Origin: Paenibacillus sp. FSL H8-0079
Lineage (GTDB): Bacteria; Bacillota; Bacilli; Paenibacillales; Paenibacillaceae
Assembly (NCBI RefSeq): GCF_037991315.1
Contig: NZ_CP150300.1
Location: 1,488,001 to 1,552,000 of the forward strand
Direction: 5' to 3'
DNA: 64,000 nucleotides
The notes below the pieces were generated by a model that searched no databases, was not told the origin of the DNA, and saw nothing but the letters and a program-made list of their open reading frames with translations. The first letter of the stretch is position 1, and the number at the start of each line of letters is the position of its first letter. The position numbers and the translations under genes are program-made. Below, piece by piece: positions 1 through 64,000 of the stretch.

Positions 1-623
1 TAACCGAACTCGGCTTGGTTGATTTTACCACTTTCAAAGCTTTCATTAATAATGATCTGCAACTCTTCTTCGGAGTGAGCATCTTCATGTTCAGAAGCAG
101 GTTTGATTCCGAACAGTTTCACCAGTTGGTTCGCTGAGCCGTTTAGCAGCCAGATAAAAGGATACATAATTCGGTTAAACCAGATGATAGGTGTAGACGT
201 CAGCAGTGCAACAGTCTCGGCTTTCCGGATTGCAATCGTTTTTGGAGCGAGTTCACCAACCACAACATGCAGATACGTGATGGAAGCAAACGCGATAACA
301 AATGATAAGAATGAAGAAACCGCCTCAGGAATTTGCATGCTTTCGAACACAGGGTGGAGAATCTTCTCTACCGTTGGTTCACCCAGCCAGCCCAGTCCCA
401 GAGATGTAATCGTGATTCCAAGCTGGCAGGCAGACAAATATCCGTCCAGATTGGCAACGGCTTGTTTCACAGCCAGCGCACGCTTGTTTCCTTCTGCAAT
501 CATTTGATCGATCCGGCTTGGACGAACTCGTACCAGAGCGAACTCCACTGCAACAAAAAACGCCGAAAGTCCTATCAAAAAAGCAACCAATACTAAATTT
601 AACGCATACCTCTCACTTTCCAT
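1..623 (-). CDS. Hemolysin/CorC-family membrane protein (DUF21), partial
   Basis: Reading leftwards from 623 gives a protein starting MESERYALNLVLVAFLIGLS, with hydrophobic segments followed by the stretch IDQMIAEGNKRA and then further membrane helices (LGWLGEPTV, FIWLLNGSANQLVKLFG). This is the DUF21 transmembrane domain of CNNM/CorC/HlyC-type proteins, thought to take part in divalent cation transport or membrane integrity. The frame is still open at base 1, so the CBS pair and CorC_HlyC domain expected at the C-terminus lie outside the window. The ATG at 621-623 is preceded by an AAAGGAGAAG ribosome site. A TATAAT-like hexamer lies on the same strand at 664-669. The family call is firm; the substrate is unknown. 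Confidence 0.88.
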   Translation of the reverse strand, partial: MESERYALNLVLVAFLIGLSAFFVAVEFALVRVRPSRIDQMIAEGNKRALAVKQAVANLDGYLSACQLGITITSLGLGWLGEPTVEKILHPVFESMQIPEAVSSFLSFVIAFASITYLHVVVGELAPKTIAIRKAETVALLTSTPIIWFNRIMYPFIWLLNGSANQLVKLFGIKPASEHEDAHSEEELQIIINESFESGKINQAEFG

Positions 624-998
624 TCACTGCTCTTCTCCTTTAGGTAATAAGTTTTTAACGAGTATTATATCTAATTTTACGTAAGAAGACCACCTTCTCA
701 TGAATAAAAGAGGGAGAGTCTGGAAGCAAAATTGAGCAGATTGGCGTCACAATGCGGTTCTGTTCGATCATTAATCTGATATGTAGAAGGTAACACAGTC
801 AAAATATACAATCGATGAGCAGAAGTTCGGATTACCAGAATCAAGTATTTCGTATGCTTATGTAAAGTTTTATCTAAGTAAACGTTACGAACAGGGGTTA
901 CATTGGGTATCTATGATTAGCTGCAGGCTTAATCGTCAAAGCTGTGTAAGTGAGAGATTGGCAAGGTGATGAAGCTTGCCAACTGAGGAGGAAGCCGA
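624..998. other. Intergenic region between divergent genes
   Basis: These 375 bases separate the minus-strand CorC-like gene from the plus-strand cardiolipin synthase, so both promoters should lie here. A minus-strand TATAAT-like -10 is visible at 664-669 without a convincing -35. I see no terminator, repeat or open frame of interest. Confidence 0.5.
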
Positions 999-2438
999 AT
1001 GTTCTGGCTGGTCATTATATTAGTCGTATTTATTTTTCAGGCAGCCACGATTCTTTTGCTGGAATTTCGGAATCCGGCCAAAGCTGTGGCTTGGCTGTTT
1101 ATTTTGTTCTGTGTGCCGCTGGTCGGTTTTGTGGTGTACTATTTCGTGGCCCAGGACTATAACAAACGCAAAAAACTTCGCAAGGGCGGATCACGGATCT
1201 TTCGGGAAATGAGGGGAACGATCTGGGAACAAGCCCACATCATTGGAGATGTTGAAGAGATGCCTGGCAATCGTTACAACCATCAGCATCGATTGTTTAA
1301 CCTGCTATCCCATCTGTCGGAGAGCCCCATTACGGGTTGTAATCACAGCACAGTGCTTACGAATGGGGAAGAGGCATTTGCAGCGATGCTGAGGGAAATG
1401 GAAAAAGCAAAGCATCATTTGCATGTGGAATTTTACATTTTCCGTGATGATGTGATCAGTACGAAGTTTCAGGATGTCATGATTCGCAAGGCACAGGAGG
1501 GCGTGAAGGTTCGGTTTATCTGTGACGGTCTTGGCAGTCACAAGATGAGCTGGAGTTTTATCCGCAAACTGCAGGATGCAGGTGTGGAGTTTCATTATTT
1601 TCTGCCTCCACTAATTGCAACAATTGACCGAAGAGTTAACTACCGGAATCACCGCAAAATTGTCGTTGTGGATGGACAGGTTGGCTTTGTGGGCGGCATT
1701 AATGTAGGCGATGATTACCTAGGACAATATCCTGAGATCGGTTTCTGGCGGGATACACATGTGCAGATTGAGGGAGATGCCGTGTACTTCCTGCAAAGTA
1801 CGTTCCTGAACGACTGGAAATTGGCTTCGGGTGAGCGAATTACCGAACCTCAGCTTGCGGAATTGTTTCCACCTCATATCTGTAGTGGAGAAGAACGAAT
1901 TCAGATTCTGGCCAGTGGCCCGGATCAGGACTGGGATGCCATTCAGGAGATGTGTTTTGGTGCCATTTCGGTAGCCTGTGACCGGATTTACATTACCACA
2001 CCATACTTTATCCCGGATCCTGCGCTGTATGAGGCACTCAAAACGGCTGCTGTCAGTGGGGTCGATGTGAGAATTATCATTCCTTATCAATCCGATTCCA
2101 AGCTCGTGCATCTGGCGTCACTTTCATACGTGGAGGAGCTGTTGCGAGCAGGTGTGCAGTTTTTCCAATATCGCAAAGGTTTTGTACATGCCAAAGTGAT
2201 GATTGTAGATGAGTTGCTCGCAACGGTAGGTACGGCCAATATGGACATGCGTAGTTTTTTCTGTAATTTCGAAATGACGGCCGTATTGTTTGAAAGCACT
2301 CCGATTGACCGTTTGGTTGCTGACTTTGAACGGGATCTCGGGGAATGTAGTCAGATCGATGTGCGGGTATTTCAGAAGCGTTCGCGGTGGCAAAAAGGCG
2401 CAGAAATGCTTTCTCGGATGCTTTCTCCGCTTCTTTAG
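999..2438 (+). CDS. cls: Cardiolipin synthase (phospholipase D superfamily)
   Basis: The 479-residue product has two N-terminal membrane helices (residues about 1-20 and 28-50) and two HKD phospholipase-D motifs: NHRKIVVVDGQVGFVGG near residue 215 and HAKVMIVDELLATVGTANMD near 395. Bacterial Cls joins two phosphatidylglycerol molecules to cardiolipin plus glycerol at the cytoplasmic membrane. Length and topology match the roughly 480-residue Bacillus ClsA type. The ATG at 999 follows a GAGGAGG site at ideal distance. It appears monocistronic, with an intrinsic terminator just downstream and divergent transcription upstream. Both active-site motifs are intact. Confidence 0.95.
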   Translation: MFWLVIILVVFIFQAATILLLEFRNPAKAVAWLFILFCVPLVGFVVYYFVAQDYNKRKKLRKGGSRIFREMRGTIWEQAHIIGDVEEMPGNRYNHQHRLFNLLSHLSESPITGCNHSTVLTNGEEAFAAMLREMEKAKHHLHVEFYIFRDDVISTKFQDVMIRKAQEGVKVRFICDGLGSHKMSWSFIRKLQDAGVEFHYFLPPLIATIDRRVNYRNHRKIVVVDGQVGFVGGINVGDDYLGQYPEIGFWRDTHVQIEGDAVYFLQSTFLNDWKLASGERITEPQLAELFPPHICSGEERIQILASGPDQDWDAIQEMCFGAISVACDRIYITTPYFIPDPALYEALKTAAVSGVDVRIIIPYQSDSKLVHLASLSYVEELLRAGVQFFQYRKGFVHAKVMIVDELLATVGTANMDMRSFFCNFEMTAVLFESTPIDRLVADFERDLGECSQIDVRVFQKRSRWQKGAEMLSRMLSPLL

Positions 2439-2460
2439 CCGATTTAGGGCAGATTTCTGA

Positions 2461-2496
2461 AGATAAGTTCACTTTTTGTGAATTTATCTTCTTTTT
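2461..2496 (+). terminator. Intrinsic terminator after cls
   Basis: The 12-base arm AGATAAGTTCAC is followed by a T5 loop, the arm GTGAATTTATCT and then TCTTTTT. It ends the cardiolipin synthase transcript. Confidence 0.85.
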
Positions 2497-2566
2497 GCTA
2501 AGTATTTTGCTCAAATTTGATCTTTTATGATATAATAGATATATAAATCATGTCTTGGCGAAGGAG

Positions 2567-2605
2567 GGGAGTCTGCGGGAAAACAGGCTCCCTTTTGCTC
2601 TCTTT
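2567..2605 (+). terminator. Terminator-like hairpin in the leader of the YitT-family gene
   Basis: GGGAGTCTG (2567-2575) pairs with CAGGCTCCC (2584-2592) with one G-T wobble, and a T-rich tail follows. A TATAAT at 2531-2536 lies just upstream, so a transcript starting there would meet this hairpin after about 50 nt. It may be an attenuator of the downstream gene or the end of a short independent RNA. Confidence 0.5.
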
Positions 2606-2635
2606 TGAAAGTGTAAACCGGAATTAAGACAATCT

Positions 2636-2770
2636 TGAATCCATTTCATATAGCCTTTAGATGCTTGTGCTCGTACTGACAGGGTACGTATAGAATCGAT
2701 CTTTGTGAACACGCACTTCTATATGTAGGTTCCCCCGTGGAGTATTTAAATGATTTATGAAATGGATTCA
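2636..2770. repeat. 135-bp segment bounded by 15-bp inverted repeats
   Basis: TGAATCCATTTCATA at 2636-2650 is the exact reverse complement of TATGAAATGGATTCA at 2756-2770. The segment lies directly upstream of the YitT-family gene, whose start codon is 27 bp further on. It also contains a remnant of the 181-bp repeat. It could be a small non-autonomous inserted element or a long-range RNA stem in the leader. Confidence 0.55.
2670..2718 (+). repeat. Degenerate 3' end of the 181-bp repeat
   Basis: CGATCTTTGTGAACACGCACTT (2697-2718, key part GAACACGCACT) matches the right end of the repeats at 11402-11582 and 13174-13354 with one substitution. A further match, CTCGTACTGA against CTCGGTACTGA, lies just to the left. 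The rest of the element is not recognisable here. Confidence 0.5.
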
Positions 2771-2796
2771 CATACTGATCCAACGGGGGGGATACC

Positions 2797-3705
2797 ATGT
2801 CCAATGTAACGGTTAAAGAACTGACATCCAAGCCTGACCGGGGCGTCAAAAGCTCGGTGTTTACATTAAAGCTGCTGCAACGTATTGTGATGATTCTGAT
2901 CGGTGCTGCACTGATGGCTGTATCGCTTGAAGTGTTTCTCGTGCCAAATGGTGTTATTGATGGTGGGATTACAGGTATTTCAATTATGGTGTCGGAGCTT
3001 ACACATCTGCCACTGGGAATATTCCTGACTTTGCTCAACTTGCCGTTCCTGATTCTGGGTTACAAGCAGATTGGTAAAACGTTCGCGTTATCCACGCTGC
3101 TGGGGATCGTGGTCATGTCCATCGGGACTTCATTATTGCATCATGTTCCTGCACTAACACCAGGGGAGCCACTGCTCGGAGCTGTATTTGGCGGATTGAT
3201 CCTGGGTGTAGGGGTTGGACTCGTTATCCGGTCTGGTGGTTCACTGGACGGTACAGAGATTGTGGCGATCCTGCTTAGTGAGAAATCACCGTTGTCTGTA
3301 GGACAGATCGTATTGTTCATTAACGTATTTATTTTCGCAGGTGCAGGATTTGTATTCGGCTGGCCGAATGCCCTGTATTCCATGATTGCATATTATATTG
3401 CGATGAAGATGATTGATATTGTGAATGAAGGACTTGACCAGTCCAAGTCGGTATGGATCATTAGTGAGAAATATCGTGATATCGGTTCAGCTCTGACAGA
3501 CCGTCTCGGTCGCGGGGTGACTTTCCTGGATGGAGAGGGTGGATTCAGCGGGGACGAGAAGAAGATCATCTTTGTCGTAATCACCCGTCTGGAAGAAGCG
3601 AAGCTCAAGACCATCGTTGAAGATTGGGACCCGCAAGCCTTTGTGGCTATCGGTAACATTCATGATGTGAAGGGCGGACGTTTTAAGAAAAAAGGTATCC
3701 ATTAG
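2797..3705 (+). CDS. YitT-family membrane protein (DUF161 + DUF2179)
   Basis: The 302-residue protein has a cluster of hydrophobic segments in its first 205 residues, with the family-typical stretches VPNGVIDGGITGIS and IRSGGSLDGTEIVA. A soluble C-terminal domain of about 85 residues (KSVWIISEKYRDI to the end) follows. This is the YitT layout, a membrane DUF161 region plus DUF2179. The biochemical role of these proteins is not established. The ATG at 2797 lies behind a G-rich site (GGGGGG). The gene stands alone, with a structured leader upstream and a strong terminator immediately downstream. Confidence 0.9.
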   Translation: MSNVTVKELTSKPDRGVKSSVFTLKLLQRIVMILIGAALMAVSLEVFLVPNGVIDGGITGISIMVSELTHLPLGIFLTLLNLPFLILGYKQIGKTFALSTLLGIVVMSIGTSLLHHVPALTPGEPLLGAVFGGLILGVGVGLVIRSGGSLDGTEIVAILLSEKSPLSVGQIVLFINVFIFAGAGFVFGWPNALYSMIAYYIAMKMIDIVNEGLDQSKSVWIISEKYRDIGSALTDRLGRGVTFLDGEGGFSGDEKKIIFVVITRLEEAKLKTIVEDWDPQAFVAIGNIHDVKGGRFKKKGIH

Positions 3706-3728
3706 CGATGTATATACGCATGAATGAT

Positions 3729-3770
3729 AATAGCCGACACCCTTGTGATGAGGGAGTCGGCTATTTTTTC
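3729..3770 (+). terminator. Terminator between convergent genes
   Basis: AATAGCCGAC pairs with GTCGGCTATT and is followed by a T-run on the plus strand. It ends the YitT-family gene, and its T-run overlaps the last codons and TAG stop of the convergent LigD-polymerase gene. Confidence 0.88.
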
Positions 3771-4651
3771 TTCAAGTGCTTGAGAATGAGCTCAACCGGT
3801 TGGGGTTCAACGGCTGCAATCAGATCACCGATGTCATTCAGGCGCTCAACAATGTTCATCAGATGGTAATCCTGGATGGAGACATTGTTTCGAACCTCAT
3901 CCCAGGTTAGTGGAGTAGAGACGGTGGCTCCTGATTTGGCACGTGGTGTATAGGGAGCCGCAAGGGTCTTGCCCCCATAATGCTGGAGGTAGTCAAAATA
4001 AATCCGGTCTCCACGGTCCTTTTTGAGTCGTTCCAGTGTGAATAGATCCGGGTGCTTCTGAGTGACATATTTACCAACAAAATACCCGATATCCCGCAAT
4101 TCGTCAAAGGATATCCCTTGCACTATCGGAACAATGATCTGAACGCCTGTGGCGCCTGAAGTTTTGGGGATGGACCTCAGACCAAGAGAAGTCAGGGTCT
4201 CGCCAACGATGAGTGCAGCTTCCATAATCCGTGGCTCATGCTCCTGAGAGGGGTCCAGATCAATCATCCATTCACAGGGCAGAGTGCTTCCAATCGCATG
4301 CAGGGAGGGGTGGAATTCAAGTGCAGCCAGATTGCCGAGCCATAACAATTCGGGGAGTCCATTCATGACCACATAGCGGATACCGTCGTGTACTTGAGTC
4401 CGAACATAATCCGGGACAGGCTCAGGGGCATTCTTTTGATAGAAAAATGTCCCTCCAGCTCCGTGAGGATACCTTATGGTTGTAAGCAATCGATTGCTTG
4501 TATATGTGAGCAGATACGGAGCCAGGGCGGCCAGCTTTTGCAGATAGATGGCTTTCGTAACACCCGCATCCGGCCACAACAGCTTGTCCGGGTTCGTGAC
4601 CGTTAGCTCAGTTCCATCTATTATGATGGTTCCTTGGATCTTTGGGGCCAT
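3761..4651 (-). CDS. ligD: LigD-type DNA polymerase/primase domain protein (NHEJ)
   Basis: The 296-residue protein is a stand-alone LigD polymerase domain (archaeo-eukaryotic primase fold). It starts with TVTNPDKLLWPDAGVTK, carries the metal-binding motif MIDLDPS near residue 130, and has the later family motifs KTSGATGVQI and FFDYLQ-like (YFDYLQHYGGKTLAAPYTPRA). In NHEJ this domain fills or extends broken ends with nucleotides before ligation. The ATG is preceded by AGGAGG. It lies 72 bp downstream of the ligase gene on the same strand. In B. subtilis the same two domains form one LigD protein of about 611 residues; here the two products add up to 612, so the split is at the domain boundary. 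No nuclease domain is present. Confidence 0.93.
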   Translation of the reverse strand: MAPKIQGTIIIDGTELTVTNPDKLLWPDAGVTKAIYLQKLAALAPYLLTYTSNRLLTTIRYPHGAGGTFFYQKNAPEPVPDYVRTQVHDGIRYVVMNGLPELLWLGNLAALEFHPSLHAIGSTLPCEWMIDLDPSQEHEPRIMEAALIVGETLTSLGLRSIPKTSGATGVQIIVPIVQGISFDELRDIGYFVGKYVTQKHPDLFTLERLKKDRGDRIYFDYLQHYGGKTLAAPYTPRAKSGATVSTPLTWDEVRNNVSIQDYHLMNIVERLNDIGDLIAAVEPQPVELILKHLKKK

Positions 4652-4723
4652 AACAGTACACCTCCTATTGTCTAATCAATCGTTGGAATCATGGGCTGAA
4701 ACACGCGTGCAGCGATCTTTTCA

Positions 4724-5674
4724 TCATTGAAGAAGCTGGTTCGCCAGACAATCCTCGCGGGTTACATCTGCGAAGGTCTGGATACTGGGATGACGCAATG
4801 TGCGATGATGAGTCAGTTCCATATATTGAACTTTGACACCTAATCGTGGTTCCACCCAGGTGGTCTCTGCACTACGCTCGGGTACATTGTGGAACGGCCT
4901 ATCCTGCCTGACCAGAGGCTCCACTTGATGTGTAAGTTCCCGCCAAGTATTGGAGTTCAGCTTGCCAGTCCCGACATGACCAATATAGACAAAGTTAGGC
5001 CCATCATATACACCAATCGCGACGGCATTCACGATACCGCTCCGGTAAGTGACTCCTCCGATCATGGCATATACATCATGCATGATTTTGACCTTCTGCC
5101 AGCGCTGATCCTTACCCTGAATGCCGTAGCTGCTGGTGAGATCCTTACAGACGATACCTTCCATCTGGTGCTGTCTAATGACCGTAAGCAGGGAAGCAGC
5201 ATCAAGCGTATTGGTGACCTCCTGAACATGGGGAGCGGTGTTGAGAACCTCGTGCAACAGGCGTTGTCGATCTGCCAATGGCTGATCCGTCACCCATTGT
5301 CCCTCATAGAAGAGGATATCAAATACCATATAAGTAACCGGAATCTGATGTATGGCCTGGGCGATACCTTCGGGCCTGCTCATGCGATCCCGCCGCAGAA
5401 CGTGATAAAACGAAGGTTTTCCGGTGTCCGGGTCCAGCGCAATCACTTCTCCATCCAAGATATAGGAGGAGCCTGAACATAAATTGCGTGGTGTTACTAG
5501 CTCGGGATACTGTGCGGTTCGATCATGCAATCTGCGATTCACCAGACGCAGCTCCTGCCCGTCCTCATAGGCAAGCATACGGACTCCGTCCCATTTGACC
5601 TGGGCAATCCATTGCGGTCCTGTGGGCAAGGTGGCCCGGGATATGGGTTCGAACGGAATCAACGGTTTGAACAT
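4724..5674 (-). CDS. ligD: ATP-dependent DNA ligase (LigD ligase domain)
   Basis: The 316-residue protein has the nucleotidyl-transferase motif I, VKWDGVR, with the adenylated lysine at about residue 28, plus ILDGEVIALD (motif III) and EGIVCKDL (motif IV). The C-terminal half (GHVGTGKLN, PRLGVKVQYMELT) is the OB-fold. It seals DNA double-strand breaks together with Ku. An AAAGGAG-like site precedes the ATG. The stop is a clean TGA, and the polymerase gene starts 72 bp later with its own ribosome site, so the separation from the polymerase domain is real and not a visible frameshift. Confidence 0.93.
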   Translation of the reverse strand: MFKPLIPFEPISRATLPTGPQWIAQVKWDGVRMLAYEDGQELRLVNRRLHDRTAQYPELVTPRNLCSGSSYILDGEVIALDPDTGKPSFYHVLRRDRMSRPEGIAQAIHQIPVTYMVFDILFYEGQWVTDQPLADRQRLLHEVLNTAPHVQEVTNTLDAASLLTVIRQHQMEGIVCKDLTSSYGIQGKDQRWQKVKIMHDVYAMIGGVTYRSGIVNAVAIGVYDGPNFVYIGHVGTGKLNSNTWRELTHQVEPLVRQDRPFHNVPERSAETTWVEPRLGVKVQYMELTHHRTLRHPSIQTFADVTREDCLANQLLQ

Positions 5675-5711
5675 GGAGAACTCCTTTCACGTACCAACCC
5701 CTTGGCACAGG

Positions 5712-6824
5712 TTAATTTGGAATCTTGTTGTATTTTTGAAAACGGGACTTCATATGATGCACCAGAATGAGCAATAACGGAAGCGCTATGCCACAGGTCA
5801 GATCCCAGTCAATCCAATAGGGAATGATGACCTTGAGGTAAAAGTTCTCGTCCGGAGCGATCAGAATGGACATGGCGAGAATAAGCATGGAACCCGGCAG
5901 AATCAGTGAACGATAACTGGACAAGCGAAATAGGTGAGCCGTGCCAAGGACAAAACTGTAGAAGAACAGTGCGGCTTTGAAGAAAACGGCAATAATCCAG
6001 ACCGATGCCATGAAGGCTTCAATCCGTTGCAGGAAGTTTCCGATATTGATCTTCTGTGAAAGGTTGAATGAGGCGAACCAGTGATGCTGTGTCATCCATG
6101 GTCCCATGACGAGCAGACACATACTCAGCGTCAGTGTAAGTAACAATCCGCCAATCGTGCCCGCTAACAGGATGTCCTTCTCCAGATGGGGTTCCTTTTT
6201 CGTGTAGGGGAAGAGCATCATGAAGATGCACAGCTCGCAGTAGGGATATGTGAGTACAGCTACAAAACCTTTGAGTGGATTAAGAAATCCTTGTGCAAGT
6301 ACCGGTTGGATATTGGCCAAATGTACATGGGGGATTAGACACACCGTCAGAATAAGCAGAAACAACACGACCAGAGGAAGAAAGACTTCGGCACTCTTAC
6401 CGATGCTCTCCAGACCCGATAGAAGCCCCCAGACAAGCGCACACATAAAAGCCAAATGCAGAACCAATAATGGAGATTCAGGCAAGATCTGAGTAGCCAT
6501 AAAATCGCCAATCTCTCTGATGAACGTTGAGGTACTGATCAGGAAATAAAAAAGGTAAAAAGAGCTAAACAAGGCCCCAATCCAAGGTCCCAGTGTGCGA
6601 AGGGCATTCTGAATCAGACTTAATCGGGGATGCAGTTTGTAGGTAACAAGCATAATGATGAGTATGCCGAAGCCACCTGCGACTCCTAACAAGGCGGATA
6701 ACCAGGCATCCTGCTGTGCGTAGGATGTAATCATGGAAGGAAAGACCAGAATTTGTTCCCCAATCGTGCACAGAAACATTAGTGAAGCGAGCTGCCTAAC
6801 AGTTAAGCGCCCCTTTTCAATCAT
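5712..6824 (-). CDS. GerAB/ArcD/ProY-family spore germination permease (orphan)
   Basis: The 370-residue protein has about ten membrane segments and the GerAB-type start GRLTVRQLASLMFLCTIGEQILVFPS. Members are the B subunits of nutrient germinant receptors in the spore inner membrane. The start at 6824 is chosen because AAGGAGATACCTT precedes it; an ATG 17 codons upstream has no such site. No gerAA or gerAC partner is adjacent, so it may act with subunits encoded elsewhere. It sits between the ligase gene and a dioxygenase-like gene, on the same strand but behind its own upstream terminator. Confidence 0.88.
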   Translation of the reverse strand: MIEKGRLTVRQLASLMFLCTIGEQILVFPSMITSYAQQDAWLSALLGVAGGFGILIIMLVTYKLHPRLSLIQNALRTLGPWIGALFSSFYLFYFLISTSTFIREIGDFMATQILPESPLLVLHLAFMCALVWGLLSGLESIGKSAEVFLPLVVLFLLILTVCLIPHVHLANIQPVLAQGFLNPLKGFVAVLTYPYCELCIFMMLFPYTKKEPHLEKDILLAGTIGGLLLTLTLSMCLLVMGPWMTQHHWFASFNLSQKINIGNFLQRIEAFMASVWIIAVFFKAALFFYSFVLGTAHLFRLSSYRSLILPGSMLILAMSILIAPDENFYLKVIIPYWIDWDLTCGIALPLLLILVHHMKSRFQKYNKIPN

Positions 6825-6905
6825 AAGGTATCTCCTTAACGTATCTCGTCTGTGTATATGGATAGGATGCGCCAATTGTTCCAGTTATATAAATAGGCAA
6901 CCAAA

Positions 6906-6960
6906 AAGCCCGGATAGCTGACCTCTCTCTGTGATGAAGAGAACTCAGTTACCCGGGCTT
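6906..6960 (-). terminator. Terminator after the CatE-like gene
   Basis: On the minus strand AAGCCCGGGTAACTGA pairs with the later GTCAGCTATCCGGGCTT, which runs into a T5 tract. It ends transcription from 7912 and insulates the germination permease gene. Confidence 0.8.
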
Positions 6961-7042
6961 GCTTATGTGACCCGTGAGCGATTGAAATTGAATGATGCAG
7001 AATGCGGGATGTTAGTTAAATTAAAGTACTGCGCAAACAAAG

Positions 7043-7912
7043 TCAGTTTGCGGTGGTCAGACGGATACGGATATTCTGTGGGTCTACCGTAAACCAGCTG
7101 TCCTCCACTTGTGTAACAGCTGCGCCGGATTGACGCAATTGTTCAAGTGCCTGTTGCACTTCTTCCTTCGTGGCGTAAACAATGGTGAAGTAGTCAATTC
7201 CTGTAGCGTTATCGGGATTAATAGGCGCGTGTACTCCTGCCCAGATATTGAGTCCCAGATGGTGATGATATCCGCCGGCAGAAACAAATAAAGCGGACAT
7301 GTTGGCGAAGTTACCTACGATATCAAAACCAAGAGTGCCGGTGTAGAAGTTGCGCGCTTCTTCCAGGCTGCGGACGTGGAAATGCACGTGACCAATGACT
7401 GTGCCAGCAGGCAGACCCTGCCAAGGTTCATTCTCCGATATGGCAAAGAGGCTTTCTACATCAACAGGATCACTTGCCATCACGTAATTATTGTCGCTAT
7501 CCCGTTTCCAGGTGTCACGTGCACGGTCAGCATAGATCTCAATCCCGTTCAGATCGGGATCGGAGATATAGAAGGCTTCACTGACCAGATGATCGCCTTG
7601 GCCGATTTCGATACCGGATGCGGCCAGATTACGCAGAGCAAGACCCAGGGACTTGCGGTCAGGTAGCAGGATGGCGAAATGATACAAGCCTGCGTGTGAG
7701 CGTTCAGGCAAGGTAATTCCATCCGTCAGCTCTTCCAATCGCAACAGGGACTGTTTGCCGTCCGCTGTTAATGTAGCTACTTTGCCGCTCTGCTCCAACA
7801 ATTTTAGTCCGACCACATCAGTATAGAACTGAATCGAACGGTCGAGATTCTTAATTCGTAGACTCACTTCGCCCAGATGGGTTGTGGCAGGGATTTGATA
7901 CGTCGTATTCAT
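7043..7912 (-). CDS. VOC-family catechol 2,3-dioxygenase-like protein
   Basis: The 289-residue protein has two vicinal-oxygen-chelate modules: residues about 11-130 (HLGEVSLRIKNLDRSIQFY) and about 165-289 (IGHVHFHVRSLEEARNFY). Candidate metal ligands are the histidine of GHVHFHV, a later one in GGYHHHLGLNIW and a glutamate. Size and layout match B. subtilis CatE (YfiE), an extradiol dioxygenase that opens catechol rings. An AGGAGG site precedes the ATG. A TTACTT/AAGTAA palindrome lies 143 bp upstream, a plausible site for a CatR/YodB-like repressor. The exact substrate cannot be read from sequence, and other VOC enzymes have similar modules. Confidence 0.85.
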   Translation of the reverse strand: MNTTYQIPATTHLGEVSLRIKNLDRSIQFYTDVVGLKLLEQSGKVATLTADGKQSLLRLEELTDGITLPERSHAGLYHFAILLPDRKSLGLALRNLAASGIEIGQGDHLVSEAFYISDPDLNGIEIYADRARDTWKRDSDNNYVMASDPVDVESLFAISENEPWQGLPAGTVIGHVHFHVRSLEEARNFYTGTLGFDIVGNFANMSALFVSAGGYHHHLGLNIWAGVHAPINPDNATGIDYFTIVYATKEEVQQALEQLRQSGAAVTQVEDSWFTVDPQNIRIRLTTAN

Positions 7913-8054
7913 AATGGTTTCCTCCTGATTGTTTGATCATTAGATAATTGGGCTAATCGTTTGATTGCGTATATGCGTTGAATCGAATGATTGAATTGTA
8001 CTCGTCACTTGGCTGAAGTAGAAAATGTAGGATAACTGTATATTCATAAATAAG

Positions 8055-8071
8055 TTACTTTTCATAAGTAA
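8055..8071. promoter_or_regulatory. Palindromic operator candidate upstream of the CatE-like gene
   Basis: TTACTT (8055-8060) and AAGTAA (8066-8071) form a perfect inverted repeat around a five-base spacer in AT-rich DNA. In B. subtilis catDE is repressed by winged-helix CatR/YodB at palindromes in a similar place; the assignment here is an inference. Confidence 0.4.
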
Positions 8072-8162
8072 ATATAAAATATAAATTACCTTTCGTCAAT
8101 CGTATTTTATGATGATAGCTGGAGTTTTATCGGCAAGAATAGTTTCAATAATTCCGTCAAAT

Positions 8163-8190
8163 AAAAAAATCCGACTGAAAAGCCGGATCT
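8163..8190 (-). terminator. Terminator after ku
   Basis: On the minus strand AGATCCGGC and GTCGGATT form a stem with one mismatch, followed by T7. It lies 60 bp past the ku stop codon. Confidence 0.8.
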
Positions 8191-8250
8191 GAGTTGAACG
8201 TATTACATGGGCATAGGCATATAACGGAATCATTCTTGCCTGGGCGACAA

Positions 8251-9162
8251 TTAACCCTTTGGTTTGGGTGTGGCCTTTTTTCTTTTCGCTGGAGCAGGTG
8301 CATCGGTTTCTCCACCCGCAACAGCTTGAGCGGACGTTTTCCGTGGTGCACGTTTCTTAGGCTTGGCGGTTGTTGTCCCAGGGTCAACTGGAATGGGTTT
8401 TACAGCCTCGATGCTTGCCTGTAAAGCAGCCATCAAATCCATCACATTGGCTTCAGGTTTGGCTGGAGCAATCTTGATTTCTTCGCCTGCCACTTTGTGC
8501 TGGATCAGATCCAGCAGTTTGCTGCGATAGTCATCGTTGTATTTACCAGGTTCAAAAGGCGTAGAAAGTTGATCAATCAGCAGCTTTGCCATCGTGAGTT
8601 CCTTCTCATTCACGTTCTGCACTTCTGGCAGGTTGGGCACCTGGGAGACAGGACGAATCTCGTCCGGATAGAAAATCGTCTCCATCGACAGGCAATCTTC
8701 CAGCACACGTATGGCAGCGAGACTGCTTTTCGAGCGGATGGAAATTTTGGCGATGCCAATTTTGCCGGTATCCCGCATCGCATTCATCAACAGCTGGTAG
8801 GCGTTACCCCCAGCCTGATCGGGCGATAGGTAATATGTTTTCTGAAAATAGATGGGATCAATCTCAGTCAAGTCAACAAAATCCAAAATGGTAATGGTTT
8901 TGCTGGTGGAGTCATTTAGCGCTTCCAATTCATCTTTCTCGAAGAGTACGAACTTTCCTTTTTCATATTCATAGCCTTTGGTGATTTCCTCCCACTTCAC
9001 GTCCACTTCACAGGATGGACATTGGCGAACATAAGCGAGCGGGCTGCCGCAGACTTTATGGATGTAGCGCATGGAGATGTCTTTGTCTTCGGTAGCCGAG
9101 AACATTTTGACAGGCACATGCACAAGGCCAAAACTGATTGCGCCTTTCCAGACGGTATGCAT
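8251..9162 (-). CDS. ku: Bacterial Ku DNA end-binding protein
   Basis: The 303-residue protein begins MHTVWKGAISFGLVHVPVKM, the hallmark start of bacterial Ku, followed by the conserved beta-barrel core (YEYEKGKFVLFEKDELEAL, IYFQKTYYLSPDQAG). It ends in a lysine- and proline-rich tail (KPKKRAPRKTS ... KRKKATPKPKG) of the sort that contacts DNA and LigD. Ku homodimers ring broken DNA ends and recruit the ligase and polymerase. The start at 9162 has AAAGGAG at seven bases; an in-frame ATG nine codons upstream overlaps that site and is less likely. The gene is about 2.6 kb upstream of the split ligD pair, with two unrelated genes between. Confidence 0.95.
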   Translation of the reverse strand: MHTVWKGAISFGLVHVPVKMFSATEDKDISMRYIHKVCGSPLAYVRQCPSCEVDVKWEEITKGYEYEKGKFVLFEKDELEALNDSTSKTITILDFVDLTEIDPIYFQKTYYLSPDQAGGNAYQLLMNAMRDTGKIGIAKISIRSKSSLAAIRVLEDCLSMETIFYPDEIRPVSQVPNLPEVQNVNEKELTMAKLLIDQLSTPFEPGKYNDDYRSKLLDLIQHKVAGEEIKIAPAKPEANVMDLMAALQASIEAVKPIPVDPGTTTAKPKKRAPRKTSAQAVAGGETDAPAPAKRKKATPKPKG

Positions 9163-9321
9163 AAGTCGGCTCCTTTCGAAAGGGTACATTTTTATTCAAT
9201 AGTATGGGCATCTGGTGCGAGGGATAATCGTCTTATAAACGAATGAATTCGTATGGTTAAGCGAGACTCGGGGATCATAAGAGAAGTGATCTTGTAATTG
9301 AATAAGCCGGGAGGTGCCGAA

Positions 9322-9618
9322 ATGAGTAACAGACGGGATGAAGAGGAAGCGCACAAGCATGCTTTTACTCCGTATCCTCTTGCTGATGCCGAAAGCGCTG
9401 AAGAATTTTATACACCAGCTACAGCTGTGAATTGGGAAGCAGTCACTTCTGAAGAATTACCCCTTGATCGGGAGTCATTCATGCTCGACATTGACCGGAT
9501 GGTGAATGAAGGGTTAGGTGGAGGACAGGTTACGGAAGATAACGGTCATATTGGTGAAAGTACAACAGATAGCATGGTTCGTGAATCACATGATGATCCG
9601 GAAGGGGAGTATGAATAA
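9322..9618 (+). CDS. Small acidic protein of unknown function
   Basis: I do not recognise a family. The 98-residue protein (MSNRRDEEEAHKHAFTPYPL...) is rich in Asp and Glu, has no membrane segment or signal peptide and looks partly disordered. The ATG at 9322 follows GGGAGGT. Its stop codon overlaps the region where the next gene, an SspH-type spore protein, begins, so the two are probably co-transcribed and a spore-related role is possible. Confidence 0.75.
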   Translation: MSNRRDEEEAHKHAFTPYPLADAESAEEFYTPATAVNWEAVTSEELPLDRESFMLDIDRMVNEGLGGGQVTEDNGHIGESTTDSMVRESHDDPEGEYE

Positions 9619-9619
9619 G

Positions 9620-9799
9620 ATGATGGATGCAAAGCGTGCCAAAGCGATCTATGATTCCAAGGATACCATTGCTGTAACATTGGAAGGGGATCCGGTGTGG
9701 ATTGAGAATGTGGATGAAGCCAATGGCATGGCGACCGTTCAGGTTGGCAGCAGGCCGGGAAATACCCAGACGGTACGTGTGGATCGGTTGGAGGAGTAG
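9620..9799 (+). CDS. sspH: H-type small acid-soluble spore protein
   Basis: The 59-residue product MMDAKRAKAIYDSKDTIAVT... has the SspH family pattern: KRAKxIxxS at the start, then VWIENVDEANGMATV and a closing VRVDRLEE. B. subtilis SspH is also 59 residues. These minor spore core proteins are made in the forespore. The ATG at 9620 lies ten bases after GGGGAG; a second ATG at 9611 is too close to that site. It is transcribed with, and nearly overlaps, the preceding acidic small gene, and a terminator follows at 9868. Confidence 0.85.
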   Translation: MMDAKRAKAIYDSKDTIAVTLEGDPVWIENVDEANGMATVQVGSRPGNTQTVRVDRLEE

Positions 9800-9867
9800 T
9801 TACAAGTAGCGTGTAGTTATTGTGGAATCGGTGAGTGAATAAAAGCTAAAATATGTGCGTAGGACGG

Positions 9868-9894
9868 CCGGTACCGAGAGGTGCCGGTTTTTTG
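9868..9894 (+). terminator. Terminator after sspH
   Basis: CCGGTACC, loop GAGA, GGTGCCGG (one mismatch) and T6. Confidence 0.8.
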
Positions 9895-10066
9895 TTTTTC
9901 CTAGTGGGTGTCTGAAAACTCCGAAGGAAGCAAGTTTCCAGACCCGTCTAATAATGCACGTTTATATTTGCGCTTGTTCCTTCGATGTTGCGGGGGAAGA
10001 AAGGGACCGATATAATAAGGTTCAAAGTGAACTCAGGCGGCTGGACCGCCAAAGGTGGGGCGTATA

Positions 10067-10549
10067 TTGAATCAGACGCACGAGCAGTGGGTGTATCAAT
10101 CCCATGGCATTGCAGATACAGAAGCGCTCGCGTCCGCACTCGCCAGACAGGCAAACGCCGGCATGGTGATTGCGCTGGATGGTGATCTGGGCGCGGGGAA
10201 AACGGCATTTTCACAGAAATTTGCTTGGCATTTGGGTGTACGTGATGTGGTGAGCAGTCCCACATTTACGCTAATCAAGGAATATGAAGGGCGCCTGCCC
10301 TTGTATCACATGGATGTATATCGCATTTCGCTGGAAGAAGCGGATGAGCTTGGACTTGATGAATATTTCTATGGAGCCGGAGTCAGTCTGGTGGAGTGGT
10401 CAAGCATCATTCCCGAATTGCTGCCGCAAGAGCACTTGCATGTACAGATTGAGACAACGGGCCTAGAGGATCGAACGATTACACTGGATGGGTACGGCGA
10501 GACTTATGCAGCCATGTGCCGACAGTTCAGACAGAATGGAGTCAAATGA
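10067..10549 (+). CDS. tsaE: tRNA t6A biosynthesis ATPase TsaE
   Basis: The 160-residue protein has a Walker A motif GDLGAGKT (about residue 40), then SSPTFTLIKEYEG, HMDVYRI and the closing VEWSS, all typical of TsaE. It is the ATPase that drives turnover of the TsaB-TsaD complex making N6-threonylcarbamoyladenosine at A37 of ANN-decoding tRNAs. I chose the TTG at 10067 (MNQTHEQ...) because AAAGGTGG lies eight bases upstream; a GTG at 10055 lies within that site. It overlaps tsaB by ATGA. The order tsaE-tsaB-rimI-tsaD matches ydiBCDE of B. subtilis. Confidence 0.93.
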   Translation: MNQTHEQWVYQSHGIADTEALASALARQANAGMVIALDGDLGAGKTAFSQKFAWHLGVRDVVSSPTFTLIKEYEGRLPLYHMDVYRISLEEADELGLDEYFYGAGVSLVEWSSIIPELLPQEHLHVQIETTGLEDRTITLDGYGETYAAMCRQFRQNGVK

Positions 10550-11400
10550 TGATGGAAGATTTACAAAAAGAGCCGCGTCAGCGGTTTTTGGCGTTGGATA
10601 CATCCACCGCAGTGATGGCAGCTGCGATGATGGAAGATCATGCGCTTCTGGAAGAACGCAATGAACGGGCAGAGCGCAATCATTCGGTACACGTTGTACC
10701 CGTAATGGAGCAGCTGCTGGCCGCCAGCAACACAGAGCCTGGTCAGCTGGACGGTATTGCCGTCGGCGTTGGCCCAGGCTCATACACGGGCATCCGCATT
10801 GCGGTGACCGCGGCGAAGACACTGGCCTGGGCGTGGGACATCCCCGTAGCCGGGGTGTCCAGCCTTCAGGCTATCGCCTGGGGCGGCTGGCACAGCGGCC
10901 TCGCCGCCAGGGCAGCAGCTGCGGCAGAGGATGCCGCAGCAGGGGCTGGCGGAACGCCATCCGCGGACCAGGGCAGCACAGGTGCTGCCCCTGTCCACTG
11001 GATCGTTCCGCTTGTGGATGCACGGCGCGGTCAGGCATGCACCGCGCTGTTTGCCTCCGCCGGGAGCGATGCGCCCCGGCGTCTGGCGCCTGATGCCATC
11101 CGCAAGATGGACGGATGGCTGGAAGCCCTCGCCGCCCGCATGGCGGAGGCGGCGCCGGAAGAGCGGCCCGTAGCCGTCTGGATCGTCGGCGAGACGGGCC
11201 CCCATGCTGCGGCAGCGGCGGAGCTTCGCTGCCCCGCAGGAACGGCGCTCCAGCTCGTACCTTATGAGCTGGAAGGCCGCTGGGTTGGGCGCCTTGGCGC
11301 CGCCGCGCTGCTTGCAGGTCAGCGTGATGACGTGCATGCGCTGGTGCCGAATTACACCCAGTTGTCTGAAGCGGAAGCCAATCTGCTGCGCAAAGGCTAA
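10546..11400 (+). CDS. tsaB: t6A synthesis scaffold protein TsaB
   Basis: The roughly 284-residue protein starts with the ASKHA fold (FLALDTSTAVMAAAM), the conserved NHSVHVVPVMEQLL, and GVGPGSYTGIRIAVTAAKTLA. TsaB is a catalytically silent TsaD paralogue that dimerises with it. Translation starts at one of three successive ATGs (10546, 10549, 10552), the first overlapping the tsaE stop. The central and C-terminal parts are unusually GC-rich, with a low-complexity alanine-rich insert (about residues 115-150, ARAAAAAEDAAAGAGG) not present in compact homologues. The base composition there differs clearly from the flanking genes. Confidence 0.92.
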   Translation: MMMEDLQKEPRQRFLALDTSTAVMAAAMMEDHALLEERNERAERNHSVHVVPVMEQLLAASNTEPGQLDGIAVGVGPGSYTGIRIAVTAAKTLAWAWDIPVAGVSSLQAIAWGGWHSGLAARAAAAAEDAAAGAGGTPSADQGSTGAAPVHWIVPLVDARRGQACTALFASAGSDAPRRLAPDAIRKMDGWLEALAARMAEAAPEERPVAVWIVGETGPHAAAAAELRCPAGTALQLVPYELEGRWVGRLGAAALLAGQRDDVHALVPNYTQLSEAEANLLRKG

Positions 11401-11401
11401 A

Positions 11402-11582
11402 AGAGGTTGTTCAAAAAGTCCGCTTTTGATTACGAAGGATACCTGGTGGCATCATCAGCATCGAATATGGAATTCAGCCGAAATGTCCGTTGCTCACGTA
11501 GTTTTCCCTACGCTCCGCTACTCCATTTCTAGCTTCATCCCATCTTCTCGGTACTGAAAACCGGTCTTTTTGAACACGCACT
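11402..11582 (+). repeat. 181-bp intergenic repeat, copy 1
   Basis: The element runs from AGAGGTTGTTCAAAAAG to CTTTTTGAACACGCACT, whose ends GTTCAAAAAG/CTTTTTGAAC are inverted repeats. Copy 2 at 13174-13354 is the same length and differs at nine positions by my count (about 95% identity). Internal hairpins (CGTAG/CTACG around a six-base loop, and TTCAG-CCGAG against CTCGG-TA-CTGAA) suggest the whole element folds into one long stem. It starts one base after the tsaB stop and ends just before the rimI ribosome site. Confidence 0.85.
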
Positions 11583-11601
11583 AAAGGGGGAGGGGAAGCA
11601 G

Positions 11602-12123
11602 ATGGACAACGTGGTGAATAATAAGCAGGAAGCAGCGCTTCAGTTCAGGTTCATGACACTCGCGGATATTCCCGATGTGATGGAGATCGAACATGAGGCC
11701 TTTACCCTGCCCTGGACGGAAGAAGCATTTCAAAATGAATTGACGCACAATCATTTTGCTAAATATATGGTGATGGAATTAGAAGGAAAAGCCATTGGCT
11801 ATGCAGGTATGTGGACAATCATGGATGAAGCCCATATTACCAATATTGCAGTTAGAGGCGCGTATCGTGGACGCAAGCTTGGTGAAAAGTTACTGGATGA
11901 AATCATGAGTACAGCGGCTTATCTCGGCATGGAACGAATGACGCTGGAGGTTAGAGTCTCGAACATTATTGCTCAGCGTTTGTATCAGAAAAAAGGGTTT
12001 GAATCGGCGGGTCTTCGTAAAGGATATTACTCCGATAATGGGGAAGATGCGATGATTATGTGGGCGAACTTGCCGTCTGCAGGCCGGAGCGGCGAAGAGG
12101 AAGGAAGCGTACTGGATTCATGA
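11602..12123 (+). CDS. rimI: Ribosomal protein alanine N-acetyltransferase RimI
   Basis: The 173-residue GNAT protein has the expected core: FTLPWTEEAF near residue 35, HITNIAVRGAYRGRKLGEKLL (acetyl-CoA loop with RGRKLG) near 85 and RLYQKKGF near 130. RimI acetylates the N-terminal alanine of ribosomal protein S18 in E. coli and is commonly encoded in the t6A cluster. The ATG follows GGGGGAGGGG. Its stop TGA overlaps the tsaD ATG. A 181-bp repeat separates it from tsaB. Confidence 0.93.
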   Translation: MDNVVNNKQEAALQFRFMTLADIPDVMEIEHEAFTLPWTEEAFQNELTHNHFAKYMVMELEGKAIGYAGMWTIMDEAHITNIAVRGAYRGRKLGEKLLDEIMSTAAYLGMERMTLEVRVSNIIAQRLYQKKGFESAGLRKGYYSDNGEDAMIMWANLPSAGRSGEEEGSVLDS

Positions 12124-13175
12124 ACGAACTCAATGAAAAAACAAATTCTGCACCATCCTATATATTGGCGGTGGAGACAAGCTGTGATGAAACAGCGGTA
12201 GCGGTAGTCAAGGATGGACGGGAAGTGCTGTCCAATCTGATCTCAAGTCAGATCGAGACCCATAAGGCATTCGGCGGCGTTGTACCTGAAGTGGCCTCAC
12301 GCAAACACGTTGAAGTCATTACGCTGATGCTAGAACAAGCGATCGAGCAGTCCGGCATTCGTCCGCGTGATCTGAGTGCGATTGCTGTGACGCAAGGTCC
12401 GGGACTGGTGGGGGCATTGCTGGTAGGAATCGTTGCGGCCAAAACGCTGGCGATGGCACTGGGCAAACCGCTCATTGGCACACATCATATTGCTGGGCAT
12501 ATCTATGCCAACCGACTTACTCATGAACTGAAATATCCGGCAATGGCACTGGTCGTATCAGGTGGACATACAGAACTCGTGCATATGGAATCCGAGGGCA
12601 AGTTCAAACTGATTGGTCGTACTCGTGATGATGCTGTAGGTGAGGCGTATGACAAAGTAGCACGTGCATTGGGCTGTCCTTATCCAGGAGGTCCGCATGT
12701 TGACCGGATGGCATCTGAAGCGGAGAATGTAGTGCCGTTGCCACGGGTATGGCTGGAAGCGGGTTCGTACGATTTCAGTCTCAGTGGTCTGAAGTCTGCT
12801 GTACTGAATGCGCTCAATCAGGCCAAAATGCGCGGAGAAACGTTGGAGCCATCTGCGGTTGCACGTGGTTTCCAGGAAGCTGTCGTAGAAGTGTTGGTGG
12901 AGAAAGCCGTAAGAGCAGTTCGTGAGTATGGTTCACGTCAACTGTTATTATGCGGTGGCGTCGCAGCTAACCGGGGGTTGCGCTCGGCATTACAGGAGCG
13001 TTGCGCAAAGGAAGGGCTTGAACTGTTAATCCCGCCAATGGAATATTGTACGGATAATGCGGCCATGATTGGAGCGGCTGCGTATCTGAAATGGCAACGG
13101 GGAGAAATTGCTGAGTTTGATGCCAAAGCAGACCCTGGACTTTCTCTGGAGCAATGGTCCGTTCAGTCCTTATAG
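12120..13175 (+). CDS. tsaD: tRNA N6-threonylcarbamoyladenosine transferase TsaD
   Basis: The 351-residue protein starts MNELNEKTNSAPSYILAVETSCDETAVAVV. It has the metal-binding pair HHIAGH (about residue 122), SGGHTEL, GEAYDKVARALG and GGVAANRGLR, all intact. TsaD transfers the threonylcarbamoyl group to A37 of tRNA. It overlaps the rimI stop by ATGA; AGGAAGG lies about 14 bases upstream. The final TAG lies at the first bases of the second 181-bp repeat. In B. subtilis this gene (gcp/ydiE) is followed by ydiF; here leuA and its leader intervene. Confidence 0.96.
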   Translation: MNELNEKTNSAPSYILAVETSCDETAVAVVKDGREVLSNLISSQIETHKAFGGVVPEVASRKHVEVITLMLEQAIEQSGIRPRDLSAIAVTQGPGLVGALLVGIVAAKTLAMALGKPLIGTHHIAGHIYANRLTHELKYPAMALVVSGGHTELVHMESEGKFKLIGRTRDDAVGEAYDKVARALGCPYPGGPHVDRMASEAENVVPLPRVWLEAGSYDFSLSGLKSAVLNALNQAKMRGETLEPSAVARGFQEAVVEVLVEKAVRAVREYGSRQLLLCGGVAANRGLRSALQERCAKEGLELLIPPMEYCTDNAAMIGAAAYLKWQRGEIAEFDAKADPGLSLEQWSVQSL

Positions 13176-13354
13176 AGGTTGTTCAAAAAGCCCGCTTTTG
13201 ATTACGAATGATGCCTAGCGGCATCATCAGCATCGAATATGGAATTCAGCCGAGATGTCCGTTGCTCACGTAGTTTTGACTACGCTCCGCTACTCCATTT
13301 CTAGCTTCATCCCATCTTCTCGGTACTGAAAACCGATCTTTTTGAACACGCACT
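13174..13354 (+). repeat. 181-bp intergenic repeat, copy 2
   Basis: Same orientation and length as copy 1. It starts inside the tsaD stop codon (the AG of TAG serves as its first bases). The internal hairpin GATGCC-TAGC-GGCATC is perfect here but has a mismatch in copy 1. Confidence 0.85.
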
Positions 13355-13390
13355 TATAGTTTATATAGACAGGCAGTTTGAGATTAAGAG

Positions 13391-13420
13391 TTGACAGCCT
13401 GGATGTGAAGAATGTATATT
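13391..13420 (+). promoter_or_regulatory. SigA-type promoter for the leuA leader
   Basis: TTGACA (13391-13396), an 18-base spacer and TATATT (13415-13420). Transcription would start near 13428, about 30 bases before the first T-box stem I. Confidence 0.75.
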
Positions 13421-13457
13421 AGTTACAAATTTAAACAGGAATTTATCTTCCTGAACT

Positions 13458-13847
13458 GATAAACGCGATGAACAGGAATAGTAAGGTCAATCCCGGTCTT
13501 AGAGAGCTGCGGTATGGTGCAACGCAGTCGAAGGAAACCTGAAACTCACCTGGAAGCGGAACGATGGAACACGGTGACTCCCCGGGAGAATCCGAAGGCC
13601 GATCATGGCCCAAAGTACATGGTTACGGGTTGCCTCCGTGAATGGGCCGTTGTCGGTAGGGCCGTTATTACAAGGATCGACTGACGATAACTGAGGGGGC
13701 TTCCAGGCTGCTTCAAGTAATCCGGATGTGCGAAAGCATTCAGGGGTTGTCTTGAATGAACAGGAAGGAAGTCAACAAGAGTGGTACCGCGAAGGTGAAC
13801 AGCCTGTCGTCTCTTGCATTATTGCATGAGGTGGCAGGCTTTTTTGA
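13458..13847 (+). promoter_or_regulatory. T-box riboswitch 1 (Leu specifier CUC)
   Basis: Visible T-box landmarks are GATGAACAGGAATAGTA at the start, AGAGAGCTGCGG, the pseudoknot arms, the specifier CTC at 13545-13547 in GAAACTCACC, and the T-box AAGAGTGGTACCGCG (13778-13792). The terminator pairs AGCCTGTC with TGGCAGGCT, with T6 ending at 13846. Uncharged tRNA-Leu (anticodon GAG) would pair with the specifier and the T-box to allow read-through into leuA. Confidence 0.9.
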
Positions 13848-13879
13848 TTTTCAAAATAAGGATGAATGAAATTAGGTCA

Positions 13880-14242
13880 TATGATAAATGTGATGAACGG
13901 GAGCAGTAGAATGATAAAGCGCTCAGAGAGCTGCGGGGTGGTGCGACGCAGTGGCTGGAATCATTCGAATCTCGCCCGGGAACAGAGCTGTGGAAGCGTA
14001 GGGACGATATCAATTGCCCAGTTGTCCTGATGGACAACGACATGTGTTACACAGCAACGGTTAACCCCCGTTATAGGGTGTTTCTCCGAATTCCAGTGGT
14101 GTCGTGCGTGCATGCACAATCCAGCGGATCTCGGAGACGACGAGGTGGATGGAGTCCGGCGTAAGTCTGGCCCATCAAGCGAGAGTGGTACCGCGGAGGG
14201 GATAATAACCCGCCGTCTCTTATATGAGATGGCGGGTTATTT
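13880..14242 (+). promoter_or_regulatory. T-box riboswitch 2 (Leu specifier CUC)
   Basis: A second complete leader directly follows the first: TGATGAACGGGAGCAGTAGA, CAGAGAGCTGCGG, the specifier CTC at 13971-13973 (GAATCTCGCC), and the T-box GAGAGTGGTACCGCGG at 14181-14196. The terminator pairs AATAACCCGCC with GGCGGGTTATT, with a weak T tail. No separate promoter is evident, so both switches probably act in series on one transcript. Confidence 0.9.
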
Positions 14243-14467
14243 GTGTTTGCTGCCGGCAGCAGGGTGGGCAAGGGAATGAACCATATGGAGATTGAAGAAT
14301 CAGAAGGTCAGGGTGTAAGTCGACGTACACTCTGTTGTAATGAAGCTACAAACAACATACGCGTTTACAAAAAAATATATAACAACAGGGACGGCGATCA
14401 GCGGGTGTTTTGTGGCTCGTGGATCGTAACGAACATGATCTTAAAAATTTGATGGAGGTTGATGGAT
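14243..14467 (+). other. Leader between T-box 2 and leuA
   Basis: About 225 bases of untranslated leader follow the second terminator. The only structure I see is a near-palindrome around GTCGAC at about 14311-14330. Confidence 0.4.
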
Positions 14468-16024
14468 ATGACAACAACTAATAACAAACGCATGATTGAG
14501 ATTTTTGATACAACGCTGCGTGATGGAGAACAGGCACCAGGGGCAAGTCTGCAACCCGAGCAAAAGATCGAACTGGCACACCAACTGGCTTCTCTGGGCA
14601 TCGACGTCATTGAGCCTGGATTCCCGATCTCCAGTCCGGGTGAGTTCGCGGCGGTTCAGGCGATTTCGAGACAGTTGCAGAACGTGGAGATCTGTGGATT
14701 CGCGCGGGCGGTCAAAGGCGATATTGATGCAGCCGTTCAAGCAACGGCGGATGCAGCACGGCGCCGAATTCACCTGTTTATCTCTTCCTCGGATATTCAT
14801 ATTGAGCATCAGCTGCGTCGTCCGCGCAGTGAAGTGGTGGCTACGGCCCGTGAGATGGTGTCTTATGCACGACAGTTCACGGACATCGTAGAGTTCACCG
14901 CGATGGATGCGGCACGGACGAAGATGGATGATCTGATTGAGATGGTCGAAGTAGCGATTGAAGCAGGAGCCAGCATTATCAATCTGCCAGATACCGTGGG
15001 TTATGCTCTGCCACATGAGTATGGAGAGATGTTCCGCCGGGTACGTGAGGGTGCAAGAGGCGGCGATCAGGTTCGTTATAGTGCCCACTGTCATAATGAT
15101 CTGGGCCTGGCAGTAGCCAATAGCCTAGCTGCGATTGCCAATGGTGCTTCCCAGATTGAAGTGACCATCAATGGAATTGGAGAGCGGACGGGGAACTGTG
15201 CACTGGAAGAGCTGATTATGGCGCTGGAGACTCGAGGAGATGTAATTGGTGCAACGACCAATATTAAGCTGAACCAACTGTATGAGACATCTCGTCAGAT
15301 CAGCCGTGCGATGCACTTCCCGATTGCATACAACAAGCCGGTGGTGGGACGTAATGCATTCCAGCATGAATCCGGCATTCATCAGGATGGTCTGCTGAAG
15401 AATCGGAGCACCTATGAGATTATGGACCCGGAAGCGCTGGGTATCCCACGCAGCATGATTATTCTGGGCAAACACTCTGGTCGTCACGCCCTGAAGGATC
15501 GGGTTCGCAAATACGGTTTTGAGCCGGATGAGCAACAGATGGAGCAATTGTATGAGGTGTTCAAAGAAACCGCAGACCAGCAGAAGGTGGTCAGTGACGA
15601 CCAGTTATTGCAGATGGTTAGCCAGACCATGAATATTCCTGCACAGGACTATGAACTGGTTGAATTGCAGGTGACGGCGGGCAGCATGACGGATCGAATG
15701 GCCGCCGTTCGCATTCGCACAAGCGCTGGAGAGCAGTCCTACTCTGCCGTTGGCGGAGGACCCGTGGATGCAACCATTCGTGCGATTGGTCAGAGCATTT
15801 CCGATGATATTGCGTTTGTCGATATGGAGATGCATGCCTTGAGTGGCGGAGAAGGTGCAAGCGCAGAGGCGGTAGTTACTGTGGAGCGTGCAGGACGTGA
15901 GTTCCCGGGAACGGCAACACATAATGATATCGTCATGGCTGCCGGCCTTGCTTATGTAGCGGCTTGTAATGCTGCTGGGCTTAAGGCCGAGTCTTCCGAA
16001 CAGCATGAACAAGTACATGCGTAG
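14468..16024 (+). CDS. leuA: 2-isopropylmalate synthase
   Basis: The 518-residue protein has the DRE-TIM motif FDTTLRDGEQAPGASL, SAHCHNDLGLAVANSLAA (metal ligands HxH), the GxGERTGN loop, ESGIHQDG, and a C-terminal LeuA dimerisation/allosteric domain from about residue 380 (LVELQVTAGS). It condenses 2-ketoisovalerate with acetyl-CoA, the first committed step of leucine synthesis. The start at 14468 lies nine bases after GGAGG; earlier TTG and ATG codons are too close. No other leu or ilv gene is adjacent. Two Leu T-boxes upstream support the substrate call. Confidence 0.94.
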   Translation: MTTTNNKRMIEIFDTTLRDGEQAPGASLQPEQKIELAHQLASLGIDVIEPGFPISSPGEFAAVQAISRQLQNVEICGFARAVKGDIDAAVQATADAARRRIHLFISSSDIHIEHQLRRPRSEVVATAREMVSYARQFTDIVEFTAMDAARTKMDDLIEMVEVAIEAGASIINLPDTVGYALPHEYGEMFRRVREGARGGDQVRYSAHCHNDLGLAVANSLAAIANGASQIEVTINGIGERTGNCALEELIMALETRGDVIGATTNIKLNQLYETSRQISRAMHFPIAYNKPVVGRNAFQHESGIHQDGLLKNRSTYEIMDPEALGIPRSMIILGKHSGRHALKDRVRKYGFEPDEQQMEQLYEVFKETADQQKVVSDDQLLQMVSQTMNIPAQDYELVELQVTAGSMTDRMAAVRIRTSAGEQSYSAVGGGPVDATIRAIGQSISDDIAFVDMEMHALSGGEGASAEAVVTVERAGREFPGTATHNDIVMAAGLAYVAACNAAGLKAESSEQHEQVHA

Positions 16025-16113
16025 ATCATCTTGGTCAGATCGCATTTGCAGCAGCAATAGGAGCAATCCCGTTTCGATGTAAATGTGCATGGCATATAGG
16101 TAGTAAGCAACGG

Positions 16114-16147
16114 GCAGGCCTTGAACGACAGAGGTCTGCTTTTGTCT
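16114..16147 (+). terminator. Terminator after leuA
   Basis: GCAGGCCT pairs with AGGTCTGC (one G-T) and is followed by TTTTGTCTT. Confidence 0.75.
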
Positions 16148-16203
16148 TATTATGGAGGAACATTGAAGAGTGGACGAATACATTTGTCAAGGTGTGACTA
16201 TAG

Positions 16204-16431
16204 TTATCCACATATCCAGTGTAAAATGTGGGTAACTATCATAAAGTCAAACCAGGGATGTTTTCGAAACGAAAAGGGTTTAGGGGATAGAATGGCTCAT
16301 TGCTATCCACAAAGTTGTGGATAAAGTGGATAACTTGGTGGATAAATATGGTTTTTGTGTGAAAAAGTCTATTCTACCGCTGTATAATTAAGCTTATTAA
16401 TGTGCTTGCTATCTTGCTTTCTTGTGGATAA
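16204..16431. promoter_or_regulatory. DnaA-box cluster
   Basis: Seven matches to TTATCCACA or its complement lie in 228 bp. Exact sites are 16204-16212 (+), 16316-16324 (-) and 16423-16431 (-). One-mismatch sites are 16227-16235, 16303-16311, 16325-16333 and 16337-16345. No dnaA or dnaN gene is near, so this is not the usual origin. B. subtilis has, as I recall, a titration cluster of DnaA boxes beside gcp (tsaD), which lies next to ydiF; the place here corresponds. Confidence 0.75.
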
Positions 16432-16573
16432 GTTTGAGTGGAGAGTGCACAAAAATATTTCTCTTTATTCGAGTAAATTTGACAAAACACAAAACATTCT
16501 CTTGAACCTCCGCATACGTTAGTCCTTACTTAATGAACATAAGGAGCATCGCTTCAATCTATTCAATCTCGAC

Positions 16574-16604
16574 CCAAAAAGCTGATCCCCATAAGGAATC
16601 AGCT
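16574..16604 (-). terminator. Terminator after the ABC-F gene
   Basis: On the minus strand AGCTGAT and ATCAGCT form the stem, followed by a T5 tract. Confidence 0.8.
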
Positions 16605-16655
16605 AGTGGTACGACTATACTTTTCAGAACAGAATCAGTCAGGGCTAAGCCCGTA

Positions 16656-18614
16656 CTATTCCATGGCTAGTTCTTCCCATTCTTCGTACGCCTTGCTGAG
16701 TTGTGTCTTATGTTCCTCCGACTGTTGCTGGAGTTCTTGCAGCTTCATATAATCCTGATAGATTTCAGGCAGAGCCATCTGTGCCTCAAGTTCGGTAATC
16801 TTCGTTTCCAGGTCCGCAATCTGCTGTTCCAGAGCTTCCTGCTTGCGTTGACGGTTACGCTCTTCACGCTTCGCCTGTTTTTCCGCTTCGAATGAAGCAG
16901 CTCCTGATTTTTCGGTTGTGGCTGTATTCGAATCGGACTTGGACGAGTTCTTGGATGAAGCCTGACGTGCCTCAGCAGCTTCGCGTGCGATGTCCTCAAG
17001 CTCCTGTTTCTTCTCCACATAATCATCATAATTTCCGAGGTAGTGTTCCGTCCCACCTGGATGAAGCTCGACAATGCGCTCAGCCATTTTGTTGAGGAAG
17101 TACCGGTCATGGGAGATGAACAGCAGAGTGCCTTCATAATCCATTAACGCCGCTTCCAGCACTTCTTTGGCAAACAGGTCGAGATGGTTCGTAGGCTCAT
17201 CCAGAATGAGCATGTTCGCTTCCTTCAGCATCAGCTTGGAGAGAGACACACGTGCTTTCTCGCCGCCGCTGAGGGAGGAAATCTTCTTGAGCACATCGTC
17301 ACCGCTGAACAAAAAGTTCCCCAGTACGGTCCGAATGCGTGCTTCTTCCATCCCAGGATAGGCACTCCACAGTTCTTCCAGAACCGTATTGGACGGATTG
17401 AGCCCAGTCTGCTCTTGATCATAATAGCCAATCTGCACTTTCGTTCCCCATTGGATATCCCCGGTTACCGGACGCAAACTTCCCGTAAGACACTTCAGCA
17501 TGGTGGATTTACCAATACCGTTTGGACCAATCAGAGCAACTGTTTCCCCGCGCCGCAGATCGAAGGATACATTGCGGAACAATGGAGAAGCCTCGTCATA
17601 AGCGACAGACAGCTGATCCACACGAAGTACTTCTTTGCCGGACATAACGGCGGTTTCGAAGGAGAAATGGGCTTTTTTCAGATCACCCATCGGTTTATCG
17701 AGGCGCTCCATTTTGTCGAGGGCCTTGCGGCGGCTTTGCGCCCGCTTGGTCGTCGAGGCACGCACGATATTTTTCTGGACAAAATCCTCCATCTTGGAAA
17801 TTTCACCCTGTTGTTTCTCATATTGCTTCATCTGAATTTCATACTCGGCAGCTTTGAGTTCCATATAACGACTGTAATTGCCCGTGTATTTTTTGGAGCG
17901 GTGACGTTCGATCTCCACGATGGTCGTTACGAGTCGATCCAGGAAGTACCGGTCATGGGATACCACGAGCAGTGCGCCTGAATACCCTCTCAGATAATCT
18001 TCCAACCATGTAAGAGTGGCGATATCGAGATAGTTGGTAGGCTCGTCCAGCATGAGCAAATCAGGTGCCTGAAGCAAAATACGAGCAAGCGCAAGGCGTG
18101 TCTTCTGCCCGCCACTAAGTGTGGCAATAGGGGTATCTGGCGAAAATTCACCGAATCCCATCCCGTGCAGTACACTGCGAATGCGAGTTTCCATCTCGTA
18201 GCCGCCATGGTCCTTGAACCAGTCGGAGCGTTTCGCATAACGTTCCAGCAGGTCCGCGTATTTTTTCTCGTCTTCCATCTGGGCAGGGTCGGCAATGTCG
18301 CGTTCCATCTGACGCAAATCGGCTTCAGCCTGTGTCAGGTGAGCGAACACGTTCATCATTTCTTCCCAGATGTTACGGTCGGATTGCAGTCCGCTGTTCT
18401 GAGCGAGGTAACCAAGCGTCGTTTCTTTGGATTTGAAAATCTGTCCTCCGTCATAAGACATTTCACCCGCCACAATTTTGAGCAAAGTGGATTTCCCTGC
18501 ACCGTTTACACCAACGAGTCCGATGCGCTCGCGTTCTAATATTTGTAAGTTCACGCCGTCCAGGATTGGATCGACACCAAAACGTTTGATAATTCCGGAT
18601 ACTTGCAGCAGCAT
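16656..18614 (-). CDS. ABC-F family ATPase (YdiF type)
   Basis: The 652-residue soluble protein has two ABC cassettes: Walker A GVNGAGKST (about 40) and GPNGIGKST (about 365), signatures LSGGQKTR and LSGGEKAR, and DEPTNYLD/DEPTNHLD. It has the ABC-F linker (about 235-310, KYTGNYSRYMELKAAEYE) and a C-terminal coiled coil rich in Glu, Gln and Lys. No membrane domain is present; ABC-F proteins act on the ribosome. Domain order and place next to the tsa cluster match B. subtilis YdiF. The start at 18614 (MLLQVSGI) has GGAGG 11 bases upstream. Whether it resolves stalled ribosomes or protects from antibiotics cannot be told from sequence. Confidence 0.92.
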   Translation of the reverse strand: MLLQVSGIIKRFGVDPILDGVNLQILERERIGLVGVNGAGKSTLLKIVAGEMSYDGGQIFKSKETTLGYLAQNSGLQSDRNIWEEMMNVFAHLTQAEADLRQMERDIADPAQMEDEKKYADLLERYAKRSDWFKDHGGYEMETRIRSVLHGMGFGEFSPDTPIATLSGGQKTRLALARILLQAPDLLMLDEPTNYLDIATLTWLEDYLRGYSGALLVVSHDRYFLDRLVTTIVEIERHRSKKYTGNYSRYMELKAAEYEIQMKQYEKQQGEISKMEDFVQKNIVRASTTKRAQSRRKALDKMERLDKPMGDLKKAHFSFETAVMSGKEVLRVDQLSVAYDEASPLFRNVSFDLRRGETVALIGPNGIGKSTMLKCLTGSLRPVTGDIQWGTKVQIGYYDQEQTGLNPSNTVLEELWSAYPGMEEARIRTVLGNFLFSGDDVLKKISSLSGGEKARVSLSKLMLKEANMLILDEPTNHLDLFAKEVLEAALMDYEGTLLFISHDRYFLNKMAERIVELHPGGTEHYLGNYDDYVEKKQELEDIAREAAEARQASSKNSSKSDSNTATTEKSGAASFEAEKQAKREERNRQRKQEALEQQIADLETKITELEAQMALPEIYQDYMKLQELQQQSEEHKTQLSKAYEEWEELAME

Positions 18615-18893
18615 AAAATTAAGTTCCTCCATAGGTCCAGTTCTTGATTTGACAACTACATCTCAGTTTACATGAAATACAGAGCAATTGCACCGATTGG
18701 GAACGCATGGGGCATGTAGTCTTTTTGATCAATCAATGATAAACTGAAAGAAGGCATGTTATTACATGAGGATTTTGCAGAAAATGAATCATTTTAACCA
18801 TTTCAACAAGATGACATCTGGTCATAACATATAAAATGTTTTTAATGAGAGCTTTTTTCTACCTTCCCTATCAACAGGAGGTTATTCAAGGAT

Positions 18894-19532
18894 ATGCAGG
18901 ATCATGCGGAACTGAAAAGCCAGCTTCGTTCCAGACTGAGACAGAGCCGTGATCTTATGGATGCGAGCATGCGTCAGCAGGCAATGACTAAGATTAACGT
19001 TGGATTGAAGCGGGAGTTGGAGCGCCTTAGACAGGCCAAGCGTAAGGTCGTGAACAGACCACTCGTCATATTCAGTTATTTGTCCTATGGAAGCGAAGCA
19101 TCCACAGCTTTTTTGTTTGAAGAGGGCTGGAAGCATGGAGATGTGATGTTAGCACCGAAAGTATTGGCGAATCCACCCCGAATGGAACTACGGCAAGTAA
19201 CCGGAGAACAGGATCTGGAGCCAGGCATATGGGGGATATCAGAACCCAAGGATTCCTGTGAAGTTCTTTCACCTGAAGATTGGCCGGATATCGATCTCGT
19301 TCTGGTACCTGGGCTTGGTTATGATCTACATGGAGGGCGTATTGGTTATGGTGGCGGTTATTATGATCGTTTTGCCGAGACGCTTGTAGCAACATGTGCG
19401 ATGACGGGCAAGAAACCATTGATGGCTGCGATGGTGTTGCCGGGTCAGCTACAGGAGGAGATCCCGATGGACCTGCTCGATCTGCGGATTGATCTGTTGA
19501 TAACAACCGAAGGTATATTACATATCGAATAA
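18894..19532 (+). CDS. 5-formyltetrahydrofolate cyclo-ligase
   Basis: The 212-residue protein has the family signature LVPGLGYDLHGGRIGYGGGYYDRF (key GxGYYDRF) near residue 140 and the N-terminal pattern LKSQLRSRLRQSRD. It converts 5-formyl-THF to 5,10-methenyl-THF with ATP. A CAGGAGG site precedes the ATG. It starts a plus-strand set followed closely by moaC and moaB. About 280 bp separate it from the divergent ABC-F gene, with no clear promoter. Confidence 0.92.
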   Translation: MQDHAELKSQLRSRLRQSRDLMDASMRQQAMTKINVGLKRELERLRQAKRKVVNRPLVIFSYLSYGSEASTAFLFEEGWKHGDVMLAPKVLANPPRMELRQVTGEQDLEPGIWGISEPKDSCEVLSPEDWPDIDLVLVPGLGYDLHGGRIGYGGGYYDRFAETLVATCAMTGKKPLMAAMVLPGQLQEEIPMDLLDLRIDLLITTEGILHIE

Positions 19533-19547
19533 AGGGTTGTGATGTGA

Positions 19548-20051
19548 TTGAGTTCAGAAGTGAACAACGGCCAGGCTTCCGGTGGTAAACTGACCCATTT
19601 TAATGAACAGGGGCGGGCCCGGATGGTTGATATCTCAGGTAAGGAAATTACCGTACGTACGGCTGTGGCTGTAACCAAAGTGACGATGAATCCAGATACA
19701 CTGGAAGCGATTCGGGAGGGCCGAATCGGCAAAGGTGATGTTCTGGCTGTGGCTCAGATTGCCGGGATTCAAGGCGCGAAGAAAACGTCGGACTGGATTC
19801 CGATGTGCCATCCGCTGGCACTGACGGGTGTGGATATTCGTTTTCATGATAACGGAGTGGATGAATTACACATTGAAGTTACTGTCAAAACCGAAGGCAA
19901 AACGGGTGTTGAGATGGAGGCGCTCACGGCTGCCTCAGCTGCAGCACTGACGGTCTATGACATGTGCAAGGCCATGCAAAAAGATATGATTATCGGTCCA
20001 ACCATGCTGAATTCCAAGAGTGGTGGCAAAAACGGTGATTACAGCCGATAG
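19548..20051 (+). CDS. moaC: Cyclic pyranopterin monophosphate synthase MoaC
   Basis: The 167-residue protein has the MoaC motifs [16 protein letters not shown] at the start, [14 protein letters not shown] and [26 protein letters not shown]. MoaC makes cyclic pyranopterin monophosphate in molybdenum-cofactor synthesis. The start is read as TTG at 19548, about 12 bases after AAAGGG; a GTG at 19560 is the alternative. It is 15 bp downstream of the folate gene and close to moaB. Other mo genes are not in the window. Confidence 0.92.
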
Positions 20052-20088
20052 GCAATATTTATTTTCATAGAGGAGAAGGGTGATCTTT

Positions 20089-20574
20089 ATGGTGTGGAGA
20101 ACAGCAATCCTGACAGCCAGTGACAAAGGAGCCCGCGGGGAACGTGAGGATACGAGTGCACAAGTCATTCGGGAGCTGGTGGAAGAAGAGCTGGGTGGTC
20201 AAATCGTGGAGTACCGTATCGTTCCGGATGAACCCGATGAGATTATTGCGGCTTTGATTGAGATGACGGATTATTTTCACGCCGATTTGGTGCTGACTAC
20301 CGGTGGCACGGAGCTGGCCATTCGTGATATTACTCCGGAAGCGACCCGGCGCGTAATTGAGCGGGAAGTTCCCGGGATGGCAGAGGCCATGCGGTACAGT
20401 GTAATGAGCAAAAACCGTTCTGCAATGCTGTTCCGTGGGGTATGTGGCATTCGTGGACGCACGCTGATTGTTAATCTGCCAGGTACACCAAAGGGTGTGC
20501 ATGAACATCTGGCTGCCATTATGGATCAGCTTCCGGAAGCGCTGCTGATGGTTACGGGTCAGTTCAAGCAATAA
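20089..20574 (+). CDS. moaB: MoaB/Mog-family molybdenum cofactor protein
   Basis: The 161-residue protein has TASDKGARGEREDTSAQ at the start and the MPT-binding TTGGTELAIRDITPEAT near residue 65, then LPGTPKGVHEHLAAI. It fits the MogA/MoaB group that adenylylates molybdopterin. ATG 20089 follows GAGGAGAAGG at nine bases; a GTG at 20080 lies inside that site. It is co-directional with moaC. Mog and MoaB cannot be separated by reading alone. Confidence 0.88.
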   Translation: MVWRTAILTASDKGARGEREDTSAQVIRELVEEELGGQIVEYRIVPDEPDEIIAALIEMTDYFHADLVLTTGGTELAIRDITPEATRRVIEREVPGMAEAMRYSVMSKNRSAMLFRGVCGIRGRTLIVNLPGTPKGVHEHLAAIMDQLPEALLMVTGQFKQ

Positions 20575-20788
20575 TCGAGCACGGACTCTGGGGCAAGATA
20601 TCCGATTAGCCATGAACCGGTGTTAGATTGTTCTAGTGACATCTCTTATCTTATTTGTGAATTTTGCGGGTTATGTAAGTGGTTACATCTATGGTATGAT
20701 GGGCTTAAATTAAGAACGCAGCAGAGACATCTATGAACATCTGGCCGAGTATGCGCATCTTCAAAGCTTGAGACGAGGAGGAATATCA

Positions 20789-21037
20789 ATGTTTAGTTCC
20801 ATTGGGCCAACGGGCTTTATTTTGCTGGCCGTGATTGCATTGTTGTTGTTTGGACCCAACAAACTTCCGGAACTGGGACGTGCAGTTGGGCGTACCTTCC
20901 GTGAATTCAAAGAGGGCGCTCGCGAGATTATCTCTGAGGATGACTCATCCAATCGCAAAGAGCAGGAGAAAGCGAAACCGCTGGCGGCTGAGAGCACACC
21001 TGCAGACAAGCCTGCTGATAAACGCCTGCCGGAATAA
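20789..21037 (+). CDS. tatA: Twin-arginine translocase subunit TatA
   Basis: The 82-residue protein starts with a single membrane helix (FSSIGPTGFILLAVIALLLF), the FGPNKLPELGRAVG hinge and an amphipathic helix, then a charged, disordered tail. TatA oligomers form the conducting part of the Tat export machine. GAGGAGG precedes the ATG. A terminator-like hairpin lies between it and tatC. Confidence 0.95.
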   Translation: MFSSIGPTGFILLAVIALLLFGPNKLPELGRAVGRTFREFKEGAREIISEDDSSNRKEQEKAKPLAAESTPADKPADKRLPE

Positions 21038-21061
21038 TCTTGACGGCAATGAAAGAGAAAT

Positions 21062-21090
21062 CCCTTCCTGCCGGAAGGGTTTTGTATTTT
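21062..21090 (+). terminator. Intrinsic terminator between tatA and tatC
   Basis: CCCTTCC, loop TGCC, GGAAGGG and TTTTGTATTTT. It is 25 bp past the tatA stop and 26 bp before the tatC start, so partial termination would yield more TatA than TatC. Confidence 0.75.
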
Positions 21091-21115
21091 AAGCTGGCAA
21101 TAATGGGGGGCAGGC

Positions 21116-21898
21116 ATGACGCAGCAAATGGAAGAAATGTCGATTACGGAACATCTGAGCGAGCTGCGGAAGCGGCTGATTTATGTACTAAGCATTTTTG
21201 TGCTGGGACTGATTGCAGGATTTTTTGTGGCGGACCCGGTATACCAATATCTGACCAAGGCAGAGTCGGCAAAAGGTTTTGTATTACATGCCTTCTCGTT
21301 CTGGGACGGGATTGGCATCTATATGAAGATTGCAGGGTTGTTCTCACTTATTATTACGCTGCCGTTTACGGTGTATCAGATCTGGAAGTTTGTTAGTCCA
21401 GGGCTAAAGCCGCGCGAGCGAAAAGCAACGCTGAAGTATGTGCCCTATGTGTTTCTTTTATTTCTGACAGGTATGGCTTTCTCGTATTATGTTATTTTTC
21501 CAATGGCACTCGCCTTCACGACAGCGATTACGGAGAAGATGGGGCTTGTGGAGACCTACGGGATGAAACAGTATTTCAGCTTCCTGTTTGGCATTGTGTT
21601 GCCTGTGTCCCTATTATTTGAACTTCCTTTACTTATTATGTTTCTGACAGGACTGCGGATACTGAATCCAATTCGTCTTCGCAAGATGCGCAGAGTCTCT
21701 TATTTTGTCTTGATCTTCATTGCAGTGGTCATTACACCGCCAGACTTCATATCCGATCTTCTGGTGATGATTCCCTTGCTCCTGTTATATGAGATCAGCG
21801 TTCTTCTATCCGCAATCGTATATCGCAAGCAGCTTGCGGCCGATCAAGAGATCGAATCCCGCTACGTTCGTGCAGAGGATAAGAAACATGCGGGCTGA
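21116..21898 (+). CDS. tatC: Twin-arginine translocase subunit TatC
   Basis: The 260-residue protein has six membrane helices and the TatC signatures MSITEHLSELRKRLIY (N-terminal signal-peptide site), FVSPGLKPRERK and TPPDFISDLLVMIPL. TatC recognises twin-arginine signal peptides. GGGGGCAG precedes the ATG. With tatA it forms a minimal pair, as in B. subtilis TatAyCy. Confidence 0.95.
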   Translation: MTQQMEEMSITEHLSELRKRLIYVLSIFVLGLIAGFFVADPVYQYLTKAESAKGFVLHAFSFWDGIGIYMKIAGLFSLIITLPFTVYQIWKFVSPGLKPRERKATLKYVPYVFLLFLTGMAFSYYVIFPMALAFTTAITEKMGLVETYGMKQYFSFLFGIVLPVSLLFELPLLIMFLTGLRILNPIRLRKMRRVSYFVLIFIAVVITPPDFISDLLVMIPLLLLYEISVLLSAIVYRKQLAADQEIESRYVRAEDKKHAG

Positions 21899-21918
21899 AT
21901 GAGGATAAGCTGTAATGT

Positions 21919-21958
21919 GCCCGGAAAAGACGGTCTGTTCTTATCCGGGCTATTTCTG
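21919..21958 (+). terminator. Probable terminator after tatC
   Basis: GCCCGGA (21919-21925) pairs with TCCGGGC (21944-21950); the T tail (TATTTCTGT) is weak. Confidence 0.55.
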
Positions 21959-22172
21959 TAGACTGCCGACCACCACGACAGGACAAGCAGGCATATTATG
22001 TTCAACAATGGATACAATGGGAAAGGGACTGTCTGCTAACGTTGCAGAAGGGCACAAGAATTTCGTAGAATAAGAGTAGCGAGTTGCAACATTTATCCAG
22101 GCACACCGGGTGTTATTTGGTTGTGTTGGTGTAAATTCAACGTAAATTCTCGCAGGAATTCGTCAAAAGGAC

Positions 22173-22201
22173 TTGAAATCATGCTTCAAGTTGAGTATCA
22201 T
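22173..22201 (+). promoter_or_regulatory. SigA promoter of groESL
   Basis: TTGAAA (22173-22178), 17-base spacer, TATCAT (22196-22201). The start would fall near 22208, just ahead of CIRCE. Confidence 0.8.
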
Positions 22202-22212
22202 AAAGTTGGTTG

Positions 22213-22239
22213 TTAGCACTGAACACTGTCGAGTGCTAA
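22213..22239. promoter_or_regulatory. CIRCE operator (HrcA site)
   Basis: TTAGCACTG, nine bases, GAGTGCTAA. The consensus is TTAGCACTC-N9-GAGTGCTAA, so only one base differs. HrcA binding here represses groESL until heat shock. Confidence 0.95.
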
Positions 22240-22298
22240 TACATATGGCTACAACCTACAATGTAACGTTATATAATTTCAAAAGGAGGCTATTTTTC

Positions 22299-22580
22299 AT
22301 GATCAGACCTTTAGGTGAACGCGTATTGGTAGAACCACTGGAGCAAGAACAAACAACTTCTTTCGGGATCGTACTCCCGGACTCCGCCAAAGAAAAACCG
22401 CAAGAGGGTAGAATCATTGCAGTTGGTGCAGGAGTATTGAAAGACGGCGTACGTGTGGCTCTGGAAGTGAAAGAAGGAGATCGCGTTATTTTCTCCAAAT
22501 ATGCCGGTACAGAAATCAAATTCGAAGGTAAAGAATATTTGATTATGAAAGAAAGCGATATTCACGCGATTCTCGACTAA
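22299..22580 (+). CDS. groES: Co-chaperonin GroES
   Basis: The 93-residue protein [20 protein letters not shown]... has the mobile loop ([19 protein letters not shown]) and the ending [14 protein letters not shown]. It caps GroEL during ATP-driven folding. The ATG at 22299 follows AAAGGAGG at eight bases. It lies in an operon with groEL behind a CIRCE element. Confidence 0.98.
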
Positions 22581-22638
22581 TTCAAATTTAATCGGATAAC
22601 CGAACCATATAGCACTACCATTTTCCAACAAAAACTAG

Positions 22639-24288
<1,650 letters not shown>

Positions 24289-24592
24289 TAAAGGTGTAAA
24301 AACCTTTAAAGCATTATGTGCCTAGCAGAGTGAATTCTCGTTGCGATGCGACGAAAATTTGTGAAGCAGTCACTGATACAAATTATAAATGAATCAAAAA
24401 CCACTTCTTAATTTATATTAAGGAGTGGTTTTTTGTGTTGTTGAATACTATCATAATTCAAGTTCACTAATTTTGGAGAGTTCCCATTTTTTCTTTCTTA
24501 GAGTTACCTGATATGTCTTCTTCCTATTGCAAAGGGAATATTTGCAGTTGTATGATGAAGGTTAGTATTAAGAGATACGGAGGCCAGATATC
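24289..24592. other. Region downstream of groEL
   Basis: This 304-bp AT-rich gap contains the groEL terminator and the ribosome site of the next gene. Nothing else stands out. Confidence 0.5.
24396..24434 (+). terminator. Terminator after groESL
   Basis: AAACCACTTCTTAAT pairs with ATTAAGGAGTGGTTT (one mismatch) and ends in T6. It lies about 110 bp past the groEL stop. Confidence 0.88.
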
Positions 24593-25036
24593 ATGAAACA
24601 TGTTAGAAAAATGATAGTGGCAGTTTTGGTGTCTGCTGCTGTTATTATCTTAATTTATAATTTCACTTCCAATTCTAAAGGAAGATTCGTAAAAGAAAAT
24701 GAACCTAGAAATACTCCATCAACTACATTAAGAGTAATTAATAATGAAGATTTCGCAGGTACTGCTAACACGCATCGGTTTGATATTCCAGCAGGATTTG
24801 GATATGTAAAAGCAAGTTTTAAAAACACGGGTTCGAAACACTTCACGTTTACGATCAATGAAGGATCTACTAGTGGAACCGCAATAACGTCGGGCAGTGT
24901 CCCAGCAGATGGAAAAGAGCATACATATTATAGCGACAAAGCGTTGTCGACTGGTTGGTATTATGTGAGCACCTCTTCTGCACAAGGGATGTCTGGCGTA
25001 TTGGATGTTTCTCTGGGAACTGATGCTAATAAATGA
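24593..25036 (+). CDS. Secreted or membrane-anchored small protein, unknown
   Basis: I do not recognise the family. The 147-residue protein has an N-terminal hydrophobic segment (MIVAVLVSAAVIILIYNF) without a cysteine lipobox, then a hydrophilic, probably beta-rich outer domain (FGYVKASFKNTGSKHFTFTINEGST). An ACGGAGG site precedes the ATG. It stands before another small membrane-protein gene on the same strand. Confidence 0.75.
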   Translation: MKHVRKMIVAVLVSAAVIILIYNFTSNSKGRFVKENEPRNTPSTTLRVINNEDFAGTANTHRFDIPAGFGYVKASFKNTGSKHFTFTINEGSTSGTAITSGSVPADGKEHTYYSDKALSTGWYYVSTSSAQGMSGVLDVSLGTDANK

Positions 25037-25155
25037 TTCGAGAATCCGCTCTAAATGCAGATTTTAAGCCCTGAGATTGAAACCTTGTTTCTATGATTTC
25101 GTATGTACAGTGATACATAGACAGGTTATGAGTAACGACTTGAGGAGGAAATGAA

Positions 25156-25392
25156 TTGAGAAAGGGTACGAAGTGGGTATTATGGATTCTGGGCTTGATG
25201 CTCGCTGCAATTTTTATCAACTTTTTTATGAATCTATATAGCTTTGCTTATGCGCTGATTACCGTGCTTTTACTTGCCTTTATGGGGTGGGGATTCTTAG
25301 CAAAGTTAAAGAATGACGTTCGTCAGCATGAAGATCATCATAGAAGAGAGCATCAGTCTGCGAACGATGACATCGATAGATACACCAGGTAA
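25156..25392 (+). CDS. Small two-helix membrane protein, unknown
   Basis: The 78-residue protein has two hydrophobic segments (WVLWILGLMLAAIFINFFM and YALITVLLLAFMGWGFLA) and a charged His/Glu-rich tail. The start is TTG at 25156, seven bases after GAGGAGG; no in-frame ATG competes. No function can be read. Confidence 0.7.
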   Translation: MRKGTKWVLWILGLMLAAIFINFFMNLYSFAYALITVLLLAFMGWGFLAKLKNDVRQHEDHHRREHQSANDDIDRYTR

Positions 25393-25621
25393 TAACTAAC
25401 TAACGAACAAAAGAACATAGCATACTTAGAATCAAAGTTAAGTTACATGCAACCTACGCTGCAATAATTAATGGCTCCCGAGAGGTAGTCTTTTTAATGT
25501 TGATTTTTTCAAAAAAGTAGTGTGGTTTTCTTCTATTGCTAAACAGACAGTTGTTAAGTAAAATAAATATATGAATAAGTGCTCATATATTAGTATATAG
25601 ACGATATTGGAGATGATACAT

Positions 25622-26671
25622 ATGTACGATGTATTGGTTATCGGAGCTGGACAAGCAGGTTTGGCAGCAGGTTACTATCTTCAGCGGTCGGGGTTAACCT
25701 TTTTAATCGTTGACGCTGCCTCATCAGTCGGGCAATCTTGGCGTAAACGGTACGATTCCTTACGTCTTTTTACCCCACGAATGTATGATGGGTTACCTGG
25801 AATGCCGCTTAGTGGAAATGAAAGTGGCCTGCCAAGCAAAGATGAAATTGCAGATTATTTTGAAAGTTACGCCAAGCAAATGCATCTTCCTATAAAGTTA
25901 AACTGTTTAATCTCTCGTCTCTCGAAGCAAGATGAGGTGTACTATGCTGAAACCAATAATGGAATGATCGAAGCGCGCAATATTATCGTTGCGACGGGAC
26001 CTTTCCAGACGAAGAATGTTCCTCAGTTTGCGAAATCATTATCCGAGCAAGTGATTCAGCTTCATTCTTCAGAGTATAAAAAAATCTCTCAATTGCTTCC
26101 TGGAACAACAGTAGTTGTAGGCGGAGGCAATTCAGGTGCTCAAATCGCCGTAGTGTTAGCAGCAGATGATAAACAAACCGTATACATATCCATAGCTCAA
26201 AATATAACCTTTAGGCCTTTGCATATCATGAAACGAAGTATATTCTGGTATTTTGAAAAGCTCGGAGTATTACGTGCAAGTGCAGATCGTATGGTTGGAA
26301 AATGGTTGCGAAATCAGCCTGAGTACGTCTATGGTTATGAGTTAAAAGAATTGATGACCCAGGGAAAAGTTAACATGCGCCCACGTGCTGTAAATGCGAT
26401 AGATGACCGTATCCTATATGAGGATGGTAGTGAGACACGAATAGACAATATTATCTGGGCGACTGGGTTTAAGCGAAATGACAGTTGGATCGATATCGAT
26501 ACTGCTTTTGATTCCAAAGGTGTAATTTTACACGAGACAGGAGTCTCACCCGTTGTTGGACTGTACTTTGTAGGTCTACCTTGGCAAACATCACGAGGTT
26601 CTGCATTGTTGGGATGGGTCAAGTACGATGCTCAGAGAATCGTTAGTCATATCAAAGGTAAGTCACATTAA
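25622..26671 (+). CDS. FAD-dependent NAD(P)-binding oxidoreductase, flavin-monooxygenase like
   Basis: The 349-residue protein has an FAD Rossmann motif GAGQAGLAAGYYL at residue 9, the FMO-like WRKRYDSLRLFTPRMYDGLPG near 45, an NADPH motif GGGNSGAQIA near 172 and the ATGF motif near 290. It belongs with single-component flavin monooxygenases of the CzcO/YpkC-like group. Its substrate is not predictable. ATG 25622 lies nine bases after GGAG. It has no obvious operon partner. Confidence 0.85.
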   Translation: MYDVLVIGAGQAGLAAGYYLQRSGLTFLIVDAASSVGQSWRKRYDSLRLFTPRMYDGLPGMPLSGNESGLPSKDEIADYFESYAKQMHLPIKLNCLISRLSKQDEVYYAETNNGMIEARNIIVATGPFQTKNVPQFAKSLSEQVIQLHSSEYKKISQLLPGTTVVVGGGNSGAQIAVVLAADDKQTVYISIAQNITFRPLHIMKRSIFWYFEKLGVLRASADRMVGKWLRNQPEYVYGYELKELMTQGKVNMRPRAVNAIDDRILYEDGSETRIDNIIWATGFKRNDSWIDIDTAFDSKGVILHETGVSPVVGLYFVGLPWQTSRGSALLGWVKYDAQRIVSHIKGKSH

Positions 26672-26818
26672 ACTATATAAAGCGATTGGAAGGGTTATTC
26701 TGTCATCGTAGTGTCTGTGTAAATAACTTTAGTTCAACTTATATAGATTAGATATCAGGAATGATTAGCAAATATCACAACTCACATTTTTGGGTATATT
26801 CCTAAAAGGAGGGATATT

Positions 26819-27166
26819 ATGAAATTATTTAAACTGCCATTGATTCTTTGTGTTATAGTGCTTGTATCTATTGTCTCAGCTTGTGGTGCGGATGATATAA
26901 TCCGCGGAAAGAGCGATAACTGGAATATATCTCTTCAGAGATCGACAGGGATCTATACTATAACCTACATCGGTGATGAAAAGCGTATAAAGGATTTTGT
27001 GTTTGACCTTACTGGCAACAATTTATCACAACAGGGGAAATCACTTGAAGAAGAAGGGGTACCGTTCACGATGTCGGGAACAATTACGGAGACGGAGAAA
27101 ATGAAAAATCCGATTACCTTTAAAATGAGTTGGAACAATCAAAGCGAGATTGTAACTTTTGAATAA
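26819..27166 (+). CDS. Putative lipoprotein, unknown function
   Basis: The 115-residue protein has a lipoprotein signal peptide ending in IVSAC (cysteine at about residue 21), then a single small domain (DNWNISLQRSTGIYTITYIGDE). AAAGGAGGG precedes the ATG. It should be anchored to the outer face of the membrane. The convergent gene at 27275 also encodes a membrane protein of unknown function. Confidence 0.8.
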   Translation: MKLFKLPLILCVIVLVSIVSACGADDIIRGKSDNWNISLQRSTGIYTITYIGDEKRIKDFVFDLTGNNLSQQGKSLEEEGVPFTMSGTITETEKMKNPITFKMSWNNQSEIVTFE

Positions 27167-27224
27167 CTCTCGCATGGTGGAGGTGTTCATCATTGGTTTG
27201 GTGGCAACTACACTCCTATAGTAC

Positions 27225-27273
27225 ATACCACACGTTATGCCGTTCCTTCATGGAGCGGCCTAACGTGTGGTAT
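27225..27273. terminator. Bidirectional terminator between convergent genes
   Basis: ATACCACACGTTA and TAACGTGTGGTAT form 13-bp arms, extended by GCCGTTCC/GGAGCGGC. The hairpin ends one base from the stop codon of the gene on the minus strand. Confidence 0.8.
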
Positions 27274-27274
27274 C

Positions 27275-28018
27275 TTATTTCGCAACAGTTATTTCAAACG
27301 TCGAGTGATCATGATCCTGTACGCTGAAGCGATATTCCAATCCATTTCGAACTGTCGCCCCATCAAAATCAGACTGATTCACATCGCGATCCAATAGACC
27401 GATATCCTGGATGACATCTTGTGCATCGTTATACGTGTACTCACTATTGGTTGTGAGAATGAGTGTGGCGATAGCAGTCAAAAAAATTCCACCCGTTGGT
27501 TCGCTCGTATCACCAGTTCCATATAACCTGATTTCCTGTATGCTCTCATCTGCATTCACTACACCAACCAAGCGCAATTCGTCATTGAAAACATACTCGA
27601 AAGTGTCAGTGTCCTGCGCTGAAGAGTTTTTCATATCCAAGCGGGTAATACTCAAACCATTCAGTCGATATTTACCAACGGCGCCATTAAACTTGTTTTT
27701 AAATTCATCGGTAGTCATGTGGAGGCCAGAAAGTTTAATCTGGGGTGAAGGGGTCTGATCTATTGCAGGCTGAGTTGAGTTTGATGATAAAGTCAGCATG
27801 CCATACAACCCTATTGAAGCAATCGCAAAACAGGCCGTCGTTAGAAAAATGTATCTGATCGGCAACCTATTACCCTTTCTCATGGGTAGGATCATCCATA
27901 CAAGAAATACCAAGAAAGAAAGTAAGCCAAGAATAAAGATTATTGTAAAAAGATATTGCAAAATCTCACCTCGTAATAGAGTAATAGCTGGTAAAAATCT
28001 TTCTTGCACCTCATTCAT
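27275..28018 (-). CDS. Membrane protein of unknown function
   Basis: The protein (up to 247 residues) has two membrane segments near the start (LFTIIFILGLLSFLVFLVWMIL; IFLTTACFAIASIGLYGML) and an outer domain of about 160 residues with no motif I recognise. The ATG at 28018 lacks a ribosome site; a TTG at 27961 has GAGGTG five bases upstream and is perhaps the true start, which would shorten the protein by 19 residues. It follows lacZ in reverse order but is separated by the lacZ terminator. Confidence 0.7.
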   Translation of the reverse strand: MNEVQERFLPAITLLRGEILQYLFTIIFILGLLSFLVFLVWMILPMRKGNRLPIRYIFLTTACFAIASIGLYGMLTLSSNSTQPAIDQTPSPQIKLSGLHMTTDEFKNKFNGAVGKYRLNGLSITRLDMKNSSAQDTDTFEYVFNDELRLVGVVNADESIQEIRLYGTGDTSEPTGGIFLTAIATLILTTNSEYTYNDAQDVIQDIGLLDRDVNQSDFDGATVRNGLEYRFSVQDHDHSTFEITVAK

Positions 28019-28066
28019 TATAATGTTCCGTTGAAAAACTTCAAACTCATACTACTCACCACTCCA

Positions 28067-28102
28067 CAAAAAAAGCACTGCCGGCGTACTGCCAGCAGTG
28101 CT
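28067..28102 (-). terminator. Terminator after the beta-galactosidase gene
   Basis: On the minus strand GCACTGCTGGC and GCCGGCAGTGC form the stem and T7 follows. Confidence 0.85.
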
Positions 28103-28111
28103 TGCTTGATG

Positions 28112-31264
<3,153 letters not shown>

Positions 31265-31324
31265 TCATTATAGAATTGAATTGAGACTTAGAAAATAAAG
31301 AATATTGCCCACATATATAACAAT

Positions 31325-32191
31325 ATGAAACTAACGACAGAGAGAGTGGTGTACTGGATGGATACCCGGATTTTTTTTGGTAAAACAGAAGAAGCTGCTC
31401 GCCTGCCGATCTATATGACCACGGTTGGATACTGGGAACACCAATATGAAACCGAGCGTCCAGAGGGATTCCCGGATTATCAGATCCACCAGATCATTCA
31501 TGGTCAGGGGAGACTGATTATACAAGACGAAGAGTACATCGTCGGACCGGGGGATGTTTTCGTTCTGTACCCTGATGTCCCACATCGATATATGCCCATC
31601 AGTGACCGCTGGGAGCTGGCTTGGGTCTCGTTTCAGGGGAGAGAAGCCAGTCAGCTATTATCTTATGCGGGGATTACCGGTTCACGGGTATGCAGACTCA
31701 GGACAGCCACGCTGTTGCATGGCCTGGAGCAACTTCTGGTTAGAGGTGAGAGTGGGGGGGATACGGATTATGCAGATTACGATGTGGAGTGTTCCAAACA
31801 ATTATATGCTCTGCTGCTGGATCTGAAGCCACTGCTCATCGTATCTGCCAATTATAATGATGAACTGGAGCGCTTGAAGCCTGTGCTGCGTTATATCGCA
31901 GAGCATCTGGATCGTTCACTGTCGCTGAAGGAACTGGCCGCTGTGGCTGTGGTGTCTCCTCAATATTTGTGCAGACTGTTTCAGAAGGCGCTCCATACCA
32001 GACCTGTATTTTACGTAAACCAGGAACGAATCAATCGGAGCAAACAGCTCATGTTCAGTGAGAGAGAACTCCGAATCTATGAAGTTGCTGATCGGGTGGG
32101 CTACGAGAACGCCAGTTATTTCTGTGCGATGTTCAAAAGGCATACAGGCATGAGTCCGGAGCGTTTTCGCAAACTGCACGGACTGAGTTGA
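31325..32191 (+). CDS. AraC-family transcriptional regulator next to lacZ
   Basis: The 288-residue protein has an N-terminal cupin (residues about 30-140, GQGRLIIQDEEYIVGPGDVFVLYPDVPHRY) and a C-terminal double helix-turn-helix (about 185-285, LSLKELAAVAVVSPQYLCRLFQKAL; VGYENASYFCAMFKRHTGMSPERFR). Its placement suggests it controls the divergent beta-galactosidase gene in response to a sugar. The ATG at 31325 has a poor ribosome site; an ATG at 31358 (MDTRIFFG) behind GAGAGTGG is an alternative. Confidence 0.88.
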   Translation: MKLTTERVVYWMDTRIFFGKTEEAARLPIYMTTVGYWEHQYETERPEGFPDYQIHQIIHGQGRLIIQDEEYIVGPGDVFVLYPDVPHRYMPISDRWELAWVSFQGREASQLLSYAGITGSRVCRLRTATLLHGLEQLLVRGESGGDTDYADYDVECSKQLYALLLDLKPLLIVSANYNDELERLKPVLRYIAEHLDRSLSLKELAAVAVVSPQYLCRLFQKALHTRPVFYVNQERINRSKQLMFSERELRIYEVADRVGYENASYFCAMFKRHTGMSPERFRKLHGLS

Positions 32192-32225
32192 AAATTGAGT
32201 AATTTTGATCTGATACTCATCCCAA

Positions 32226-32339
32226 TTTCAGTTTCCATTAAGGTTGTGAAGGTAAGATAAGTCTTGTAAACCCCTTCTCGTGTTAAATAGATGTGTGACT
32301 GGCCCTATCGGATTGTCCTCCGGTAGGGCACTTTTTTTC
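32226..32339 (+). ncRNA. Candidate small RNA element, copy A
   Basis: A 40-base core (32262-32301, beginning TCTTGTAAACCCC) is identical to 39317-39356. It is followed by a 10-bp terminator stem (GCCCTATCGG/CCGGTAGGGC, T7). About 36 bases of similar sequence precede it (TTTCAG, ATTAAGGT, GATAA). The two copies differ in their terminator stems by compensating changes. It lies in the 223-bp gap between two AraC-type genes. No known RNA family was recognised. Confidence 0.5.
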
Positions 32340-32414
32340 TTCCTTTCTGCGGTTGATGGTATGATAGATGAATACATAATGTGTAACCAACTCTAGTGAT
32401 CGGAGGATGGAATT

Positions 32415-33350
32415 GTGGATCACAGCCTGCACCCGTTGTTTAAGCCTATTCAGATAAATGGAACGTACCCTGACAGTTATTATGTTGAGAAAATACCTGC
32501 TGCCGGCTTGATGGCTTATGTGGCCTGTTATTGGGAATCAGGATCTCTTCCGAACACGCATGCAGATGTTACTTGGGGAGAAGGTCGAGAGCCATCGGTG
32601 ATGACTGTCCCTGCACGGGTATTGCCGGATGGTTGCACGGATATGCTGATTACATACGACCCGGTCTGTTCAGAGCACTCCTATGCTTACTGCGGCAATT
32701 ATACACAGCCGTTCGCTGTACCTGAGCGATCCGATGATGGTTCGCCTGCTGGAGATTACACCTTTGGCGTCCGATTCTTTCCAGGTGGAGCGCATGTCTT
32801 CCATGGCATGCCTCTGGAATGGTTTACAGATAAGCGAATTGCCCTTCAGGAATGTTGGCCGGAGAAGCTGAACGAGCTTCAGGAACGGATGGCCGAAACG
32901 AATCGTTTTGCAGAGCGGGTAGAAGTTATGAACGCGTACTTGAGTCCGTTGTCCATGCAGGCAAGCACATCTGAGAACGATCTGATGAAAAACGTGCTGC
33001 ACCGCATCTTTATAGATGGGGGACGTATGACTGTCCAGGAGCTGGCGATGCGTGAAGTGATCAGTGAGCGGCAGCTGCATCGCAAGTTCTCGGAGTGGGT
33101 CGGAATCAGTCCCAAACGGTTCAGTGAGGTGGTTCGTTTTCATCGTGTGCTGAATGATATCCATCAGGGGAACACGGCAGACTGGGCAATGCTTGCCCAG
33201 AATCATGGGTTCTTTGACCAAGCCCATCTGATTCGGCAATTTCGCAAGTTTTATGGAGAGACTCCGTTGACGGCAGCCAAGGAGCATGGCAGGATGTTGT
33301 CCGATTTGTACAATAGATCTGTAGAACCTTCGGTTATACTTAAATCGTGA
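32415..33350 (+). CDS. AraC-family regulator with DUF6597-like N-terminal domain
   Basis: The 311-residue protein has an N-terminal sensor (YYVEKIPAAGLMAYVACYWE, VLPDGCTDMLITYD, GVRFFPGGAHVFHG), the DUF6597-like domain of some AraC proteins. Its helix-turn-helix region at about 200-295 contains SERQLHRKFSEWVGISPKRFSEVVRFHRVL. The start is GTG at 32415 behind CGGAGG. It lies 27 bp before a DinB-like gene, with which it is probably co-transcribed. The regulon is unknown. Confidence 0.88.
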   Translation: MDHSLHPLFKPIQINGTYPDSYYVEKIPAAGLMAYVACYWESGSLPNTHADVTWGEGREPSVMTVPARVLPDGCTDMLITYDPVCSEHSYAYCGNYTQPFAVPERSDDGSPAGDYTFGVRFFPGGAHVFHGMPLEWFTDKRIALQECWPEKLNELQERMAETNRFAERVEVMNAYLSPLSMQASTSENDLMKNVLHRIFIDGGRMTVQELAMREVISERQLHRKFSEWVGISPKRFSEVVRFHRVLNDIHQGNTADWAMLAQNHGFFDQAHLIRQFRKFYGETPLTAAKEHGRMLSDLYNRSVEPSVILKS

Positions 33351-33377
33351 GAATAAAAGATAAGGGAGACATCATAT

Positions 33378-33866
33378 ATGAATGGAACATTGCAGATTCG
33401 GGATCATTTGTTAAATGAATTGGAAACAGGAGTGCGGACGGGGGCTTCGTTAATTCGCTTAATCCGTTCGGAGGATTGGTCGTATCGTCCACAGGAGAAT
33501 ATGCGTTCATTGGTGGAGCTTGTGCATCACTTTATCCAGATCACGGCATCGGATCTTGCCATTATGCAGGAGAAAGGTGAAGCAGAGGTTGGTCTGGTGG
33601 AGAACAGTTTGTCTGAAATCGAGGATATCGAAAAGCTGGAAGCAACGTTGTGGAGCAATTTCGAATCCTACAAAGCATATATCACAGGATTGAGTGAAGA
33701 AGATTATTTAAACCGCTCTACCAAAGCTTTCTATATGGAACATGGTCATTTGCAGGCGCAATGGCAGATTGAAACGTTAACGCATGTGTTCCATCACCGT
33801 TCGCAGCTGTATAACTACCTCAAGCAGCAGGGTCATGAACTGAACTTTTTCATGCTGTACGCCTAA
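33378..33866 (+). CDS. DinB-family protein
   Basis: The 162-residue, mostly helical protein has the DinB/YfiT pattern with candidate metal-ligand histidines in LVELVHHFIQ (about residue 50) and THVFHHRSQLYNYLKQQGH (about 137-141). Family members include thiol transferases with bacillithiol or mycothiol. AAGGGAG precedes the ATG. It is 27 bp downstream of an AraC-type gene and followed by a terminator. Confidence 0.85.
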   Translation: MNGTLQIRDHLLNELETGVRTGASLIRLIRSEDWSYRPQENMRSLVELVHHFIQITASDLAIMQEKGEAEVGLVENSLSEIEDIEKLEATLWSNFESYKAYITGLSEEDYLNRSTKAFYMEHGHLQAQWQIETLTHVFHHRSQLYNYLKQQGHELNFFMLYA

Positions 33867-33878
33867 AGCAATTCCTTG

Positions 33879-33911
33879 AAAAGGGGGACACAATATGTGT
33901 CGCCTTTTTTG
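33879..33911 (+). terminator. Terminator after the DinB-like gene
   Basis: AAAAGGGGGACACA and TGTGTCGCCTTTTTT pair with one mismatch and end in T6. Confidence 0.8.
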
Positions 33912-33934
33912 TTTTGCATGGATATCTAACCCAT

Positions 33935-33964
33935 TTGACAGAACACGATAAGCATCGTTATAAT
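33935..33964 (+). promoter_or_regulatory. SigA promoter of the siderophore uptake operon
   Basis: TTGACA (33935-33940), 18-base spacer, TATAAT (33959-33964). Both hexamers are perfect. Confidence 0.85.
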
Positions 33965-33979
33965 TGAGAATTATTATCA
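33965..33979. promoter_or_regulatory. Fur box
   Basis: TGAGAATTATTATCA matches the 7-1-7 Fur consensus TGATAATNATTATCA at all but one position. It directly abuts the -10 hexamer, so Fur-Fe(II) would block initiation. Confidence 0.85.
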
Positions 33980-34016
33980 TTTAAAACGAACGGATGGATT
34001 TCAAAGGGGTTATGCA

Positions 34017-35951
34017 ATGAATATAGACAGGTATATTGAGCTATGGAATCAGGCGGCGGTTCAGGTCGTGGATGTGCAGCATCATATGTTGGGATACGGG
34101 CAGGACCCTATGATACATGAATTGCCGACCAGTGGACTAATCTACACGGTTCGTGGCGGTGGCTTGATTTACGTGGATTACAACCAGTACAGAACAGATC
34201 GCTATCATCTGATTCATGGCGGAAAGGGGAGCCTTCTGCAGATTGATGTTCTTGAAGAACAATTGGAGTATTATCTGATTTTGTATCAAGCACACATCTT
34301 GTTATCTGCTGGAACAGCTGCTCGACTACTACCGGATGGGAGCCCGTTGTTAGAGAGTCACTATGACCTGAAGCCCACTCACCCAGTGTTGTTACAGGAT
34401 AAAATAAGTCAACTTAGACAGATGTGGACATCTCCACACCGTTTGCAGGAAATGCAGGTACGTTCCATCTTTTTGCAGATCATGATGGAGATTCTGGAAC
34501 AACTGCAGTCCGCAGAAGTCTCGTCTGAACCTCCTGATCTGGTGGCACAGGCGATGAGCTACATTCAGGAACACTATCACCTTCCAATCACCATCGATTC
34601 GCTGGCTGCCAAGCTGGAATGCAGCCCAAGACATCTGGGACGCTTGTTCCGCAATAGCGAGATTGGTCAGAGCCCATCGGATTATCTTGTGCAATTCCGG
34701 ATGAGCAAAGCAAGTGAATTGCTTGTGCAGACCGATCTTGCGCTGAAGGATGTGGCGAGTAGCATCGGTTACGAGGATGTATATCATTTTAGCCGTATGT
34801 TCAAAAAGTACTGTGGTTTATCTCCGATTCACTATCGTAATCAGTATCTTCAATCGCCAACAGGTCTGAATACGACATCAGCTATGTCCGATATATCCAT
34901 TGTTGAGTCGCTAATACCCCGTTATATTGATAATGGTTCTCAAAACAAACAAGTAAGCGGGGGTTCTTTCATGATGTACAATTGGTCCAGACGTTCAACG
35001 GTGATGATGCTGTTGCTGAGTTTTAGTCTTTTAATGAGTGCGTGCGCGAGTCCATCTCCATCTACCAATGCTCCGGCAGTATCAAGTGGAAGTGAACAGG
35101 CAACCGCAGATACTACTTCTTCCCGCACGATCAATCATGATCTGGGAAGCACGAAGGTACCGGTTGAGCCCACACGGATCGTGGTGTTGGAGCAAGGATT
35201 TACACAGACCATTGCAGCGCTTGAAGTGAAGCCTGTTGGGGTTGCTGATGATAACAAACCTGAGCGTTTCCCCAAGGACACGCTTGCTTATATTGAGGGA
35301 TATACCTCGGTGGGTACCCGTTCTGAGCCGAATCTGGAAGTGATTCGTACGCTCAAACCAGATCTGATTATTGCGGATACGAGCCGTCATGGCAATGTAT
35401 ATGATGAATTGTCGGCCATTGCACCAACGATTGTATTCAAGAATGATACAGCCAACTACGAGGATATCTTGGTGTCGACTGAGAAGATCGGTGAAGCGTT
35501 GGGCAAAACAGAGGCTACCACCGCCTTGCTGGAAGAGCATCAGAAGCGATTGGATGAGTTGAAGCAAACCATCAATCCTCAGCAGTCGGTTCTGATCGTG
35601 GCTGCGGATGAAGATGAGACGCAATCGTTTCAGGTTCGGACAGATCAGGCCTTTCATTCTTCTTTCTTGTCTGCGGCAGGTCTGAATTATGCCCTGAAGG
35701 ATGAGAAAGAAGTTAATCAATTGATGACGACAGAGCAGCTGCTTACCATCAATTCGGATCAGATGCTGATTCTGATTAATGAAGATGGGCCCTCCGTGCT
35801 CGAAGGTCAGAAGGATAATCTGCTCTGGAATCAGTTGAAGGCAGTACAGAATGGTAATGCTCATGAAGTGGAATTGGCAACGTGGTCAAGACAACGTAGT
35901 ATACCTGCATTGAACAATATTATGGATGAAGCGGCTGCATATTTTAGATGA
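34017..35951 (+). CDS. AraC regulator fused to siderophore-binding lipoprotein domain
   Basis: The 644-residue open frame joins three parts. Residues 1-170 are a sensor-like region and about 175-280 an AraC double helix-turn-helix (CSPRHLGRLFRNSEIGQSPSD; GYEDVYHFSRMFKKYCGLSP). Residues 320-343 form a signal-peptide-like segment ending LLMSAC (cysteine 343), and about 365-644 a FecB/FeuA-type iron-siderophore binding domain. The first ATG has AAAGGGG seven bases upstream. An internal ATG at 34971 lies seven bases after GCGGGGG and could start the binding protein alone. No stop codon or frameshift divides the frame. The stop overlaps the first permease gene (ATGA). A Fur box and promoter precede it. 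It probably senses and imports a ferric siderophore. Confidence 0.88.
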   Translation: MNIDRYIELWNQAAVQVVDVQHHMLGYGQDPMIHELPTSGLIYTVRGGGLIYVDYNQYRTDRYHLIHGGKGSLLQIDVLEEQLEYYLILYQAHILLSAGTAARLLPDGSPLLESHYDLKPTHPVLLQDKISQLRQMWTSPHRLQEMQVRSIFLQIMMEILEQLQSAEVSSEPPDLVAQAMSYIQEHYHLPITIDSLAAKLECSPRHLGRLFRNSEIGQSPSDYLVQFRMSKASELLVQTDLALKDVASSIGYEDVYHFSRMFKKYCGLSPIHYRNQYLQSPTGLNTTSAMSDISIVESLIPRYIDNGSQNKQVSGGSFMMYNWSRRSTVMMLLLSFSLLMSACASPSPSTNAPAVSSGSEQATADTTSSRTINHDLGSTKVPVEPTRIVVLEQGFTQTIAALEVKPVGVADDNKPERFPKDTLAYIEGYTSVGTRSEPNLEVIRTLKPDLIIADTSRHGNVYDELSAIAPTIVFKNDTANYEDILVSTEKIGEALGKTEATTALLEEHQKRLDELKQTINPQQSVLIVAADEDETQSFQVRTDQAFHSSFLSAAGLNYALKDEKEVNQLMTTEQLLTINSDQMLILINEDGPSVLEGQKDNLLWNQLKAVQNGNAHEVELATWSRQRSIPALNNIMDEAAAYFR

Positions 35952-36943
35952 ATAGAACGCTGACTGCGGCCTTGGTTGGCATAATCGGATTGATTGTGCT
36001 TTTTCTGGGCTCGCTGATGATCGGTACTTCCTGGATACCCTTATCCACTGTGCTGGATTATATGTTCGACTATTCTCCAACGGTCAAAGAACATGTCATT
36101 CTGCATGTATTGCGAATGCCACGTGCCTTGGCTGTGCTGTGCATTGGCGCCAACCTGAGTATTGCTGGTTGCATTATGCAGGTGCTGACCCGTAATCCGC
36201 TTGCATCTCCGAGTATATTCGGGATCAATGCAGGCGCCTCCTTTATGATCGTCCTGTGCACGATTGTTTTCCCAACGGTTAGTGGCCTGGCGCTGGCAGG
36301 TGCAGGCTTTGCAGGGGGATTACTGACGGTGAGCATTGTCCTGTTGATGAGCTTTGCCATGCGCGGAGGCCAAGCCGAAGTACGGATGGCACTGATCGGT
36401 GTGGTGGTACAGGCATTGTTATCTTCATTTACGCAAGGACTGTTGATCTTCAATGAGGAGTCCGCCGGTAAAATCATCTTCTGGCTCGCCGGTTCGGCTG
36501 CTGGCGTCAAATGGGAAGAGATTAACCTTTTGCTGATATTCAGTTTAACGGGTCTTTTCATGGCTTTGTTGATTAGTAAATCATTATCCTTATTGAATCT
36601 CGGCGAAGACATCGCCCGCGGATTGGGACAGAAGATCTGGACTGTTCGGATAGTGGGCAGTGTAATTGTGATCATTCTGGCAGGCATATCCGTGTCAGTT
36701 GTGGGGCCAATCGGTTTCGTGGGATTAATCGTGCCACATATAACCCGATATCTGTTGGGTACAGACTATCGGTTGCTGATCCCTTTCTCCGCCTTATTCG
36801 GAGCGATCCTGTTAACCATAGCAGATATTGCTTCCCGCTTTGTTCATTTTCCATCAGAGACACCTGTAGGCATTATTACGGCCCTGGTTGGAGCACCTTA
36901 TTTCGTATATCTCGCAAGGCGACAGAGCAGGAGTGCATCATGA
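35948..36943 (+). CDS. FecCD-type iron-siderophore ABC permease 1
   Basis: The 331-residue protein has nine to ten membrane helices and the FecCD signatures RMPRALAVLCIGANLSIAGCIMQ, NPLASPSIFGINAGA and VGPIGFVGLIVPHITRYLLG. It overlaps both neighbours by four bases (ATGA), showing tight translational coupling. It forms the membrane channel with the next gene. No ATPase gene is in the operon, so a shared ATPase (FhuC/YusV-like) elsewhere is likely. Confidence 0.95.
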   Translation: MNRTLTAALVGIIGLIVLFLGSLMIGTSWIPLSTVLDYMFDYSPTVKEHVILHVLRMPRALAVLCIGANLSIAGCIMQVLTRNPLASPSIFGINAGASFMIVLCTIVFPTVSGLALAGAGFAGGLLTVSIVLLMSFAMRGGQAEVRMALIGVVVQALLSSFTQGLLIFNEESAGKIIFWLAGSAAGVKWEEINLLLIFSLTGLFMALLISKSLSLLNLGEDIARGLGQKIWTVRIVGSVIVIILAGISVSVVGPIGFVGLIVPHITRYLLGTDYRLLIPFSALFGAILLTIADIASRFVHFPSETPVGIITALVGAPYFVYLARRQSRSAS

Positions 36944-37965
36944 AGAGCATACTAAGGAATAGGAATCTTATGGTGCTTGTGGCGCTTGTTATTCTATTGG
37001 GTCTTCTCATGATGGCGAATATTCAGGCAGGAGCGGTAGGGATTAGCTGGCGGGAGATTTGGGCTTCCTTTACAGGTGAGGGAGATCCGGATCTTACTTA
37101 TATCATACTGAATTATCGTCTTCCTCGTATTGTACTGGCCATGCTTGTTGGCTGTGGTCTGGCTGTTTCGGGTCTGGTCTCCCAGAGCATTCTTCGCAAC
37201 CCGTTAGCCGCACCAGATACGCTGGGAATTTCGGCGGGGGCTGCCTTGGGAGCCGTATCTACGGTATTGTTATTACCTGTTGAGATGCAGAGTGCATGGC
37301 TCACTTCACTGGCTGCATTTGTTGGTGGAGGAGCAGGGGCGCTGCTTGTATATGTATTCTCTTACCGAAATGGGGTAGATCCGGTACGACTGGCTCTGGT
37401 TGGTGTAGCGGTTAGCGCTTGTGGGAGCACCTTGGTGCAACTACTGATTACACGATCATCGGCGAACACCAACACCGTCTTGCTCTGGCTCAACGGTTCA
37501 TTATGGGGACGTAACTGGGATCAAGTATTGCAATTAGTACCCATTATTGTTCTGGTTATTCCTGTGGTCTGGATGCTGGGCAAAGTTATGGATCTCTTCG
37601 GCCTGGGCGAACAGTCTGTCAAAGGTTTGGGTCTGCGTGTGGAGAGGATGCGTGCTGTACTGCTTCTGTTGGCCGTTCTTCTCGCAAGCGGTTCGGTTGC
37701 TGTGGTTGGTATGATTGGATTCGTTGGTCTGGTCAGTCCGCATATCGCTCGCCGTCTGGTCTCGGGAGGACATCGGTATTATGTACCTGTAGCCGGGCTC
37801 GTAGGGGCAATCATGATGTTACTGGGGGATTATATTGGACGTGTGTTGGCCCCACCACTGGAATTCCCCGTCGGATTGGTAACATCGATCATCGGTGCAC
37901 CTTACTTTCTATTTTTACTGTGGCGCCAATATCGGACTAAAAGCAGACCGGATAAGAACATCTAA
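36940..37965 (+). CDS. FecCD-type iron-siderophore ABC permease 2
   Basis: The 341-residue partner permease has RLPRIVLAMLVGCGLAVSGLVSQ, NPLAAPDTLGISAGAALG and VGMIGFVGLVSPHIARRLVSG. It overlaps the previous gene by ATGA and ends the three-gene operon, with a terminator 41 bp further on. Domain content is complete. Confidence 0.95.
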   Translation: MKSILRNRNLMVLVALVILLGLLMMANIQAGAVGISWREIWASFTGEGDPDLTYIILNYRLPRIVLAMLVGCGLAVSGLVSQSILRNPLAAPDTLGISAGAALGAVSTVLLLPVEMQSAWLTSLAAFVGGGAGALLVYVFSYRNGVDPVRLALVGVAVSACGSTLVQLLITRSSANTNTVLLWLNGSLWGRNWDQVLQLVPIIVLVIPVVWMLGKVMDLFGLGEQSVKGLGLRVERMRAVLLLLAVLLASGSVAVVGMIGFVGLVSPHIARRLVSGGHRYYVPVAGLVGAIMMLLGDYIGRVLAPPLEFPVGLVTSIIGAPYFLFLLWRQYRTKSRPDKNI

Positions 37966-38005
37966 TCGGTCATCATAGGTTTTCGTATTTTATAGGGTTG
38001 GACTG

Positions 38006-38035
38006 GCTCCATCGGACGTTCCGGTGGGGCTTTTT
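38006..38035 (+). terminator. Terminator of the siderophore operon
   Basis: GCTCCATCGG pairs with CCGGTGGGGC (three wobble positions), then T5. Its stem and the GACTGGC just before it resemble the terminators of the small RNA candidates at 32226 and 39281. Confidence 0.75.
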
Positions 38036-38104
38036 GCGTACAGTTGTCTATCAATCTATGCTGTCTATTAAAAATGGACGTTATAACACGGTCATTTCAC
38101 CGTG

Positions 38105-38131
38105 ACTTTACTAGTTTCTGAACATAGAATA
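38105..38131 (+). promoter_or_regulatory. SigK-like promoter candidate
   Basis: AC (38105-38106), 16 bases, CATAGAATA (38123-38131) fits the mother-cell SigK pattern AC-N16/17-CATANNNTA. It lies 29 bases before the start codon of the small protein at 38161. Confidence 0.5.
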
Positions 38132-38160
38132 CCGTATCAAAGCAAAAGGAGGTGATTTCA

Positions 38161-38448
38161 ATGGCCATCCTTTTACCATTACAGTATTACAATCTTCCAG
38201 CTGGCGTAGGCAAGTCCTACTACGAAAACCTGTCTGGAGGAACCAATGCCAGCGTTACAGTAAACAACTACGGACCTTTCCCAGTATCTCTCGTAATCAC
38301 TCGTGTTAATGCACCAGTAGTCACTTACGTGGTTCCAGTAAACAGCAGTCTTACAATTACTGCAAGTGCAGTCCTGGTTTTTGCATTACAAGCCAACCTT
38401 GGAGGCGCAGCTTCCGGAACAGTTCAATTCGCCGTAGCAGATTTCTAA
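38161..38448 (+). CDS. Small beta-rich protein, possibly spore-surface
   Basis: The 95-residue protein MAILLPLQYYNLPAGVGKSY... has no signal peptide and is rich in Val, Thr, Ser, Asn and Ala in an alternating beta pattern (SVTVNNYGPFPVSLVITRV; VVPVNSSLTITASAVLVFAL). The ribosome site AAAGGAGGTGAT pairs with the 16S rRNA tail over 12 bases, which points to very high translation. A SigK-like promoter lies upstream and a strong terminator downstream. The shape recalls small self-assembling spore appendage or exosporium proteins (DUF3992 type), but I cannot show homology, and the usual N-terminal cysteines are absent. Confidence 0.7.
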   Translation: MAILLPLQYYNLPAGVGKSYYENLSGGTNASVTVNNYGPFPVSLVITRVNAPVVTYVVPVNSSLTITASAVLVFALQANLGGAASGTVQFAVADF

Positions 38449-38469
38449 TTGGTGTAATACAGTAGATGG

Positions 38470-38512
38470 GCCTCTGCCGGACATGATGTCGGCAGGGGTC
38501 TTTCTTTTTTTG
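38470..38512 (+). terminator. Terminator after the small beta-rich protein
   Basis: CTCTGCCGGAC pairs with GTCGGCAGGGG (one mismatch) and is followed by a long T-rich tail. Confidence 0.85.
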
Positions 38513-38643
38513 GTGGAACCTTCTGGATTGAAAGTGATATTATACTAGGGTCTTTATACATATTTGTTTATCCTGACGGTCATTCGATTAATTTAAGGTA
38601 TAGGCGGCACGCAGATTTGTGTTGGCATACAGGAGGTTAGTGG

Positions 38644-39168
38644 ATGATGAACAGAACAATCTTATTTGAAACTGAACGGTTGGAATGTGCGTCGTGGAAC
38701 GAAGGGGATCGTGCGCTGGCGTTTGCGCTGTGGGGCGATCATGAGGTTGCCAAGTGGATTAGCAGTAAGGGATTTCTAAGCGAGGATGAAGTAGAAGCAC
38801 GATTAACACAGGAAATTCAAAGGCAAAAGGAAGCGGGGGTGCAATATTGGCCCCTTTTTGAGAAAGAGTCCGAGGTGTTTGTGGGCTGTTGTGGCCTGCG
38901 TCCGTATTCTTCAGAAGAGGATATGTATGAACTGGGATTCCATCTAACCCGGGATCACTGGGGCAAAGGGTATGCCCAGGAAGCAGCGCATGCGGTGATT
39001 GCGTATGCCTTTGACGAAATGAAGGCGAAGGCACTGTTTGCCGGGCATCATCCAGATAATGAAGTGTCACGTCACATCTTGATCAAGCTGGGATTCAAAT
39101 ATACAGGTGACGAACGGTATGAACCGACTGGAAAGATGCATCCGACCTATGTACTGAAAAAATCATAA
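38644..39168 (+). CDS. GNAT-family N-acetyltransferase (RimJ/RimL type)
   Basis: The 174-residue protein has the RimJ/L-type GNAT pattern: ETERLECASWNEGDRALAFALW, the acetyl-CoA loop HLTRDHWGKGYAQEAAHAVI near residue 100, and HPDNEVSRHILIKLGFKY. It would acetylate a small molecule or protein N-terminus; the target is unknown. CAGGAGG precedes two adjacent ATGs (38644, 38647). It stands alone. Confidence 0.88.
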   Translation: MMNRTILFETERLECASWNEGDRALAFALWGDHEVAKWISSKGFLSEDEVEARLTQEIQRQKEAGVQYWPLFEKESEVFVGCCGLRPYSSEEDMYELGFHLTRDHWGKGYAQEAAHAVIAYAFDEMKAKALFAGHHPDNEVSRHILIKLGFKYTGDERYEPTGKMHPTYVLKKS

Positions 39169-39280
39169 ATATGCTTCGAATAGGAACAGGCCACATCGTA
39201 TCCGCTTAACGTGAAATAGATCGAAAGAGGTACGTTGTCCATACCTGCTCAACCCGCTTTTCATGCTTTTTTTATTCTGT

Positions 39281-39387
39281 TTTCAGCTTCTATTAAGGTA
39301 GCCGAGGTATGATAACTCTTGTAAACCCCTTCTCGTGTTAAATAGATGTGTGACTGACCCTGCCGGGCGCCGGTGGGGTATTTTTTT
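39281..39387 (+). ncRNA. Candidate small RNA element, copy B
   Basis: It carries the same 40-base core as copy A (39317-39356) and a terminator stem ACCCTGCCGG/CCGGTGGGGT with loop GCG, then T7. Relative to copy A the closing pair of the stem changes from G-C to A-T, so pairing is kept although the sequence differs. Confidence 0.5.
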
Positions 39388-39450
39388 GTTTTATTTTCAA
39401 ATAAACAAAACTAAACAAAAATAAATAAAAGATTATTTCTGTGTTTGTTA

Positions 39451-39480
39451 TTGACTATCAAAGATAAACAAAGGTATAAT
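39451..39480 (+). promoter_or_regulatory. Promoter and operator candidate of rhaD
   Basis: TTGACT (39451-39456), 18-base spacer, TATAAT (39475-39480). TTTGTTA just upstream and ATAAACAAA within the spacer are inverted, and two further AAACAAA units lie near 39403 and 39413. This resembles the short repeated operators of DeoR-type sugar repressors. Confidence 0.65.
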
Positions 39481-39550
39481 TAATGTGAAAAAAAGAACTT
39501 ACTATGTACGTGGCAAGCCATATTATTTTCAATATAAGGAGAGATTGATC

Positions 39551-40396
39551 ATGAACGTGACCCTTACGAATGAAACAACGCAGGCTGCAGGTTTCCATAT
39601 TCCATTTATCCGTGAGATGGCCGAAATTACACAACATATGTGGAAAAATGGCTGGGATGAGCGCAATGGCGGTAATGTCAGCTATCTGCTGGAGGAAGAG
39701 GAAGTTGCCCAATATATCGATATCCATCATGTGATTCGCAAGATCAAACCGGCATTTTCGGTGCATGAGCTGGCAGGCAAGTATTTTATCGTGACCGCAT
39801 CGGGCAAATATTTCAAAAATGTACTCGCTGATCCGGAGAGTAATCTAGGGTTGCTGCGTGTATCGCAGGATGGACAGGAGCTGGAAGTACTCTGGGGATT
39901 GAAGTCCGGGGCGAATCCAACAAGTGAGTTGCCTACACATTTCATGAGCCATATCGAACGTTTGAAATTGGACCCGAACCACCGGGTTGTCATGCACAAC
40001 CATGCCACTCATGTATTGGCTATGACGTTTATCCACGAATTGGATGAAGCAAAATTCACGAAGACCCTCTGGCAGATGTGCACGGAGTGTGTGGTTGTAT
40101 TCCCGGATGGGATCGGTATTATTCCATGGATGATTCCTGGATCGAACGAGATTGGCCGCGAAACGGCTGAGAAAATGAAAGAATATCACGCGGTCATCTG
40201 GCCACAACATGGCATCTTCGGAACAGGTACAACGATTGACGAGGCTTTTGGTCTGATTGAGACGATTGAGAAGGCAGCCCAAGTGTATATGCTGGTTGCC
40301 GGTCACGAGATCCGGCAGAGAATTACGGACGAACAGCTGATCACACTGGCGCAAGCGTTCGGTGTTACCCCTCGTCCCGGCATTTTGGGCAGTTAA
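39551..40396 (+). CDS. rhaD: Rhamnulose-1-phosphate aldolase
   Basis: The 281-residue class II aldolase has [15 protein letters not shown] near residue 37, [16 protein letters not shown], the zinc ligands in [10 protein letters not shown], and [10 protein letters not shown]. It splits L-rhamnulose 1-phosphate into dihydroxyacetone phosphate and L-lactaldehyde. E. coli RhaD is 274 residues. ATG 39551 follows AAGGAGAG at seven bases; an earlier in-frame start at 39485 lies right at the expected transcription start and is unlikely. Rhamnose isomerase and kinase genes are not adjacent. Confidence 0.92.
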
Positions 40397-40433
40397 GGAA
40401 AGCTGTATTGCAATATAGTCAACGCATAGATCG

Positions 40434-40482
40434 AGGAAGTGGTCTTTGGTTCATTGAACCGAAGGCCATTTCCTTTTTTTTG
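40434..40482 (+). terminator. Terminator after rhaD
   Basis: GGAAGTGGTCTTTGGTTC and GAACCGAAGGCCATTTCC form a long stem with a few mismatches, then T8. Confidence 0.88.
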
Positions 40483-40674
40483 ACGAACAATCGTCATTTT
40501 GGTTCAAAAAAGTTCAAATTGCTGAACAAGAATGGCTTTGTTATCGATTATTGAATCGTAGAATGCATTATCACGCGCTGGCGAATTTCGGGTGAAATGA
40601 CGTATTGTCAATGGCTCTGCGATTTTGCATAATAACAATGCTTCACAGATGAGAGACGGAAGGAAGTTATGATC

Positions 40675-42492
40675 ATGCTTGGCAAAATGAAGAGAATCTT
40701 AATAGGCAAGCCCATGAAATCGGCTGAACTGGATGGAGAAAAATTGGGGAAATGGAAGGCACTCGCCATCCTGTCCTCGGATGCCCTATCGTCCGTTGCC
40801 TACGGTACGGAACAGATTTTGCTGGTGCTCGTTGCGGCCGGATTCGCCGCCCTATGGTACTCCGTTCCGATTTCCATCGCCGTGCTGGGATTACTCGTCA
40901 TTTTAATTTTTTCCTATCGCCAGACGATATTTGCTTATCCAACAGGGGGCGGCGCTTATATCGTAGCCAAGGATAATCTGGGTACAACATCCAGTCTGAT
41001 TGCCGGAGGATCTCTGCTGGTGGATTATATTCTGACCGTTGCTGTGAGTTCGTCCGCAGGCACGGATGCGATTACATCGGCTTTTCCAATGCTGCATGAC
41101 TACAGTGTCGTGATTGCACTCATTATGATTGTTTTTCTAACGATTATGAATTTGCGGGGAGTGACGGAGTCAGCGTCTGTGCTGGCGATCCCCATCTATC
41201 TATTTATCTTCTCGATTGCGGTTCTGATCATCTCGGGCGGAATCAAATTTCTTGCCGGGGGGATGGAAGCAGCTGCACCTGAATTCGGAACAAGTCTATC
41301 CCATGTGAGTATGTTTCTGTTACTGAAGGCATTCAGCTCTGGATGTTCGGCCTTGACTGGCGTAGAAGCGGTAAGTAACGCGATCCCGAACTTCAAGCAA
41401 CCTGCCGAGAAAAATGCTGCCGGTACGTTACTGCTCATGGGTTGTATATTGGGGGCCATGTTCATTGGCATCACCTTACTGGCTTATGGGTACGGAGTGA
41501 AGCCTGATCCCAAAGCAACGGTCATTTCCCAGATTGCTGAGGCGACGTTTGGCAGGGGCACGATGTATTTTATCATCCAGGGTGTAACGGCACTGATCCT
41601 GTTCCTCGCAGCCAACACAGCTTATTCGGCTTTTCCACTGTTATCCTTCATGATGGCAAAGGATAAATACATGCCGCATGCATTTATGGTCAGAGGAGAC
41701 CGCCTTGGCTTCTCGAACGGCATTATTTTTCTCAGTGTGATGTCTGCGCTGCTGGTGGTCGGGTTCAAAGGAAATACGGAAAGCCTGATTCCGCTCTATG
41801 CGGTAGGGGTGTTCATTCCATTTACCCTGTCTCAGCTCGGCATGATGATTCGCTGGATCAAAGTGAAGCCGTCGGGCTGGCAGATGAAACTGCTGGTCAA
41901 TACAGTCGGTATGCTGACTACGCTATCGATTACCCTGATCTTTATTTTCACCAAGTTCACGCAGACATGGGTCATCTTTATCTTTTTGCCGCTCGTTGTC
42001 TATGTGTTCATGCGTATTCACCGTCACTATTGCAATATTGCAGATGAACTGCGGATTGATATTCAGGTCGATAAGCCGGCCAAAAAAGGCAATACCATTG
42101 TCATTCCAGTTGCAGGCATTACCCGGGTCGTCATGAATACGATCAGTTACGCCCAGACGATGTCGGATCATGTGGTCGCACTGTACATTGGATTCGATGA
42201 TGAGGCGATACGCAAGATGGAGCAGAAGTGGGAAGAATGGAATCCAGGCGTTCGTCTGGTTGTGATCAAATCGAGGTACCGTAGCATTATGGGGCCGCTC
42301 AAGAAATTCATTGATACCGTAGAGTGGAAAACGGCGGAGACCGATCATATCACCATTCTGATTCCGCAATTCATCACCAAGCACTGGTGGCAAAATGTAC
42401 TGCACAACCAGACCAGCTTTATGATCCGGGCTTATCTGATTAATTACAAAGACGTGATTGTCACCACAGTACCATATCATCTTAATCGTTAA
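40675..42492 (+). CDS. kimA: KimA-type high-affinity potassium importer
   Basis: The 605-residue protein is an APC-superfamily permease with 12 membrane helices and a C-terminal cytoplasmic domain (about 455-605). Its start KSAELDGEKLGKWKALAILSSDALSSVAYGTEQILL is close to B. subtilis KimA (YdaO, 607 residues), which imports K+ with protons and is inhibited by c-di-AMP. ATG 40675 lies eight bases after GGAAGGAAG; the ATG at 40669 is too close to it. I could not find the c-di-AMP riboswitch that precedes B. subtilis kimA in the 190 bp upstream. Confidence 0.88.
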   Translation: MLGKMKRILIGKPMKSAELDGEKLGKWKALAILSSDALSSVAYGTEQILLVLVAAGFAALWYSVPISIAVLGLLVILIFSYRQTIFAYPTGGGAYIVAKDNLGTTSSLIAGGSLLVDYILTVAVSSSAGTDAITSAFPMLHDYSVVIALIMIVFLTIMNLRGVTESASVLAIPIYLFIFSIAVLIISGGIKFLAGGMEAAAPEFGTSLSHVSMFLLLKAFSSGCSALTGVEAVSNAIPNFKQPAEKNAAGTLLLMGCILGAMFIGITLLAYGYGVKPDPKATVISQIAEATFGRGTMYFIIQGVTALILFLAANTAYSAFPLLSFMMAKDKYMPHAFMVRGDRLGFSNGIIFLSVMSALLVVGFKGNTESLIPLYAVGVFIPFTLSQLGMMIRWIKVKPSGWQMKLLVNTVGMLTTLSITLIFIFTKFTQTWVIFIFLPLVVYVFMRIHRHYCNIADELRIDIQVDKPAKKGNTIVIPVAGITRVVMNTISYAQTMSDHVVALYIGFDDEAIRKMEQKWEEWNPGVRLVVIKSRYRSIMGPLKKFIDTVEWKTAETDHITILIPQFITKHWWQNVLHNQTSFMIRAYLINYKDVIVTTVPYHLNR

Positions 42493-42835
42493 CTCGAACG
42501 GTTAATCGCTTCACCTCGTTTGGAAGATTTACAGATTAATGTAAAATGAGTCACTTTCATTAATAGGAAAACGTTCATATTCCATTTACACATCGAACCG
42601 CAGGGACATCTCCAAACAGGGGAGTTCTTGCGGTTTTTTGTCGTGAAATCCGGTCTGGATTTCGCTTTCGAATTGATGCACATTTGCGTAAACACCCTTG
42701 TCCATGATTAACGTTACGTTGATTCAGAACGGATTTTGCTGTGACATTCGACTCTTACACTAGATAACGTGGTGCTGAAGTGGATGTAACATCTCACACA
42801 CACTGAATGCGTGAAACAAGGGGGAAGAAAATCCG
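42493..42835. other. Intergenic region between kimA and ugpA
   Basis: This 343-bp gap contains the kimA terminator and the promoter side of the ugp genes. No clear promoter hexamers or PhoP boxes could be fixed by eye. Confidence 0.45.
42596..42640 (+). terminator. Terminator after kimA
   Basis: AACCGCAGG pairs with CTTGCGGTT with a small inner stem (CTCC/GGGG), followed by T6. Confidence 0.78.
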
Positions 42836-43798
42836 ATGAGTGAGCTTGATAACCGGATCAGCTTGCCCGCCGCCAAACGGCGCGTATCCGGTACGAGTGA
42901 GCGCCGGACAGTCTCGCTGCGTGTGCAGCGAATGCGGGAGAATATGCTGGCCTATGGTTTCCTGGCACCATCGCTGCTTTTGTTTGCAGTGTTTCTGTTT
43001 TACCCGATGTTTAAGTCCGTGTACCTGAGTCTGCATTCCACAGATCCGACGGGACAGATTGCGGCTTACGTAGGGCTGGATAACTTCAAGGCGGTGTTCC
43101 AATCAGGACTGTTTATGCAAGGGATGAAAGTGACATTATTATTTGTCCTGTTTACAGTGCCTACGGGTATGCTGGCTGCTCTGATTCTGGCTGCACTGAC
43201 CCACAACCGGTTCAAGGGAATGCGTGTGTTCCAATTTGTATTCTCGCTGCCCGTGGTGTTATCCGTCGGTTCGTCAGCGGTGATCTGGAAGTTTCTATTC
43301 CATCCGACCCTGGGCATGCTGAATTATCTGCTTGGCAAAGTAGGCATCGATCCAATTCCCTGGCTCACCAGCCCGGATTGGGCATTGATCTCGATCTCCA
43401 TCATGACAATCTGGATGAACCTCGGATTCAACTACATTATTCTATCCAGTGGTTTGGCAGGCATCCCGGATGAGATCTACGAGAGCGCCAAGATTGACGG
43501 TGCAGGACCCTTGCTGACGTTTCGCAAAATCTCGATGCCCCTACTGTCACCAACGTTATTTTTTGTTACGGTCGTATCGATCATTGGTGCTTTTCAATCG
43601 TTCGGTCAGATCAACATTCTAACCCGGGGTGGCCCGATGGACAGTACGAATGTTTTCGTCTATTCCATCTATCAGGAAGCTTTCGTTAATTTCCGCTTTG
43701 GTACAGGTAGTGCACAGGCACTGATCCTGTTCGTGGTGATTATGCTGCTGACCCTGATCCAGTTCAAATGGGTAGAAAGGAAAGTGCATTACCAATGA
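42836..43798 (+). CDS. ugpA: Glycerol-3-phosphate-type ABC permease (UgpA)
   Basis: The 320-residue MalF-type permease has six membrane helices after a basic N-terminal tail, and the EAA loop EIYESAKIDGAGPLLTFRKISMPLLSP that docks the ATPase. Assignment to Ugp rests on the binding protein two genes on. AAGGGGGAAG precedes the ATG. It overlaps ugpE by ATGA. No ATPase gene is present, so a shared one (MsmX/UgpC type) is likely. Confidence 0.85.
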   Translation: MSELDNRISLPAAKRRVSGTSERRTVSLRVQRMRENMLAYGFLAPSLLLFAVFLFYPMFKSVYLSLHSTDPTGQIAAYVGLDNFKAVFQSGLFMQGMKVTLLFVLFTVPTGMLAALILAALTHNRFKGMRVFQFVFSLPVVLSVGSSAVIWKFLFHPTLGMLNYLLGKVGIDPIPWLTSPDWALISISIMTIWMNLGFNYIILSSGLAGIPDEIYESAKIDGAGPLLTFRKISMPLLSPTLFFVTVVSIIGAFQSFGQINILTRGGPMDSTNVFVYSIYQEAFVNFRFGTGSAQALILFVVIMLLTLIQFKWVERKVHYQ

Positions 43799-44616
43799 GT
43801 GCGACATGGACCAAAACGCTGTTGTATGTATTACTGACGATCTGTGCAGCACTTGTGCTGTATCCGGTGATGTACACCTTTTTCATGGCCGTCATGACGC
43901 CGGAAGATGCGAGCGCTTATCCGCCGCATATCATTCCAAATTCAATCGATCTGTCCAACTTTAGCGAAGTGTTCGATATTGTTCCGATCGGTCGATTTAT
44001 CGGCAATACCTTTCTTGTCGCAGGACTGACGACGCTTGGTCAATTGATTACAGCGAGTATGGCAGCCTATGCTTTTGCGAAAATGCAGTTCAAAGGCAAA
44101 AACGTCATCTTCAGTATGTTTGTCGCAACGATGATGATTCCATGGGAAGTAACGATGATCCCAAATTACCTCACGGTTCGCAGCTGGGGCTGGCTGGATA
44201 GTTATCAAGGACTGACGGTGCCGTTTCTGGCAACGGCGTTTGGTACATTCCTGCTAAGACAGTTCTTCATGCAGCTACCCAAGGAATTGTTCGAGGCGGC
44301 GAGGATCGACGGTTGTGGTCATATTCGCTATTTCATATCGCACGTCTTGCCTTTGTCCCGTCCGGCACTTGGTACACTGGCAATCTATTCATTCTTAAGC
44401 ATGTACAATTCGTATCTCTGGCCGTTGCTGGTGACAAACACACCGGAAATGAGAACCGCGCAGATCGGAATCTCGATGCTGGAGTTCCAGGAATCAACAG
44501 CATGGAATCTGGTATTTGCCGGAACAGCAATGGTGATTCTACCATCCTTACTGCTATTGATCTTCGGATTGAAACAGCTTGTCCGCGGAATGGCCGCAGG
44601 CGCGCTGAAGGGGTAA
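43795..44616 (+). CDS. ugpE: Glycerol-3-phosphate-type ABC permease (UgpE)
   Basis: The 273-residue MalG-type permease has six helices and the EAA loop ELFEAARIDGCGHIRYFISHVLPLSRPALG. Its ATG at 43795 overlaps the ugpA stop (ATGA) with GGTAGAAAGGAAAG upstream. The binding-protein gene follows after an unusually long 373-bp gap with structured elements. Confidence 0.85.
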   Translation: MSATWTKTLLYVLLTICAALVLYPVMYTFFMAVMTPEDASAYPPHIIPNSIDLSNFSEVFDIVPIGRFIGNTFLVAGLTTLGQLITASMAAYAFAKMQFKGKNVIFSMFVATMMIPWEVTMIPNYLTVRSWGWLDSYQGLTVPFLATAFGTFLLRQFFMQLPKELFEAARIDGCGHIRYFISHVLPLSRPALGTLAIYSFLSMYNSYLWPLLVTNTPEMRTAQIGISMLEFQESTAWNLVFAGTAMVILPSLLLLIFGLKQLVRGMAAGALKG

Positions 44617-44659
44617 GGAAGAAAGTTTTACAACTATTTAATTGAAGTGGAAGCTCTGA

Positions 44660-44701
44660 AGGTTTTGATCTAAAGATTTTGATTTAGAGGTTTCGAATTA
44701 A
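44660..44701 (+). repeat. Three tandem 14-bp repeats
   Basis: AGGTTTTGATCTAA, AGATTTTGATTTAG and AGGTTTCGAATTAA follow each other without a gap. A fixed 14-bp period could be a regulator site array or a relic of slippage. Confidence 0.55.
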
Positions 44702-44847
44702 ACATTGTATCTTCGTACAAGGTCTACGGTTTTAGATACCAGGAGCGAATAAAATGAGGCTCGCCTTTCAATAAGTCTTTGAATAGCTGCAAAAGTAGTG
44801 AAGGAGAAGAATCGATTCTGAAGAAGCGAAGCGTTCGCCTTTATCAC

Positions 44848-44886
44848 CGGATTTTCCCCTTGAAAGGGGGAATGAAAAAAATCCGG
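44848..44886 (+). promoter_or_regulatory. Two-tier hairpin upstream of ugpB
   Basis: CCGGATTTT (44848-44856) pairs with AAAATCCGG (44878-44886), and inside them CCCC/GGGG forms a second stem. No T-run follows, so it is not a terminator. It may stabilise the ugpB transcript end after processing. Confidence 0.55.
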
Positions 44887-44989
44887 GGGTAACAGCGATC
44901 AAAAGAACGATTCATATCCGGAACGGCCACCTTGCAGCACCTACAGCACTTATTATTACGCGAGCCATATAAAAGGAGAGCGATTTCGG

Positions 44990-46348
44990 TTGAAAAAAAG
45001 AGGAACATTTGCATTAATGCTGGCTGCACTCATGTTGGTCATCTCCGCTTGCGGAACGAAAGCAGAAACGAGCAGCCCGGCAAGTGGAGCTCCAGCAGAA
45101 GCCGCCGCCGCTGAAACAACACAATTGACGTGGTGGCATTCCATGTCTGGCGCAGGGGAGAAAGCCATTAATCAACTCGCTTCCGACTTTAACGCTAGTC
45201 ATCCAGAGATTCAGGTGAAACCCATCTATCAAGGGAAGTACGATGAAAGTCTGAACAAACTCAAAGCATCCATGGGCTCAGACAGTGGTCCTGACATTAT
45301 CCAGGTCTACGAGATCGGTAGCAAGTTCATGATCGATTCGGGCATGATTACGCCAGTACAACAGTTCATCGACAAGGACCAATTCGACCTGTCCCAACTG
45401 GAGCCGAACATCATCCGATACTACACCATCGATGGCAAATTGAACGCGATGCCATTCAACACATCGAACCCGATTCTGTACTATAACAAGGATATGTTCA
45501 AAGCAGCAGGTCTGGACCCGGAGAACCCGCCGAAGACATATGAAGAGTTTGAACAAGCAGCAAAAGCATTGGCGAAAGACGGTAAGCCAGGTGCATCCAT
45601 GGCGATCTACGGCTGGTTTATGGAACAGTTCTTTGCAAACCAGAATGCAGATTATGTAAACAATGGAAACGGAAGAACCGAAGCAGCCACGGAGTCTCTG
45701 TTGAACTCCGAAGCTGGAGTGAAGACATTAACGTGGTGGAAAAAGATGATCGACGAGAAAACCCTCTCCAATCTGGGACGTAGCACAGACGATACAACAG
45801 CGGCATTTACAGCTCAGCAAATCGGTATGACCCTCGATTCCACGGCTGGCCTGCGTAAAATCGTAGAAGGTTCAGGTGGCAAGTTTGAACTGGGAACAGG
45901 CTTCCTGCCTCGTCCAGCGGATGCCAAAGAAGGCGGCGTTGTGGTGGGTGGAGCGAGCTTGTACATCATGAATAACAAATCCGAAGCACAACAGCAAGCA
46001 GCATGGGAGTTCATCAAGTACTTGGCTACACCAGAGGTACAAGCGAACTGGAGCGTTGCGACAGGATACTTCCCTATTACGACAGCAGCCTACGAAGAGC
46101 AAGTATTAAAGGATAATATGACGAAGTACCCGCAATTCCAGACAGCAGTCGACCAATTGCACGCTTCCGCGGATTCGACAGCAACATCCGGGGCATTAAT
46201 GGGTGTATTCCCAGAAGCCAGACAACTTGTCGAAGGAGCGATTGAAACGGTCCTGAATGGACAAGGTACACCACAGGAAGCGCTGGATGCAGCAGCCAAA
46301 CAAATTACAGACAAGATTGCGCAATATAATAGCACGGTGAAGAAATAA
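44990..46348 (+). CDS. ugpB: Glycerol-3-phosphate-binding lipoprotein (UgpB)
   Basis: The 452-residue protein has a lipoprotein signal ending in LVISAC (cysteine about residue 21). The mature part runs TWWHSMSGAGEKAINQLASDFNASHPEIQV ... DIIQVYEIGSKFMIDSG, closely parallel to E. coli UgpB (WWHSM; QVFEVG). UgpB binds sn-glycerol 3-phosphate and glycerophosphodiesters. The start is TTG at 44990, nine bases after AAGGAGAG. With ugpA and ugpE it forms a phosphorus-scavenging importer, and the surface nuclease/nucleotidase gene follows. Confidence 0.9.
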   Translation: MKKRGTFALMLAALMLVISACGTKAETSSPASGAPAEAAAAETTQLTWWHSMSGAGEKAINQLASDFNASHPEIQVKPIYQGKYDESLNKLKASMGSDSGPDIIQVYEIGSKFMIDSGMITPVQQFIDKDQFDLSQLEPNIIRYYTIDGKLNAMPFNTSNPILYYNKDMFKAAGLDPENPPKTYEEFEQAAKALAKDGKPGASMAIYGWFMEQFFANQNADYVNNGNGRTEAATESLLNSEAGVKTLTWWKKMIDEKTLSNLGRSTDDTTAAFTAQQIGMTLDSTAGLRKIVEGSGGKFELGTGFLPRPADAKEGGVVVGGASLYIMNNKSEAQQQAAWEFIKYLATPEVQANWSVATGYFPITTAAYEEQVLKDNMTKYPQFQTAVDQLHASADSTATSGALMGVFPEARQLVEGAIETVLNGQGTPQEALDAAAKQITDKIAQYNSTVKK

Positions 46349-46779
46349 TTTTAGGTTAATCTCAAAATAAAGATGCGGCGATCAATCCTGATCGTCGTAT
46401 TGTTATGCCTGTGTCTTGAAATTCTATAAGACTTAAGTCTGATTTTTCTTAAAAAGGGATAGATAGATGTTGTCATTAAATGTCGAAATAATAAACAATT
46501 CATATCTATTATGTTAATTTATCTAACCTAAATAGTTTAATGTGCACATAAACATGACTCAAAAAGATCAAAAAGACATGATTTTGATCATAAATTAGTC
46601 CTATTTATCTTTAAAGAAGAGAAAATGATTTCTTCCTGTAATGTATATGTTCTATTTTCTTTCATAATGAAGAAATATTGTTTACACGAGTCTGTTATTC
46701 AGTTATCTTATATTTGAACTAATGTACAAGCTGTCTGAACAAATGATTGCCAAGTTGAAAACATGGGGGTAGGAAAAAG
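46349..46779. other. AT-rich region upstream of the SLH nuclease gene
   Basis: This 431-bp gap holds the ugpB terminator near 46375 and then some 330 bases of AT-rich DNA, probably the promoter of the large gene. Loose six-base units spaced by 11 at about 46680-46720 look only faintly like PhoP boxes. Confidence 0.45.
46375..46405 (+). terminator. Probable terminator after ugpB
   Basis: GGCGATCA, loop ATCC, TGATCGTC with one wobble; the T tail is interrupted. Confidence 0.6.
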
Positions 46780-49700
46780 ATGCAAAGTAAGCAAATAAAG
46801 AGTTGGCTCAGATTATTCTTAGCTGTGGTCCTGCTGATTACGGGTGCCATACCTGCTGGCTTATTCAACAACAAAGTTGCAGCGGCGGATGAGCCGCTAA
46901 CAGTTGCAGAGGCGCTCGCTCTTGGTTCGGATGATTCAACCGCCACGGTTGAAGGTTATGTTGTCGGGACCTACAGCAACGGTCCAAGTGTAAATCTGAA
47001 TCCACCCTTTACTGTAGACACTAATTTTGCAATTGCTGATAGTCCAACCGAAACAAATCTTAGTAAGATGATGCCTGTTCAAGTACCCACAACTGCTCCT
47101 CGCAGCACGTTCGGACTACAAAGCAATTCCTCCTTATATCAATCCAAAGTACGTATTAACAACGGTACGTTATCTCAATATTTCACTTCTAAAGGTATAC
47201 GATCCGTTACATCAACAACTTTTCAACTGATTGATGAGACACCGGAAACGGAAGTGGCTAATGTCACAGCTAATCCGTCCCCAGGGGCCGTTCCGTCAGG
47301 AACACAGGTTACTTTGGGAACAACTACAGTCGGTGCAGCCGTATACTACAAGTTAAATGATGAAAATGCGTTTCTTCCTTACACAGTTCCCATCACGGTT
47401 AATGATGCTATGCACATCGAAGCTTATGCACACAAAGAAGGCTTGCTGGATAGTGCAATTGCTTTATTTAATTATACGATCGTTGACAATACTCCAATTT
47501 CAATATCTGATGCCAGAAACAAGCCTGAAAACTCTCCGGTTACCGTTCAAGGGATTGTAACCTACCGAGAGGAATCCGGAGGAATGGCGAATCTATATAT
47601 TCAGGATGAGAATGCTGGAATCGTCATTCGTGGTACAGATTCAACTGTTGAGCCAGGTGACCGGATTGAAGCGTATGGTCCGCTCACCATTTATAACGGT
47701 CTACTCCAGGTAGAGAAGGATAAAGCAGGATTTCCAGGCGGTTATATTAAGATCTTGGATAAAACACAAGAAATTCCTGAACCGCTTACGTTGACATCCA
47801 AAGACTTTGCGTCTGCTGAAGACGGAGGCAAGGGTTCGGGCGGCATCTATGAAGGGATGCTTGTCGAAGTCAATGGGGTCACGGTGACAAGAAGTAGCAG
47901 TTCCACCTTTTTTGCGACAGATGTGGATGGTCGAGAGATCACGATCTATGCCAAAAATAGCCCCACTGCACTGGCAACAGGCAAAACATATGAAAAAGTG
48001 ACAGGCGTCCTGACTTATCACACAAGCTATGGTCTCGAATTAATCCCACGCACAGCAGCGGATGTTGTCGAGAATCTGCTTTCTGTTACAGCTAGTGTTC
48101 CTTCAGGGGGGATTGTAAAAGGATCTACGGTGACTTTATCCTCACCAATGGCGGGAGCAGAAATTTATTATACGGTTAATGGCACTAACCCTACACCAAC
48201 ATCTACGCGGTACACTGTGCCGATTACAGTAGATGAGGATACTGCTATTAAAGCTATTGCAGTGTCTGGTGGAGATACAAGTAATGTATATACCTATACT
48301 TACAAGGTTCTTCAGGAACTGAACAATCTTAGAATCCACGATATTCAAGGGGCCACCCATAACTCCTTATACGATGGTTTGGCTGTGCAAAATGTGGAAG
48401 GTATTGTGACTCATGTTGTAAATGCAACTTCCTTCTACATGCAGGAGATTCCTGGCATGGAAGATAACGATGACAGAACATCTGAAGGTATTCTGGTCTA
48501 TAAGTCTTCTCATGGAATGACAGTAGGTAACAAGGTGAGCGTATCTGGACAGGTGAAAGAATATGCAACAGCAACAACGGAGCTGGCGATAACGGAAATT
48601 GTAGCTACAATAATTACGGTTGAAGACAGTAATAAAGATCTGCCTGAACCTGTGGTTTTGGGTGCTAATGGTCGCATGATTCCTACCGTAATTGATTCCG
48701 ATCAATTCGGCGAGTTTAATCCGGATAAGGATGCCATTGACTTTTATGAGAGTCTAGAAGGGATGAGGGTACAACTCGATAATGCTACCATTATCGGTCC
48801 GTATTCCAGTGAACCGGGTCTCGCTGTTGTTGTAGATAATGGTCCGAACAATCCGTTGCGCACTCCTGCGGGCGGTGTCATTCTGACAGGGGATGGTGCA
48901 GAGCCGTTTGAGAGTTCACTTAATCCGCAACGGCTGTTCATCAATAAGAAACCATCCCAAGCTGTCAAAACGGGAGACAAGCTAGGTGGCTCCGTTAAAG
49001 GGGTTATGACATACTCCAATGGGAACTTTAAAGTGATTCCTGAAGGTAATCTTCCAGCAATCACACCGAGTCCCCTTGAACAAGCAATAACAAAAATTCA
49101 ACCCACCGATGACAAATTGACGATTGCAACTTTCAATGTAGAGAATTTCAGTCAAAAGGATGCGGCTAGAGCTGTTAAAATTGGCGGCATTGTCGTCAAT
49201 AATCTGAAAAATCCAGATATTATCGGCATTATGGAAGTGCAAGATAATGATGGAGCAACAGACAGTGGAGCAACAGCTGCAGATGCTAGTTTCCAAACCC
49301 TAATTGATGCCATTGCAACTAAAGGTGGTCCTGCGTATAAATACACAGATATCGCTCCGGAAAATAACAAGGATGGCGGAGCACCAGGTGCCAATATTCG
49401 TGTAGGGTTTCTGTATAATGAATCACGTGTGTCCCTGAAGGAAGGGATTAAAGGAAGTGCTACAACAACAATTCAGGTAGGCGCTGACGGGAGCTTATCC
49501 AATAATCCGGGGCGTATTGCACCAGGGGACGAGGCGTTCGCCAGCTCTCGCAAACCGCTGGCCGCTGAATTCGAATTCAATGGTGAACGTGTAGTGGTGA
49601 TTGCCAACCACTTCAATTCCAAAGGTGGAGACCTGAAACCATTTGGAAGTATACAGCCTGCGACTCGAAGCAGTGAAGTTCAACGTGCGAAGCAAGCTTC

Positions 49701-52350
49701 ATTGGTGAATGGGTTTGTGAAAGAGTTACTGAATAAAGACCCTGAGGTCAATGTCGCTGTTCTCGGTGATTTTAATGACTTCCAATTCTCAAATACCTTG
49801 AACATTGTTGAAGGTAATGAACTGGATAATCTGGTAAATGAACTGCCAGAAAATCAGCGGTATTCCTACATCTATGATGGAAACTCTCAGACACTGGATC
49901 ACATTTTGGTGAGTAAAAACCTGACTGAGACGGCAGCCATTGAAGTGGTACATGTGAATGCCGATTTTGAGACAGCAGATGGACGAGTGAGCGACCATGA
50001 TCCACTGCTTGCACAATTAAGTATTGGAGATCCAGTGGAAGAAGGGGACTTCAACCTGCGCGTACTGCACACGAATGATACGCATGCACATCTGGATAAC
50101 ATCCCGCGCCGAGTAACGGCAATTAAGGAAGCACGCAATGATAATACCCTGGTGCTGGATGCAGGGGACGTATTCTCTGGTACGTTGTACTTCAATCTGT
50201 TTAATGGTCTGGCTGATCTGGAGTTCATGAACATGATCGGATATGATGCGATGACCTTTGGTAACCATGAGTTTGATAAAGGTCCAAGCGTACTGAAAGC
50301 ATTTATTGAAAAAGCGGAGTTCCCGTTCGTGAGTGCCAACATTGATTATTCAAAGGATGCGAGCTTGAGTGGCTTTTACAACAATAGTATAGGTGATCCG
50401 GGTGAGAAAGCTGAGATCTATCCGGCGATTATTACGGAAGTGAATGGTGAGCTAGTAGGTATTTTCGGACTGACGACACCGGACACGGTATCTCTTTCTT
50501 CACCGGGAGATGACTTGAAGTTTGTAGATTATAAGGCAAGTGCACAAGCAACTGTAGAGATGCTACAAAATGAAGGTATCAATAAAATCATTGCTTTGAC
50601 TCACCTTGGCTACTCAGAGGATCTCAAATTGGCTGAAGCCGTAGAAGGGATCGATATTGTGGTAGGTGGTCATTCACACACCATTCTGAAGGAACCGATT
50701 GTTGTGGGTAGCCTGGATGAGCCAACATTGGTTGTGCAAACCGGGGAATATGACGTTTCTCTTGGTCAATTGGATGTTACGTTTGATGAAGCGGGTATAT
50801 TGAAGAAGTGGAACGGCAAATTGCTGAGTTTGGATGCGAAAGATGCTGCCAACCAATTCATCTATGCTGATGATGTGGAAGCCGCAAACAAGCTGAAAGA
50901 ATATGCTCCTCAGTTGGAACAGTTCAAGAAAACGATTATCGGTAAAACGAATGTCTTCCTGGATGGAGAACGTGGCACTGTGCGGAAACAGGAAACCAAT
51001 TTAGGAAACTTGATGACAGACGGTATGCTGGAGAAAGTGAAATCCATTGTGCAGGAAAACGACGTCAAAGGATACGTGGCGATCCAGAACGGCGGTGGCA
51101 TTCGTGCTTCATTCCAGACAGGTGATATTACGCTGGGCAATCTCCTGACTGTGATGCCATTCGCTAATAATCTATCTGCGTTGAAAATGACAGGCAAGGA
51201 AATCACAGCCGCGCTGGAAAATGGCGTTAGTGGTGTGGAAACGGGAGAAGGGCGCTTCCCGCAAGTGGCAGGCATGCGTTTCTACTACGATTCCACGAAA
51301 CCAGGCGAAAAAATTGATGCCACGACCAATACCGTGACCCAAGTGGGTCAACGTGTGGTCAAAGTTCAGATTAAGAATGCAGATGGTACGTACTCGGATA
51401 TCGATCCGAACGGATACTATATCGTCGCTACCAATTCATTCATGGCTAACGGTGGAGACTTCTATCGTGCTATGAGAACGGCAAAAGATGATAATCGATT
51501 CTACGAATTGAATCTGGTCGATTATGAAATCTTCCATGAACATTTGGACCGTGTAGGTACAGTCGATCAAAAGACGGAAGGACGTAGTACGGATCTGAAG
51601 GGAGCGCCACTTCCTGGGGATGGAAATGGAAGTAACCCTGGTAATGGTGGCGGCAATGGAAGTAATCCGGGCAGTGGTAACAGTGGTGGAGGTTCTACAA
51701 CACCTACTACGCCTGTAACTCCAACAACACCCACTACACCAACCAATCCTACGAACCCAACTACGCCAACCGTTCCTGGTAATGGAGGTACTAATCCAAC
51801 CACTCCGGTCGTAGACCTGAAAGATATCGGGAATCACTGGGCAGCTGCTGCCATTGAGCAGGCCATTTCCCGGGGAATTGTGAACGGGTATCAGGATGGT
51901 AATTTCCGTCCGAATGCACCAGCCACACGCGCCGAATTCATTGTGATGTTGGGAAGAGCATTTGAACTTCCAGCCAGCAACAAGGCATTGACATTTAAGG
52001 ATGCTGCTGGGATACCTGCATGGGCGCAATCCTTTATTGCTCAGGCAGTGGATCAAGGCATCATTAGTGGATATACGGATGATACGTTCCGTTCATCGGG
52101 CAAAGTATCGCGGGTAGAGATGACAGTTATGCTTGTCAGAGCTCTCGGCCTCCCGGTACAGTCGAATCCCGCACTGAGTTTCGCGGACGCCGATAAAGTA
52201 CCGGCGTGGGCTGTTCCATATATCGCTGCTGCATATGATGCAGGACTGGTGAAGGGAACAGGGAAAAATATGTTTAATCCACTCGCCGAAGCAACCCGTG
52301 CTGAAGTGGTGACCCTGCTATTGTCGGCAAGCGAGTTGCAAAAGCAATAA
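46780..52350 (+). CDS. SLH-anchored nuclease / 5'-nucleotidase multidomain protein
   Basis: The 1,856-residue secreted protein begins with a signal peptide (about 1-36). A DUF6359-like domain (38-150) follows, then two chitobiase-C-like beta modules (about 160-240 and 430-505) alternating with OB-fold modules. Next come an endonuclease/exonuclease/phosphatase domain (about 775-1085; TFNVENF, IMEVQDN, GDFNDFQ, SDHDPL), a metallophosphatase (about 1090-1330; HTNDTHAH, DAGDVFSG, FGNHEFD) and a 5'-nucleotidase C domain (about 1385-1560; NGGGIR). A Gly/Asn and Thr-Pro linker (1607-1677) and three SLH domains close it. The layout resembles B. subtilis YhcR but with SLH attachment. It should degrade extracellular nucleic acid and nucleotides to nucleosides and phosphate, matching the neighbouring ugp importer. 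Confidence 0.93.
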   Translation: MQSKQIKSWLRLFLAVVLLITGAIPAGLFNNKVAAADEPLTVAEALALGSDDSTATVEGYVVGTYSNGPSVNLNPPFTVDTNFAIADSPTETNLSKMMPVQVPTTAPRSTFGLQSNSSLYQSKVRINNGTLSQYFTSKGIRSVTSTTFQLIDETPETEVANVTANPSPGAVPSGTQVTLGTTTVGAAVYYKLNDENAFLPYTVPITVNDAMHIEAYAHKEGLLDSAIALFNYTIVDNTPISISDARNKPENSPVTVQGIVTYREESGGMANLYIQDENAGIVIRGTDSTVEPGDRIEAYGPLTIYNGLLQVEKDKAGFPGGYIKILDKTQEIPEPLTLTSKDFASAEDGGKGSGGIYEGMLVEVNGVTVTRSSSSTFFATDVDGREITIYAKNSPTALATGKTYEKVTGVLTYHTSYGLELIPRTAADVVENLLSVTASVPSGGIVKGSTVTLSSPMAGAEIYYTVNGTNPTPTSTRYTVPITVDEDTAIKAIAVSGGDTSNVYTYTYKVLQELNNLRIHDIQGATHNSLYDGLAVQNVEGIVTHVVNATSFYMQEIPGMEDNDDRTSEGILVYKSSHGMTVGNKVSVSGQVKEYATATTELAITEIVATIITVEDSNKDLPEPVVLGANGRMIPTVIDSDQFGEFNPDKDAIDFYESLEGMRVQLDNATIIGPYSSEPGLAVVVDNGPNNPLRTPAGGVILTGDGAEPFESSLNPQRLFINKKPSQAVKTGDKLGGSVKGVMTYSNGNFKVIPEGNLPAITPSPLEQAITKIQPTDDKLTIATFNVENFSQKDAARAVKIGGIVVNNLKNPDIIGIMEVQDNDGATDSGATAADASFQTLIDAIATKGGPAYKYTDIAPENNKDGGAPGANIRVGFLYNESRVSLKEGIKGSATTTIQVGADGSLSNNPGRIAPGDEAFASSRKPLAAEFEFNGERVVVIANHFNSKGGDLKPFGSIQPATRSSEVQRAKQASLVNGFVKELLNKDPEVNVAVLGDFNDFQFSNTLNIVEGNELDNLVNELPENQRYSYIYDGNSQTLDHILVSKNLTETAAIEVVHVNADFETADGRVSDHDPLLAQLSIGDPVEEGDFNLRVLHTNDTHAHLDNIPRRVTAIKEARNDNTLVLDAGDVFSGTLYFNLFNGLADLEFMNMIGYDAMTFGNHEFDKGPSVLKAFIEKAEFPFVSANIDYSKDASLSGFYNNSIGDPGEKAEIYPAIITEVNGELVGIFGLTTPDTVSLSSPGDDLKFVDYKASAQATVEMLQNEGINKIIALTHLGYSEDLKLAEAVEGIDIVVGGHSHTILKEPIVVGSLDEPTLVVQTGEYDVSLGQLDVTFDEAGILKKWNGKLLSLDAKDAANQFIYADDVEAANKLKEYAPQLEQFKKTIIGKTNVFLDGERGTVRKQETNLGNLMTDGMLEKVKSIVQENDVKGYVAIQNGGGIRASFQTGDITLGNLLTVMPFANNLSALKMTGKEITAALENGVSGVETGEGRFPQVAGMRFYYDSTKPGEKIDATTNTVTQVGQRVVKVQIKNADGTYSDIDPNGYYIVATNSFMANGGDFYRAMRTAKDDNRFYELNLVDYEIFHEHLDRVGTVDQKTEGRSTDLKGAPLPGDGNGSNPGNGGGNGSNPGSGNSGGGSTTPTTPVTPTTPTTPTNPTNPTTPTVPGNGGTNPTTPVVDLKDIGNHWAAAAIEQAISRGIVNGYQDGNFRPNAPATRAEFIVMLGRAFELPASNKALTFKDAAGIPAWAQSFIAQAVDQGIISGYTDDTFRSSGKVSRVEMTVMLVRALGLPVQSNPALSFADADKVPAWAVPYIAAAYDAGLVKGTGKNMFNPLAEATRAEVVTLLLSASELQKQ

Positions 52351-52377
52351 TACGCATGATACAGACGTAGTAGAACG

Positions 52378-52412
52378 GCTTGCAGACTTCCATCTGCAAG
52401 CTGTTTTTTTTC
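52378..52412 (+). terminator. Terminator after the SLH nuclease gene
   Basis: GCTTGCAGA, six-base loop, TCTGCAAGC, then T8. Confidence 0.88.
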
Positions 52413-52484
52413 TAATTTATGCCTGTTAATTTTCACCAAGTGAAGGTATAGTAGACAGGATTATATTATAGGAGTGTTGACGAA

Positions 52485-52697
52485 ATGCAAGAACAACCCG
52501 TTTTAATCGCACTATTTGCCATAGCGGCAGGAATTTTTAGTTTACTCGGTGGTATCAACAATTGGGATTGGTTTATGAAGAGCTTTAGAGCAGGAATTTT
52601 TGTGAAGACTATTGGACGACAGGGCGCAAGAGTGGTGTATGGTATTCTCGGTGTTGTCATGATTGTCATTGGTGTACTACTATTGCTGATCGGATAG
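52485..52697 (+). CDS. Imm17-like small membrane protein
   Basis: The 70-residue protein has two membrane helices (LIALFAIAAGIFSLLGGI; GILGVVMIVIGVLLLLIG) around NWDWFMKSFRAGIFVKTIGRQGARVVYG. The pattern NWDxF...FVKxxGRxGARxxYGILG is that of the Imm17 immunity-protein family in polymorphic toxin systems. TAGGAG precedes the ATG. No toxin gene is adjacent, so an immunity role is only suggested by family. Confidence 0.7.
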   Translation: MQEQPVLIALFAIAAGIFSLLGGINNWDWFMKSFRAGIFVKTIGRQGARVVYGILGVVMIVIGVLLLLIG

Positions 52698-52872
52698 TTG
52701 TTGGAAATAATCGAACTCACCAAGTACTATCTACATAGAGTGTTCATGAGCGAAGTAAGAGGATATGTGCGTAGCGTTGAATGGGAAAAAGCATGTGAAT
52801 GATTAAGGTAGCAGTATGACCAAGATTGAATAGCAAATCAAATTGGCATGCCTGAAAAAATCATAGCCAAAG

Positions 52873-52909
52873 GAAAAAGACCACCGAAAAATTTCGGTGG
52901 TCTTTTTAC
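52873..52909. terminator. Bidirectional terminator after opuA
   Basis: AAAAAGACCACCGAAA and TTTCGGTGGTCTTTTT are perfect arms, with A/T runs on both sides so it can act on either strand. Confidence 0.88.
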
Positions 52910-52939
52910 CAAATTCAGGTGTATTCATCTCAATCTGGT

Positions 52940-56723
<3,784 letters not shown>

Positions 56724-57223
56724 GTTTTCACCCCTTCTGATGTGTTGTGCACTTCGAACGGCTTTCAGCATCCATAAGCCCATACACTTATGCGCCCAGC
56801 CACGAAATCCGGTAGTTGTTGCTTCGCTTCCCGTCTTTCTGGGTAACGTTTTGTATTCTAACAATACTTACCCCGTATAGCAACCGAATAAACAGTACAT
56901 AATGTTTGTACAGTAAAAACTGTACAAAGTTTTCCTCCCATATGCTCCGTCGTTCTCCTTATTCTGTCTAATAAGGTTCCTTTACATTTGATATCGCTTT
57001 TCCTACAATAGAAAATGAGCTGAATTGAAGCTGATTTTTTTGGTTAAAAGATAGTCATAGGCAAAAGTAGCCTGGTAAAGTTCCCATTTTCATACATTGG
57101 GTGAAAGAAAGCCCTCTGGCATATAGGATGTCCGGCCGGATGCTTTCCCATGTAAGCAGGACTTTTAAAGTGTTGCAATATTTTTGCCAAGACTGTGGAA
57201 TGTTCAGAATGGAGGTTGCAAGC
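56724..57223. other. Divergent control region of opuA and gbsR-like gene
   Basis: The 500-bp gap holds the opuA promoter and palindromic operator (56895-56928). The rest is AT-rich with no reliable open frame. Confidence 0.55.
56899..56928 (-). promoter_or_regulatory. opuA promoter overlapped by palindromic operator
   Basis: On the minus strand TTGTAC (56922-56927) and CATTAT (56899-56904) are spaced by 17 bases. The arms TTTGTACAGT and ACTGTACAAA (56905-56928, four-base loop) fill the spacer and -35. A third GTACA half-site starts at 56895. A bound regulator would block RNA polymerase. Confidence 0.65.
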
Positions 57224-57799
57224 ATGGGCTTGGACCATTTACAAGAGGAACAGCAGGCAACCGTACTGAGGATTCGTAAACGCGTCATTGAAGCCATTGG
57301 ACGTAATATGGATCTTTACGGCGTTACGCTGTCTACGGGACACTTATATGGATTGCTATTTTTTGCAGACAAGCCAATGACCCTTGACGATATGGGACGG
57401 GAAATGGAAATGAGCAAAACGAGTATGAGTACAGGTGTACGAACACTGCTGGATTTGAAAATGGTAAACAAAGTATGGAGCAAGGGCTCCAGGAAAGACC
57501 TATATGAAGTAGAATATGACTGGCATCAGACATTTACGGATTATTTTGCGATTAAGTGGAGAAAAGCTGTGGAGAGTAACCTTCAGATTCTACGCAAATC
57601 GATTGAGGAACTGAATCGGTTAGTCGAAGATCTGGATGAGCAGGCAGACGCTGAACTTATCCACATTCTGATGGAAGACAAACATAAGGTTTTGCAAGCG
57701 GAAGCATACTACAAATGGTTGGATCGGTTGATTGATACCATGGAAGATGAAGAGATATACAAGCTGGTTCCGAAGGAAGAGATCAAGGAACATTCATAA
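57224..57799 (+). CDS. GbsR/MarR-family transcriptional regulator
   Basis: The 191-residue protein has a winged-helix domain (about 30-95; YGLLFFADKPMTLDDMGREMEMSKTSMSTGVRTLLDLKMVNKVW) and a long helical C-terminus, like B. subtilis GbsR and OpcR, repressors of choline and betaine genes. The start at 57224 (MGLDHLQ) follows GGAGG at eight bases; earlier in-frame starts lack a site. It is divergent from opuA and probably binds the palindrome at 56905. The inducer is not known. Confidence 0.88.
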   Translation: MGLDHLQEEQQATVLRIRKRVIEAIGRNMDLYGVTLSTGHLYGLLFFADKPMTLDDMGREMEMSKTSMSTGVRTLLDLKMVNKVWSKGSRKDLYEVEYDWHQTFTDYFAIKWRKAVESNLQILRKSIEELNRLVEDLDEQADAELIHILMEDKHKVLQAEAYYKWLDRLIDTMEDEEIYKLVPKEEIKEHS

Positions 57800-57807
57800 T
57801 TACATGC

Positions 57808-57845
57808 AAAGGGCCCTTTCCGTTAGAGGAGAGGGCCTTTTGGTT
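57808..57845 (+). terminator. Terminator after the gbsR-like gene
   Basis: AAAGGGCCCT and AGGGCCTTTT can pair, with a short T-run. Confidence 0.7.
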
Positions 57846-57936
57846 TGTACAATATCTTAATGAAATATAATGAAGGAACACGATGGGAAAAATAACACTG
57901 CACATCGGGCAATTCGTTTCGAGCTGATATTCACAT

Positions 57937-59562
57937 CTAATGTCCGATCAGACCTGCCTGAGGAAAGACCACAGACTGCTGAGCAATCTGCTCCAGTTCG
58001 TTCAGAATCTGCAACCGGCCCGCCGGGGTCCAGCATAACAGCTGCCAATTCGAGATATCGTGAACGTCACCATGCAACACGGCAGGGCAGCGATTCCAGG
58101 ATGCCGTTTGCTTCATACGGCGGAATACCTTTTCACTGGCAGGCTGAAGCGAAGCCCGATGGATCAATAGATAATCCGTGTCCAACACGGGGATATTATC
58201 CGCAACATACTCATTTCTGGAACTTTCGGGAGATACAAGCTGGGCAGGATGGAGTCCCAATTCAGCATACAACAAGTGTTTTAATGGATGCTCGCCAGTC
58301 CCCTGTAATCGAATGAATTGATTCGTAATCTCCATCAGAGCGATACGTTTTTGTCCGAAATAAGGTTGTAGGCTTAGGCCTGCTTCAAGCTTGCGGAACG
58401 CAAGTTCCTTGAAATTCAGCAACGCTTGCTTCTCGCGTCCGACCAGTTCGGCTATGCGAATATGGTTCTCTTTCCAGTCCTCAGTGGATTCTAAGATGAT
58501 GGTTGGTGCAATACTTTTCAGGCGATCATAATAAGGCTTGTGGTAAAAGTCACCGATGATCAAGTCTGGCTTCGCCTGCCGAAGTTGATCTAATTGTCTG
58601 GTTAATCGGCGTTCTTGTTCATAATCATCGGATTCTCGGTCAAGAACTCCTTCCAGTACAGCTACAGGGCGCAGTCCAAGCGAGGCCAGATTCTCGTGGA
58701 ATCCCATGATGGATGCTGTAGCTACGCGAAGTTGATCTCTTTTCATATATACGCTGGGAGCAATGCCCAAGGTTTGTTTGAATTTGCGGCTAAAATAATA
58801 CTCGTTGCCATACCCGACAGATACCGCGACGTCTTTGAGGACACATGGTTCCTCTGTCAGCTGTTTTTTGGCTTCGTCTATACGTAAACGGTTCAGATAA
58901 TCGGTCGGCGACATGCCCTTGGCTTTCTTGAAACTGCGAGAATAGGAGCTGGGTGTGAGTCCAGCAATCTTGGCAAGCTGATCCATGCTGATTCCTTCAC
59001 TCATGTAACGTCGCATATACATAATACTGCGCTCCAAGGCAGGGTCCACTTTCTCATGATTGGCTTCCAGCCGGTTCTCTGAGAGAAACTGCAGCAGTTC
59101 ATGCAGCTGGCTATGTATGCTGATAAAGTGATCCGGTTGAAGACCGCGATAGGTTTCATACAATTGTTCCAAGCGTAATACAGCCTGCTGCTCATGACGA
59201 ACCAGCAACCTGCCTGTCTGCCAATCCAGCGGGAAGGCAGGTGAAGAGGTCATTTTCCATTCGCCGCGCACTTGCTGCAAACGAACCGTATCCATGCTTA
59301 GCAATATAAATTCGGTCACTTTCGAGCGTGCAGCGGCCTCGATGGTTGTACCTGACTTCAACACGAACAAGCTGCCCGCTTGCGCCGTATAGACTGTATC
59401 ATTCAGGACCAGAACACCGTCTCCTTGCAAAATAAGACAGAGCATGGGCCGGGACACCGTCTTGCCTTGCACACGGAAATTCTCCCCACGACGCACACGG
59501 CACATGGAGGAGAGGAGCGGTAGAGATGAGGTTTCAGCAATGAAGGGAAACTGTTCAGTCAT
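57937..59562 (-). CDS. Btr-like AraC regulator with siderophore-binding domain
   Basis: The 541-residue protein has an N-terminal cupin (about 10-110), AraC double helix-turn-helix (about 175-275; ISMDQLAKIAGLTPSSYSRSFKKAKGMSP; VGYGNEYYFSRKFKQTLG) and a C-terminal periplasmic-binding-like domain (about 285-541; KPDLIIGDFYHKPYYDRLKSIAPTI). It has no signal peptide or membrane segment, so it is a cytoplasmic sensor like B. subtilis Btr (YbbB), which binds bacillibactin and activates its uptake genes. The ATG at 59562 follows AAAAGGATGG. A Fur box lies 31 bp upstream. No transporter is adjacent. Confidence 0.9.
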   Translation of the reverse strand: MTEQFPFIAETSSLPLLSSMCRVRRGENFRVQGKTVSRPMLCLILQGDGVLVLNDTVYTAQAGSLFVLKSGTTIEAAARSKVTEFILLSMDTVRLQQVRGEWKMTSSPAFPLDWQTGRLLVRHEQQAVLRLEQLYETYRGLQPDHFISIHSQLHELLQFLSENRLEANHEKVDPALERSIMYMRRYMSEGISMDQLAKIAGLTPSSYSRSFKKAKGMSPTDYLNRLRIDEAKKQLTEEPCVLKDVAVSVGYGNEYYFSRKFKQTLGIAPSVYMKRDQLRVATASIMGFHENLASLGLRPVAVLEGVLDRESDDYEQERRLTRQLDQLRQAKPDLIIGDFYHKPYYDRLKSIAPTIILESTEDWKENHIRIAELVGREKQALLNFKELAFRKLEAGLSLQPYFGQKRIALMEITNQFIRLQGTGEHPLKHLLYAELGLHPAQLVSPESSRNEYVADNIPVLDTDYLLIHRASLQPASEKVFRRMKQTASWNRCPAVLHGDVHDISNWQLLCWTPAGRLQILNELEQIAQQSVVFPQAGLIGH

Positions 59563-59590
59563 ACGGACCATCCTTTTGTCTTATTTTCTT

Positions 59591-59609
59591 AATGATAACA
59601 ATTATCATT
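59591..59609. promoter_or_regulatory. Fur box upstream of the Btr-like gene
   Basis: AATGATAACAATTATCATT contains TGATAACAATTATCA, the 7-1-7 Fur consensus with a single deviation. It predicts iron repression. Confidence 0.9.
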
Positions 59610-59650
59610 CTCATATGGAAGATATTTTTGAAAAATAGTTTTCGACAACC

Positions 59651-59698
59651 AAAAAAGGACTACCAAGAGCCCGTATGGCTGCAAGGTAATCCTTTTTG
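59651..59698 (-). terminator. Terminator after the DUF5050-like gene
   Basis: On the minus strand AAAAAGGATTACC pairs with GGTAGTCCTTTTTT (one mismatch), ending in T6. Confidence 0.78.
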
Positions 59699-59748
59699 TT
59701 ATGGATAAGTCCGTTGAATGGGCTACACGCCTGAATCAACAGGATATG

Positions 59749-61035
59749 TTAGTACGGTGTCACCAATAGAATATTGTCGAGGAAAACGTCACTCATTACT
59801 TTTTTCCCTGTTCCACCCGTTTGCACATGATACAAGCGATACTGATCTTTGGCATTGATGTAGAACAAGCCGGCAACATCATCTCTGATATGGAATGCAT
59901 CCCATTCGTCACTGGTAAGTTTCGTTACCTTGAGAGCTGTATTGACCGAATAGAGACCGTTGTTGCCCGAGATGTATGCAGCTGTAGCTGTACCATTGGT
60001 CAATTGATTTGCAACATACGTTACATTGTTCAGGTTCAGATTGGCGGACTTGGTCACTTTGTTGCCGGAGACCGTTTTGGCATAAGCCTTTTTGTCTGCA
60101 TCAATAAGGACAACCTTGTCTGTACCTAAGGCACTTACTTCCCGGACGCTCTTGTTATGAAGCTGAAGCGTTTTGGCTGAAGTCGTTAACGCAAACGCTT
60201 TGCCTTTGGCGTAATTGTAATCCTTATTAATGTCGAGATCGATTCCTTTGTTATACACGTAAAGATTATTTCCCCAACCACCGGAATATACAGCATTCAC
60301 ATCCAGTTTGGCTTTGGGATTAACAGCAGTTGCCTTGCCAGTGTTGTAGTTCACTTTATACATGACAACAGCATTGGTGGAATAGAAGTCCTCGTAGGGG
60401 TCTGTATTTACCATCAGTTGCAGTTCGTTTTTGGCTTGATTCGTAAAATAACGTCCTTCCACTGCGCCTGCGGCAATCCGCTGCACAGCTCCAGAACCGT
60501 TGGACGTTTTGGACACGGACCACGTGTTTCCATTAACCAGCGCATTATAGTAAGCACGCCCTTTGGCTACTAGGAGAAATGGAAAATCAGTGTCTGCTTT
60601 GTCAGCAATCTTGGTGACAGCTGAAGCGTCACTGTTGCCATTAGCGCGATAAATTGTACCTGTAGCATCCAGATAATAGATGAATCCGTTATCCGTGTAA
60701 TAGCTCAGTACATCTGTAGCAAATGTCTCTGCCGCATCGCTGGACCCGTCATTCGGAACCCGGAGCAATGTTGTGGAAGAAGCAGTCTGCGTGTAGTAGA
60801 GATAAGAGCCTGCTGCGTGCAAGTCCACCCCTTGGAAATCAATTAATACTTCTGTCGTATTGCTGCCATCAGCCGATACTTTGTACAGGATGCCATCGGA
60901 CTCATAATACACTGTGGATTGGCTGAGTGAAGCTGCCTGGGCTGCGGTTCCGCCTCCCAATGTCATTGCTGCAATGAGTGTAAATAACAGTAATGTACAG
61001 ATGGTGCGTTGTAAGTATGTATACCCTGTTTTCAT
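59749..61035 (-). CDS. Secreted DUF5050-like repeat protein
   Basis: The 428-residue protein has a signal peptide ending near AAQA (about residue 34) and then repeated short units of the kind YYESDGILYKVSADGS, LYYTQTASSTTLLRV and IYYLDATGTIYRANG. These suggest a beta-propeller of the DUF5050 type. No catalytic motif is visible; such proteins are secreted or cell-wall associated. AAGGGGACG precedes the ATG. Confidence 0.8.
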   Translation of the reverse strand: MKTGYTYLQRTICTLLLFTLIAAMTLGGGTAAQAASLSQSTVYYESDGILYKVSADGSNTTEVLIDFQGVDLHAAGSYLYYTQTASSTTLLRVPNDGSSDAAETFATDVLSYYTDNGFIYYLDATGTIYRANGNSDASAVTKIADKADTDFPFLLVAKGRAYYNALVNGNTWSVSKTSNGSGAVQRIAAGAVEGRYFTNQAKNELQLMVNTDPYEDFYSTNAVVMYKVNYNTGKATAVNPKAKLDVNAVYSGGWGNNLYVYNKGIDLDINKDYNYAKGKAFALTTSAKTLQLHNKSVREVSALGTDKVVLIDADKKAYAKTVSGNKVTKSANLNLNNVTYVANQLTNGTATAAYISGNNGLYSVNTALKVTKLTSDEWDAFHIRDDVAGLFYINAKDQYRLYHVQTGGTGKKVMSDVFLDNILLVTPY

Positions 61036-61275
61036 TTTTTCATCGTCCCCTTCGTTCTATATGTATGTAATTAACGCCTTATGTTATATCGGTAAACTAT
61101 GGAAGATATGTTAGATCTCGAACATGAAAAAAAGAAGAGAATGAAATTGAATTTCATACATTTTCAAACCTGAAATCGAATTGCGCATGATGCTGCCAAT
61201 CCCGCCTCAAAGCATTCTCCGCCTGACTTGATCGTGATAACATTACACTCAACCAGAGCAGAGGAGTGAGCGATC

Positions 61276-62289
61276 ATGATATTGAATATGGCGATCATCG
61301 GATTTGGGAACGCAGTGGTGAACTATCATTTGCCTTATCTGGACAAGAAAGAAAACATCAAGGTGAAGACGATATACCGTCGGGAGGAAGATCGGGTTGG
61401 CGATACAGAGCGTGAATCACTCTATCCCGAGATTACTTTTTCAACGAATATCGAAGACATATTGCAGGATAATGAGATTGAATTGATTGTTGTTGCCACC
61501 CATGTGGATAGCCATGTAGAGTACGCCAGGCTGGCATTGGAACACGGGAAACATGTGCTGGTGGAGAAACCTTTTGCCTCTACTTCTGCGGAAGCCAAAG
61601 ATATCTTTGAACTAGCCAATCGTAAACATCTCATCGCCATGGCGAATCAAAATCGCAGATTTGATGGTGACTTTCTGACATTGAGAAAAGTGATTGAGAG
61701 CGGCAAACTGGGGAATATTGTTGAAATCCAGTCCCACTATGATTATTTTCACCCACAGTACGCCAGAAGCGGATTTGGATTGCTGCATGGTTTGGCCGTG
61801 CATACCATCGATCAGTTAATCTCCATATATGGTGTAGCCGACCGAATTGATTATGATGTTCGGAGTTTGATCGCGCCGGGTGAATCTGATGATTATATCG
61901 ATATTGATTTTCGTTATGGACGAATGAAGGCTACGATTAAATGCAGCCTGCTTGTGAAGATCGAGCATCCGAAATTCATTGTGCATGGGGATCGGGGAAG
62001 CTTCGTCAAATATAGCAGCGGACATCAAACGAAAAGTGGAGATGGACGAACCAAGGTATCCATTGAAGCTGAATCAGAGGATAACTGGGGTACGATTAGT
62101 TATGTGGATGAAAAGGGAACATCACAAACAGAGAAAGTTCCTTCGGAAGCAACGGACTATGGCATTTTATATGATCGCCTGCTTCATGCCATTCAACATA
62201 ACGGTGATAAACCGGTCAAGGATAAAGAGGTTTTATATGTATTGGATATTTTACATGACGGAATCGAAGCGGCGAAGAAAGCCAACTGA
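61276..62289 (+). CDS. Gfo/Idh/MocA-family oxidoreductase 1
   Basis: The 337-residue protein has an N-terminal NAD(P) Rossmann fold (MAIIGFGNAVVNYHLPYL), the family motif GKHVLVEKPFA near residue 95 (catalytic lysine in EKP) and a C-terminal substrate domain (HPQYARSGFGLLHGLAVHTIDQLI). It resembles YdgJ/YvaA-type inositol or sugar dehydrogenases. GAGGAGTGAG precedes the ATG. It is followed 26 bp later by a second member of the family. Confidence 0.9.
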   Translation: MILNMAIIGFGNAVVNYHLPYLDKKENIKVKTIYRREEDRVGDTERESLYPEITFSTNIEDILQDNEIELIVVATHVDSHVEYARLALEHGKHVLVEKPFASTSAEAKDIFELANRKHLIAMANQNRRFDGDFLTLRKVIESGKLGNIVEIQSHYDYFHPQYARSGFGLLHGLAVHTIDQLISIYGVADRIDYDVRSLIAPGESDDYIDIDFRYGRMKATIKCSLLVKIEHPKFIVHGDRGSFVKYSSGHQTKSGDGRTKVSIEAESEDNWGTISYVDEKGTSQTEKVPSEATDYGILYDRLLHAIQHNGDKPVKDKEVLYVLDILHDGIEAAKKAN

Positions 62290-62315
62290 CAAATCAACGA
62301 CAGGAGCGAAACAAT

Positions 62316-63305
62316 ATGATGAATATAGCAACGATTGGTACAGGGTCCATTGTGGATGCCATTTTGTCGGCGATAAATGAACTGGAAGATGTCACTTGTA
62401 CAGCGATGTACTCCCGGAAGAGAGAAACAGCACAGGAGCTTGCGGGTAAATATGGGGTAAGTACGATCTATACGGATCTGGAATCCCTATTTTCAGATGC
62501 GAATGTAGATCTCATATATATTGCTTCACCAAACAGCATGCACTACGAACAGGCCTATCAGGCACTTCAACATGGCAAGCATGTCGTCTGTGAAAAACCG
62601 TTCACGTCCACGCTTCAGGAAGCAGAGACGCTGATTGCACTTGCGAAAGAAAAGAATCTGTTGCTGTTTGAAGCCATCTCCAACATTCATCTGCCCAATA
62701 TTAAAGTCATACAGGAGCAACTACCGAAGCTTGGTCCGATCAAACTCATCCAGTGTAACTACAGTCAATACTCGCGCAAATACAATGATCTGCTTGCAGG
62801 GCAAACACCCAATGTATTTAATCCACAATTCTCTGGTGGGGCGCTGATGGATATCAATATTTATAATCTTCATTTGGTTATGAATCTGTTCGGTAGCCCG
62901 AATGCCGTATCCTATACTGCTAACCAGCATGCAAACGGTATTGATACATCAGGAGTTGTGGTTCTCAAGTATCCGGAATTTATTGCGGAATGTGTAGGTG
63001 CCAAAGACACGAGCAGCATGAACTTTGTGCTCATTCAGGGAGAGAAAGGTTATCTTCAGGTTGTGGGAGGAGCTAACGGTTGCCGGGAGATCAAGCTTCA
63101 GATCGGGAATGAGCCTGCTGAGGAATATAATGCGCAGACCAAATCCAATTGGCTGTACTATGAGTGGGAAGCGTTTAGGGACATCCATGCAAGTGGTGAC
63201 CACAAGCGGTGTTACGAACTACTCGAACACAGCCAGTCTGTGATGAGTGTACTCATGAGTGCGCGTAAGGATGCTGGGATTGTATTTGCAGCGGACCAGC
63301 GTTAA
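62316..63305 (+). CDS. Gfo/Idh/MocA-family oxidoreductase 2
   Basis: The 329-residue protein has MNIATIGTGSIVDAIL, GKHVVCEKPFTSTLQEAE near residue 90 and FSGGALMDINIYNLHLVMNLFG, which places it near B. subtilis YulF. It reads with the preceding dehydrogenase as a two-gene operon; CAGGAG precedes two adjacent ATGs. The convergent RpiR gene may control the pair. The substrate is not known. Confidence 0.9.
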   Translation: MMNIATIGTGSIVDAILSAINELEDVTCTAMYSRKRETAQELAGKYGVSTIYTDLESLFSDANVDLIYIASPNSMHYEQAYQALQHGKHVVCEKPFTSTLQEAETLIALAKEKNLLLFEAISNIHLPNIKVIQEQLPKLGPIKLIQCNYSQYSRKYNDLLAGQTPNVFNPQFSGGALMDINIYNLHLVMNLFGSPNAVSYTANQHANGIDTSGVVVLKYPEFIAECVGAKDTSSMNFVLIQGEKGYLQVVGGANGCREIKLQIGNEPAEEYNAQTKSNWLYYEWEAFRDIHASGDHKRCYELLEHSQSVMSVLMSARKDAGIVFAADQR

Positions 63306-63308
63306 TTG

Positions 63309-64000
63309 TTAATACGCATCGCTAATGCTCCCCATGTACAACATGTCGAAAATATAAAGTACCGAGACCATTGAAGACATTTTGGACAGTCGTAATTGTT
63401 CGTTGTATCCATAAGCCAGTAGCGTTTCATCGCAATGTCTGGACAGGGTTGAATGGTTGTTGCCCGTAACCGCAATGACTTTCATTTGTTTGTTGCTGAG
63501 CACTTTGGCAGCTTCAATCATGGATTGATTCTCACCTGTGTGCGAGATAACAAAAGACAGCGTCAGGCTGTTGGGATTCATCGTGTTCAAGTAATGCATG
63601 TTGGGACTATTGTGAGCAATCGCAGATATGCCGAGTTCATTCCACTTGGCACAAGCCTGTTGAGCCAGATAATAATTCATATCACTGCCATAGATATCGA
63701 TACGTCCGGATTCTTTGACCCAGTTAGCGATTCGTAGCAAAACAGGAGCATTTAACATCCGGCGCGTATCATCCAGCGCCTGCTGATACAGGTAAGGAAC
63801 CGAGTCGATGGCAGCCAGCACGTTGCCTTGTTCTGCAATAGCATGATCCTGCGTCTGCAACGCGGAAGGTATCTGTTGGTATTCAAGAGCAAGCTTGAGC
63901 TGAAAGTCTGGGTACCCCTTGGTACCCAGCTTTTTGCATAGGCGAACAATGGTAGATGAGCTTGTATAGGTCTGCTGCGCCAGTTCATGGGCTGTAGAAT
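63309..64000 (-). CDS. RpiR/MurR-family transcriptional regulator, partial
   Basis: On the minus strand the frame is open to the window edge. It reads AHELAQQTYTSSSTIVRLCKKLG (the HTH_6 recognition helix) followed by KGYPDFQLKLALEY, then a SIS sugar-phosphate domain (IDIYGSDMNYYLAQQ, SFVISHTGENQSMIEAAKVL, VIAVTGNNHSTLSRHCDETL). The N-terminal 30 or so residues are outside the window. RpiR proteins respond to sugar phosphates. The stop lies two bases past that of the convergent dehydrogenase gene. Confidence 0.9.
   Translation of the reverse strand, partial: STAHELAQQTYTSSSTIVRLCKKLGTKGYPDFQLKLALEYQQIPSALQTQDHAIAEQGNVLAAIDSVPYLYQQALDDTRRMLNAPVLLRIANWVKESGRIDIYGSDMNYYLAQQACAKWNELGISAIAHNSPNMHYLNTMNPNSLTLSFVISHTGENQSMIEAAKVLSNKQMKVIAVTGNNHSTLSRHCDETLLAYGYNEQLRLSKMSSMVSVLYIFDMLYMGSISDAY

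Follow-up and report, generated by a model that had tools for sequence, protein, structure and literature searches.

Btr (YbbB) of Bacillus subtilis is a cytoplasmic AraC-SBP one-component activator of feuABC. ToxR/CadC-type membrane-tethered regulators are built from a cytoplasmic DNA-binding part, one membrane segment and an outer sensor domain. At araI1-I2, the sites of AraC itself, direct half-sites lie about two helical turns apart (period about 21), and the inner half-site abuts the -35. Shorter isoforms are also known from genes that have an internal in-frame start or promoter.

We analyzed a 64,000-nucleotide stretch of the genome of Paenibacillus sp. FSL H8-0079 (contig NZ_CP150300.1, positions 1,488,001 to 1,552,000; hereafter the window), which contains an AraC-lipoprotein fusion gene. 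The source genome is complete and consists of one contig. As in Btr, an AraC HTH is followed by a Peripla_BP_2 domain in one protein, in a setting of iron-siderophore uptake. Unlike Btr, the fusion has a membrane segment and a lipobox between these domains, its binding domain resembles a transport protein, and its putative target promoter lies within the gene. Against NF049932 (Btr), which has a cut-off of 900 bits, the fusion scores 102 bits and the Btr-type gene of the window 127. The predicted order of a cytoplasmic DNA-binding part, one segment and an outer sensor is that of the ToxR/CadC regulators, but the fusion has an AraC double HTH and no winged helix, the sensor part is a lipobox-bearing ABC binding protein, and a second product appears to be nested in it.

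Like araI1-I2, the fusion has two direct half-sites with the inner one at the -35, whereas the period in the fusions is 22 and the candidate operator is found inside the coding sequence of the fused regulator. PF01497, a lipobox, a Fur-box promoter and, at this locus, adjoining FecCD permeases are shared with FecB/FeuA-type lipoproteins, but the upstream region is here translated as the linker of a larger protein. As with internal-start genes, two products are predicted from one frame; in contrast to them, paralogues and several families share the conserved control region, and the operator co-varies with the regulator that its own frame encodes. The parts are of known kinds, namely Btr-type AraC-SBP regulators, membrane-tethered regulators, Fur promoters and internal starts. 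Our searches of the open-licence literature yielded no account of their combination, neither of a fusion of this kind nor of a promoter nested in one.

The fusion gene and its family

The fusion gene, its domains and its neighbours are as follows, with the basis of each assignment in brackets.

33935..33964, + strand: putative upstream promoter P1, TTGACA, 18 bp, TATAAT (12/12 consensus match)
33965..33979, + strand: Fur box at P1, TGAGAATTATTATCA (13/14 positions of the 7-1-7 consensus)
34003..34009, + strand: ribosome site AAAGGGG of the full-length frame (sequence)
34017..35951, + strand: AraC-lipoprotein fusion gene, 644 aa (translation, Pfam, homologues)
34017..34844, + strand: AraC part, N-terminal domain and HTH, to residue 276 (HTH_18 at 196-276)
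34992..35045, + strand: membrane segment and lipobox with Cys343 (sequence)
35178..35858, + strand: siderophore-binding domain, residues 388-614 (Peripla_BP_2, E 1e-26)
35948..36943, + strand: FecCD permease 1 (Pfam FecCD, E 3.7e-96)
36940..37965, + strand: FecCD permease 2 (Pfam FecCD, E 1.1e-90)

The frame is stop-free over its 644 residues. Its HTH_18 match has an E value of 2.9e-21 (76 bits) and its Peripla_BP_2 match reaches 94.2 bits against a cut-off of 27.5; the protein scores 225 bits against NF008501, under the cut-off of 320. A previous, sequence-only reading of this DNA had described a 644-residue frame with an AraC domain, a lipobox at Cys343 and a binding domain, which translation and Pfam confirm. 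The membrane segment and lipobox that it reported are likewise present: the lipobox reads LLMSAC, with the Cys343 codon (TGC) at 35043-35045, and the segment before it is strongly hydrophobic, with arginines ahead of it. The internal ATG to which it pointed at 34971, behind GCGGGGG, can be found as the first of two adjacent ATG codons (34971/34974) and is usable. Its coordinate for the end of the window's Btr-type gene (59562) needs correction, as that gene, which has no membrane segment, occupies 57937-59571 and encodes 544 aa.

P1 is notable solely as a perfect match, because the -35/-10 scan that gave it yielded 10 sites where 8.5 were expected. A Fur box scoring at least 12 occurs within 200 bases upstream in 56 of 83 relatives. 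Downstream, the start of FecCD permease 1 (35948) overlaps the stop codon of the fusion gene. A permease next door is unsupported as a rule for the fusions, since one lies directly downstream in just 30 of 111 lipobox frames, within the flanking DNA that was covered.

Two further genes of the window were recorded. A 428-residue frame beside the Btr-type gene (59749-61035, - strand) has no Pfam match at E<=0.001, and a 1856-residue protein (46780-52350, + strand) combines nuclease/phosphatase-like, metallophosphoesterase, 5'-nucleotidase C-terminal and S-layer homology domains.

The homologues show the 644-codon frame to be genuine and representative of its group. Among the matches listed, the same fusion extends over 98-100% of the query in 28 proteins with 50-97% identity, the closest of which (97%) is from Paenibacillus amylolyticus, and its conservation across homologues and genomes rules out a sequencing error or chance fusion. 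In the source genome we read 12 lipobox-bearing AraC-SBP fusions (L001-L012) as well as cytoplasmic AraC-SBP forms without a lipobox, such as L013-L015. Family matches at E<=1e-90 were obtained in 38 of 118 genomes of the taxonomic family and 11 of 19 genera, in a search that scored ten candidates per genome. At E<=1e-80, 23 of 200 genomes of the class had matches, and members outside the taxonomic family include Lysinibacillus. On these searches, the fusion is not a singular oddity and its family is large.

The sequence-only reading had looked to other Paenibacillus genomes for the same fusion with a conserved junction, and homologues and genome searches provided both. It had named homologues that are always two separate genes as a refutation; fused homologues were found, and a more distant two-gene arrangement occurs at locus L024. 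Its other refutation was a stop codon or frameshift between residues 280 and 320. The one interrupted copy seen near this orthologue, in genome G002 (L019/L038; 97% identical), has a TAA in the binding domain, after about query residue 524, and its AraC part and junction are intact. A genus-wide search for the orthologue (E<=1e-100) gave matches in 7 of 75 genomes; two of these matches represent a 33% paralogue only, and the orthologue is present in five, one of them broken. Its presence in the genus is patchy, and a same-species genome (G040) is without it at this threshold.

Two loci illustrate how copies are arranged. Two fusion paralogues stand in tandem at G000:C1:4255585-4259688 (L003/L004), and the pair is kept in further genomes (L045, L046). 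In Lysinibacillus (L147-L151), four AraC/SBP genes occur in a row on one strand. Two of them are fusions, one is a lone lipoprotein with a Fur-like box, and one is a partial frame of the cytoplasmic type; one L148 fusion has a perfect 21-base Fur box within its frame. In the AraC tree, the cytoplasmic L013 and L014 are placed outside the forms with a lipobox, and the degenerate L157/L162 are nested among those forms (support 0.81-0.89); L107 and L109 are sisters (support 0.999). Fused, lone and cytoplasmic forms are mixed in the binding-domain tree. Because the two trees disagree, we claim no direction for the origin of the fused form.

A probable control region encoded in the linker

Both domains were found in 119 frames, a set in which some frames are cut off at the end of a locus and some genes occur more than once. 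A lipobox is carried by 111 of these, and omission of linkers more than 0.8 similar left 84 non-redundant linkers. The broken G002 copy (L019) is counted in the 111 and lies outside the 84 and the orthologue pairs. From these comparisons, we consider it very probable that the linker encodes an internal control region for the lipoprotein. The predicted elements in the gene studied here are the following.

34864..34878, + strand: operator half-site R1, GTCTGAATACGACAT (period-22 direct repeat in 64 anchored linkers)
34886..34900, + strand: operator half-site R2, GTCCGATATATCCAT, which abuts the -35 (period-22 repeat; co-varies with the gene's own HTH)
34900..34928, + strand: internal promoter P2, TTGTTG, 17 bp, TATATT (17 spacing best in 59/81 linkers)
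34928..34942, + strand: internal Fur box TGATAATGGTTCTCA, encoding IDNGSQ (12/14)
34957..34964, + strand: internal ribosome site GCGGGGGT (sequence; statistical support for the site weak)
34971..35951, + strand: free-lipoprotein frame nested in the fusion, from the internal ATG to the stop (Cys343 lies 24 codons after this start)

The 7-1-7 consensus has been used to score Fur boxes, for example 13/15 at catDE (PMC6212828). On this consensus, 77 of the 84 linkers score at least 12/14 (28 are perfect), compared with maxima of 10 in AraC coding sequence of the same length and 11 in shuffled linkers. The seven lower-scoring linkers comprise four at 11 and three with no box (L107, L109, L112); in the source genome, all 12 fusions score at least 12. 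The 21-mer Fur match is 17.57/21 over the 84 linkers and 15.38 when amino acids are held and codons redrawn, with 15.69 as the highest of 200 redrawn sets, and 82 of the 84 linkers exceed their own null mean. The conserved peptide 'YIDNDNHYQY' is the translation of the Fur box, and the Asp, Asn, His and Tyr codons end in T in 92-98% of cases in the Fur motif vs 63-75% in the gene body.

The Fur box is preceded by a TATATT-like -10 and a TTG-starting -35, mostly 17 bp apart, and in the 81 linkers of the promoter test the match was 8.41/12 against a null of 7.63 (highest null set 7.84). All 84 linkers have a start codon 20-25 codons ahead of the cysteine (72 ATG, 7 GTG and 5 TTG), with purine-rich DNA upstream. 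The ribosome-site score has a mean of 4.69 vs a null of 4.02, with just 51 of the 84 linkers exceeding their own null.

Synonymous divergence was compared in 32 orthologue pairs, which share genes, each gene being used at most twice. Its value is 0.138 for the linker upstream of the internal start, flanked by 0.448 for the AraC part and 0.444 for the binding domain. In eight-codon bins, the synonymous difference falls from about 0.35 to a trough of 0.035-0.18 between codons -40 and +7 relative to the internal start, with values of 0.24-0.45 outside it. This extent is that of the predicted promoter with its upstream operator and leader. Intergenic versions of the promoter or Fur box can be seen before lone binding-protein genes in the source genome (L015 at +2019, L024 at 1442).

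The putative operator repeat and the gene's own HTH

Operator tests used the 64 of the 84 linkers that fit a TT-17-TA anchor. These contain two copies of GTCaaGATatTCCAT with a period of 22, the second entering the -35. The repeat match is 6.80/12 within a gene vs 5.88 between genes, a difference reached in 0 of 500 permutations. As in AraC-type operators, two direct half-sites are found next to or over the -35, with a within-gene co-variation of z 5.8. Other periods from 14 to 39 are mostly near or below expectation, with 25 and 27 raised (z 3.0 and 4.7). Since 22 is not a multiple of 3, repeated amino acids cannot explain the repeat. The gene studied here is among the weaker examples in both its repeat (8/15 identical by eye) and its Fur box (12/14).

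The distance test was performed with the 62 of the 64 anchored linkers that come from frames of more than 600 codons, and allowed for the N-terminal domain, the binding domain and the spacer. Operator distance follows HTH distance with a partial r of 0.449, or 0.442 once 12 residues are trimmed off the HTH (P 0.001). The corresponding values are 0.03 for the N-terminal domain (0.00 after the trim) and a weak 0.06 for the binding domain (0.089 after the trim, P 0.023), and spacer DNA of the same region gives 0.05 against the HTH. Half-site R1 overlaps the end of the AraC model in one of the 64 linkers, by 2 bases. Such co-variation is as expected if a gene's own AraC domain reads its own operator.

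A matrix built from the 64 sites was applied to 12 loci from outside the family (Lysinibacillus and other families) that had no part in building it, and in all 12 the top-scoring site falls at the junction, with scores of 17.6-38.1 vs a shuffled maximum of 11.2. At L148 and L149, one of the two fused copies each scores <=10. The matrix element also occurs in intergenic DNA, at L015 (16.6) and L025 (13.3), and at L015 it faces a binding-protein gene that stands alone and diverges from a gene for a cytoplasmic AraC-SBP form. Because of these intergenic occurrences, the fusion-internal region looks like an ordinary transport-gene promoter taken into the frame. P1 was considered as a second AraC target and rejected, as the matrix found nothing above 13 in the whole window except its own training site.

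Two products predicted from one frame

By sequence statistics, the operator, promoter, Fur box and start are conserved at the DNA level, the frame is kept open and the operator co-varies with the HTH. We consider it fairly probable that this is a dual-product gene, which would give a full-length, anchored AraC sensor and, from an internal promoter gated by Fur and activated by this sensor, the lipoprotein in free form. That the full-length form is a functional sensor is, taken by itself, probable.

Under this proposal, low iron would open both P1 and P2. The P1 transcript would carry the whole frame and yield an AraC regulator held by one membrane segment, with its siderophore-binding domain outside the membrane; the domain order and hydrophobicity fit a DNA-binding part inside, one segment and a sensor outside, as far as sequence prediction goes. 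P2, just past the AraC HTH and with its own ribosome site and start, would give the lipoprotein alone and, at this locus, would also drive the two downstream permeases. The AraC domain may bind the 22-bp-spaced repeat over the P2 -35, inside its own coding sequence, and with ferric siderophore on the outer domain it would activate P2. P2 has a poor -35, like promoters that depend on an activator. With ample iron, Fur would shut both P1 and P2. We infer that P2 fires with the gene's own AraC domain as its activator, and that the full-length protein is inserted, stays uncleaved and senses from outside; P2 expression, operator and Fur binding, topology and ligand are predictions of the same kind.

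The sequence-only reading had offered three fates for the frame, namely an uncleaved sensor, a single product cleaved by signal peptidase II, and an internal start. On the second of these, the two products could instead come from one precursor, cut before Cys343 by signal peptidase II into a membrane-held AraC half and a lipoprotein. The lipobox that would direct this cut is kept in the 111 of 119 two-domain frames, and cleavage could operate alongside P2; a cleaved precursor as the explanation in itself we regard as unlikely. An internal promoter, ribosome site and start would already account for the lipobox, and two frames that have lost the cysteine (L157, L162) retain the fused frame together with the promoter-like region. 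For Lgt and LspA, moreover, a signal sequence after 320 cytoplasmic residues would be unusual, which counts against such a precursor. Two transcripts, rather than one cleaved product, would best explain the retained lipobox, because the lipoprotein appears to have its own regulated promoter in the frame.

It is similarly unlikely that only the halves matter, an AraC regulator and the P2 lipoprotein, with the joined frame as a by-product of gene squeezing. The linker does resemble an intergenic space in carrying a complete control region, and a near-by two-gene arrangement in the same order exists in the source genome (L024). However, in-frame stops are found in none of the 84 linkers, vs stops in 69 and 84 linkers in the other two frames, even though the linkers have 15 different lengths; this count is limited on its own, because the 84 were picked as open frames. 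When the AraC part alone was used to search 20 genomes, the best 41 of 41 matches (E<=2e-59) all lay in open, fused frames of 625-688 codons, the next seven in frames of 586-595 codons, and the first lone AraC genes appeared at 4e-45, a result that is valid for the clade and not for all AraC proteins because the search model was built from fused members. The fused frame also survives the loss of the internal Fur box (L107, L109, L112) or of the lipobox (L157, L162), and the latter two speak for a use of the joined protein itself, because they keep the frame without the cysteine.

That the full-length form is uninserted and cytoplasmic like B. subtilis Btr, sensing imported siderophore while only the P2 product is exported, is quite improbable. 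The strongly hydrophobic segment before Cys343, with arginines in front, argues against it, and a targeting system should insert such a segment wherever it is located. In favour of this explanation, the source genome also has cytoplasmic AraC-SBP relatives that lack a membrane segment (L013-L015 and window 57937-59571), and L157 and L162 indicate that the fusion is viable without the cysteine. We dismiss as scarcely credible a linker conserved as a peptide with the Fur-like DNA as its reflection, for although Tyr303 and Gly316 are invariant in 16 aligned proteins, the codon-redrawn nulls, T-ending codons, synonymous trough and 22-bp period are DNA-level signals, and codon-level tests ruled out a conserved peptide motif in the linker.

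Our preferred reading, a gene with a full-length sensor and a separately transcribed lipoprotein, may extend to a class of dual-coded genes in Bacilli, a generalization that we regard as evenly poised. In such genes, the operator, promoter, Fur box and ribosome site would double as the linker of a membrane-tethered AraC-siderophore sensor, and from inside its coding sequence this sensor would switch on production of its sensor domain in free form. One gene read at two lengths would then supply both the receptor and the transporter subunit, and duplicates would carry matched operators.

If this is true, a large family of Bacilli genes has a second, regulated product that genome annotation conceals, and these genes provide a natural test of how a membrane-held activator reaches a promoter within its own gene. 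The matched set of HTH and operator sequences would be useful for learning AraC recognition rules. In the paralogues, regulator, operator and sensor travel together as a single movable unit, and since there are 12 lipobox-bearing copies in the source genome alone, new siderophore-specific circuits could arise by simple duplication.
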